A DNA stretch of 34,454 nt, taken from Candidatus Curtissbacteria bacterium RIFCSPHIGHO2_02_FULL_42_15 (lineage in GTDB: Bacteria > Patescibacteriota > Microgenomatia > Curtissbacterales > GWA2-41-24). Below the pieces are notes generated by a model. It saw only the letters and a program-made list of their open reading frames with translations, searched no databases and had not been told where the DNA came from. Positions 1 through 34,454 of the stretch are shown here, piece after piece. Position 1 is the first letter of the stretch; every line of letters begins with the position of its first letter. Location of the stretch: NCBI GenBank assembly GCA_001774865.1, contig MFBF01000056.1, positions 1-34,454 on the forward strand. Direction: 5' to 3'. Made by a program: the position numbers and the translations under genes.

Positions 1-1491
1 AAGGAAAAGAGCAACTCGGACGTGGAATATGCTGCCAAGGTTTTAGAGGAAGATCATTACGGTTTGCCTAAGGTAAAAGAGAGAATTCTGGAATATTTGG
101 CAGTTCATAAGCTGGTTGGGAAAATAAAAGGGCCGATTCTTTGTTTTGTCGGCCCGCCGGGTGTTGGTAAAACTTCAATTGGTAAATCAATAGCTCGTGC
201 TCTAAATCGTAAATTCATTAGAGTCTCATTGGGTGGAATCCACGATGAAGCGGAAATTCGCGGCCACCGCAGGACTTACGTTGGGGCATTACCGGGCCGA
301 ATAATCCAAGGCATTAAAAATGCAGGATCCAAGAACCCCGTATTTATGCTGGATGAAATTGATAAAGTCGGTGTGGATTTCAGGGGCGATCCCTCATCCG
401 CTCTTTTGGAGGCTTTGGATCCCGAGCAAAATAATTCCTTTTCCGATCATTATCTTGAAGTTGCCTATGATCTTTCAGATGTCATGTTTATTACAACTGC
501 CAATGTCTTGGATACGATTCCGCCGGCTTTGAGAGACAGGCTTGAGGTTATAGGTTTCCCCGGCTACACAGAGGAAGAAAAATTCCATATAGCCAAGAGA
601 TTTTTAATTCCAAAGCAGCTTGAAGCTCATGGTTTAGACAAACAAAAAGCCGAAGTTGCCGACAGCTCACTTAAAGAGGTTGTTGCCAAATATACGAGGG
701 AGGCAGGGGTAAGGGAGTTAGAGCGGGCAATTGCTTCAATGTTTCGCAAAGTCGCCAAAAAAATCGCAACCGGCAAAAAGTCCAAAAAGATTAAAATTTC
801 GCCAAAACAGCTCCATGCGTATTTGGGTCCTCATAAATACTCAAAGACTATCGCCGAAACCAAAGATGAAATCGGCATGTCAACAGGTCTTTCGGTGACT
901 GCGGCAGGAGGAGAGATTCTTTTTGTCGAGGTAACTTTAATGCCGGGCAAAGGGCAGCTGATTTTGACAGGGCAACTTGGCGATGTGATGAAGGAATCGG
1001 CCCAGGCCGCACTTTCATATGTTAAGTCCCGAGCCAAAATCTTAAATATCCCTGAAAAATCCTTCGGCAAAATGGATGTCCATATTCACGTACCCGAAGG
1101 CGCCGTTCCCAAAGAAGGGCCGTCTGCAGGAATTGCCATAACTACGGCTTTGGTTTCGGCAATCACCAAAATTCCGGTTAGACGTGAAGTAGGCATGACA
1201 GGGGAAGTGACTTTGCGGGGCAGGGTGTTGGAAATCGGGGGGGTCAAGGAAAAATCGCTCGCTGCGCACAGAGCAGGTTTAACAACGATAATTTTGCCCA
1301 AGGCAAATGCCAAAGACTTGGAAGAAATTCCCAAAAACGTCAAACGCGACTTGCAGTTTATTTTGGCAGAACACATGGATGAAGTATTAAAAGTCGCTTT
1401 GACCAAACCGCTTCCCAAAGAAGAAAAAGAGCACTCAAAATCGCAGAAAGTCAAACACGAAGGCTCACTTCATATTCCTCAGGCTGTTTAG
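1..1491 (+). CDS. lon: Lon protease, ATP-dependent (5' end outside window)
   Basis: This is the C-terminal part of Lon, the cytoplasmic AAA+ serine protease that degrades misfolded and regulatory proteins. The frame is open from base 1, so the N-terminal substrate-binding domain lies upstream. A GTG at 22 is only an internal valine in the conserved stretch leading to EDHYGL. Counting from that valine, the Walker A GPPGVGKT is at 44-51 and the Walker B LDEID at 110-114. The AAA small domain follows, then the protease domain with the catalytic Ser368 in PKEGPSAG and Lys411 in GGVKEKSL. The catalytic dyad and the nucleotide-binding motifs are intact. The last ~25 residues are a charged tail without a recognisable motif. 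The gene ends 185 bases before hppA, which seems to have its own promoter. Confidence 0.97.
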
Positions 1492-1521
1492 TCAGGAAAG
1501 AGCGGCTTTTTTCCAGTAAAT

Positions 1522-1549
1522 TTGCAAATTGCCCCAAATCTGTTATCAT
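1522..1549 (+). promoter_or_regulatory. Likely promoter of hppA
   Basis: A TTGCAA -35 (1522-1527), 16-base spacer and TATCAT -10 (1544-1549) are preceded by a TGn extension at 1541-1543. Transcription would start near 1556, giving a ~120-base leader before hppA. Confidence 0.5.
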
Positions 1550-1550
1550 C

Positions 1551-1611
1551 TTTTTTGGTCTGCCAAAAAAATTTAAGATCCCATAAACTTCCGAGGGCCA
1601 AAAGCCCTCGG
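1551..1611 (+). promoter_or_regulatory. Two strong hairpins in the hppA leader
   Basis: The first hairpin pairs TTTTTTGG (1551-1558) with CCAAAAAA (1563-1570) around a 4-base loop. The second pairs CCGAGGGC (1591-1598) with GCCCTCGG (1604-1611) around CAAAA. Neither has a clean T-run after the 3' arm, so they look more like leader structure than a lon terminator, although weak termination of lon is possible. Confidence 0.5.
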
Positions 1612-1625
1612 CATTGTACTTTATG

Positions 1626-1662
1626 TTTACATGAGCTTGCAGTGTTCTGCAAGCGAATATAT
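1626..1662 (+). repeat. Leader hairpin element, copy 1 (before hppA)
   Basis: The element is TTTACATGAGC, then a hairpin (stem GCTTGCAG / CTGCAAGC, loop TGTT), then GCGAATATAT. It ends 14 bases before the hppA start. A second copy sits at 27431-27469 before a DUF4352 gene. The flanking single-stranded blocks are identical and the loops differ. This is a candidate cis-acting RNA motif of unknown role. Confidence 0.6.
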
Positions 1663-1676
1663 TTTTTAAAATCATC

Positions 1677-3695
1677 GTGCAAAGTTTAAGTTTCAATCCC
1701 GCTCTTGCCCTGCCGTTCGCGCTTTTTGCGGCAACGGCAGCCATTTTGTACGGCGTGATTGTTTCATTCAGGATAGTCTCCTTAGACTCCGGCAATTTAA
1801 AGATGAAAAAGATAGCCGACGCAATTGCAGAAGGCGCAAGTGCTTATTTATCACGACAGTATTTAACGATTACTCCGGTGGCACTTTTCATTTTTGCTGT
1901 AATCTGGCTTTTTATCTCGCTTGAGACTGCAGTCGGCTTTTTGACAGGAGCAGTTGCATCGGCAGCTGCCGGATTTATCGGAATGAATATTTCAACAAGG
2001 GCCAATGTCAGGACAGCGCAAGCGGCGTCTTTAGGTTTAAAAAAGGCACTTTCGGTTGCCTTTGCCGGTGGGTCTGTTACGGGTTTTTTAGTGGTCGGTC
2101 TGGCACTTCTTGCGGTTGCTGGGTACTTTGGAGCAACAGGTAGCGTTGAGGGTTTGGTCGGTTTAGGGTTCGGAGGTTCTTTAATTTCTGTTTTTGCAAG
2201 ACTTGGTGGAGGAATTTATACCAAGGGCGCCGACGTCGGGGCAGATTTGGTTGGCAAAACGGAGGCGGGCATTCCGGAAGATGATCCCAGAAATCCTGCA
2301 GTGATTGCCGACAATGTCGGTGACAATGTCGGCGATTGTGCCGGCATGGCTGCCGATCTTTTTGAAACTTACGCAATCACCATAATCGCCGCAATGCTTC
2401 TGGCAAAATTGCTTTTTGGGGCAAATTCCCTAAACGCGATTCTTTATCCTTTGGCACTGGGCGCAGTTGCTATCTTTGCAACTTTAATTGCCGCATTTTT
2501 TGTAAAGTTACCCAAGAATAAAAACATAATGGGCGCCCTGTACATGGGGCTTTTGGTAGCTGCTGCTTTATCCATTCTGGGGTTTTATCCGGTTACCTCT
2601 TTTATGATGAATGCAAACGGACTTTATGATCCTGTAAGAATTTATTTAGCTTCGGTAGTAGGGATAATCGTGACTATTTTTATGGTTTTGATTACCGAAT
2701 ATTACACATCCACGAAATATAAACCGGTTCAGGCAATCGCCGAGGCATCGACAACGGGCCATGCGACAAACATTATTGCCGGACTGGTTGTTTCTACACG
2801 ATCAACTTTTTGGCCGGTTATCGTCATTTGCCTTGCGATTTTGGCATCATTTGCGCTTGCCGATCTTTACGGTGTGGCAATTGCCGCAGTTTCGATGCTT
2901 TCTTTAACCGGAATAATCGTGGCAATTGATGCTTACGGTCCAATCACCGACAACGCAGGCGGCATTGCCGAAATGGCCAATCTTCCGCAGGAGGTCAGGA
3001 ATGTTACAGACCCTTTGGATGCGGTAGGCAACACAACAAAGGCGGTGACCAAAGGTTATGCAATTGCGTCCGCGGCTTTAGCGTCTTTGGTTCTTTTTGC
3101 AGCCTTTTCTGAAGAAATTGCGGCCCGCGGTAAAACTATTGAGTTTTCGATTGCCGACCCCGTGGTTTTGGTAGGCTTGATAATTGGTGCCTCCCTGCCG
3201 TTTATTTTTTCATCTTTTGCTCTTGAGGCCGTAGGCAAAGCGGGGAGTGAAGTCGTATTGGAGGTCAGAAGGCAGTTTAAAGAAAGGCCGGGAATTTTGA
3301 CCGGCAAAAGCAAGCCTCAATATGACCGCGCAGTCGATATTGTCACCAAAAAGGCACTGAAGCTGATGATTGTGCCGGCCCTGATTCCGGTTGCGGCGCC
3401 AATTGCTGCCGGTTTTTTGCTTGGGCCAAAAGGCTTGGGCGGGCTTTTAATTGGTGCAATAGTTTCTGGTGTTTTTGTAGCAATTTCAATGACAACAGGC
3501 GGTGCGGCATGGGACAATGCCAAAAAATACATAGAGGCCGGGAATTTCGGCGGCAAAAAATCGGAAGCTCATAAGGCAGCAGTAACCGGAGACACGGTTG
3601 GGGATCCGTATAAGGATACTGCAGGGCCTGCAATAAACCCGATGATCAAAGTAATCAACATTGTTGCGTTGCTATTAATTCCTTTCTTAATCTAG
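1677..3695 (+). CDS. hppA: Membrane-bound proton-translocating pyrophosphatase
   Basis: This multi-pass membrane enzyme couples pyrophosphate hydrolysis to H+ export. The 672 residues match the usual family length. The substrate site is visible as DVGAD (186-190) and the acidic stretch DNVGDNVGD followed by [10 protein letters not shown] (212-230), with a further acidic site near [14 protein letters not shown]. The motif GNTTKA (451-456) has lysine at 455, which in this family marks the K+-independent type, normally a proton pump. The GTG start at 1677 is supported by the repeated leader element, which is followed by an ATG at a similar place in front of another gene. A 27-codon relic of a second hppA 3' end lies just downstream. 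Stop is TAG. Confidence 0.97.
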
Positions 3696-3760
3696 CTGCA
3701 ATATCCTTGCGACAATTTCACCGCTACAATAATCGTTGTTTTGTAGCGTTCCATTATCTA

Positions 3761-3844
3761 GAAGACACGGCCGGTCCGGCTATCAACCCCATGATTAAAG
3801 TCATCAACATAGTGGCACTGCTTTTAATACCGTTTCTTATTTAA
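3761..3844 (+). pseudogene. Relic 3' end of a second hppA
   Basis: Translated in frame, these bases give 27 codons and a TAA stop that repeat the C-terminus of the intact hppA (3612-3695). Twenty-six of 27 residues agree; the exception is the first (E versus K). Only about 6 of 27 codons are the same, and almost all other differences are synonymous. The homology begins abruptly at 3761, 65 bases after the intact gene's stop, and has no start codon. It is therefore a remnant of a diverged, once-selected hppA copy, not a recent local duplication. A chimeric assembly join between strains is the main alternative. Confidence 0.85.
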
Positions 3845-3854
3845 TTAACAGATA

Positions 3855-4460
3855 TTAATCCCAGAGGTAGGGGAATCGATCTTTAAGACCAGGTTTTACA
3901 TTGTCAATTGCCAAAACCGTTTCCATAAATTCATTTTCCGCTTTTTGGAAATTGCCTGCGAAATTGTAGCTGTTTTGATAACTTTCCGATTTTTGGGAAA
4001 TTACATATAGGAATCTTTCATGCATTGCCATGTCGTCTGCGATTTTTTCGGAAAGCTCGACAACGACCTGATTCTGGATCTTAGCTTTTTCCATTTGCTC
4101 TCTTAGTTTTTCAAGACGTCTGCTGTACTTAAAAAGCGCTTTACTTGCATTTTTAACGTCGTTTTTTTCGGTCAATAAATATGCTTCTTTTAACCTCTTG
4201 CCGGAAAGCGTGAGGTCAAACTCTGCTCTTTTGGCTGCGGAAGCATTGAAAAATCGCGTGATATTTTCCTTAACGCTTATAAAAAAATTGAGAGGGTTGG
4301 GGGGCAAAATCCGCACATGGGATAGCTTTTCCACTGCCTCGTTTATCTGGCCTGCTGTTGCCTTTGGGAACTGATAGTCGTCTGTCCCGAAGACAGAGCT
4401 TATGCTGGTTGAAGCGAAAACCAATAGGAGTACAGCAAAGCAGACTGAAATTAATTTCAT
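3855..4460 (-). CDS. Exported DUF5667-like protein
   Basis: The 201-residue protein starts with a signal peptide or membrane anchor (MKLISVCFAVLLLVFASTS, then SSVFG) and continues as a charged, helical, coiled-coil-like body. It contains a conserved-looking FFISVKENITRFF segment, followed by two helices rich in K, E and R. This layout matches DUF5667 proteins common in CPR genomes, whose function is unknown. The open frame extends upstream through the tRNA gene, but the ATG at 4460, just before the signal peptide, is the sensible start. The gene begins 15 bases after the tRNA-Glu and shares its promoter, with no separate promoter visible between them. It converges on the hppA relic, ending 10 bases from it. 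Confidence 0.75.
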   Translation of the reverse strand: MKLISVCFAVLLLVFASTSISSVFGTDDYQFPKATAGQINEAVEKLSHVRILPPNPLNFFISVKENITRFFNASAAKRAEFDLTLSGKRLKEAYLLTEKNDVKNASKALFKYSRRLEKLREQMEKAKIQNQVVVELSEKIADDMAMHERFLYVISQKSESYQNSYNFAGNFQKAENEFMETVLAIDNVKPGLKDRFPYLWD

Positions 4461-4475
4461 AATTTTCGACGCTAG

Positions 4476-4548
4476 TGGCGCTACGGGGATTTGAACCCCG
4501 GTTACGCGGATGAGAACCGCGCGTCCTAGGCCTCTAGACGATAGCGCC
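4476..4548 (-). tRNA. tRNA-Glu (anticodon CTC)
   Basis: The minus strand folds as a cloverleaf of 73 bases. The acceptor arms are GGCGCTA and TAGCGCC with discriminator A. The D-arm contains CGTCTAGAGGCC as in bacterial tRNA-Glu. The anticodon stem CGCGG / CCGCG holds the loop TTCTCAT (anticodon CTC), and the T-arm is CGGGG TTCAAAT CCCCG. CCA is not encoded. It decodes GAG. It is transcribed from a near-consensus promoter and lies directly upstream of the DUF5667 gene. Confidence 0.95.
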
Positions 4549-4583
4549 GAGTCAAACTCGGCAACAATCACGTTTGACGTGAT
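4546..4583 (-). other. Two tandem hairpins in the tRNA-Glu precursor leader
   Basis: GCCGAG TCAAA CTCGGC (4546-4562) and ATCACGT TTG ACGTGAT (4567-4583) are perfect stems. They lie between the predicted transcription start (~4594) and the mature tRNA 5' end. The first stem overlaps the last three acceptor bases. The nine bases GATAGCGCC, the tRNA 5' end read on the plus strand, recur at 4581-4589. Confidence 0.6.
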
Positions 4584-4601
4584 AGCGCCAAAGCGACCTT
4601 A

Positions 4602-4630
4602 ATTATACCCAAAGCCGGATGCCCGATCAA
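4602..4630 (-). promoter_or_regulatory. Promoter for tRNA-Glu and the DUF5667 gene
   Basis: On the minus strand there is TTGATC (4630-4625), a 17-base spacer and a perfect TATAAT (4607-4602). The predicted start is near 4594. Confidence 0.8.
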
Positions 4631-4654
4631 TCATATCTGCTTATCTAGAGCATC

Positions 4655-4683
4655 TTGATTATTTCAGGTTTCAGCATTATAAT
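4655..4683 (+). promoter_or_regulatory. Promoter of greA
   Basis: TTGATT (4655-4660), a 17-base spacer and TATAAT (4678-4683) face away from the tRNA promoter. The start near 4690 gives a ~23-base leader with an AAGGAA ribosome site at 4700-4705. Confidence 0.8.
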
Positions 4684-4712
4684 GAGGCTCCTATTTTTAA
4701 GGAAAAACTCTA

Positions 4713-5183
4713 ATGGCGTTCTCAAGCAAAAAAATTATTTTAACAAAAGAAGGATTTGCCAATCTCCAGAGAGAATATCAGGAGTTGATAAACCAAAAAA
4801 GACCTGCAGTAATCAACAGGATTAGCAGAGCTCGGGAATTCGGGGATCTTTCTGAAAATTCCGAGTATGACGCGGCCAAGGAAGAACAAACATTGCTAGA
4901 AGTAAGGATAACTCAACTTGAGCAGGTTCTTAAAAATTTCCAAATAGTTCAAGATGTTCAAAAGACCGACATTGTTGTTATTGGCTCGACCGTTGTAGTT
5001 GAAATTAACGACGAGATTCATGAGTTTTCTTTAGTCGGCTCAATGGAAGCGAATCCTGCCGCAAAAAAAATATCTAATGAATCTCCGGTCGGCAAAGCCC
5101 TTTTAGGTTTGAAAGCCGGCGAGTCAGTCGAGGTTGCAATAAGTCCTGTCAAAAGCAGAATTAAAGTTCTGGAAATAAAATGA
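4713..5183 (+). CDS. greA: Transcription elongation factor GreA
   Basis: GreA rescues backtracked RNA polymerase by stimulating transcript cleavage through its secondary channel. The 156-residue length is standard. The N-terminal coiled-coil carries the catalytic acidic tip in the signature region AREFGDLSENSEYDAAKEEQ, and the C-terminal FKBP-like domain contains the family-typical ISNESPVGKALLGLKAGE. It has its own promoter and a Shine-Dalgarno-like AAGGAA. Its stop overlaps the start of the next gene by 4 bases (ATGA), so the M49-like peptidase is probably translationally coupled to it. Confidence 0.97.
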   Translation: MAFSSKKIILTKEGFANLQREYQELINQKRPAVINRISRAREFGDLSENSEYDAAKEEQTLLEVRITQLEQVLKNFQIVQDVQKTDIVVIGSTVVVEINDEIHEFSLVGSMEANPAAKKISNESPVGKALLGLKAGESVEVAISPVKSRIKVLEIK

Positions 5184-6541
5184 CCAGACCCGCAGTGGTC
5201 CATTTCCCCCTAAAGAAGGGGACCCCTTTGGCCGCTTCAGAAAAAAAAGTCACTGAGAAATTAACAAAGGCAGCTGAAGCCATAGCTCCCATCTACGAAA
5301 AACAAGTCAACGCATTAGACTCTCAAGCAAATTTTTATCCTGCGGATGCAACCAAAGATGAAATCCAGCAGGCTGCCAAAAGTAATTCTAAGATTCTGTC
5401 GCCATACACGATGGTTGAAAGAGACCTTAAAGGAAGATTAACAGCAATACCCTATCACATTAAATTCAGGGATGAGTTATTAAAAGTCGCAAGCCTTATT
5501 GAAGATGCCGCAAAGATTAGTGACAATTTTGAGTTTTCAAAAAGACTGAAAGTTCAAGCAAATGCGCTTATGGAAGGAAAGTACGAGACTAGCGACATTT
5601 ATTGGTTGTCTATGAAACCGTACAAGATTAATTTCGTCATCGGACCAATCGAACGGTACGAAGATCGTCTTTTCTTCACCAAGTGCGCTTATCAGTCGTG
5701 GCTTGGAGTAATGGACAAAAAACAAACCGAAGATGCAATTCTTTTTAGGGATTTTATTGTAAGTTCCCGAAGAAAAGTTTTGGTTCCTTCGGAGAAAGTT
5801 GAATTCATGGACAAGATACAGATCAGAGTCGATGACATGCTCGTTTTTTCAGGCTTAATCGCCCGTTTTATGTTTACAAGTTCGAATCTTCCAAACGATG
5901 TCAATCTAATGGAAAAGTACGGCTCCGAAGCGACTATTTTTAACCAGTCTTTTAATAATAAATTTAACAAACGCAGATATCCTATTTTCTTAGCCGTTTT
6001 CGAGGAGAATTTTAAAAACTCTTACCCTAGGAGTTTATTGAGACAGGGGTCTTTAAGAAATTCGTATTTACACGAAATTTCCCATCCGCTTTTAAGATAT
6101 AAGGATGCAGAAAAGAGACTTCAGGAGTACTTTCCGATTTTTGATGAAATCTCAGCTTCTGTTTTAGGAGTTAAAGCCTGCGGTTCTTTACTATTAAAAG
6201 ACATTATTTCCCAAAAAGAACTTGAGGCCATCATGGTTATGTTTATCGCGCTGGCATTTTGCTGGTGGATGCAATATCTTGATGAATCGGGAGTAATCCA
6301 CTATGCGCAGGGTTTTGCGATGGCCCTTAATTTCTTTTTGGAAAGCGGTGCAATCCGCGAGTCGAAAGGTTTTTCCTGGCCCAACTTTGCCAAGCTTTTT
6401 GTGTCCATCGATCAGCTTGACAGTTCGCTTGAAAGAATTCTGTCTGTCGGTACTTACGAAGATGCTAAAAAGTTCACAGAACAATACGGCTCACTCGAAA
6501 TTTTCGAGCGCTTCCGTCCGATTTTGAAGAATTTAATTTAA
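5180..6541 (+). CDS. M49-family-like zinc metallopeptidase (dipeptidyl peptidase III type)
   Basis: The 453-residue protein has no signal peptide and is probably cytoplasmic. It carries HEISH (298-302), a zinc HEXXH motif, and downstream FDEISAS (321-327), whose Glu323 fits the third ligand of the M49 pattern (EExxAE in classical enzymes). Two further blocks are typical of the bacterial M49 branch: YWLSMKPYKI followed by GPIERYEDRLFFTKCAYQ, and NLPNDVNLMEKYGS. Family members release dipeptides from oligopeptides. Most classical M49 enzymes have HEXXGH with one extra residue; here the spacing is plain HEXXH. The gene overlaps greA by 4 bases. The substrate cannot be told from sequence. Confidence 0.75.
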   Translation: MTRPAVVHFPLKKGTPLAASEKKVTEKLTKAAEAIAPIYEKQVNALDSQANFYPADATKDEIQQAAKSNSKILSPYTMVERDLKGRLTAIPYHIKFRDELLKVASLIEDAAKISDNFEFSKRLKVQANALMEGKYETSDIYWLSMKPYKINFVIGPIERYEDRLFFTKCAYQSWLGVMDKKQTEDAILFRDFIVSSRRKVLVPSEKVEFMDKIQIRVDDMLVFSGLIARFMFTSSNLPNDVNLMEKYGSEATIFNQSFNNKFNKRRYPIFLAVFEENFKNSYPRSLLRQGSLRNSYLHEISHPLLRYKDAEKRLQEYFPIFDEISASVLGVKACGSLLLKDIISQKELEAIMVMFIALAFCWWMQYLDESGVIHYAQGFAMALNFFLESGAIRESKGFSWPNFAKLFVSIDQLDSSLERILSVGTYEDAKKFTEQYGSLEIFERFRPILKNLI

Positions 6542-6552
6542 ACGTATATAAT
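6524..6552 (+). promoter_or_regulatory. Promoter of the second metallopeptidase gene
   Basis: TTGAAG (6524-6529), a 17-base spacer and TATAAT (6547-6552) lie across the 3' end of the M49-like gene. The start near 6559 leaves a ~14-base leader with no Shine-Dalgarno sequence. Confidence 0.7.
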
Positions 6553-6572
6553 TTCACTCTTAATCTTAATAT

Positions 6573-7961
6573 ATGCAACCAGATAGAGAACGTCGTTTTC
6601 TAAATCCAGAAAGAGTCTTGAGCGAGCGAGAAATTTGTAACGAGGCTCTTGAAGTATATCGCCATTGGCATGCGGTCTTGGGTGAACATCGCGACATTAT
6701 CGATTTTGATCTCAGAGAAAAACCTGAACGCGGTGAACAGATACTCGCAGAGATGTTCCAACGCGCCCCTACTCGGATACAACTTTCATCTCACGTAGAA
6801 ATTGTTGGAAGACTTTTGGAGCAGGTCAAAAAGAGCAAACCGGTTAGTAGTGAGAACAGTCACATCTGGGATTTTCTTGAAGCGCAAGTAGAAGCTTCTT
6901 ATTGGTATGCCAAAAAAAAGGCTGGATACAAAATTGACACTTTTGAATATATTGAAATGACCCAAACTTTCGAGCCAGAATTTATACCCGAAAGTCTATT
7001 ACAAGCGCTAAGCCAAAGACTCGTAACGCAAGCAGAAGAAATAACCGGAAGTTCTGATCCCGCTGTAATGGAGAAATGGCGCAAGGCAAATTGTCTAAGT
7101 AGTGATGGTGCAAAAGAACTTTTTGGAGAAAAAGCTTTACAAGCGGCAAAAAGAATTAGACATTTTACTGGTTTATATTTCGACCATGATTTTGATGTGG
7201 AAGCCGTAGATGTCAATGAATACTGGTGGGTTTGGGCAAATACCGATCCAGATACAGGACGTTTTCTATTTCGCCAAAACTTTTCCGAAGAGCGGGATAA
7301 AATCTGGACTCCCGGGAAAGCCGAGGAGCTTGGATGGCATGAGGGTTTCCATGGGGCAAGGATGGCCAGAAGAAAGGAGCTTATTAGACGGGGAAAGCTA
7401 CATCCATTTTTCGGCCTCACCACAGTTCACGGACCGGAAGCGGCTGTTGATGAAGGGCTTGGGCAGACTTTAGTCTATTTTGTTCCGGGAATCTATCAGT
7501 CTTTATCACCTGAGGGCAAGCTTAGAGTAGATGAATCTGTTTTAAGAAGTATGGTTTATGGCAACATTCACTTGAGAATCAATGATCCTCGTGAAAGTTT
7601 ATCTCCTGGACAAATAACAAGATACATAAGAACACACATCCCATGGGAGCCTAGAAAAATAATTGACAGGGAGAGCAAAGACAGAACATCTGACCCTCTA
7701 TTGCAAACGTACCGCTATGCTTACGCATTAGGAGTAAGAATGATGTTAACCTATGCGGAGAATTTGAATGATCGCGGTAAACAGGAATTTTTACGTAATA
7801 TTTTTGAACGGCCTTACACTTTACCTCAAGTAAATAATTTATTTAATAGATTAATAACAAAAAAGAGAAATATCGCTTCTAACATCCCGAAAGGGCAAAT
7901 TCCAGATGCGGATGGTGAAAATGTTCAGGAGAATTCCTTTCTCACCCAGAACATAGCTTAG
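6573..7961 (+). CDS. Putative gluzincin metallopeptidase (HEXXH), family not recognised
   Basis: The 462-residue protein has no signal peptide. WHEGFHGARMARR contains HEXXH (256-260). About 34 residues on, HGPEAAVDEGLGQTLVYF supplies a Glu (294) in the right place for a third zinc ligand, so a gluzincin fold is likely. The N-terminal ~200 residues are helical and charged and include the tyrosine-rich ASYWYAKKKAGYKI. The C-terminus ends in a low-complexity tail. I could not assign a peptidase family; it does not align by eye with the M49-like neighbour, so the pair are not obvious paralogues. It has its own promoter. The role is unknown beyond probable peptide hydrolysis. Confidence 0.65.
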   Translation: MQPDRERRFLNPERVLSEREICNEALEVYRHWHAVLGEHRDIIDFDLREKPERGEQILAEMFQRAPTRIQLSSHVEIVGRLLEQVKKSKPVSSENSHIWDFLEAQVEASYWYAKKKAGYKIDTFEYIEMTQTFEPEFIPESLLQALSQRLVTQAEEITGSSDPAVMEKWRKANCLSSDGAKELFGEKALQAAKRIRHFTGLYFDHDFDVEAVDVNEYWWVWANTDPDTGRFLFRQNFSEERDKIWTPGKAEELGWHEGFHGARMARRKELIRRGKLHPFFGLTTVHGPEAAVDEGLGQTLVYFVPGIYQSLSPEGKLRVDESVLRSMVYGNIHLRINDPRESLSPGQITRYIRTHIPWEPRKIIDRESKDRTSDPLLQTYRYAYALGVRMMLTYAENLNDRGKQEFLRNIFERPYTLPQVNNLFNRLITKKRNIASNIPKGQIPDADGENVQENSFLTQNIA

Positions 7962-8000
7962 CTTGTATAGTCTACTTCCATTTCGTTAGACCAGCAGCTC

Positions 8001-8029
8001 TTGCGAGGACCGCAAGCTTCGCTTATACT
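8001..8029 (+). promoter_or_regulatory. Promoter of lysS with overlapping hairpin
   Basis: TTGCGA (8001-8006), a 17-base spacer and TATACT (8024-8029). Only 8 bases separate the -10 from the lysS ATG, so the transcript is predicted to be leaderless. A perfect hairpin CTTGCG AGGAC CGCAAG (8000-8016) covers the -35 and could be an operator or the end of the upstream transcript. Confidence 0.7.
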
Positions 8030-8037
8030 CTTAGGCA

Positions 8038-9501
8038 ATGGAGCCGTTGGAGAACTTGAGAAAAATCAGGCTTGATAAGCTTGAAAAAATTAGAAAATTA
8101 AAGGTAGATCCGTATCCTGCAAAAAGCGAAAAAAAACACACTGTTGCCGAATGTCTTAAAGCTCAAGGCAAAAACGTCCAAACAGCCGGCAGAATCATCG
8201 GTTTTCGGGCCCACGGCGGTTCTGCGTTTGCCGATATTTTTGACGAAACAGGCAAAATCCAGCTCTTCTTTTCAAAAAGTCAATTGTCAATTGTCAATTG
8301 TCAATTGTTAGACTTTCTGGACATCGGCGATTTTATAGAAGTTGCGGGGAAAGTTGACAAGACAAAGGCTGGCGAAACTACGGTTTTTGTTGGGGATTTT
8401 GCGCTTCTTGCAAAATCAGTCCGGCCGCTTCCATCAACATGGTATGGGTTAAAAGACGTTGAGGAAAGATACCGCAAAAGGTATCTGGATCTTTTATTAA
8501 ACCCGCAAATCAAAAAAACTTTCGAAATACGGTCAAAAATTATCCAGGCCCACCGCGAATTTCTGCTAAACCGCGGCTACATTGAGGTGGAAACTCCTAC
8601 TTTGCAAAATCTCTACGGCGGGGGACTGGCGAGGCCTTTCAAAACCTACCACAATGCTTTGGGAATTCCGCTTTACATGAGAATTTCCACAGAGCTTTAT
8701 TTGAAAAGACTGATAGTTGCCGGTTTTGAAAAAGTTTTTGAAATCGCCAGGATTTTTAGAAACGAAGGCATTGACAGAAATCATAATCCGGAGTTTACGA
8801 TGCTGGAGACAATGACCGCTTATGCCGACTACCGAGACAGCATGGAATTGGTTGAGACAATGACCGAATATGCAGTCAAAAAGGTTATCGGATCTAAAAA
8901 AGTAAACTATGACAAACACAAAATTGATTTTTCCGTTCCTTGGAAAAAGATGACAATGACGGAGGCGGTTTTTGAGGCAATAGGCATTGATTTTGGGAAA
9001 ATTAAGTCGGACACGGAAGCCAAAAAACAGGCTTCGAAACTTAAGGTTGACCTAAAGCCTTTTCAAAACACCTGGGGTTTGATTCTGGCTGCAATTTTTG
9101 AAGAAAAAGTAGAACAGCAATTGACTCAGCCGACCATAATTTACAATTTTCCGACAGAAACTTCACCGTTGGCAAAACGCGCCAAAGACCCGCGGTTCGT
9201 GGAACGCTTCGAGCATTTCATAGGCGGCATGGAGGCGTCCAACAATTACAGCGAGCTTAATGACCCCGCCGATCTTGTTGAACGTTTTAAGGATGAGAGA
9301 AAGAAGGAAAGACTCGGTGAGGAAGAAGCCCACCAAACAGATACTGATTTTATCGAAGCCTTGGAATACGGCATGCCGCCGACTTCCGGTATTGGGCCTT
9401 CGATGGACAGGTTAGTTATGGTTTTAACCGATTCCGCGTCAATCAAAGATGTCATTCTTTTTCCGACCTTGCGCCCGGCAAAACCGAAAGACAAAAAGTG
9501 A
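8038..9501 (+). CDS. lysS: Lysyl-tRNA synthetase, class II
   Basis: This enzyme charges tRNA-Lys with lysine. The 487-residue protein has the N-terminal OB-fold anticodon-binding domain (about 50-140) and the class II core: motif 1 around NRGYIEVETPTL, motif 2 around FRNEGIDRNHNPEFTMLE, and motif 3 GIGPSMDRLVM. All expected catalytic blocks are present. A perfect 7-base repeat (four copies, 8279-8306) encodes residues in the OB-fold loop between the beta strands. The gene is predicted to be leaderless and heads an operon with two HD-domain genes, overlapping the next gene by 4 bases (GTGA). Confidence 0.97.
   Translation: MEPLENLRKIRLDKLEKIRKLKVDPYPAKSEKKHTVAECLKAQGKNVQTAGRIIGFRAHGGSAFADIFDETGKIQLFFSKSQLSIVNCQLLDFLDIGDFIEVAGKVDKTKAGETTVFVGDFALLAKSVRPLPSTWYGLKDVEERYRKRYLDLLLNPQIKKTFEIRSKIIQAHREFLLNRGYIEVETPTLQNLYGGGLARPFKTYHNALGIPLYMRISTELYLKRLIVAGFEKVFEIARIFRNEGIDRNHNPEFTMLETMTAYADYRDSMELVETMTEYAVKKVIGSKKVNYDKHKIDFSVPWKKMTMTEAVFEAIGIDFGKIKSDTEAKKQASKLKVDLKPFQNTWGLILAAIFEEKVEQQLTQPTIIYNFPTETSPLAKRAKDPRFVERFEHFIGGMEASNNYSELNDPADLVERFKDERKKERLGEEEAHQTDTDFIEALEYGMPPTSGIGPSMDRLVMVLTDSASIKDVILFPTLRPAKPKDKK
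8279..8306 (+). repeat. Heptanucleotide tandem repeat (GTCAATT)4 inside lysS
   Basis: Four perfect tandem copies of GTCAATT lie in the coding frame of lysS, encoding a variable OB-fold loop. Because the unit is 7 bases, gain or loss of one unit would shift the frame. Confidence 0.95.
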
Positions 9502-10076
9502 CAAGAGACGAAGCTTTTAAAATTCTTGAAGAGTTGAAAAATTCCGAGAATATGAAAAAACATGGTCTTGCAGTCGGTTTTGCGATGGCCGCGCTTTATG
9601 ATTATTTCCAAAAAAATAATCCGCCAGCTGACGGACCCGAAATGAAAAAAGGCGATTGGGAGATTGCAGGCATACTACACGATGCAGATTATGAGATTAC
9701 AAACAAATCTTTGGATAGGCATACAGAAGAAACAACTAAAAAATTAAAAGAAATTAAAGCAGATCAGCTAATTATCAATGCAATCCGCTGCCATTGCGAC
9801 AAAGCAGAAAGAAAAACATTGATGGACAAATCAATTTACGCCTGCGATGAACTGACGGGACTAATTGTTGCGGCGGCCCTAGTCCAGCCGGATAAAAAAC
9901 TTAAGTCGGTAAGTGCCGAATCGGTGATGCGTAAATTTAAAGACAAGTCTTTTGCCGCAGGCGCAAACCGTGATCAGATTAATACGTGCGAAACAGGTCT
10001 TAAGATCAACCTTGAGAAATTCGTAGGAATAGTACTTACGGCAATGCAAAAAAATTCAGAAGACTTAGGTCTTTAG
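9498..10076 (+). CDS. HD-domain phosphohydrolase
   Basis: The 192-residue cytoplasmic protein has the HD metal-binding pattern: KKHGLAVGFAM (first His), GILHDADYE (the HD pair) and a later His/Asp set in AIRCHCD and YACDELTGL. These residues resemble the HDIG/metal-dependent phosphohydrolases acting on nucleotides or cyclic dinucleotides. The substrate is not evident. The GTG start overlaps the lysS stop by 4 bases, so it is co-transcribed and probably translationally coupled with lysS. It ends directly at a repeated hairpin that separates it from a second, different HD-domain gene. Confidence 0.8.
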   Translation: MTRDEAFKILEELKNSENMKKHGLAVGFAMAALYDYFQKNNPPADGPEMKKGDWEIAGILHDADYEITNKSLDRHTEETTKKLKEIKADQLIINAIRCHCDKAERKTLMDKSIYACDELTGLIVAAALVQPDKKLKSVSAESVMRKFKDKSFAAGANRDQINTCETGLKINLEKFVGIVLTAMQKNSEDLGL

Positions 10077-10098
10077 TATGATGATACGAATCATCATA
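10077..10098 (+). repeat. ATGATACGAATCAT hairpin, copy 1
   Basis: TATGATGAT ACGA ATCATCATA is a perfect 9-bp stem. It begins the base after the upstream stop codon and ends 14 bases before the next ATG. The same core recurs at 25015-25042 at another gene junction. Confidence 0.8.
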
Positions 10099-10112
10099 GT
10101 GAATTTAGTAAT

Positions 10113-10703
10113 ATGAAAAGAGAAACTTTGAGAAAAATTTTAAAAGTTTTTTTGACATTGCAGTGGGCTAAAGAGTTACCCCGTCAGGGATTCATTGCCC
10201 TTGGATTTAAAAGAAATGAAGCGGATTCTGTGGCGGCTCACTCATGGACGACGGCAATGCTTGCCTATTTTCTGGCAAGTGAGATGAAAAAAGGAGGAAG
10301 CAAAATCAACGTCGATAAAGCTGTAAAAATGGCGCTTTTCCATGATATGGCAGAAACAATAGTCGGTGATGTCGGAACTTTTGTAAAAGGCATGGCCAAG
10401 GGCGCATTTGCTCCGATTGAAGAAGAAGGTCTCAGGTGGCTTGTTTCCGACTTGCCGTCCAAAAAAGAAATTATCACGCTGGTTTCCGAATATATGGACA
10501 GAAAAACACCGGAGGCCAGACTGGTGAAAGTCGCCGATAATTTGGATGCGCTTGCGCAGGCAAAAGGTGTGCCGGCAGCACAAACTGCTCTAAAATATTT
10601 TAAAGAGGTTTACCACATTACCAAAATCCCGTTTCATAAAATTGCTGTCGAGATGATTTTAAAAGACGAAGTTGAACCTGAAAGGAGCTGGCAAAAAAAG
10701 TGA
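10113..10703 (+). CDS. HD-domain nucleotidase, YfbR/HDDC2-like
   Basis: The 196-residue protein fits the HD_3 group (5'-deoxynucleotidase YfbR and HDDC2). It has DSVAAHSW with the first metal His, MALFHDMAETIVGDV with the HD pair and a following GD, and LVKVADNLDALAQAK with the last metal Asp. Known relatives dephosphorylate deoxynucleoside 5'-monophosphates, so nucleotide pool cleaning is a reasonable inference. It follows a hairpin in the lysS operon and overlaps a 30-residue membrane peptide gene by 4 bases. It shares little sequence with the HD gene before it. Confidence 0.8.
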   Translation: MKRETLRKILKVFLTLQWAKELPRQGFIALGFKRNEADSVAAHSWTTAMLAYFLASEMKKGGSKINVDKAVKMALFHDMAETIVGDVGTFVKGMAKGAFAPIEEEGLRWLVSDLPSKKEIITLVSEYMDRKTPEARLVKVADNLDALAQAKGVPAAQTALKYFKEVYHITKIPFHKIAVEMILKDEVEPERSWQKK

Positions 10704-10792
10704 AACTTATTTTTTTATTGATTTTAGTCATCATTGTTTCAATCTTAGCTCTAAACTTCGCATTGGGATTTTTAAACATGGGACTGCGATAA
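10700..10792 (+). CDS. Small membrane peptide (30 residues)
   Basis: A GTG start overlaps the preceding stop (GTGA). The peptide MKLIFLLILVIIVSILALNF, then ALGFLNMGLR, is one hydrophobic helix with a short basic end. An AAGGAG site lies 12 bases upstream of the start. The gap of 15 bases to serS and the 4-base overlap suggest it is a real operon member. The function is unknown; similar one-helix peptides are easily missed by gene finders. Confidence 0.6.
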   Translation: MKLIFLLILVIIVSILALNFALGFLNMGLR

Positions 10793-10807
10793 AATCATAT
10801 TTGAATT

Positions 10808-12040
10808 ATGTTAGATATAAAATTTATTCGCGAAAATCCAAAAGTAGTTTCCGACAAAGCCAGACAAAAGGGCTACCCTGTCGATATCCAAAAGCTTCTC
10901 AAGGTTGATGAGGAAAGAAGAAAGCTGATCGACGAAGTTGATCAGCTCAGGTCACATAGGAAGCTGGCGGCAGATGCGCGTGACGAAAAAAAAGGTAACG
11001 AGATAAAATCAGCATTAAAGTCAAAAGAAAACAAACTCGAAAAACTCCAGGAGGATTTTTACAAATTAATAAGAAACGTTCCGAATATCCCAAAAGATGA
11101 CGTACCTTTCGGCAAAGACGAATCGCAAAATGAAATTGTCAAAACCTGGGGTAAAAAACCGGATTTTGGCTTCAAACCAAAAGACCATATGGAATTGGGA
11201 TTTGCCGAAGATCTGATTGACGTCGAACGGGCGGTAAAAGTATCCGGCTCGCGGTTTTCCTATTTGAAAAACGAGGCAGTACTTCTGGAATTTGCACTTG
11301 TAAAATACGCCTTGGACACACTCTCTGCGGAAAGTTTTATACCAATAATTCCGCCGGTTATTGTCAACAGAAACGTCATTGAAGGGTTGGGTTATCCGGA
11401 ATATTTATCCGGTGAAGGCTATAAACTGGGTGATCAGTATCTGGTTGGTACTGCCGAGCATTCGATTGTTGCCATGCATATGGATGAGACATTCAAAGAT
11501 TCGGATCTGCCAAAAAGATATGTTGGTTTTTCAACATCTTTTCGTAGAGAAGCAGGTTCTTACGGCAAAGACACGCGGGGAATTTTTAGGGTTCATCAGT
11601 TCGACAAATTGGAAATGGTCTCATCTGTTAAAGAAGAAGATGATGACAGGGAAAATGAATTCCTGCTTTCTTTGCAGGAAAAACTTTTTCAATCTTTAGA
11701 AATCCCCTACCAGGTTGTCAAAATGTGTACAGGAGAATTAGGTTTCCCGACTGCCAGAAAATATGATATTGAGGCATGGATCCCGTCTCAGGGAAAATAC
11801 CGTGAAGTTACGTCCGTTTCAACAACCAGCGATTTCCAGTCAAGAAGGCTAAACATTAAATATCAGGCGGGACAAAACAAAAAATTCGTACATATACTAA
11901 ACGGTACGGCATTTGCAATCGGCAGGACGATAATTGCCATTTTGGAAAATTACCAGGCCAAAGACGGGTCGATTGCAGTTCCAAAAGTTCTTCAAAAATA
12001 CACTGGTTTTGCCAAAATTCCCTCAGAAAAAATCGGTTGA
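10808..12040 (+). CDS. serS: Seryl-tRNA synthetase
   Basis: This class II synthetase charges tRNA-Ser. The 410 residues begin with the long N-terminal coiled-coil arm (about 25-105) that grips the tRNA variable arm. The core follows: TAEH, FRREAGSYGKDTRGIFRVHQ (motif 2), EVTSVSTTSDFQSRRLNIKY, and NGTAFAIGRTIIAILENYQ (motif 3). Length and motifs are normal. It is the last gene of the lysS-HD-HD-peptide run and is closed by a strong terminator. Confidence 0.97.
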   Translation: MLDIKFIRENPKVVSDKARQKGYPVDIQKLLKVDEERRKLIDEVDQLRSHRKLAADARDEKKGNEIKSALKSKENKLEKLQEDFYKLIRNVPNIPKDDVPFGKDESQNEIVKTWGKKPDFGFKPKDHMELGFAEDLIDVERAVKVSGSRFSYLKNEAVLLEFALVKYALDTLSAESFIPIIPPVIVNRNVIEGLGYPEYLSGEGYKLGDQYLVGTAEHSIVAMHMDETFKDSDLPKRYVGFSTSFRREAGSYGKDTRGIFRVHQFDKLEMVSSVKEEDDDRENEFLLSLQEKLFQSLEIPYQVVKMCTGELGFPTARKYDIEAWIPSQGKYREVTSVSTTSDFQSRRLNIKYQAGQNKKFVHILNGTAFAIGRTIIAILENYQAKDGSIAVPKVLQKYTGFAKIPSEKIG

Positions 12041-12082
12041 TTTTGGGGTTGACAACCCTTTTTCCACGCAATAATCTTAGAC

Positions 12083-12114
12083 AAAAGCCTCCAGACTGCT
12101 TGTGGAGGCTTTTT
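12083..12114 (+). terminator. Intrinsic terminator after serS
   Basis: AAAAGCCTCCA (12083-12093) pairs with TGGAGGCTTTT (12103-12113) around a 9-base loop, and the 3' arm runs into a T-tract. It is the best terminator in the window. Confidence 0.92.
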
Positions 12115-12128
12115 CTTGTGTGTTAGCT

Positions 12129-12158
12129 TTGATTTAAGCCTCGAATTATTGCTATACT
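12129..12158 (+). promoter_or_regulatory. Promoter of the 51-residue gene and secA
   Basis: TTGATT (12129-12134), an 18-base spacer and TATACT (12153-12158) with a TGC extension. The ATG follows 8 bases after the -10, again predicting a leaderless message. Confidence 0.75.
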
Positions 12159-12166
12159 TGGCTGTC

Positions 12167-12322
12167 ATGAAAGCTGTCCTGAAAGATGATGGAGAATCAG
12201 AAATTACCAGAAAACCAAATAGACAAAAAAGATTATCTCCAAAGATTCACAAAATAGTCCACGAATCAGGAAGATCCACAAAAAGTCTATGGGCAAAGAT
12301 TATAGAAAGGGCCAAAAAGTAA
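12167..12322 (+). CDS. Small basic protein of unknown function
   Basis: The 51-residue lysine- and arginine-rich protein includes NRQKRLSPKIHKIVHESGRS and ends SLWAKIIERAKK. I do not recognise a family. The start is set by a TGC-TATACT box 8 bases upstream of the ATG; the open frame upstream of it overlaps the promoter and is not coding. It ends 4 bases before secA, so the two are co-transcribed. The basic composition would suit nucleic-acid or ribosome contact, but this is only a guess. Confidence 0.65.
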   Translation: MKAVLKDDGESEITRKPNRQKRLSPKIHKIVHESGRSTKSLWAKIIERAKK

Positions 12323-12326
12323 AAAT

Positions 12327-15278
12327 ATGCTAGGAATATTCAGCCGCCTTTTGGATTCAAACGAAAAGCAGATTAAAAAAATTGATCCGCAAATTGCGGT
12401 TATAAACAATCTTGAGAAAAGTGTTGAAAAGCTGACAGACGCAGGCCTTAAGGCAAAAACCCAAGAATTCAGAAAAAGATTAGAAAAAGGGGAAACCTTA
12501 GACGAACTTTTGCCTGAAGCTTTTGCAACAGTCAGAGAAGCTGCCAAAAGAACCCTTGGACAAAGGCATTTTGATGTTCAGCTTTTAGCGGGCATTGTTC
12601 TCCATCAGGGCAAAATTGCCGAGCAGAAAACCGGCGAGGGTAAGACCTTAACGGCATCACTCCCTTTGTATTTAAATTCCCTGGAAGGCAAAGGCGTCCA
12701 TCTGGCAACGGTCAACGATTATCTGGCACGTGTCGGTTTGGGCTGGATGGGGCCGATTTATGAGGCTTTGGGAATTAAAGCCGGCTGTATTATCCAGCAG
12801 GCCTCCTTTGTCTACGATTCCAAATTTGAAGATAAAACACAGACAGACTGGAGACTTCGGCACTTAAAGCCGGTAGAAAAGAAAGATGCCTACTTGGCAG
12901 ATGTCACTTACGGCACAAATAACGAGTTTGGATTTGATTATTTGCGCGACAACATGGTTTGGGAAATTGACGATGTTAACCAAAAAGAGCACTTTTTTGC
13001 AATCGTCGACGAAGCAGATTCAATTCTTATTGATGAGGCGCGAACTCCGCTTATTATCTCTTCGCCAGCGGCCCAGGCAACGGATAAATATTTCCAGTTT
13101 GCCAAGCTTGTTAATGAGCTATCTTCAGATACCGATTATGTTATTGACGAAAAGCTAAAAACGGCAAACCTTACGGAACACGGGATTGCCAAGGTCGAAA
13201 AACGCTTAGGTGTTGCCAATTTATACGAAAAGGATTTTGGAACGATCCACCATATTCAGCAGTCGCTTCGCGCAAGGACATTATTTTCAAAAGACCGCGA
13301 TTACGTTGTCAAAGATGGTGAGATTATCATTGTTGACGAATTTACGGGAAGGTTAATGCCGGGCAGGCGTTGGTCGGAAGGTCTACATCAGGCAATCGAG
13401 GCCAAAGAAGGGGTAAAAGTCCAGCAGGAATCACAGACTCTGGCGACAATTTCTTTCCAGAATTATTTCAGGCTTTATGAAAAACTTGCCGGAATGACGG
13501 GGACCGCAGCAACCGAAGCCGAAGAGTTTCATAAGATCTATAAACTCGAAGTTTTAGTCATCCCCACTAATAAACCGATGATCAGAAAAAATCTTTCGGA
13601 CATCGTTTACAAAACACAAAAGGCAAAGTTTACAGCGGTTGCCAATGATGTTTCCGAAAGGCACAACAAGGGGCAGCCGGTTTTAATCGGGACAACATCG
13701 ATTGAGAAAAACGAATTTTTAGCCGGCCTTTTGAAAAGAAAAGGTATTCCTCACCAAATCTTAAATGCCAAGAATCACCAAAAGGAAGCAGAAACTATCG
13801 CCGCGGCAGGCATTAAGAGTAATGTTACTTTGGCAACCAACATTGCAGGGAGAGGTGTTGACATAATTTTAGGCGGTAACCCTCCAACAGATAAGTTGGG
13901 TAGGCCAAAAACAACCGGCCCGGAATTTAAAAAATGGCAGAAAGATCATGAAGAAGTAATTAAACTAGGCGGCCTTCACGTTATCGGTACTGAGCGTCAT
14001 GAAGCCAGGCGTATCGATAACCAGTTGCGCGGCCGGTCCGGCCGGCAGGGCGATCCCGGCTCCAGTCGTTTTTTTGTTTCTCTGGAGGATGATATTATGA
14101 GGCTTTTTGGCGGGGAGCAGATTGCCAAAATTATGACCGCTTTCAAACTTCCGGAAGATACCCCGATTGAACACGGCATGGTCTCGAAGGCTATCGAAAA
14201 TGCGCAGGTTAAAGTCGAAACCCACAATTTTGACATCAGAAAGCACCTAGTCGAGTATGACGACGTTGCCAATAAACAACGGGAAATAATTTACGGGGCA
14301 AGGCGGGAAATTTTAAAAAGTATTAGCGATGAGGGGAAAGCCAAAGAGCTGAAGGAAGATTTGCTTTCAAAGATTAAAAAGGAGGTAGAAAATTTAATCC
14401 TAATAAACTTTCCGGAAGAGGGACAAAAGGCAGATTACGAGAAAATTATCAAAGAATTCGCAACGATTGTCCCATTTGACGAAGTTTCCCAAAAGAAACT
14501 CCTTGAAGATTCCTCAAAAATTAAGGATCCTCAAAAACTTGTTGAATTTTTAGATAATTTGGCAGTCAAGGTTTATGAAGACCGGGAAAAATCGCTAAGT
14601 GAAAAGGTGGCCCGCGACATTGAGAAGTTTGTCAGTTTATCTGTTGTGGATACACTTTGGATTGAGCATCTGGATACTCTCGAGGATTTGCGTGAAGGAA
14701 TCGGACTTAGAGCAGCAGGCCAGAGAGATCCCTTGGTTGAGTATAAGCAGGAGGCCTTTTCCCTCTTTGAAAAGCTGATGGTCTCTATTGACTACGAAAT
14801 TGTCCACAGGATTTACAAGGTTCAGGTGCGGCAGGAACCAAAAATCGAGGAAATTGAGGAAAAAGGCGTTGAAGTCCATCCCGAGGCAAAACTTGAATCC
14901 GGTAATTCTCCACAACCAACACTCGACGCGTCCCAAGAGCCTGATGGACCCCGCCCGCCAGCGACTGATGCCGCAGGCTATGTCGGACAGGCAACAGCTC
15001 AGTCTCCTGTTGAAAAAGATCCGACGGAAATGTCCGATGAAGAGCTGGAGGCGGAAATTCAAAAACTTGAAGCTCTCGAGAGAAGTTCACAGTCAACAGT
15101 TGAAAGTCAACAGTCAGGCGTAGTTAATCCTTTTGAATCCCTAAACCGGAAGCCTTTAACTGTCAACAAAATCGGCAGAAACGACCCATGCCCCTGCGGA
15201 GCAATAGACCCAAATACGAAAAATCCCTATAAATGGAAAAAGTGCGGTCTCGTAGGCGCCCCGTATCACAAAGGTTAA
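12327..15278 (+). CDS. secA: Preprotein translocase ATPase SecA
   Basis: SecA drives export of unfolded preproteins through SecYEG. The 983-residue protein has the DEAD motor: TGEGKT Walker A (102-107) and VDEADSILIDEARTP (227-241). Motif blocks such as RGVDIILGG and the GGLHVIGTERHEARRIDNQL region that leads into QLRGRSGRQGDPGSS follow, then the wing and scaffold domains. It ends in a zinc-binding tail (DPCPCG, KKCG, YHKG). Between about 845 and 950 there is an acidic, Pro/Gln/Ser-rich linker containing five degenerate heptamer repeats. Family-typical length. The many exported proteins in the window are its likely clients. Confidence 0.97.
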   Translation: MLGIFSRLLDSNEKQIKKIDPQIAVINNLEKSVEKLTDAGLKAKTQEFRKRLEKGETLDELLPEAFATVREAAKRTLGQRHFDVQLLAGIVLHQGKIAEQKTGEGKTLTASLPLYLNSLEGKGVHLATVNDYLARVGLGWMGPIYEALGIKAGCIIQQASFVYDSKFEDKTQTDWRLRHLKPVEKKDAYLADVTYGTNNEFGFDYLRDNMVWEIDDVNQKEHFFAIVDEADSILIDEARTPLIISSPAAQATDKYFQFAKLVNELSSDTDYVIDEKLKTANLTEHGIAKVEKRLGVANLYEKDFGTIHHIQQSLRARTLFSKDRDYVVKDGEIIIVDEFTGRLMPGRRWSEGLHQAIEAKEGVKVQQESQTLATISFQNYFRLYEKLAGMTGTAATEAEEFHKIYKLEVLVIPTNKPMIRKNLSDIVYKTQKAKFTAVANDVSERHNKGQPVLIGTTSIEKNEFLAGLLKRKGIPHQILNAKNHQKEAETIAAAGIKSNVTLATNIAGRGVDIILGGNPPTDKLGRPKTTGPEFKKWQKDHEEVIKLGGLHVIGTERHEARRIDNQLRGRSGRQGDPGSSRFFVSLEDDIMRLFGGEQIAKIMTAFKLPEDTPIEHGMVSKAIENAQVKVETHNFDIRKHLVEYDDVANKQREIIYGARREILKSISDEGKAKELKEDLLSKIKKEVENLILINFPEEGQKADYEKIIKEFATIVPFDEVSQKKLLEDSSKIKDPQKLVEFLDNLAVKVYEDREKSLSEKVARDIEKFVSLSVVDTLWIEHLDTLEDLREGIGLRAAGQRDPLVEYKQEAFSLFEKLMVSIDYEIVHRIYKVQVRQEPKIEEIEEKGVEVHPEAKLESGNSPQPTLDASQEPDGPRPPATDAAGYVGQATAQSPVEKDPTEMSDEELEAEIQKLEALERSSQSTVESQQSGVVNPFESLNRKPLTVNKIGRNDPCPCGAIDPNTKNPYKWKKCGLVGAPYHKG
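15084..15118 (+). repeat. Degenerate heptanucleotide repeat inside secA
   Basis: Five consecutive 7-base units, AGTTCAC, AGTCAAC, AGTTGAA, AGTCAAC, AGTCAGG, encode part of the Ser/Gln-rich linker ahead of the zinc-binding tail. Confidence 0.85.
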
Positions 15279-15299
15279 AAAATCCGCTTCGCATAAATA

Positions 15300-15329
15300 T
15301 TGACACCCAGCATTCAAATTGAAGATACT
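15300..15329 (+). promoter_or_regulatory. Promoter of the membrane glycosyltransferase gene
   Basis: TTGACA (15300-15305), an 18-base spacer and GATACT (15324-15329). The ATG at 15341 follows 11 bases after the -10. This excludes an in-frame TTG at 15329 as the start. Confidence 0.75.
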
Positions 15330-15340
15330 TGCAACATCAT

Positions 15341-16801
15341 ATGCCGCGCAGAACATATGCAATTGCCGCTAAATGGCTTCCTTTGGTTTTAATCATAGGT
15401 ATCGCATTATTTTTCAGGCTTTATAAACTTCGGGAATTTTACATCTTTGAGCATGATCAGGATCTTTACTCCTTCATAGTCAGAGACATTTTATCGGGGC
15501 ATTTTAGGCTTATCGGGCAGTTGACCAGTATCGAGGGTGTTTTTATCGGCCCCCTTTATTATTATCTGCTGGCGCCGTTTTATGTCTTGTTTGGCTACCA
15601 TCCGCTTTCTGCCTATTTTGTTGCAACTCCAGTCGCAGTCGCTGTCCTTCTTAGCATCTATTATGTTTTTTATAAACTTTTTAGTTCGAAAGCTGCCTTA
15701 ATCGGTGTATTTTTATATGCAAGTTCTTTGCCTCTTGCCTTTTTTGACCGATGGATTGTACCTACTCAGCCGACCATTCTTTGGTCGGTTTGGTATCTAT
15801 ATGCACTATTTATAACTTTAAAGGGTGACAGAAAAGGTCTTGTAATGTTTGGGATTCTGGCAGGGTTAATATGGCATATTCATGTAGCTTTGCTTCCCCT
15901 GTTGCTTTTGGTTCCTGTCTCAATATTTTTTGCAAAGATAAAATATGAAAGAAAATATATTTTTTGGGCGGTTGGTTTTTTTGTTTTTCTGACTTTGCCC
16001 TTTTGGTTATTTGAAATAAGGTATGGATTCCAGCAGATAGCCGGACTTGTCGCATCAATCGGCCAGGATAGAAACGGTATAAAAGGTGTCGAGAGATTTT
16101 TCTTAGCCGTCGACGGGGCTTCAATTGGCTTTGCAAAATTTATTACCTACAAATGGAAGGCACCGTATTTTGTTGTTTATTTTTTTCTGTCTTTGCCTTT
16201 AATTTTTTTGGTAAAGAAGCAACTTTTGTCAAAAAACCAGATTAAAATACTTGCGCTTTGGATGATTTTGATTATCGCAACGCAATTTGCCTCAAAAAGG
16301 GCAATTTCCGATTACTACTTTAATAATTTGGTAGTGGTATCACTGGCGGTAACATCTCTGTTTCTTTCAGAAGTCTCCAAAGTGAAAAGATCCGGAATTT
16401 TAATCGGTCTAACTTTAATAATTTTCGGTTTTTACAATCTTTATCTTCTGTTTTCAGAAAATTCAAATGACGGTTATTTTTACAAGGAAAGACTGGTTCA
16501 AAATATTAAAGAGGACGCAACCAAAAGAAATTTTGCGTGTATAGGCGTAAATTACATTGCCGGCTTTGGATCAGGGGTTGGGTTTAGGTATCTTTTGTGG
16601 TATTTTAACCTCAAGACCGTTAAGCCCAGTCTCGAAATTCCGGTTTATAATATTTACATTCCTTTTTATAATTATTTTCCGCAGCCGCAAATAAATTACG
16701 GACTGTTTGGGCTCAAACATCCTGAAGAACGCAACTATAATTTCACAAAATGCGCTGACCCCTCTTATCAAGAACAGCCATTATTGGGTTTTGTCGACTG
16801 A
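15341..16801 (+). CDS. Membrane glycosyltransferase, GT39/PMT (ArnT-like) type
   Basis: The 486-residue protein has about ten hydrophobic segments. After the first membrane helix comes FYIFEHDQDLYSF, an acidic loop in the position of the catalytic Asp/Glu motif of polyprenyl-phosphate-dependent glycosyltransferases. The remainder is a run of membrane helices and a C-terminal extracytoplasmic tail rich in Tyr and Phe. Such enzymes transfer sugars from a lipid-linked donor to proteins, lipids or glycans outside the membrane. The acceptor is unknown; the abundant Ser/Thr-rich surface proteins nearby are plausible targets by inference only. The start is chosen by promoter position. Stop is TGA. 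Confidence 0.8.
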   Translation: MPRRTYAIAAKWLPLVLIIGIALFFRLYKLREFYIFEHDQDLYSFIVRDILSGHFRLIGQLTSIEGVFIGPLYYYLLAPFYVLFGYHPLSAYFVATPVAVAVLLSIYYVFYKLFSSKAALIGVFLYASSLPLAFFDRWIVPTQPTILWSVWYLYALFITLKGDRKGLVMFGILAGLIWHIHVALLPLLLLVPVSIFFAKIKYERKYIFWAVGFFVFLTLPFWLFEIRYGFQQIAGLVASIGQDRNGIKGVERFFLAVDGASIGFAKFITYKWKAPYFVVYFFLSLPLIFLVKKQLLSKNQIKILALWMILIIATQFASKRAISDYYFNNLVVVSLAVTSLFLSEVSKVKRSGILIGLTLIIFGFYNLYLLFSENSNDGYFYKERLVQNIKEDATKRNFACIGVNYIAGFGSGVGFRYLLWYFNLKTVKPSLEIPVYNIYIPFYNYFPQPQINYGLFGLKHPEERNYNFTKCADPSYQEQPLLGFVD

Positions 16802-16843
16802 GACTTATTCTTACCTTAAGGGGTACAGCAAGACAAAATTAAT

Positions 16844-16872
16844 TTGACATTCGTCCTTTTCTTTTAAATACT
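16844..16872 (+). promoter_or_regulatory. Promoter of the L,D-transpeptidase gene
   Basis: TTGACA (16844-16849), a 17-base spacer and AATACT (16867-16872). The ATG is at 16879, where transcription itself should begin, so the message looks leaderless. Confidence 0.75.
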
Positions 16873-16878
16873 AAAGTT

Positions 16879-17538
16879 ATGAGGCTTTTATTAAAAAGAG
16901 GAACCATTCATATTGTTGTCTTAGGGGTTTTTGTATTACTTTTTATCCTTTTGGCAGTTTCCGTAAGACGTTATGTTTATCTTACGTATCAAAATTTCGG
17001 GTCGAAAGTCGGGCTCAACGTAAATAATATCGCCTCGGATGATTATGTCGAGGATATAAATGCCCAAAGCGGGGAATATGAAAACGAAAAAAGAGCGGTA
17101 TTTTTAAACAGAAATGTCGATTTTTATGATACTGTAGCATCCAGCGTTTTAGGTCAGACAACCTCAGGTGCAGAAAAATGGATAGAGGTGGATTTGTCAG
17201 AGCAGAGATTATATATGAGAGAGGGGACAAAGCAGGTTGGTACTTTTCTGGTTTCAACCGGTAAATGGTCGCCGACGCCGGTGGGTGAGTGGCGAATCTG
17301 GACAAAACTTCGATACACCAGAATGAAAGGCGGTTCAAAAGCACTGGGAACTTTTTATGATCTGCCCAACGTTCCCTACACGATGTATTACTATAAAGGT
17401 TACGGCATTCATGGGGCCTACTGGCACAATAACTTCGGCCAGCCAATGAGCCACGGCTGTGTTAACATGAGGCCCGAAGAAGCCGGTGTTGTTTTCAACT
17501 GGGCTTCTGTTGGCACCCGCGTCCAAGTCCACCAATAG
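16879..17538 (+). CDS. L,D-transpeptidase (YkuD domain), membrane-anchored
   Basis: The 219-residue protein has an N-terminal membrane helix (about 8-28) and a ~70-residue spacer. The YkuD catalytic domain spans about 100-219: WIEVDLSEQRLYMREG opens it, and the active site is HGAYWHNNFGQPMSHGCVNMR with Cys194, His192 and His178. These enzymes form 3-3 peptidoglycan cross-links or attach proteins to peptidoglycan outside the cell membrane. The domain is complete. The spacer holds SVLGQTT, a VLG motif also present in three other exported proteins here. It is followed 37 bases later by uppP, another peptidoglycan gene. Confidence 0.92.
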   Translation: MRLLLKRGTIHIVVLGVFVLLFILLAVSVRRYVYLTYQNFGSKVGLNVNNIASDDYVEDINAQSGEYENEKRAVFLNRNVDFYDTVASSVLGQTTSGAEKWIEVDLSEQRLYMREGTKQVGTFLVSTGKWSPTPVGEWRIWTKLRYTRMKGGSKALGTFYDLPNVPYTMYYYKGYGIHGAYWHNNFGQPMSHGCVNMRPEEAGVVFNWASVGTRVQVHQ

Positions 17539-17575
17539 TTTCCAAAATCTAAAAATAAACGATAAACTATAGTTG

Positions 17576-18352
17576 ATGAATTATTTACTGGCGATTTTGG
17601 CAGGAGCCGTGCAGGGCCTAACCGAATTTCTTCCCATTTCGTCAACTGGCCACTTAATAATTTTTGAAAAAATCTTTGGAATTTCGCAAACCGAATTCGG
17701 CCTTGCTTTTGATGCTTCACTGCATCTGGGGACTCTTTTGGCTATCGCCGTATTTTTCTACAAAGATTATCTTAAAGTCTTTAAGGTAAAGAATGGACTT
17801 ATCGCAAAACTGGCTGTCGGTACTCTCCCCGCCGTTATTTTTGGCCTTCTTCTTGAAACCCAAATTGAAACGACTTTTCGGCAAACCTGGATAGTCGGTT
17901 TATCCCTTATACTTTTTAGTTTCGTATTTATTCTGGCAGAAAAATTAGGAAGGCAAATAAAAACTAAAGAAAAAACAACAATAGTTGACTCACTTGCAGT
18001 TGGGCTGTTTCAATCGCTTGCATTAATCCCCGGCATCTCAAGATCCGGTTCAACCATTTCTGCCGGTTTGTTCTTGGGCCTAAAAAGAGAAGAGGCGGCA
18101 AAGTTCGCCTTTATGTTGGCAGGGCCGGTGATAGCCGGCGCCGGTCTTAAAAAATTTTTCGAGGTGATCACTACACAAACGCTTGGGTCTTCGGATCTTA
18201 ACTTTTTCCTCGTTGGAATGATCTCGTCGGCCATTTTTGGTTATTTAACAATCAAGTATTTCCTCAAATATCTTTCTACAAAAACCCTTTACCCTTTTGT
18301 AATATACAGAGTGGTGTTGGGTGTTATTCTCCTTATTGCGGCATTCATGTGA
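17576..18352 (+). CDS. uppP: Undecaprenyl-diphosphatase UppP/BacA
   Basis: This integral membrane enzyme recycles undecaprenyl pyrophosphate to the lipid carrier for cell-wall synthesis. The 258 residues carry both family signatures: GLTEFLPISSTGHL with the catalytic Glu near the start, and GISRSGSTISAGLFLGLKRE in the second half. About seven membrane helices are visible. I chose ATG 17576 over the adjacent in-frame TTG at 17573. A TAAACT box at 17563-17568 could serve as a -10, which would make this another leaderless message, but its -35 is poor. The stop codon overlaps a dispersed hairpin element. Confidence 0.96.
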   Translation: MNYLLAILAGAVQGLTEFLPISSTGHLIIFEKIFGISQTEFGLAFDASLHLGTLLAIAVFFYKDYLKVFKVKNGLIAKLAVGTLPAVIFGLLLETQIETTFRQTWIVGLSLILFSFVFILAEKLGRQIKTKEKTTIVDSLAVGLFQSLALIPGISRSGSTISAGLFLGLKREEAAKFAFMLAGPVIAGAGLKKFFEVITTQTLGSSDLNFFLVGMISSAIFGYLTIKYFLKYLSTKTLYPFVIYRVVLGVILLIAAFM

Positions 18353-18405
18353 TATATCAGCAGTTCGCCCTTCGATAAGCTCAGGACGCTCATCTGAGAT
18401 ATAAT
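18352..18405 (+). repeat. ATATCAG...CTGATATAAT hairpin element, copy 1, carrying the prfB -10 box
   Basis: ATATATCAG (18352-18360) pairs imperfectly with CTGAGATAT (18394-18402), and further pairing extends inward over ~20 bases. The loop side holds CCTTCGATAAGCTCAGG, close to an intergenic palindrome seen in many bacteria. The 3' arm runs into TATAAT (18400-18405), 8 bases before the prfB ATG. No good -35 is visible. Related copies are at 25379-25458 and 33658-33704. Confidence 0.75.
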
Positions 18406-18413
18406 TACTTGTC

Positions 18414-19508
18414 ATGGATTATCAAAAGCAAATAGCTGAACTAAAAGACCGGTTCCAGACTGTCAAAAAAGGTTTTGACCGCGATAAAAAGCAAAAAGAG
18501 CTAAGAGAACTTGAGGCTAAAAGCGCAAAACCCGATTTTTGGCATGATTCACAAAACGCGCAAAAAATCATGAAAAAGATTGACCAGCTCAGGGGCGAGA
18601 TTGAAGATTTTGACTATCTTGAAAAAAACCTGACAGGTCTCGGGGTGCTAATCGGCCAGGCGCAGGAAGAAGATAAACTGGCAAAAGAGTTAGAAAAAGA
18701 AGTAAAGACTATCAAGGAAAAAATTGATGGGCTTGAGTCCCGGCTATTTTTATCAGGCCCATACGATGAAAACTGGGCCATTTTATCAATCCATGCCGGT
18801 CAAGGTGGAGTCGAGGCCATGGATTGGGTTGAGATGCTGTCCAGAATGTACCAGAAGTATTTTGCCTCGAAGGCTTGGGAATATGACGTGATCAACGAAA
18901 TTCCCGGCGAAGAGGCTGGTTTTAAGACAGTGGCAATTTCGGCAAACGAAAATTACGCGTACGGGTTTTTGAAACACGAAGCAGGCGTGCACAGACTGGT
19001 TCGCCAGTCCCCTTTTAACGCAGCCAATTTAAGACAAACATCTTTTGCGCTGGTTGAAGTTGTTCCCCAGGTCGAAGAATCCGCCGAAATTGAGATAAGA
19101 CCGGAAGATATTGAATTCGAAGCATTCCGCTCCGGTGGCCACGGCGGCCAAAATGTTAATAAGGTTTCCACAGCAGTTAGGATCAAGCACAAACCAACCG
19201 GCATCACTGTGGTTTGCCAAACTCAAAGATATCAGGCGCAAAATAGGGAAAATGCCATGAAGCTTTTGGCGGCCAAGCTTTTTGCAATCAAAATGCGGGA
19301 AGAAAAGGAGCAAAAAGAGAAACTAAAAGGGGGTCATGTGACGCCCGGATGGGGCAACCAAATCCGTTCATACGTCCTTCATCCGTACAAAATGGTCAAG
19401 GATTTGAGGACTAACTTTGAATCTTCTGATGCTGCGGGTGTTTTAGACGGCAATTTGGATGAATTTGTTAAACAAGAACTCTCTTTGTCCCAAGAGATTG
19501 ACTTCTAA
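18414..19508 (+). CDS. prfB: Peptide chain release factor 2
   Basis: RF2 terminates translation at UAA and UGA. The 364-residue protein has the SPF tripeptide anticodon ([10 protein letters not shown]) and the GGQ motif in [16 protein letters not shown]. The frame is continuous from the ATG: the programmed +1 frameshift that autoregulates prfB in many bacteria is absent. The presence of RF2, with TGA used as a stop by several genes here, argues against UGA recoding in this genome. The -10 box lies in a dispersed hairpin and ends 8 bases before the start. Confidence 0.97.
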
Positions 19509-19529
19509 TGTTGCTGGGCAAAAACCCAT

Positions 19530-19601
19530 CTTGCTATAATAAGCGGAGCGAAATTACATCAAGCGTTCAGCTTGCTATAATTAGCTCTGCTAATTACGTC
19601 A
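19530..19601 (+). repeat. Tandem promoter-like repeat, two copies
   Basis: A ~31-base unit starting CTTGCTATAAT and ending AATTAC(A/G)TCA occurs at 19530-19561 and 19571-19601. Each has a TATAAT (19535-19540 and 19576-19581) with weak upstream -35 candidates. The second contains the hairpin AATTAGC TCT GCTAATT. Together they suggest two -10 boxes for the next gene, which starts 46 bases after the second. Confidence 0.65.
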
Positions 19602-19626
19602 GACGAGTAAAGCAAATGCTGACTTA

Positions 19627-20124
19627 ATGAGCGAAGTAAAAATCATGGAAGAAATAAATCTTAACTCCAGCCAGCCTCAGCCTAAAACAAGTGAGCAATT
19701 GCGTGCTGTTCCCGACAAAACAAAATTTGCTAAAATCCTACCCTATTTTATAGTACTTGTAATTGTTGGTCTTGGCATTTTTACGGGATTAGTTTTAACC
19801 TCAGTTCAAAAGGCAAAAGCCCAGAATCAGCAGGCTAAGTCGATTGAAGAGGAAGAGCTTAGTCCCCAGCAGCAGGAGTCTTTTGCCCAGACATTCCGGG
19901 ATGAGGCAGAAGGGACTGTTGAGAAGAATGATGATCTTGATAAATACGCCCAGGGGACACACAAGTTATTGCGGCCCGGCGGAGAATCCCAGACTGCTTA
20001 TCTGACATCCTCTGTTCTGGATTTAGATGAATACGTCGGCAAAAAGGTTAAAGTATTTGGAGAGACTTTTGGCTCTTCCCAAGTTGGATGGCTCATGGAT
20101 GTTGGAAAAGTAGAGGTTCAATAA
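19627..20124 (+). CDS. Single-pass membrane protein ahead of ftsEX
   Basis: The 165-residue protein has a ~38-residue cytoplasmic segment, one membrane helix (about 39-61), a Gln/Glu-rich stretch and a small C-terminal beta domain (SVLDLDEYVGKKVKVFGETF to VGKVEVQ). The last part resembles OB-type folds, but I do not recognise a named family. It lies 19 bases before ftsE in the same direction, so a link to the FtsEX module is possible by context only. ATG 19627 is used; an in-frame ATG at 19645 is an alternative. Confidence 0.7.
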   Translation: MSEVKIMEEINLNSSQPQPKTSEQLRAVPDKTKFAKILPYFIVLVIVGLGIFTGLVLTSVQKAKAQNQQAKSIEEEELSPQQQESFAQTFRDEAEGTVEKNDDLDKYAQGTHKLLRPGGESQTAYLTSSVLDLDEYVGKKVKVFGETFGSSQVGWLMDVGKVEVQ

Positions 20125-20143
20125 TAATTGAAACATCTGCCTG

Positions 20144-20827
20144 ATGCTGGAATTTATTGCGGTTTCTAAACAGTTCCCCGACGGCCAAGTCGCCCTTGAT
20201 GATATTAACTTAAAAATCGAGGGTTCTGACTTTGTCTTTATCACAGGCCCTTCCGGTGCCGGCAAATCGACACTCCTTAGGCTAATTACCAAAGAACTTG
20301 TTTCAACATCAGGCCAGGTTTTGTTCAATGAAGACGATATTGCCAAGATTCCCGAAAACAAACTGCATATTTTAAGAAGGCGGATCGGAACGGTTTTTCA
20401 GGATTTTAAACTTCTTCTTTCAAGGACTGTTTTTGAAAATGTGGCGCTTTCTTTGGAGGTTTTGAAGAAATCGGACTCAGAAATTGAAAAAGAAGTTTCG
20501 GAAGCTCTTGAAAAGGTCGGAATTTTAGAAAAGGCGGATTATTTTCCTGCCCAGCTTTCCGGCGGAGAAGTGCAAAGAACAGCAATTGCCCGGGCTATAG
20601 TCTCAAAACCGGAAGTTTTGTTGGCCGATGAGCCCACAGGTGATTTGGACCCGAAAACGGCAGAGCAAGTTGTGGAACTTCTGGAAAAAATAAACAAAGA
20701 AGGCACCACAATCCTTATGGCCACTCATAATGCCGCAATTGTCAATAAATTTAAAAAAAGAGTTGTTCATCTCAAAAAGGGTAAAATAGAAAAAGACCAA
20801 AAAGAGGGCAAATATGAACCAGATTAA
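20144..20827 (+). CDS. ftsE: Cell division ATP-binding protein FtsE
   Basis: FtsE is the ABC ATPase that works with FtsX to switch on peptidoglycan hydrolysis at the septum. The 227 residues contain Walker [10 protein letters not shown], the Q-loop FQDFKLL typical of FtsE, the signature [15 protein letters not shown], Walker [13 protein letters not shown] and the switch His in ATHN. Length is normal, with a basic C-terminal tail. It overlaps ftsX by 14 bases, as is usual for this pair. Confidence 0.96.
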
Positions 20828-21686
20828 AAAAACGGTCAAACTTTTGCGAAGAAGTCCTTACCAGGCACTGGCGGCGGCTTTGGCAATGTCTCTTACCTTT
20901 TTCGTTTCTTCGATTTTTATAATCTTAATAATCGGAGGACAGATAGTTTTGAATTATATCGAGCAGAGACCCGAAGTGATTGTTTTTTTTAACGATGAGG
21001 CGAATCAAACCGAAATTGACGATTTGACAGCCAACGTAAGATCAACGGGATTAACCAAAGAGATCAAGTTTGTTTCAAAGGAAGAAGCCCTGGCAATTTA
21101 CAGGGAGCGCAATAAAGACGACCCGCTTTTGCTGGAATCCGTAACTGCCGATTTTTTGCCAAGATCGATTGATATTTCCGTTAACCGCGCCGCAGACATT
21201 AAGCAAATTACCGACCTTACCCAGGCAAGCGAACACGTGGATAAAGTAATTACGCCGGAAAATTTAGTCGAACAGCTTGTCAAGTGGACCAAGACCATTC
21301 GCCTCGGCGGTCTTGTTTTTGTTTCAACTCTACTTTCTGTCTCCTTCCTTATTATAATTATGGTCATCGGCATGAGGATTGCCATAAGGAGAGAAGAGGT
21401 TTCCATCATGAGTCTGGTTGGTGCAACCAAGTGGTATATAGCAAGGCCGTTTTTTATAGAAGGGGCGCTTTACGGGATTTTGGGTGCTTCAATTTCCGTC
21501 CTTTTAATCTACGTGCTTTTGCTTTTCTATTCGCCGCAGATCCAAAATTTCTTAGGCGACATCCGTGTTTTTCCGATTAACCCTTTGTTTTTCCTCTACC
21601 TTTGGGCGGCAGAAGCGCTGGCTGCAGCGCTTGTTGGAATTATCGGTGCCGCCATCGCTTTGTACAGGTACCTTAAGATTAGGTAA
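20814..21686 (+). CDS. ftsX: Cell division protein FtsX
   Basis: The 290-residue protein has the FtsX topology: a short cytoplasmic N-terminus, one membrane helix (about 20-45), a ~130-residue extracellular loop (EVIVFFNDEANQTEIDDL onward), then three more helices. The IAIRREEVSIMSLVGATKWY segment between helices 2 and 3 is characteristic. FtsX transmits the FtsE ATPase cycle to an extracytoplasmic peptidoglycan hydrolase or activator. The EnvC-like gene beginning 9 bases downstream is the obvious partner. Confidence 0.95.
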   Translation: MNQIKKTVKLLRRSPYQALAAALAMSLTFFVSSIFIILIIGGQIVLNYIEQRPEVIVFFNDEANQTEIDDLTANVRSTGLTKEIKFVSKEEALAIYRERNKDDPLLLESVTADFLPRSIDISVNRAADIKQITDLTQASEHVDKVITPENLVEQLVKWTKTIRLGGLVFVSTLLSVSFLIIIMVIGMRIAIRREEVSIMSLVGATKWYIARPFFIEGALYGILGASISVLLIYVLLLFYSPQIQNFLGDIRVFPINPLFFLYLWAAEALAAALVGIIGAAIALYRYLKIR

Positions 21687-21695
21687 GATATTAAT

Positions 21696-22835
21696 ATGCA
21701 AAAAAAGCTCTTTTTGCCTGTACTTTTTTTCCTGTCCCTCTTTTTTGCTCTTTTTCTATTTTCAAACCAGAAGATTTTTGCCCAATCGGATGTTAGTAAA
21801 TACCAGGACATTCAGAAAAAAATTGCCGAAACCGAAGCAAAAATCTCAGGTCTTAAAGCACAGGAAAGAGATTTAAACGGCCAAATTTCCCTGATAAACA
21901 GCCAGATAAATTTAACCGAATTAAAAATAGAAGAAGCTGAGGCTACCTTAAATCAGTTAGAAAAAGAAATCGGCGTATTAGGTTTTCGTATAGATTACAT
22001 CACGGAATCGGTCGATACTCTTGAGCGGCTTTTAAGAGAGCGCATTGTTGCCACTTACGAACAAAGTTTTGTTTCCAATTTAGAGCTTTTAATTGCCTCG
22101 CGCGACTTTTCCGACTTGGTTCTTAGGATTCAATACATCAAGCACATTCAGGAAAACGACAAAAAAGTTTTAGCAAGTCTGCAGGAAACAAAATCGAATT
22201 ATTCAAACCAAAAGGATGAAAGGGAAATTAAGCAAGCCCAGATTGAAGAGGTCAAGAAAAAGCTGGATGCAAACGTTGCCCTTTTGGCTGTCCAAAAAAA
22301 GGAAAAAGACGGATTTTTGGCGGTTGTCAAAAATGACGAACAGCGGTACCAAAATGAGCTGATGCGTCTTCAGGCGGACGCGGCTTCGATTTCGCAGGCC
22401 TTGGGTAACATTGGTGCTAAGCTTGGTTCTGTTTCAAAAGGTGAGGTGATTGCCTCGGTTGGTTCAAGCGGCTGTTCTACCGGTCCCCATTTGCATCTTG
22501 AGGTTTATACCGATGCAAAAGTCGAAGGCGGCAGAATCATCGGCAACAGGGTAGACCCGAAACCCTATCTTGAGAACGGACAGTACGAAAGGCCGGTACC
22601 GGGCTATTCTCAAAATGTCACAACCTGGTACGGAGAGGTTTACTTTTTGGGGACGCACACGGGAATCGATATTGCCAACCCGTTTGGCACGCCGATTAAA
22701 GCAATGGAAAAAGGCGAGGCTTATTTTACTTCTGCACCCTGCCGTTCCAATATTCCGGGCGGCACGCCGATTGGTAAAGGCATTGTTGTTGATCACGAAA
22801 ACGGTTTGGTTACGCTCTACTGGCATATTCCCTAA
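21696..22835 (+). CDS. EnvC-like exported M23 peptidase with permuted catalytic domain
   Basis: The 379-residue protein has a signal peptide (about 1-29), a long coiled coil (35-235) and an M23/LytM region. In ordinary M23 domains, HxxxD precedes the YGH block and then the final HLH. Here VSKGEVIASVGSSGCSTGPH and LHLE (His265, His267), with VDPKPYL, come first (248-291). THTGIDIA (His321, Asp325) follows, and the protein ends at GLVTLYWHIP (His377). All metal and catalytic residues are present but circularly permuted. As partner of FtsEX it probably cleaves, or activates cleavage of, septal peptidoglycan. No frameshift explains the order: the stop is immediate and a new promoter follows. Confidence 0.88.
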   Translation: MQKKLFLPVLFFLSLFFALFLFSNQKIFAQSDVSKYQDIQKKIAETEAKISGLKAQERDLNGQISLINSQINLTELKIEEAEATLNQLEKEIGVLGFRIDYITESVDTLERLLRERIVATYEQSFVSNLELLIASRDFSDLVLRIQYIKHIQENDKKVLASLQETKSNYSNQKDEREIKQAQIEEVKKKLDANVALLAVQKKEKDGFLAVVKNDEQRYQNELMRLQADAASISQALGNIGAKLGSVSKGEVIASVGSSGCSTGPHLHLEVYTDAKVEGGRIIGNRVDPKPYLENGQYERPVPGYSQNVTTWYGEVYFLGTHTGIDIANPFGTPIKAMEKGEAYFTSAPCRSNIPGGTPIGKGIVVDHENGLVTLYWHIP

Positions 22836-22864
22836 TTGACAATTTATAAAAAAGAAACTATTTT
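22836..22864 (+). promoter_or_regulatory. Promoter of the lamin-tail-domain gene
   Basis: TTGACA (22836-22841), starting right after the previous stop, a 17-base spacer and TATTTT (22859-22864). The ATG is 8 bases further on. A hairpin TTGGGC TAAT GCCCAA (22865-22880) puts the start codon at its loop. Confidence 0.7.
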
Positions 22865-22872
22865 TTGGGCTA

Positions 22873-23697
22873 ATGCCCAAAAAAGTTGTCTATTCGGTTG
22901 TTCTTGTATCCTTTTTACTTTTTCACCCACCGGTTTTCGCCGATACAATAATAGTCATAAATGAACTTCTTCCAATGCCAAGTTCTGGTAATGATTGGGT
23001 AGAGCTCTACAATCCTTCCCAAAATGATATTGATGTCTCAGGCTGGATTTTGGATGACGAAGGAACTTCTAGCGATATGCTTAAAATCCCAGATAACACT
23101 ATAATTGCCAAACAATCTTTTAAATTATTTCATGTAAGTAACCGACTTAATAAAAATGGAGACACAATCTATCTAAAGAATGGAGCTAGCGAAATTGATA
23201 AGTATCAATACACCACTAGTGACACCGATGTTACTTTTGGACGCTATCCCGACGGAAGCGATAATTGGAACACTTGCTCCCCAACACCCGAATCAACTAA
23301 TTCTAACTGTGAAGTTATTGTAGATCCAAATCCAACCCCAACGCCTCAAAGCACAACTTCCCAAACAACTTCCTCAACATCCGGCAAATCAAAGTCGCCA
23401 AGTCCTTCAACCAAGGTCTCTCCCTCTCCGACCTCCAAAACCCAAAATTCTAAAACCGCCTCTGTTTTAGGTTCGAGTCGTACTCAGGAAAGCACAAAAT
23501 CACCCGTCACCGAGATTAACTCAAGCGCTTCTCCTACACCGTCTGCTGAGTCAAAGGCAGAGGAATCTTCAAACAGAATAAAAATCGCTGGAGCAGTTGC
23601 CGGATCCGGTGCGATAATAATGGGGTTGTCAGCGGGGCTGTATTTCTGGTTTAGGCGAAAATCTGTAAGCGAAAAAGAGGAAAGTGGGAACAATTGA
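22873..23697 (+). CDS. Membrane-anchored surface protein with lamin-tail domain
   Basis: The 274-residue protein has a signal peptide (about 1-24) and one lamin-tail (LTD) Ig-like domain (about 25-140), recognisable by INELLPMPSSGNDWVELYNP, DVSGWILDDEG, the GDTIYLKNG strand and TFGRYPDGSDNW. A ~95-residue Ser/Thr/Pro-rich linker and a C-terminal membrane helix (about 236-258) with basic tail follow. Bacterial LTD domains are found on secreted and surface proteins, often with nucleases; none is present here. The linker contains SVLGSSR. It is transcribed from its own promoter and likely coupled to the VanZ-like gene. Confidence 0.85.
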   Translation: MPKKVVYSVVLVSFLLFHPPVFADTIIVINELLPMPSSGNDWVELYNPSQNDIDVSGWILDDEGTSSDMLKIPDNTIIAKQSFKLFHVSNRLNKNGDTIYLKNGASEIDKYQYTTSDTDVTFGRYPDGSDNWNTCSPTPESTNSNCEVIVDPNPTPTPQSTTSQTTSSTSGKSKSPSPSTKVSPSPTSKTQNSKTASVLGSSRTQESTKSPVTEINSSASPTPSAESKAEESSNRIKIAGAVAGSGAIIMGLSAGLYFWFRRKSVSEKEESGNN

Positions 23698-24074
23698 AGC
23701 GTAATTCACAAAATTCAATTTTAGGCAGGTGGCTGCCTGTTTTTTTATGGGCGGCTGTCATTTTTGCCTTATCCTCAATTCAGCAAATAACGGTTGCCGA
23801 GTTCTTTATATGGGATTTTGCGGCAAAAAAGGTTGCGCACTTGACAGAATATGCGGTACTTTATGCATTGTTCCTGCGGGCAACAGAAAAAAACTGGGTT
23901 TTTTCATTTGTCCTGACAATGATTTACGCAGCAACTGATGAAATTCATCAGAGCTTTGTTCCCGGCAGGAATGCCGCAGTCTATGACTTGGCTTTTGACT
24001 TTTCAGGTGCGGCAATTTCTGCATATGTAATATGGAAGCTAGAACAAATTCACCCAAAGAAACAAAAAAAGTAG
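23694..24074 (+). CDS. VanZ-like membrane protein
   Basis: The 126-residue protein has four membrane segments and the VanZ pattern: KVAHLTEYAVLYALFLRA after helix 1-2, then TDEIHQSFVPGRNAAVYDLAFDFSG. VanZ relatives are small membrane proteins; the founder gives low teicoplanin resistance, but most chromosomal members have no known role. The start is TTG at 23694, overlapping the preceding stop (TTGA), with an AGGAAAG site upstream. The 3' end overlaps tsaE by 43 bases in another frame. Confidence 0.85.
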   Translation: MKRNSQNSILGRWLPVFLWAAVIFALSSIQQITVAEFFIWDFAAKKVAHLTEYAVLYALFLRATEKNWVFSFVLTMIYAATDEIHQSFVPGRNAAVYDLAFDFSGAAISAYVIWKLEQIHPKKQKK

Positions 24075-24463
24075 CCCAGCAGTTAGCCAAGACTCTTGAT
24101 GCGGGGTCCGTGGTTGCGTTATTTGGAGATTTAGGTGCAGGGAAAACGGTTTTTGTCCAGGGTCTAGCAAAGGGGTTGGGTATTAAAAGAAGAGTTCTCT
24201 CCCCGACATTTGTTTTCATGCGTTCCTATCCGTTTTTGCATCATAAAAAACCTTTGACTTTTTATCACATCGATTTATACAGGGGACAGGATTCAGGCGA
24301 CTTTAGAAATCTGGGGCTTGAGGAGATATTTTCAGAAGAAGGGATAGTTGTTTTGGAATGGGCGGAAAAAATTAGAGATGTTTTACCGAAAAAGAGAATT
24401 GATGTGATTATCAATGTGACGGGAGAAAAAAGTCGGAAAATTTCCATCAAAAATCGCAAATGA
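24032..24463 (+). CDS. tsaE: tRNA t6A synthesis ATPase TsaE
   Basis: TsaE is the small ATPase needed, with TsaB and TsaD, for threonylcarbamoylation of A37 in tRNAs reading ANN codons. The 143 residues include GDLGAGKTVFVQGLAKGLG (Walker A), SPTFVFMRSY, FYHIDLYRG and the Walker B-like LEWAEKI. It overlaps VanZ by 43 bases and is followed 1 base later by tsaC, so three t6A genes form a run. tsaD is not in this window. Confidence 0.94.
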   Translation: MEARTNSPKETKKVAQQLAKTLDAGSVVALFGDLGAGKTVFVQGLAKGLGIKRRVLSPTFVFMRSYPFLHHKKPLTFYHIDLYRGQDSGDFRNLGLEEIFSEEGIVVLEWAEKIRDVLPKKRIDVIINVTGEKSRKISIKNRK

Positions 24464-24464
24464 C

Positions 24465-25022
24465 ATGAAGGATCAATCACTAGAAGATCAGATTAAAGAA
24501 GCGGTAAGGATTCTGAAAAAAGGCGGCGTTGTTATTTTCCCGACCGATACGGTTTATGGAATCGGCTGCCGCTTTGATGATAAAGATGCAGTACCCCGCC
24601 TTTATAAAATTAAAAAAACCCCATCCGGCCAGCCGTTCCCAATTTTAGTTTCTAGTCTTAGCCAGATTGAAGATCTTGCCATTATCTATAAAACAGCAGA
24701 GGAGCTTATCAAAAAATTTTGGCCGGGGGCATTAACTATAGTCCTTAAGTCAAAAAATGGCAGAGAGAAAATAGGATTCCGCATGCCGGATTCTCAACTC
24801 GTCAAATCACTGATTGATGGAGTAGGTGTTCCGATTATCGGCACATCTGCCAATTTCCACGGGCATCCGACGCCGAAGTCATACAAAGAACTTAACCCCG
24901 ATTTGATTAAGCTAGTTGATTTTGTTATGGAAGGAGAATGTGAAGGAGGAGTAGAATCAACGGTTGTCGATGCAACCTTCGACCCGCCAAAAGTCTTGCG
25001 ACGGGGGGCAATTACACTATGA
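24465..25022 (+). CDS. tsaC: L-threonylcarbamoyladenylate synthase
   Basis: This YrdC-domain enzyme makes threonylcarbamoyl-AMP from threonine, bicarbonate and ATP for t6A. The 185-residue protein has VIFPTDTVYGIGC, KIKKTPSGQPFPILV (the KR/K-type substrate loop), FWPGALTIVLK, GFRMPDS, GTSANFHG and the closing GGVESTVVDA. It is the short TsaC form without the C-terminal Sua5 domain. Its TGA stop lies inside a repeated hairpin that precedes tsaB. Confidence 0.94.
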   Translation: MKDQSLEDQIKEAVRILKKGGVVIFPTDTVYGIGCRFDDKDAVPRLYKIKKTPSGQPFPILVSSLSQIEDLAIIYKTAEELIKKFWPGALTIVLKSKNGREKIGFRMPDSQLVKSLIDGVGVPIIGTSANFHGHPTPKSYKELNPDLIKLVDFVMEGECEGGVESTVVDATFDPPKVLRRGAITL

Positions 25023-25042
25023 TGATACGAATCATCGTAGTG
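25015..25042 (+). repeat. ATGATACGAATCAT hairpin, copy 2
   Basis: CACTATGATGAT ACGA ATCATCGTAGTG forms a 12-bp stem with one wobble. It overlaps the tsaC stop and ends 7 bases before the tsaB start. The core from GATGAT to TAGTGAA is the same as copy 1 at 10077-10098 except one base, which turns a pair into a wobble. Confidence 0.8.
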
Positions 25043-25049
25043 AAAGTGT

Positions 25050-25376
25050 ATGAAATTAAAAATTGATACAACTAAAAGAGAGGAAGTAAAAGTGGAGCTG
25101 GAAGATCCGAGAAATGGGAAAACTCAAAGGCTAATCCAAAAGCAAAAACTCGGGTCACAGGTACTTTTGCCGATGATTGTCAAAATTCTCAAAAAGAATG
25201 AGTTAAACCTCAAGGACTTAACTGCGGTTGAGGTAAATTGCGGCCCCGGTTCATTTACCGGAACACGAGTCGGAGTTTCTGTTGCCAATGCTTTGGGATT
25301 TGCCCTTGATATCCCGGTAAACGGCAAAAAGGGTAAAATAGTTGTGCCCGTATATGAAAAATCAAAATTTGATTAA
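25050..25376 (+). CDS. tsaB: Half-length TsaB-like t6A subunit
   Basis: The 108-residue protein matches only the N-terminal actin-like lobe of TsaB. The signature VNCGPGSFTGTRVGVSVANA is intact, preceded by QVLLPMIVKILKKNELNLKD. Full TsaB is usually 200-230 residues; the second lobe is missing. The frame ends cleanly with TAA right before a hairpin and there is no downstream homology, so this looks like a naturally short form rather than a broken gene. Usual TsaB is a scaffold for TsaD, and the dimer surface is in the lobe retained here. The N-terminal residues diverge from the usual LAIDTS. Confidence 0.85.
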   Translation: MKLKIDTTKREEVKVELEDPRNGKTQRLIQKQKLGSQVLLPMIVKILKKNELNLKDLTAVEVNCGPGSFTGTRVGVSVANALGFALDIPVNGKKGKIVVPVYEKSKFD

Positions 25377-25378
25377 TT

Positions 25379-25458
25379 TATATCAGCAGGTCGCCTTGGC
25401 ACACTTCGTCGAGTCAGGCTCGATTGCGTTCATGCCAATGGCGCTCCTCTGATATAAT
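25379..25458 (+). repeat. ATATCAG...CTGATATAAT hairpin element, copy 2
   Basis: TATATCAG (25379-25386) pairs with CTGATATA (25449-25456). Inside, CGCC/GGCG, TTGGCA/TGCCAA and CGAG/CTCG continue a long near-perfect stem. It starts 2 bases after the tsaB stop. TATAAT (25453-25458) lies across the end of the 3' arm, 21 bases before the epimerase ATG. Confidence 0.8.
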
Positions 25459-25479
25459 TTTTCGCAATTGCTCAAAATT

Positions 25480-26397
25480 ATGAGAATACTAGTTACAGGG
25501 GGCGCCGGATTTATCGGTTTACACGTTGTAAAAATTCTTTTGGATCAGGGACATAAAGTTGTAGTCCTTGATAACCTCTCGTCGTCAAAAAAAGAAACCG
25601 TTGACAAGCGTGCAGAGCTTATCGTTGGCGACATTAAAGATACAGTCCAATCGAGAAAAGCCCTAAAAGGTGCAGATGCCGTTATCCACATGGCAGGTCT
25701 AATCATTGTTCCCGAGTCGGTCAGAGACCCCATAAAATACTGCGAAAACAATGTTATCGGCACTGTTTCTTTTTTGGAAAGCATGAGAGCCGAGAATGTC
25801 AAAAAAATAATTTTTTCATCTAGTGCCTGCGTCTACGGAGATCCGCAAAAGCTACCGATAAAAGAAGACGCGCCGGTTAACCCTGACAATCCCTACGGCG
25901 CAAGCAAAGCCTCGATTGAAGCCTTTTTACAGTCGTATCATGCGGTTTTTGGATTCGATGTTATAATCCTGCGCTATTTCAATCCTTACGGTCCGGGCGA
26001 ACTGCACGATCCGGAAACCCACGCCATCCCCAATTTTATAAAAGCAACTTTGGCCAAAAAACCCATCCCTCTTTACTGGAAAGGTGAGCAGATTCGCGAT
26101 TTTATCTATATCGAGGATTTGGCGAGGGCGCATGCTGACGTTCTTTCGCTTTCCGGGTTTGAAATTTATAATATCGGAACCGAAAAAGGTGTCAAAGTAA
26201 AAGATGTCATTGATGAGATATTTAAGATTGCAGGCTATAAAGTTGCGATTGATGATTTAGGTGAGCGGGCAGGGGATGTTCCGGCAAACTTTGCCTCAAG
26301 CGAAAAATTGAAAAAAGCAGTCGGCTGGGGGGCAAAAGTTGGCTTGAGAGAAGGCTTAAAGCGCACAATAGATTATTACAAGAATATCAGAATTTGA
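25480..26397 (+). CDS. NAD-dependent sugar epimerase, GalE-like
   Basis: This extended short-chain dehydrogenase of 305 residues probably acts on a UDP-sugar such as UDP-glucose or UDP-GlcNAc. The Rossmann motif GGAGFIG (7-13), the catalytic triad Ser in SSSACVYGD and Tyr139/Lys143 in PYGASKASIE, and the family blocks RYFNPYGPGE, IRDFIYIEDLARAH and YNIGTEKGVKV are present. ATG 25480 is chosen because it immediately precedes the Rossmann strand; an in-frame TTG at 25468 is less likely. The gene lies at the start of the sugar and surface region. Confidence 0.9.
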   Translation: MRILVTGGAGFIGLHVVKILLDQGHKVVVLDNLSSSKKETVDKRAELIVGDIKDTVQSRKALKGADAVIHMAGLIIVPESVRDPIKYCENNVIGTVSFLESMRAENVKKIIFSSSACVYGDPQKLPIKEDAPVNPDNPYGASKASIEAFLQSYHAVFGFDVIILRYFNPYGPGELHDPETHAIPNFIKATLAKKPIPLYWKGEQIRDFIYIEDLARAHADVLSLSGFEIYNIGTEKGVKVKDVIDEIFKIAGYKVAIDDLGERAGDVPANFASSEKLKKAVGWGAKVGLREGLKRTIDYYKNIRI

Positions 26398-26422
26398 CAT
26401 AGCCCCCCTAAAGTTATATAAA
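26394..26422 (+). promoter_or_regulatory. Promoter of the DUF2292 gene
   Basis: A perfect TTGACA (26394-26399), overlapping the epimerase stop, a 17-base spacer and TATAAA (26417-26422). The ATG follows 26 bases after the -10. Confidence 0.8.
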
Positions 26423-26448
26423 GTAGTCTCTACCTGCCCGATCTGAAT

Positions 26449-26700
26449 ATGAGTCAGACGGACAACGACTTTTCCACACAGAAAATTACGCCAACCTTAA
26501 TCAGCCAGGTTGTTGATGCTTTAAGAAATAAAGCATATGGCAGCGTCGAGATATATATCGAAAACCACAGGGTTGTGCAGATTACCGAAAGAACAATTAC
26601 CAAAGTTAATCCAATTTATAGGAAGGTTAAAATTATCAGAAATAACGGCAACAAAAAGTACTTTTCGCAAGGCTCGAAGGTCGACTATACTAAGCAATAA
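26449..26700 (+). CDS. DUF2292 (YezD-like) small protein
   Basis: The 83-residue protein matches the DUF2292 pattern: VVDALRNKAYGSVEIYIENH and RVVQITERT. The domain is usually ~60 residues and the function is unknown in all bacteria I know. Here it has a basic C-terminal extension (RKVKIIRNNGNKKYF). It is transcribed from a strong promoter and followed 8 bases later by an exported protein gene, so the two are probably co-expressed. Confidence 0.8.
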   Translation: MSQTDNDFSTQKITPTLISQVVDALRNKAYGSVEIYIENHRVVQITERTITKVNPIYRKVKIIRNNGNKKYFSQGSKVDYTKQ

Positions 26701-26708
26701 GGTTCACA

Positions 26709-27323
26709 ATGAAATATTTAACTGCCGCAGCGCTATTTTTAACAAGCGTTTTCGTTTTTGGTCTATCTGCAAGCATCCACGCAGGCGACAATGGGCTTGA
26801 GGTAGCCTCCGATTCTTCTTTTTCTTCGCAAACTACCAATTTTTCCGCAGGACAAACGATTTACGTGCGCACAACCGCTAACAATGAAGGCACGGACAAA
26901 CGCCAGCTCAATTTAAGGGATAACCAGTACAGTTTGATCAAAAGCTATAACTTAAATAAGGAAGGCTCCAAATTTTCTGCGAGCCTGCCTGCGCCGTCTT
27001 CCGAGGGCTACTATTCACTTGAGGCCAGGATTGAGTCTGCAGGCTCGGTAAGTACCAGTGTCAAGACAATCAAAGTGGGTAGTCCGCAAAATGCCAAGGT
27101 TAAAGTCTCGGTAAATGAAAGCTCAAGCGGAGTTTCCAAAAGTACCGAAGAAGAAGTATTGGGAACGGATGACGAGGATCAGGATCAAAGCCCCGCGCTG
27201 AGCCCTTCACCCGAATCTTCTCCTGCCGTTGAAGTTTTTGAAGAGGAGCCGAAAGAATCACGTTTCTGGACTCCGGTATTTAATGTAGCCTTAACAATCG
27301 CGGATTTTCTGTGGCCGTTTTGA
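26709..27323 (+). CDS. Exported protein with Ig-like domain and acidic linker
   Basis: The 204-residue protein has a signal peptide (about 1-25), a beta-rich domain (about 28-125) with alternating polar strands typical of an Ig-like fold, and an acidic Ser/Pro-rich linker containing EEVLGTDDED. It ends in a hydrophobic segment (RFWTPVFNVALTIADFLWPF) that reaches the last residue. A tail without following basic residues is unusual for a stop-transfer anchor. I do not recognise a family. It sits between the DUF2292 gene and the DUF4352 gene and may be surface-associated. Confidence 0.7.
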   Translation: MKYLTAAALFLTSVFVFGLSASIHAGDNGLEVASDSSFSSQTTNFSAGQTIYVRTTANNEGTDKRQLNLRDNQYSLIKSYNLNKEGSKFSASLPAPSSEGYYSLEARIESAGSVSTSVKTIKVGSPQNAKVKVSVNESSSGVSKSTEEEVLGTDDEDQDQSPALSPSPESSPAVEVFEEEPKESRFWTPVFNVALTIADFLWPF

Positions 27324-27352
27324 AGGTAGAAGTAGCTTCTAGTTTTTGTCTA

Positions 27353-27380
27353 TTGACAAATATCCTGATTCGATTATAAT
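27353..27380 (+). promoter_or_regulatory. Strong promoter of the DUF4352 gene
   Basis: Perfect TTGACA (27353-27358) and perfect TATAAT (27375-27380) with a 16-base spacer. The start near 27387 gives a ~100-base leader that includes the shared hairpin element. Confidence 0.88.
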
Positions 27381-27430
27381 GATCCGCGCATAGCTTATTC
27401 TGTGCACTGCCCGGCCTATAAACTGTCAAG

Positions 27431-27469
27431 TTTACATGAGCGTGCAGAAATTTCTGCAAGCGAATATAT
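27431..27469 (+). repeat. Leader hairpin element, copy 2 (before the DUF4352 gene)
   Basis: TTTACATGAGC, a stem TGCAG/CTGCA within the palindrome TGCAGAAATTTCTGCA, then GCGAATATAT, as in copy 1 (1626-1662). The tract TTTTTTAA also follows both copies, and a start codon follows 20 bases after this one. Confidence 0.6.
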
Positions 27470-27489
27470 GGCTGGGTTTTTTAATCAAC

Positions 27490-28164
27490 ATGTCTGTTAA
27501 AACAACAACTCTTAATTTGCCCGAGTATTTATTTGCTCAAATTGCCGATTTTAGCGCCAAAAGTTCGCGCATAATTGAAAATAAGATAAAAAACCCTCTG
27601 AAGGGCCTAAAATTACCAAAATTTTCCTCGGCTAATGCCAAGTACATCATCTTAGGGGCGATTGCACTGATAATCATTGGAGGAGCAGGATTTTATTTTT
27701 TCAAATCAGGCGCATCTTCCGATAGCGCTGCACAAATCAAAACAGAAGGCGGGGTTTCGGCTCCCTTAAATAAAAAACTCGAATTCAATATCAAGAGTAC
27801 ATCCGGGGAAGATACAGGCAATAAATTAGTAGTAAACTTCAATTCGGTTGAGAGGACTGAAAAAATTCTATATAAAGGCCGTCCGCTGCTGCCCAGAGAT
27901 GGTAAGGACTTTTTAGTAATAAATATTGAAATCGAGAACTCAACGAGAGATCGCCTGAATGTGCGGCCTGCTGACTTTTTAAGGTTAATTGATGCAACAG
28001 GGCGCCAATTTGCTCCGGATATCCAGACAGACGTGATTAAAGTTGAACCTTTGTCCATTAAAAGAACAAGAACCGTTTATATAGTTCCCGACGGAACTGC
28101 CAATATCAAGTTTCTGCTTGGGGAAATTAAAGGAGACAGGGAAACAGTTGAGGTAAAGATTTAG
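27490..28164 (+). CDS. Membrane protein with DUF4352-like domain
   Basis: The 224-residue protein has a ~60-residue N-terminal cytoplasmic part, one membrane helix (about 62-78) and an extracellular Ig-like DUF4352 domain (about 100-224). This is recognised by KDFLVINIEIENSTRDRLNV, PADFLRLIDATGRQFAPD and the closing IKFLLGEI. DUF4352 domains are common on membrane lipoproteins and have no fixed function. An upstream in-frame ATG at 27436 lies inside the repeated leader hairpin, so ATG 27490 is preferred. Confidence 0.8.
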   Translation: MSVKTTTLNLPEYLFAQIADFSAKSSRIIENKIKNPLKGLKLPKFSSANAKYIILGAIALIIIGGAGFYFFKSGASSDSAAQIKTEGGVSAPLNKKLEFNIKSTSGEDTGNKLVVNFNSVERTEKILYKGRPLLPRDGKDFLVINIEIENSTRDRLNVRPADFLRLIDATGRQFAPDIQTDVIKVEPLSIKRTRTVYIVPDGTANIKFLLGEIKGDRETVEVKI

Positions 28165-28306
28165 TAAGATAAATAGTTGACAAAGCAGATTTAGCTTTGT
28201 TAAGCTTTAACAAACCTAAAGAAGCCTGCTCTTCTTAAGTTTTCTGCCCACCATTAATGCTAAAGGCTGAAAGCTAAACGCTTAAAGCTTTAAATAAACC
28301 GACCGC
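28165..28306 (+). promoter_or_regulatory. Structured leader before the first repetitive surface protein
   Basis: A TTGACA at 28177-28182 has only poor -10 candidates 17-18 bases on. A hairpin TTGTTAA GCT TTAACAA (28197-28213) follows, then AT-rich sequence with repeated TAAAGCT-like words. The tract leads into a terminator ahead of the gene, so premature termination (attenuation) is a possible control. No gene of useful length is seen. Confidence 0.4.
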
Positions 28307-28362
28307 AAACGGAGGTTTGTTTCTTAGACAAATATGTCTAAGGGATGAACCTCCGTTTTTTT
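28307..28362 (+). terminator. Two-stem intrinsic terminator or attenuator
   Basis: AAACGGAGGTT (28307-28317) pairs with AACCTCCGTTT (28348-28358), followed by T's to 28362. The interior holds a second stem, CTTAGACA AATA TGTCTAAG (28323-28342). It lies 61 bases upstream of a gene with no obvious promoter in between, which favours an attenuator over a simple end of the DUF4352 transcript. Confidence 0.85.
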
Positions 28363-28406
28363 CGGTTTTGAAAAACCTTAAAAGAACGGAAATCTTTCGA
28401 TAAGGA

Positions 28407-28416
28407 AAGGGGGTGA
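28407..28416 (+). promoter_or_regulatory. Very strong Shine-Dalgarno sequence
   Basis: AAGGGGGTGA matches the anti-Shine-Dalgarno complement AAGGAGGTGA in 9 of 10 bases, 7 bases from the ATG. Most genes in the window have no such site, so high translation of the surface protein is likely. Confidence 0.8.
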
Positions 28417-28423
28417 AAAATTA

Positions 28424-29689
28424 ATGGACAAATATCTTCTTAAATTAGGAACAGCCGTATCCTCAGCTGCTATAGTGGCGGCGTCTTTCTTGGCGCCTGC
28501 TATGGCGGTTACGATTGAGGTTTCTGGTAACGGTTCAGACAGCGACAATACCGTCAACTATACCCAGGAAAATGAAGTCGAAATCGAACAAGAAAACGAG
28601 GCCGACATCACAAACAATATCGAAGTTGACGCCAACAGCGGCAACAACGAAGCTGAAGACAACACTGGTGGCGATGTCACAATCAAAACCGGTAAAGCAG
28701 AGGCTAATGTTACAGTCAACAATTCTGCTAACTTAAATCAGGCAGAAGTTAACGCTTGTTGCCCCGGAGATGTTGAAGTTACTATTTCCGGTAACGGTAG
28801 CAAGTCTGACAACGACGTAACAGTCGATATTGAAAATGAAGTCGAAATCGAACAAGAAAACGAGGCCGACTTCGATAATGATGTTGACGTCTGGGTTAAC
28901 AGCGGCGGCAACGAAGCCGAAGACAATACTGGTGGCGATGTCACAATTGAAACCGGTGATGCCGAAGGTACCGTTACCGTTAGCAACAATGCTAACGCAA
29001 ACGTTGCAGTTGTTGGAGGAGACAACAGCGGCGGTTCGTTCTCAGTATGGGTAACCGGAAACGGAGCAGACAGCGATAACACTGTCAATCTTGATCTCGA
29101 AAATGAAGTCGAAATCGAACAAGAGAACGAGGCCGACATCGAAAATGACATCGAGGTTGACGCTGAAAGCGGCGACAACGAGGCAGAAGATAACACTGGT
29201 GGCGATGTTTCAATCGAAACCGGTGATGCCGATGCTACAGTTGATGTCACCAACACTGCCAATTTGAATTGGGCAGATGTTGATTCCTGCGGTTGTATCG
29301 TCGATGGATCCGTCAAGGTCAGTGGCAATGGTGCTGATTCAAACAACGATGTCATCTTAGATCTTGAAAGCGAGCTTGAAGTCGATCAAGATAACGAGTT
29401 CGAATGCGGTGGCGGACATGGATACCGTGGTCGCGATGGCAAAGATGGCAAAGATAATGCCTGTAACGACATCGAAGCCGAATCCAACACCGGCGACAAC
29501 GAAGCTGAGGACAATACTCACTTTGATGGAGACCCGTCAATCCAGACAGGGGATGCTTCAAGTGACGTAGACGTCAATAATGAAGCCAACGTTAATAAAG
29601 TCGGAGATGTTGATCTCGATGGAGAAAATATCGATATTGATATCAACCTCGAAGGTCTGTTGGCTTTGCTTTTAGGTCTTTTAGACTAA
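28424..29689 (+). CDS. Acidic repetitive secreted protein (four ~88-residue modules)
   Basis: The 421-residue protein has a signal peptide ending APAMA (about 28) and then four tandem modules. Each has a VSGNGSDSDN-type opening, ENEVEIEQENEAD, a NEAEDNTGGDVTIETGDA block and an NNSANLN-type turn. The modules are very acidic and Asn-rich, as in beta-solenoid or calcium-binding surface proteins. Paired Cys residues (ACCP, SCGC, FEC/NAC) occur at module ends. Module 4 carries a collagen-like GRDGKDGKD insert. The C-terminus (LEGLLALLLGLLD) is hydrophobic but short, with no clear anchor. The family is not recognised. It is paralogous in module pattern to the next gene, and its strong ribosome site suggests abundance. 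Confidence 0.85.
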   Translation: MDKYLLKLGTAVSSAAIVAASFLAPAMAVTIEVSGNGSDSDNTVNYTQENEVEIEQENEADITNNIEVDANSGNNEAEDNTGGDVTIKTGKAEANVTVNNSANLNQAEVNACCPGDVEVTISGNGSKSDNDVTVDIENEVEIEQENEADFDNDVDVWVNSGGNEAEDNTGGDVTIETGDAEGTVTVSNNANANVAVVGGDNSGGSFSVWVTGNGADSDNTVNLDLENEVEIEQENEADIENDIEVDAESGDNEAEDNTGGDVSIETGDADATVDVTNTANLNWADVDSCGCIVDGSVKVSGNGADSNNDVILDLESELEVDQDNEFECGGGHGYRGRDGKDGKDNACNDIEAESNTGDNEAEDNTHFDGDPSIQTGDASSDVDVNNEANVNKVGDVDLDGENIDIDINLEGLLALLLGLLD

Positions 29690-29708
29690 AAGGCGAATAA
29701 ACCTTTTA
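29687..29708 (+). terminator. Weak hairpin after the first surface protein
   Basis: TAAAAGG (29687-29693) pairs with CCTTTTA (29702-29708) around an AT-rich loop. Partial termination is possible; the tail is not a full T-tract. Confidence 0.35.
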
Positions 29709-29776
29709 ATTCTTGGGGGCTTTACCCGAAGGGTTGGAGTCTCAATACAAGAACTCTGAGGGTAACCCTCAAGAAT
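29709..29776 (+). ncRNA. Candidate structured intergenic RNA with alternative folds
   Basis: ATTCTTGGGG (29709-29718) can pair with CCCTCAAGAAT ending at 29776, enclosing ACCC GAA GGGT (29724-29734) and GAGT/ACTC (29737-29756). TTCTTG can instead pair with CAAGAA at 29748-29753, and GAGGG TAA CCCTC at 29758-29770 competes with the outer stem. Mutually exclusive stems between two surface-protein genes suggest a regulatory or processing RNA. No known riboswitch class is recognised. Confidence 0.45.
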
Positions 29777-29839
29777 GAAAGGAAAGACTAATGCAGCATG
29801 TAGCTGCCCCAATAGTTAACTGCCGGATAAAGTTTCAGA

Positions 29840-32110
29840 ATGAAAAAGATAAAAAAAATTATTGCAGTAATATATTTAGCGCTGGCGCTTGCGTTTTCGT
29901 CACCACTGGCAGCAGTCGCCCAAGAAGCAGCGCCTGCCCAAGAAGCAGCGCCTGCCCAAGAAGCAGCGCCTGCCCAAGAAGCAGATACCAGTGTTGCATC
30001 TCCATCGCCCTCCCCTGTTACTACAAATGCAAGCGAAGCTTCACCCGCTACAGAGGCAGAGCCAGCCCATGAAGCAGATGCTGGAGACGACATTGAAACT
30101 TACGGCGATTCAGATAACCAGGACGAGGAAGAAGAGCTTACTCGCGAGGAGCGAATTGATAAGTATTATCAGTACTTGGCCGATAAAGAAGAGTGGGAGA
30201 GGAATAATTCTGGTAATGTCGGGAACACATCTATTGAGACGGGAGATGCATCAGCAGGTGGAGTAGTAGTTAATAATGCCAATTCGGCAACAACTACCGT
30301 AACTCCAACGTGCTCTGTTTGTACGGACAATGTTTCTGTTACAAATAGCGCAAATGGATCAGGAAGTGATAATTCGGCACAAGTCACGTCCAATAACAAT
30401 TCATCAGTAGAAATTGATAATACAGCAAATGTCACAAATAATCTTGATTTCACTGCCGTATCGGGCGTCAATACTTCCTCATACAATGTCGGAGAGACAG
30501 AAATTATAACCGGGGATTCCAATGTTTCAGGAATTTTAATTAATGCGGCAAATGAAACGGGAATGGGAGTAGTCCAATACGACATTATCGATGACCAGGT
30601 CGGAGATGTAATTCTTTTGGTTCCTGACGGACTTTTCGGGTGCGGGGTCTGCGGCGGATTCGGTGATTTGTCTGCTGAAAACACAGGCAACGGCGCTGAT
30701 TCGACAAACGATGCCACAATTGATTCGGCCAACAATACCAATGTCGACATCACAAACGACGCGGATATTGCCAATTCCATGGATCTTATTGCCGATTCCG
30801 GCCACAACGACACTTCCTATAATACCGGCGGGGATTCGTCGATAACCACCGGGGATGCCAATGTTGCGGCTAATCTTTTGAATTTTGTCAATTCAAATGT
30901 TATCGGAGGGGTGGCTTTTGTTGTTAACATTTTCGGCGATTTGGTAGGCGACATTATTTTCCCGGACAATTTACCGGGGATCGGCGGCAGCAGCCTGTCG
31001 GCTTCCAATACCGGCAACGGCTCAGGAAGCGACAATGACGCTACAATCGATCTTACAAACCAGAACAATGTTGATCTTGCCAACTATGCCTATATCGACA
31101 ACTACCTTACTATTGACGGCAATACCGGCGGCAATCAGTCCAATTACAACACCGGCGGGGAAAGTTCAATTGAAACAGGGGATGTTACAGTTAATGCGGA
31201 AATTTTAAATCTGGCTAATATTAACTTACTTAGCGCTTCGGATGAGCCGCTTTGGGTGATTTTGGTTAACAACATGGGAACATGGACAGGCAAGATCGTC
31301 GGTGCTCTAACGGGTACAAACTACTCCGGTTCCGACGGCTTGGTATTTACTGTGGACGAAAATGGCCAGATTATCGCGACAAATTCCGGAAATGGCGCTG
31401 ATTCGACAAACAATGCGGCAATAACTGCCGATTCAACCAATAATTTGGTAATTAACAACAATGCCAACATTACCAACAATGTGAATTTGACCGCCAACAC
31501 AGGCGGAAATAGAGCAAGCTACAATACCGGCGGAGATTCCTCGATTAAAACTGGAGATGCTAATATCGCTGCTTCGATTGTAAACTTCATCAATTCCAAT
31601 ATCATAGGCAGAACAGTTATGGTGGGGATCGTAAACGTATTTGGAAGCTGGCTGGGAGATGCTGTCCCGCCGGGCGAGGATCCGGACGTCAATAATAACT
31701 CGGCAGGAGCCGGAGGAGCATCAAGCTCAAACTCTGCAAGCTCATCTTCGGGAACTTCAGGGTCCGGTGGGAACGGCGGATCGTACTTAATTACCGGCAA
31801 CAGCCAGGTGGCGATTGCCCAAAGCAATAGTGCAAATGGTAATTTCTTTGGAAGTGGCGGAGGATCTGGCCCGTTCTTTTTCGGCGGAGGTACTGATGAT
31901 GAAGATCAGGGATCAGGCGGTGGCGGAAGTTCTGACGGAGCACAGGTTCTTGGCGCAAAAACCCCCAATATAATTTCCTTAAGCTTTAATTGGAAATTGC
32001 TGCTTATTTCGCTTATTCCATTAACATTATTCGGGATTTTCAGATATAGGAAGCTTGCAGGGCAAAGGGAAAGAAAATTTGCTTCCATATCTCACCGCAT
32101 CAGAAAGTAA
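29840..32110 (+). CDS. Large repetitive surface protein, C-terminally anchored
   Basis: The 756-residue protein has a signal peptide (about 1-27), a QEAAPA tandem repeat linker, an acidic helical segment (EEEELTREERIDKYYQYLAD) and four ~110-120-residue modules. The modules are built on NTGNGADSTNDATI, a run of Asn-rich short strands, SYNTGGDSSITTGDANVAA and a hydrophobic stretch near NFVNSNVIGG. A Gly/Ser-rich region and a membrane helix with a basic tail (LLLISLIPLTLFGIF, then RYRKLAGQRERK) close the protein. The TGG-I-TGDA core is shared with the preceding protein, so the two are paralogous in repeat design. AQVLGAKTP precedes the anchor. It is likely displayed on the cell surface; ligands are unknown. 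Confidence 0.85.
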   Translation: MKKIKKIIAVIYLALALAFSSPLAAVAQEAAPAQEAAPAQEAAPAQEADTSVASPSPSPVTTNASEASPATEAEPAHEADAGDDIETYGDSDNQDEEEELTREERIDKYYQYLADKEEWERNNSGNVGNTSIETGDASAGGVVVNNANSATTTVTPTCSVCTDNVSVTNSANGSGSDNSAQVTSNNNSSVEIDNTANVTNNLDFTAVSGVNTSSYNVGETEIITGDSNVSGILINAANETGMGVVQYDIIDDQVGDVILLVPDGLFGCGVCGGFGDLSAENTGNGADSTNDATIDSANNTNVDITNDADIANSMDLIADSGHNDTSYNTGGDSSITTGDANVAANLLNFVNSNVIGGVAFVVNIFGDLVGDIIFPDNLPGIGGSSLSASNTGNGSGSDNDATIDLTNQNNVDLANYAYIDNYLTIDGNTGGNQSNYNTGGESSIETGDVTVNAEILNLANINLLSASDEPLWVILVNNMGTWTGKIVGALTGTNYSGSDGLVFTVDENGQIIATNSGNGADSTNNAAITADSTNNLVINNNANITNNVNLTANTGGNRASYNTGGDSSIKTGDANIAASIVNFINSNIIGRTVMVGIVNVFGSWLGDAVPPGEDPDVNNNSAGAGGASSSNSASSSSGTSGSGGNGGSYLITGNSQVAIAQSNSANGNFFGSGGGSGPFFFGGGTDDEDQGSGGGGSSDGAQVLGAKTPNIISLSFNWKLLLISLIPLTLFGIFRYRKLAGQRERKFASISHRIRK
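29918..29984 (+). repeat. 18-base in-frame tandem repeat in the surface protein linker
   Basis: Three perfect copies of GCCCAAGAAGCAGCGCCT plus a 13-base partial copy encode repeats of AQEAAP. The unit is a multiple of three, so copy-number change would only lengthen or shorten the stalk. Confidence 0.95.
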
Positions 32111-32246
32111 TTTAGTTTCTGACAAACACCCCGGCGAGTTTATCCTCATAAACTAGATTCCATTTACCGGCTGCGGTCAGTTCCTTAAGTCTTCGCCAAG
32201 GAAGAAAGTTTGCTTCTTAGCGTTTAAAATTCCGCTTTTTCACTTC

Positions 32247-32276
32247 TTGACTTGCGGAAAATTTCCTGCCTACAAT
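32247..32276 (+). promoter_or_regulatory. Upstream promoter of the sugar dehydrogenase gene
   Basis: TTGACT (32247-32252), an 18-base spacer and TACAAT (32271-32276). The 284-base gap from 32111 holds this, the promoter at 32327, and two small hairpins (32101-32121, and AGTTTAT CCTC ATAAACT at 32137-32154), but no gene. Confidence 0.65.
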
Positions 32277-32326
32277 GTTTAGGTAATCTTTCTGCCCTCC
32301 AAAATTCTGCCCAATTTGCTCTCTAG

Positions 32327-32355
32327 TTGACTATAGGGCAATTTTATATTACAAT
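32327..32355 (+). promoter_or_regulatory. Proximal promoter of the sugar dehydrogenase gene
   Basis: TTGACT (32327-32332), a 17-base spacer and TACAAT (32350-32355), using the same box sequences as the promoter 80 bases upstream. The leader to the ATG would be ~33 bases. Confidence 0.7.
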
Positions 32356-32394
32356 TTTATTTCGAAATAACTGCCCAAATGATAAAAATAATCA

Positions 32395-33651
32395 ATGCAG
32401 CAGAAAACTACAAGTCGCCTGTCAAAACTTATAAAGAGCAAAAAAGCCAAAGTTGGTATTGTCGGCATGGGTTATGTCGGATCGGCATTGGCTGAGGCAG
32501 TAAAAAGTGGCGGATTTTCGATTTTAGGATTTGATATAGATTCTGAAAAAGTCGCCAAAATAAACTCCCTGGGCAAAAAGAATTTTCAGGCAACAGAAAA
32601 TATTAAAAGACTTGAGGAATGCGATGTTATCGCAATTTGCGTTCCGACACCGGTAGACGAATATAACAGGCCGAATTTTTCGATTTTAACCAAAGCTGCC
32701 TCCGGAATTGCAGCTAATTTAAAAAAAGGACAGCTGGTCATTCTGGAAAGCTCAGTCGCACCCCAAACAACCAGGAATTTGCTTTACCCGATACTTGCTT
32801 CCGGTTCTCAGCTTAAAGGAAGCGATTTCTTCCTGGCTTTTTCTCCGGAAAGGGTTGATCCCGGCAATGGAAAGTTTAACGTCACAAATACTCCTAAGGT
32901 TGTTTCCGGAATTGATGAGGCGTCCTTGAAGCTTGCGACACTATTTTACTCAAGCTTTGTCGAAAAAGTTTATCCGGTTTCTTCTCTGGAGGCTGCCGAA
33001 ATGACAAAGGTTTTGGAAAACGTGTTCAGGCTTGTTAATATCAGCCTGATTAATGAAATTAATCAGTTCACCAAAAGTATTGGAATTGATATCTGGGAAG
33101 TAATCGGTGCCGCTTCCACAAAACCGTTTGGTTTCTTGGCTCATTACCCGGGGCCGGGAGCTGGCGGGGATTGTATTCCGGTTTTGCCATACCATCTTTT
33201 GGATGCAGCTGCAAAAACCAAAGTTAATCTTAAGGTCGTAGAAGCCGCTGCAGCCGTTAATGAGGCTCAGCCCCAAAAAGTGGCCCAAAAGGCAGTTGAG
33301 GTTATAAACGGCAAATTTGTAAAAAACGGGCACAATCCGAATGTACTTTTGGTTGGCGTTTCCTACAAAGAGGAAACTGCGGATATCCGCCAGTCGCCGG
33401 CTTTAAAAATTTGGAAAGAATTGGAAAAATCAGGCATGAATGTTTCTTATCATGACCCATATGTTCAAAATATAAACGGTTATACTTCCAAAAAGCTCAC
33501 CTCAAAGACAGTCCGTGAGCACGATCTTATTATAATCACCACAGCTCACAAGAAGATTCCCTACAGAACCCTTGTCCGTTCCAAAAAACCCTTGATAGAC
33601 ACTAAAAATACCCTCTCCAAGTATAGACAACCCCATATCATTAGACTCTAG
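32395..33651 (+). CDS. Nucleotide-sugar dehydrogenase (UDP-GlcNAc/ManNAc or UDP-Glc type)
   Basis: This enzyme oxidises a UDP-sugar at C6 to the uronic acid using NAD+. The 418 residues include GMGYVG (24-29), CVPTPVDEYNRPN, the SPERVDPGN block (150-158) that is typical of the WbpA/WecC branch, EMTKVLENVFRLVNISLINE, and the catalytic region GPGAGGDCIPVLPY with Cys260. The residue before the cysteine is Asp where most family members have His. The C-terminal domain (LLVGVSYKEETADIRQSPAL) is normal. The next gene resembles UDP-glucuronate decarboxylase, which would use UDP-glucuronate made by such a dehydrogenase. Confidence 0.88.
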   Translation: MQQKTTSRLSKLIKSKKAKVGIVGMGYVGSALAEAVKSGGFSILGFDIDSEKVAKINSLGKKNFQATENIKRLEECDVIAICVPTPVDEYNRPNFSILTKAASGIAANLKKGQLVILESSVAPQTTRNLLYPILASGSQLKGSDFFLAFSPERVDPGNGKFNVTNTPKVVSGIDEASLKLATLFYSSFVEKVYPVSSLEAAEMTKVLENVFRLVNISLINEINQFTKSIGIDIWEVIGAASTKPFGFLAHYPGPGAGGDCIPVLPYHLLDAAAKTKVNLKVVEAAAAVNEAQPQKVAQKAVEVINGKFVKNGHNPNVLLVGVSYKEETADIRQSPALKIWKELEKSGMNVSYHDPYVQNINGYTSKKLTSKTVREHDLIIITTAHKKIPYRTLVRSKKPLIDTKNTLSKYRQPHIIRL

Positions 33652-33657
33652 TCTTAA

Positions 33658-33704
33658 ATCAGAGAAAATTTATGCTTGAAACACGAGGGCACTCCTGATA
33701 TAAT
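33658..33704 (+). repeat. ATCAG...CTGATATAAT element, copy 3, with promoter
   Basis: ATCAG (33658-33662) pairs with CTGAT (33695-33699), and TATAAT (33699-33704) overlaps the 3' arm as in the other two copies. Here a good -35 is visible: TTGAAA at 33676-33681 with a 17-base spacer. A second TATAAT lies at 33713-33718. It starts 7 bases after the dehydrogenase stop and serves the next gene. Confidence 0.7.
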
Positions 33705-33731
33705 TCATATCCTATAATTCGAATAGAAATT

Positions 33732-34454
33732 ATGAAAATTCTGATTACAGGCGGGGCAGGTTTCGTCGGCGCGAACCTATGCAAAAGACTTCTTGGAGAT
33801 GGTCATGAAGTTGCGGCCGTCGATAACTTTATTACCGGAAGCTCCAAAAATATCCGTGATCTTAAAAAATATCCAAAATTCACTTTTATCAAACACGATA
33901 TTACAAAACCTTGGCCGAAAAACTTCGAACTTCTAACTTCGAACTTCGAACTTATTTTCCATCTTGCCTGTCCGACTGGAGTCAATAATTTGGTTCCTTT
34001 GGCCGAGGAGATGCTTCTAACATGCTCTATTGGCACCAGAAACATACTGGAGCTTGCCAAAAAAACTGGGGCAACCGTCCTTTTTACCTCATCTTCAGAG
34101 GTTTACGGCGACCCCAAAGTTTCTCCGCAAAAAGAAGATTACACCGGCAATGTCGACCCCGTTGGAATCCGTAGTCCTTACGAGGAAGGCAAAAGGTTTT
34201 CAGAAAGTTTAACGTTAATGTACGCGCGAAAATACAGGCTCGATGCCAAAATCGTGCGTGTTTTTAATACATACGGTCCTAAAATGTCCGAAAAAGACAC
34301 TCGGGTCATCCCGCAATTTTTGCGCCAGGCTCTTTCTGATCAGCCTTTAACAATCCACGGCAAGGGTTTGCAAACCCGTACCCATTGTTATGTTGACGAT
34401 CTTGTTAACGGTTTAATTTTGGTTATTCTAAAAGGTCAAAAGGGTCAAGTCTAT
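33732..34454 (+). CDS. UDP-glucuronate decarboxylase-like epimerase (3' end outside window)
   Basis: The frame is open from ATG 33732 to the window end (241 residues). The protein has GGAGFVG (7-13), HLACPTGV, TSSSEVYGDP, GNVDPVGIRSPYEEGKRFSE with Tyr150/Lys154, RVFNTYGPKM and a TRTHCYVDDLVNGL segment. These are hallmarks of the UXS/decarboxylase group, which converts UDP-glucuronate to UDP-xylose. The region 33921-33953 encodes KNFELLTSNFELIF from a heptamer repeat, at a place normally variable in the family. Together with the preceding dehydrogenase it suggests UDP-xylose or a related pentose for surface glycans. The ~70 C-terminal residues are missing because of the window edge. Confidence 0.88.
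   Translation, partial: MKILITGGAGFVGANLCKRLLGDGHEVAAVDNFITGSSKNIRDLKKYPKFTFIKHDITKPWPKNFELLTSNFELIFHLACPTGVNNLVPLAEEMLLTCSIGTRNILELAKKTGATVLFTSSSEVYGDPKVSPQKEDYTGNVDPVGIRSPYEEGKRFSESLTLMYARKYRLDAKIVRVFNTYGPKMSEKDTRVIPQFLRQALSDQPLTIHGKGLQTRTHCYVDDLVNGLILVILKGQKGQVY
33921..33953 (+). repeat. Heptanucleotide tandem repeat (AACTTCG) inside the UXS-like gene
   Basis: Units AACTTCG, AACTTCT, AACTTCG, AACTTCG and a final AACTT lie in frame in the coding sequence. Confidence 0.92.

Follow-up and report, generated by a model that had tools for sequence, protein, structure and literature searches.

A circularly permuted M23 domain on a coiled-coil protein encoded beside ftsEX and conserved in Patescibacteria

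In a 34,454-nucleotide stretch of a Candidatus Curtissbacteria genome (the window), the gene that follows ftsE and ftsX encodes a 379-aa protein in which the two halves of an M23 peptidase domain occur in the reverse of the usual order, raising the question of whether this is a genuine circular permutation and whether the protein could be a directly catalytic partner of FtsEX. The divisome ABC ATPase gene ftsE (20144..20827, + strand) is identified by the NCBIfam model TIGR02673 (FtsE; 278 bits, cut-off 264.85) and overlaps ftsX (20814..21686, +), whose product, a permease-like protein with an extracellular domain, matches the Pfam models FtsX_ECD (2.3e-15) and FtsX (2.3e-10) and scores 175 bits against NCBIfam FtsX_Gpos, under its cut-off of 225. 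The partner gene (21696..22835, +) starts 9 bp past ftsX and is an intact open reading frame from ATG to stop. Just upstream of ftsE lies a gene for a 165-aa protein with one hydrophobic segment and no Pfam match above cut-off (19627-20124), and directly downstream of the partner are genes for a secreted protein that has a lamin tail domain and is anchored to the membrane at its C-terminus (22873-23697), and then for a VanZ-like protein (23694-24074).

Residues 1-29 of the partner (21696..21782, +) make up a signal peptide or a membrane segment, a hydrophobic N-terminus that ends in IFAQS and in which a helix is predicted at residues 7-22. The coiled coil that follows (residues 33-237; 21792..22406, +) matches Pfam CC_PcsB above cut-off (1.5e-07). 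The NCBIfam EnvC equivalog (NF008644) matches this coiled coil only, over residues 34-234, and at 48.8 bits versus a cut-off of 270 it is not met. With a gene directly after ftsEX and a secreted coiled coil joined to a hydrolase domain, the protein has the layout of an FtsEX-coupled hydrolase. It belongs to a Patescibacterium of the Microgenomatia type, its nearest named relatives are from Candidatus Curtissbacteria (73% identity), and homologues over its full length are found in the order, the class and the phylum.

The case for a permutation rests on how the C-terminal region aligns with the M23 family. PF01551 matches the protein with 61.8 bits (gathering cut-off 28.7) in two stretches, such that residues 320-378 correspond to profile positions 2-52, while the DNA upstream of that segment (22419-22517) corresponds to positions 59-91. 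M23 proteins in the PDB likewise align as two pieces in reversed order. From the PF01551 and PDB alignments, the C-terminal half of the domain is placed first (residues 239-293, VSKGEVIASVGSSGCSTGPHLHLEV...DPKPYL; 22410..22574, +), with the coiled coil entering just ahead of it, and the N-terminal half, which covers profile positions 2-52, is placed last (residues 296-378; 22581..22829, +). All five zinc and catalytic residues of M23 have their equivalents here: the first half carries an HLH motif (22488..22496, +) with the catalytic His265 and the zinc ligand His267, and the second carries an HTGID motif (22656..22670, +) with the zinc ligands His321 and Asp325, followed by a YWH motif (22818..22826, +) with the catalytic His377, two residues short of the C-terminus, so that the chain stops just past YxH. 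The usual M23 order, in which the HxxxD half precedes the HxH half, is thus not met, either here or in the 132 proteins described below. Restoring the canonical order of the halves yields a single continuous PF01551 match that spans profile positions 2-91 and scores 71.2 bits, compared with 64.9 bits for the native domain. The sequence-only reading had proposed that the HLH half precedes the HxxxD/YxH half, that these five residues are all kept, and that the protein combines an ftsE-ftsX neighbourhood with an EnvC-like coiled coil; each of these claims held, the residue positions included.

A draft genome of 69 contigs invites the objection that an assembly error, a frameshift or a pseudogene has left a truncated conventional M23 gene that merely mimics a permutation. 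A frameshift joining the frame to a downstream HLH block had been named at the outset as what would refute the permutation, and no HLH block is found in any of the three forward frames of the 37 bp between the stop codon and the next gene. A homologue is present in all 15 genomes of the order, the window included, and is collinear in the other 14; one (L004) is cut short by the end of its contig, and the remaining homologues of the order are permuted. The arrangement and its end point are shared by every complete relative in the order and by 132 proteins in total, and the permuted order is also seen in single-contig genomes (e.g., G040, G020 and G076). Because the homologues of the order are collinear, 132 permuted proteins are FtsEX-linked, and no downstream HLH block exists, chance, frameshift and assembly error are excluded.

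To describe the distribution of the arrangement, each locus fetched from a class sample and a phylum sample was typed according to which half-domain model and which motifs come first. Permuted M23 domains on coiled-coil proteins (n=132, FtsEX-linked) occur in approximately 44 families of Patescibacteria. In the combined order and class sample (128 genomes), we observe 98 permuted proteins, 29 with a cysteine-peptidase domain and 0 with a conventional M23 domain, while the rest of the phylum yields 34 permuted, 25 conventional M23, 15 CHAP, 7-8 C39-like and 1 SLT. The permuted gene lies directly after ftsX in 122/132 cases, is further off in 2, and in 8 has no ftsX on the fetched stretch; ftsE in turn adjoins 187 of 193 ftsX genes. 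Distances from ftsX range from -507 to +368 between stop-to-stop frames, and it is because frames were taken stop to stop that negative values of up to 507 bp arise. A scan of the genome collection returned the permuted order in 79 of the best 80 named loci, with one (L225) cut off. As an internal control, 18 M23 frames without a coiled coil that could be resolved in the fetched loci (two of them repeat fetches) all have the conventional order. Two permuted frames (L127 and L131) have no detected coiled-coil score, and coiled-coil sequence is visible in them by eye. What was first noted in one genome, with the suggestion that the same order be sought near ftsEX in other CPR genomes, is therefore much wider, a class-wide feature of Patescibacteria. 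The permutation itself, its conservation, the retention of its catalytic set and its adjacency to ftsEX are shown by these data.

Occurrence in bacteria beyond Patescibacteria was covered for plasmids and phages only. An apparent occurrence in TM6 (CP011212.1, L293, about 272.8-274.0 kb) was rejected, as its position and gene match a genome (G087) placed in the class of the window, and the record name "candidate division TM6 bacterium GW2011_GWF2_28_16" is probably wrong. Rhodococcus plasmid proteins and the endolysins of Corynebacterium phage Stiles and Rhodococcus phages RGL3 and Alpacados, which gave one-piece matches across the permuted junction, were also set aside, their sequences having the conventional order.

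A separate observation concerns cyanophages. The C-terminus of gp33 of Synechococcus phage P60 (L316:3361-3777) was retrieved from a viral structure library as a chain-order match to the domain model (TM 0.52, probability 0.99), and the same C-terminus is found in two other cyanophages (L323 and L324). In gp33, STGPHLDV is followed by HRNRGSFGVD and then by FVHG at the C-terminus, and cyanophage internal virion proteins carry STGxHLD, HxxRGSxGxD and a terminal FxHG, again a reversed motif order. Unlike the Patescibacteria proteins, gp33 and its relatives have HLD rather than HLH, a longer H-to-D spacing and neither FtsEX nor a coiled coil, and Pfam M23 barely detects the domain (E 0.029 in S-CBP1). 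These C-termini look like another permuted M23-like domain that has diverged, and that may share its origin with the one in Patescibacteria or have arisen separately.

Conservation within the permuted proteins is concentrated on the active site. An alignment of 78 diverse members, which omits most members with a displaced first histidine, has only eight invariant columns: H265, H267, P300, H321, D325, G340, Y375 and H377. Across all 132 proteins, H265 is retained in 132/132, H267 in 131/132, H321 in 122/132, D325 in 131/132 and H377 in 129/132. One protein (L079) has HLD in place of HLH. In 10/132 (L086, L092, L098, L102, L103, L137 and L138, and L088, L097 and L099), the first zinc histidine is either lacking or out of place, and this minority could be inactive or altered in metal binding. 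The chain ends no more than 7 residues from the YxH column in nearly all of the 132, one having 13; two tails of zero length past this column are truncated frames.

Whether the reversed halves come together as one fold was addressed with AlphaFold2, run with alignments derived from the loci. The full-length model has a pLDDT of 87.5 and a pTM of 0.65, and residues 236-379 alone are predicted as one compact domain (pLDDT 92.2, pTM 0.88). In Foldseek searches of the PDB, the top matches of the full model are EnvC of the FtsEX-EnvC complex (8tzl) and EnvC bound to FtsX (6tpi). The domain-only model returned no M23 match from the PDB, not even to a half-domain, in a search that aligns in chain order. 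As a permuted domain is hard to match in this way, the null result neither confirms nor excludes the M23 fold, and the fold assignment rests on sequence and model confidence. The structure prediction proposed with the first reading thus gave a single compact domain, and it is likely that this domain forms one intact zinc site, although the zinc geometry was not measured. A referee might instead propose a domain-swapped dimer, in which the halves pair between two partner molecules and the active sites are shared; FtsEX is a dimer, and our models are of monomers only. However, the monomer prediction is already compact (pTM 0.88). Published structures show one molecule of EnvC or RipC bound to FtsEX, which also counts against the swap, and we consider it very unlikely.

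The same coiled coil carries other domains in other lineages, namely conventional M23, C39_2 (C39-like), CHAP or SLT, demonstrating that the hydrolase domain has been replaced on a common scaffold. C39_2 is found on related coiled coils in L190, L194, L204 and others, and SLT in L136; two SpoIID-domain proteins (L018 and L025) match the coiled-coil model weakly. Some genomes have two or three coiled-coil genes in tandem with differing domains (L083, L085, L099, L104, L117 and L126), including permuted and conventional M23 side by side (L083, L085 and L126) and mixed arrays (L099, L104, L109 and L117), such that the tandem arrays overall comprise permuted M23, conventional M23, CHAP and C39-like domains.

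In a tree of M23 domains with the halves arranged in canonical order, 49 of the 55 permuted rows group together, and constraining every permuted row to a single clade raises the likelihood above that of the free search (p-AU 0.749). The alignment is short, and a single origin of the permutation is compatible with this tree, not proven by it. In the tree of coiled coils, monophyly of the permuted proteins is rejected (lnL 638 lower, p-AU 1e-7), and 21 label changes are required, at least 10 of which are forced by well supported branches. The trees fit a history in which the permutation arose once and catalytic domains were then swapped repeatedly on a conserved coiled coil linked to FtsEX. Such cassette-like movement among hydrolases of unrelated fold fits a catalytic output.

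The connection between coiled coil and domain also differs, with a median of 13.5 residues in permuted proteins (quartiles 13-15) versus 32 in the conventional M23 versions (quartiles 26-34); domain starts were set by motif offsets, and the comparison is only suggestive. A bolder reading is that permutation of the LytM fold happened about once, at an early stage of Patescibacteria evolution, and produced a catalytic module that is gated mechanically. Its short connection would tie FtsEX directly to the active site, taking the place of the EnvC restraining arm, and on the same coiled coil the module would later have been traded for C39-like, CHAP or conventional M23 ones. We consider this reading possible but less likely than not.

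What, then, might the protein do? The reading we favor, and consider likely, is that of an endopeptidase that is gated by FtsEX and cuts by itself, its LytM domain being circularly permuted; zinc folding, peptidase activity, FtsX binding and gating are all inferred. The EnvC/PcsB-like coiled coil would be expected to dock on the extracellular domain of FtsX, an expectation drawn from coiled-coil homology only, without binding data. ATP-driven movement of FtsEX would then be transmitted through the coiled coil to the M23 (LytM) domain, a zinc endopeptidase on this reading, which would itself cut peptidoglycan crosslinks at the septum. We prefer this reading because the catalytic set is intact, the restraining arm is reduced, Amidase_3 is rare and the domain is swapped with C39_2, CHAP and SLT.

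The main rival is a regulator of the EnvC type, in which the domain folds and activates another hydrolase without cutting peptidoglycan itself. The LytM domain of E. coli EnvC no longer has its zinc ligands (W320, V324 and Y401; PMC11627006), replacements that are visible in the E. coli sequence, and a restraining arm of about 50-57 residues keeps it in check until FtsEX frees it to activate amidases (PMC11627006, PMC7668044). In favor of such a role, the coiled coil and the operon are similar to those of the EnvC system, the same genomes also encode stand-alone conventional M23 proteins, and an Amidase_3 that could be activated is found in 14/126 genomes of the class. None was found in the window's own genome, which is 77% complete. 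Against it, EnvC lacks the zinc ligands, whereas here the five catalytic residues are invariant in the 78-member alignment; approximately 55 residues of the EnvC arm are absent in comparison with E. coli EnvC, leaving one 23-residue helix; and exchange with C39-like, CHAP and SLT domains fits catalysis rather than amidase binding. We therefore regard a purely regulatory role as unlikely. The contrast drawn by the sequence-only reading between a degenerate EnvC and an intact catalytic set held up, while its suggestion of a directly catalytic partner, strengthened by the domain exchange and the rarity of Amidase_3, is still an inference.

No relevant description of a permuted M23/LytM domain or permuted peptidoglycan hydrolase was found in the open literature that we searched, which left subscription papers and preprints outside its scope. 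The domain order was not encountered in the family models and solved structures compared here, FtsEX-coupled hydrolases and M23 domains being kinds already known. A natural permutation of the M23/LytM domain, conserved across a class together with all of the catalytic residues, departs from the constant motif order on which annotation of these enzymes relies. That the same coiled coil bears unrelated folds implies that gating by FtsEX should not hinge on one domain surface, and Patescibacteria gain a plausible, directly acting septal endopeptidase, its activity inferred.

When compared to known systems, the protein resembles EnvC in being secreted, in having a coiled coil ahead of an M23/LytM domain and in its partnership with FtsEX, here inferred. 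EnvC, however, has the canonical order, lost ligands and a long arm and acts via amidases, whereas here the domain is permuted and retains the ligands, with the arm reduced to a single short helix and Amidase_3 largely absent. Catalytic FtsEX partners are already known in PcsB and RipC, each with its own catalytic domain (PMC11627006), CHAP in PcsB and NlpC/P60 in RipC. The present protein resembles both in joining a coiled coil to a directly catalytic hydrolase domain, where catalysis is in our case inferred, and it resembles PcsB further in its CC_PcsB match and in the CHAP domains borne by the same coiled coil in other Patescibacteria; the difference is one of hydrolase fold, as neither is M23 or permuted. 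With conventional M23/LytM enzymes (LytM, lysostaphin, MepM and ShyA), it shares the motifs HxxxD, YxH and HxH and membership in the same sequence family, but the order of the halves is reversed, with the chain cut between YxH-L and V..Gd.
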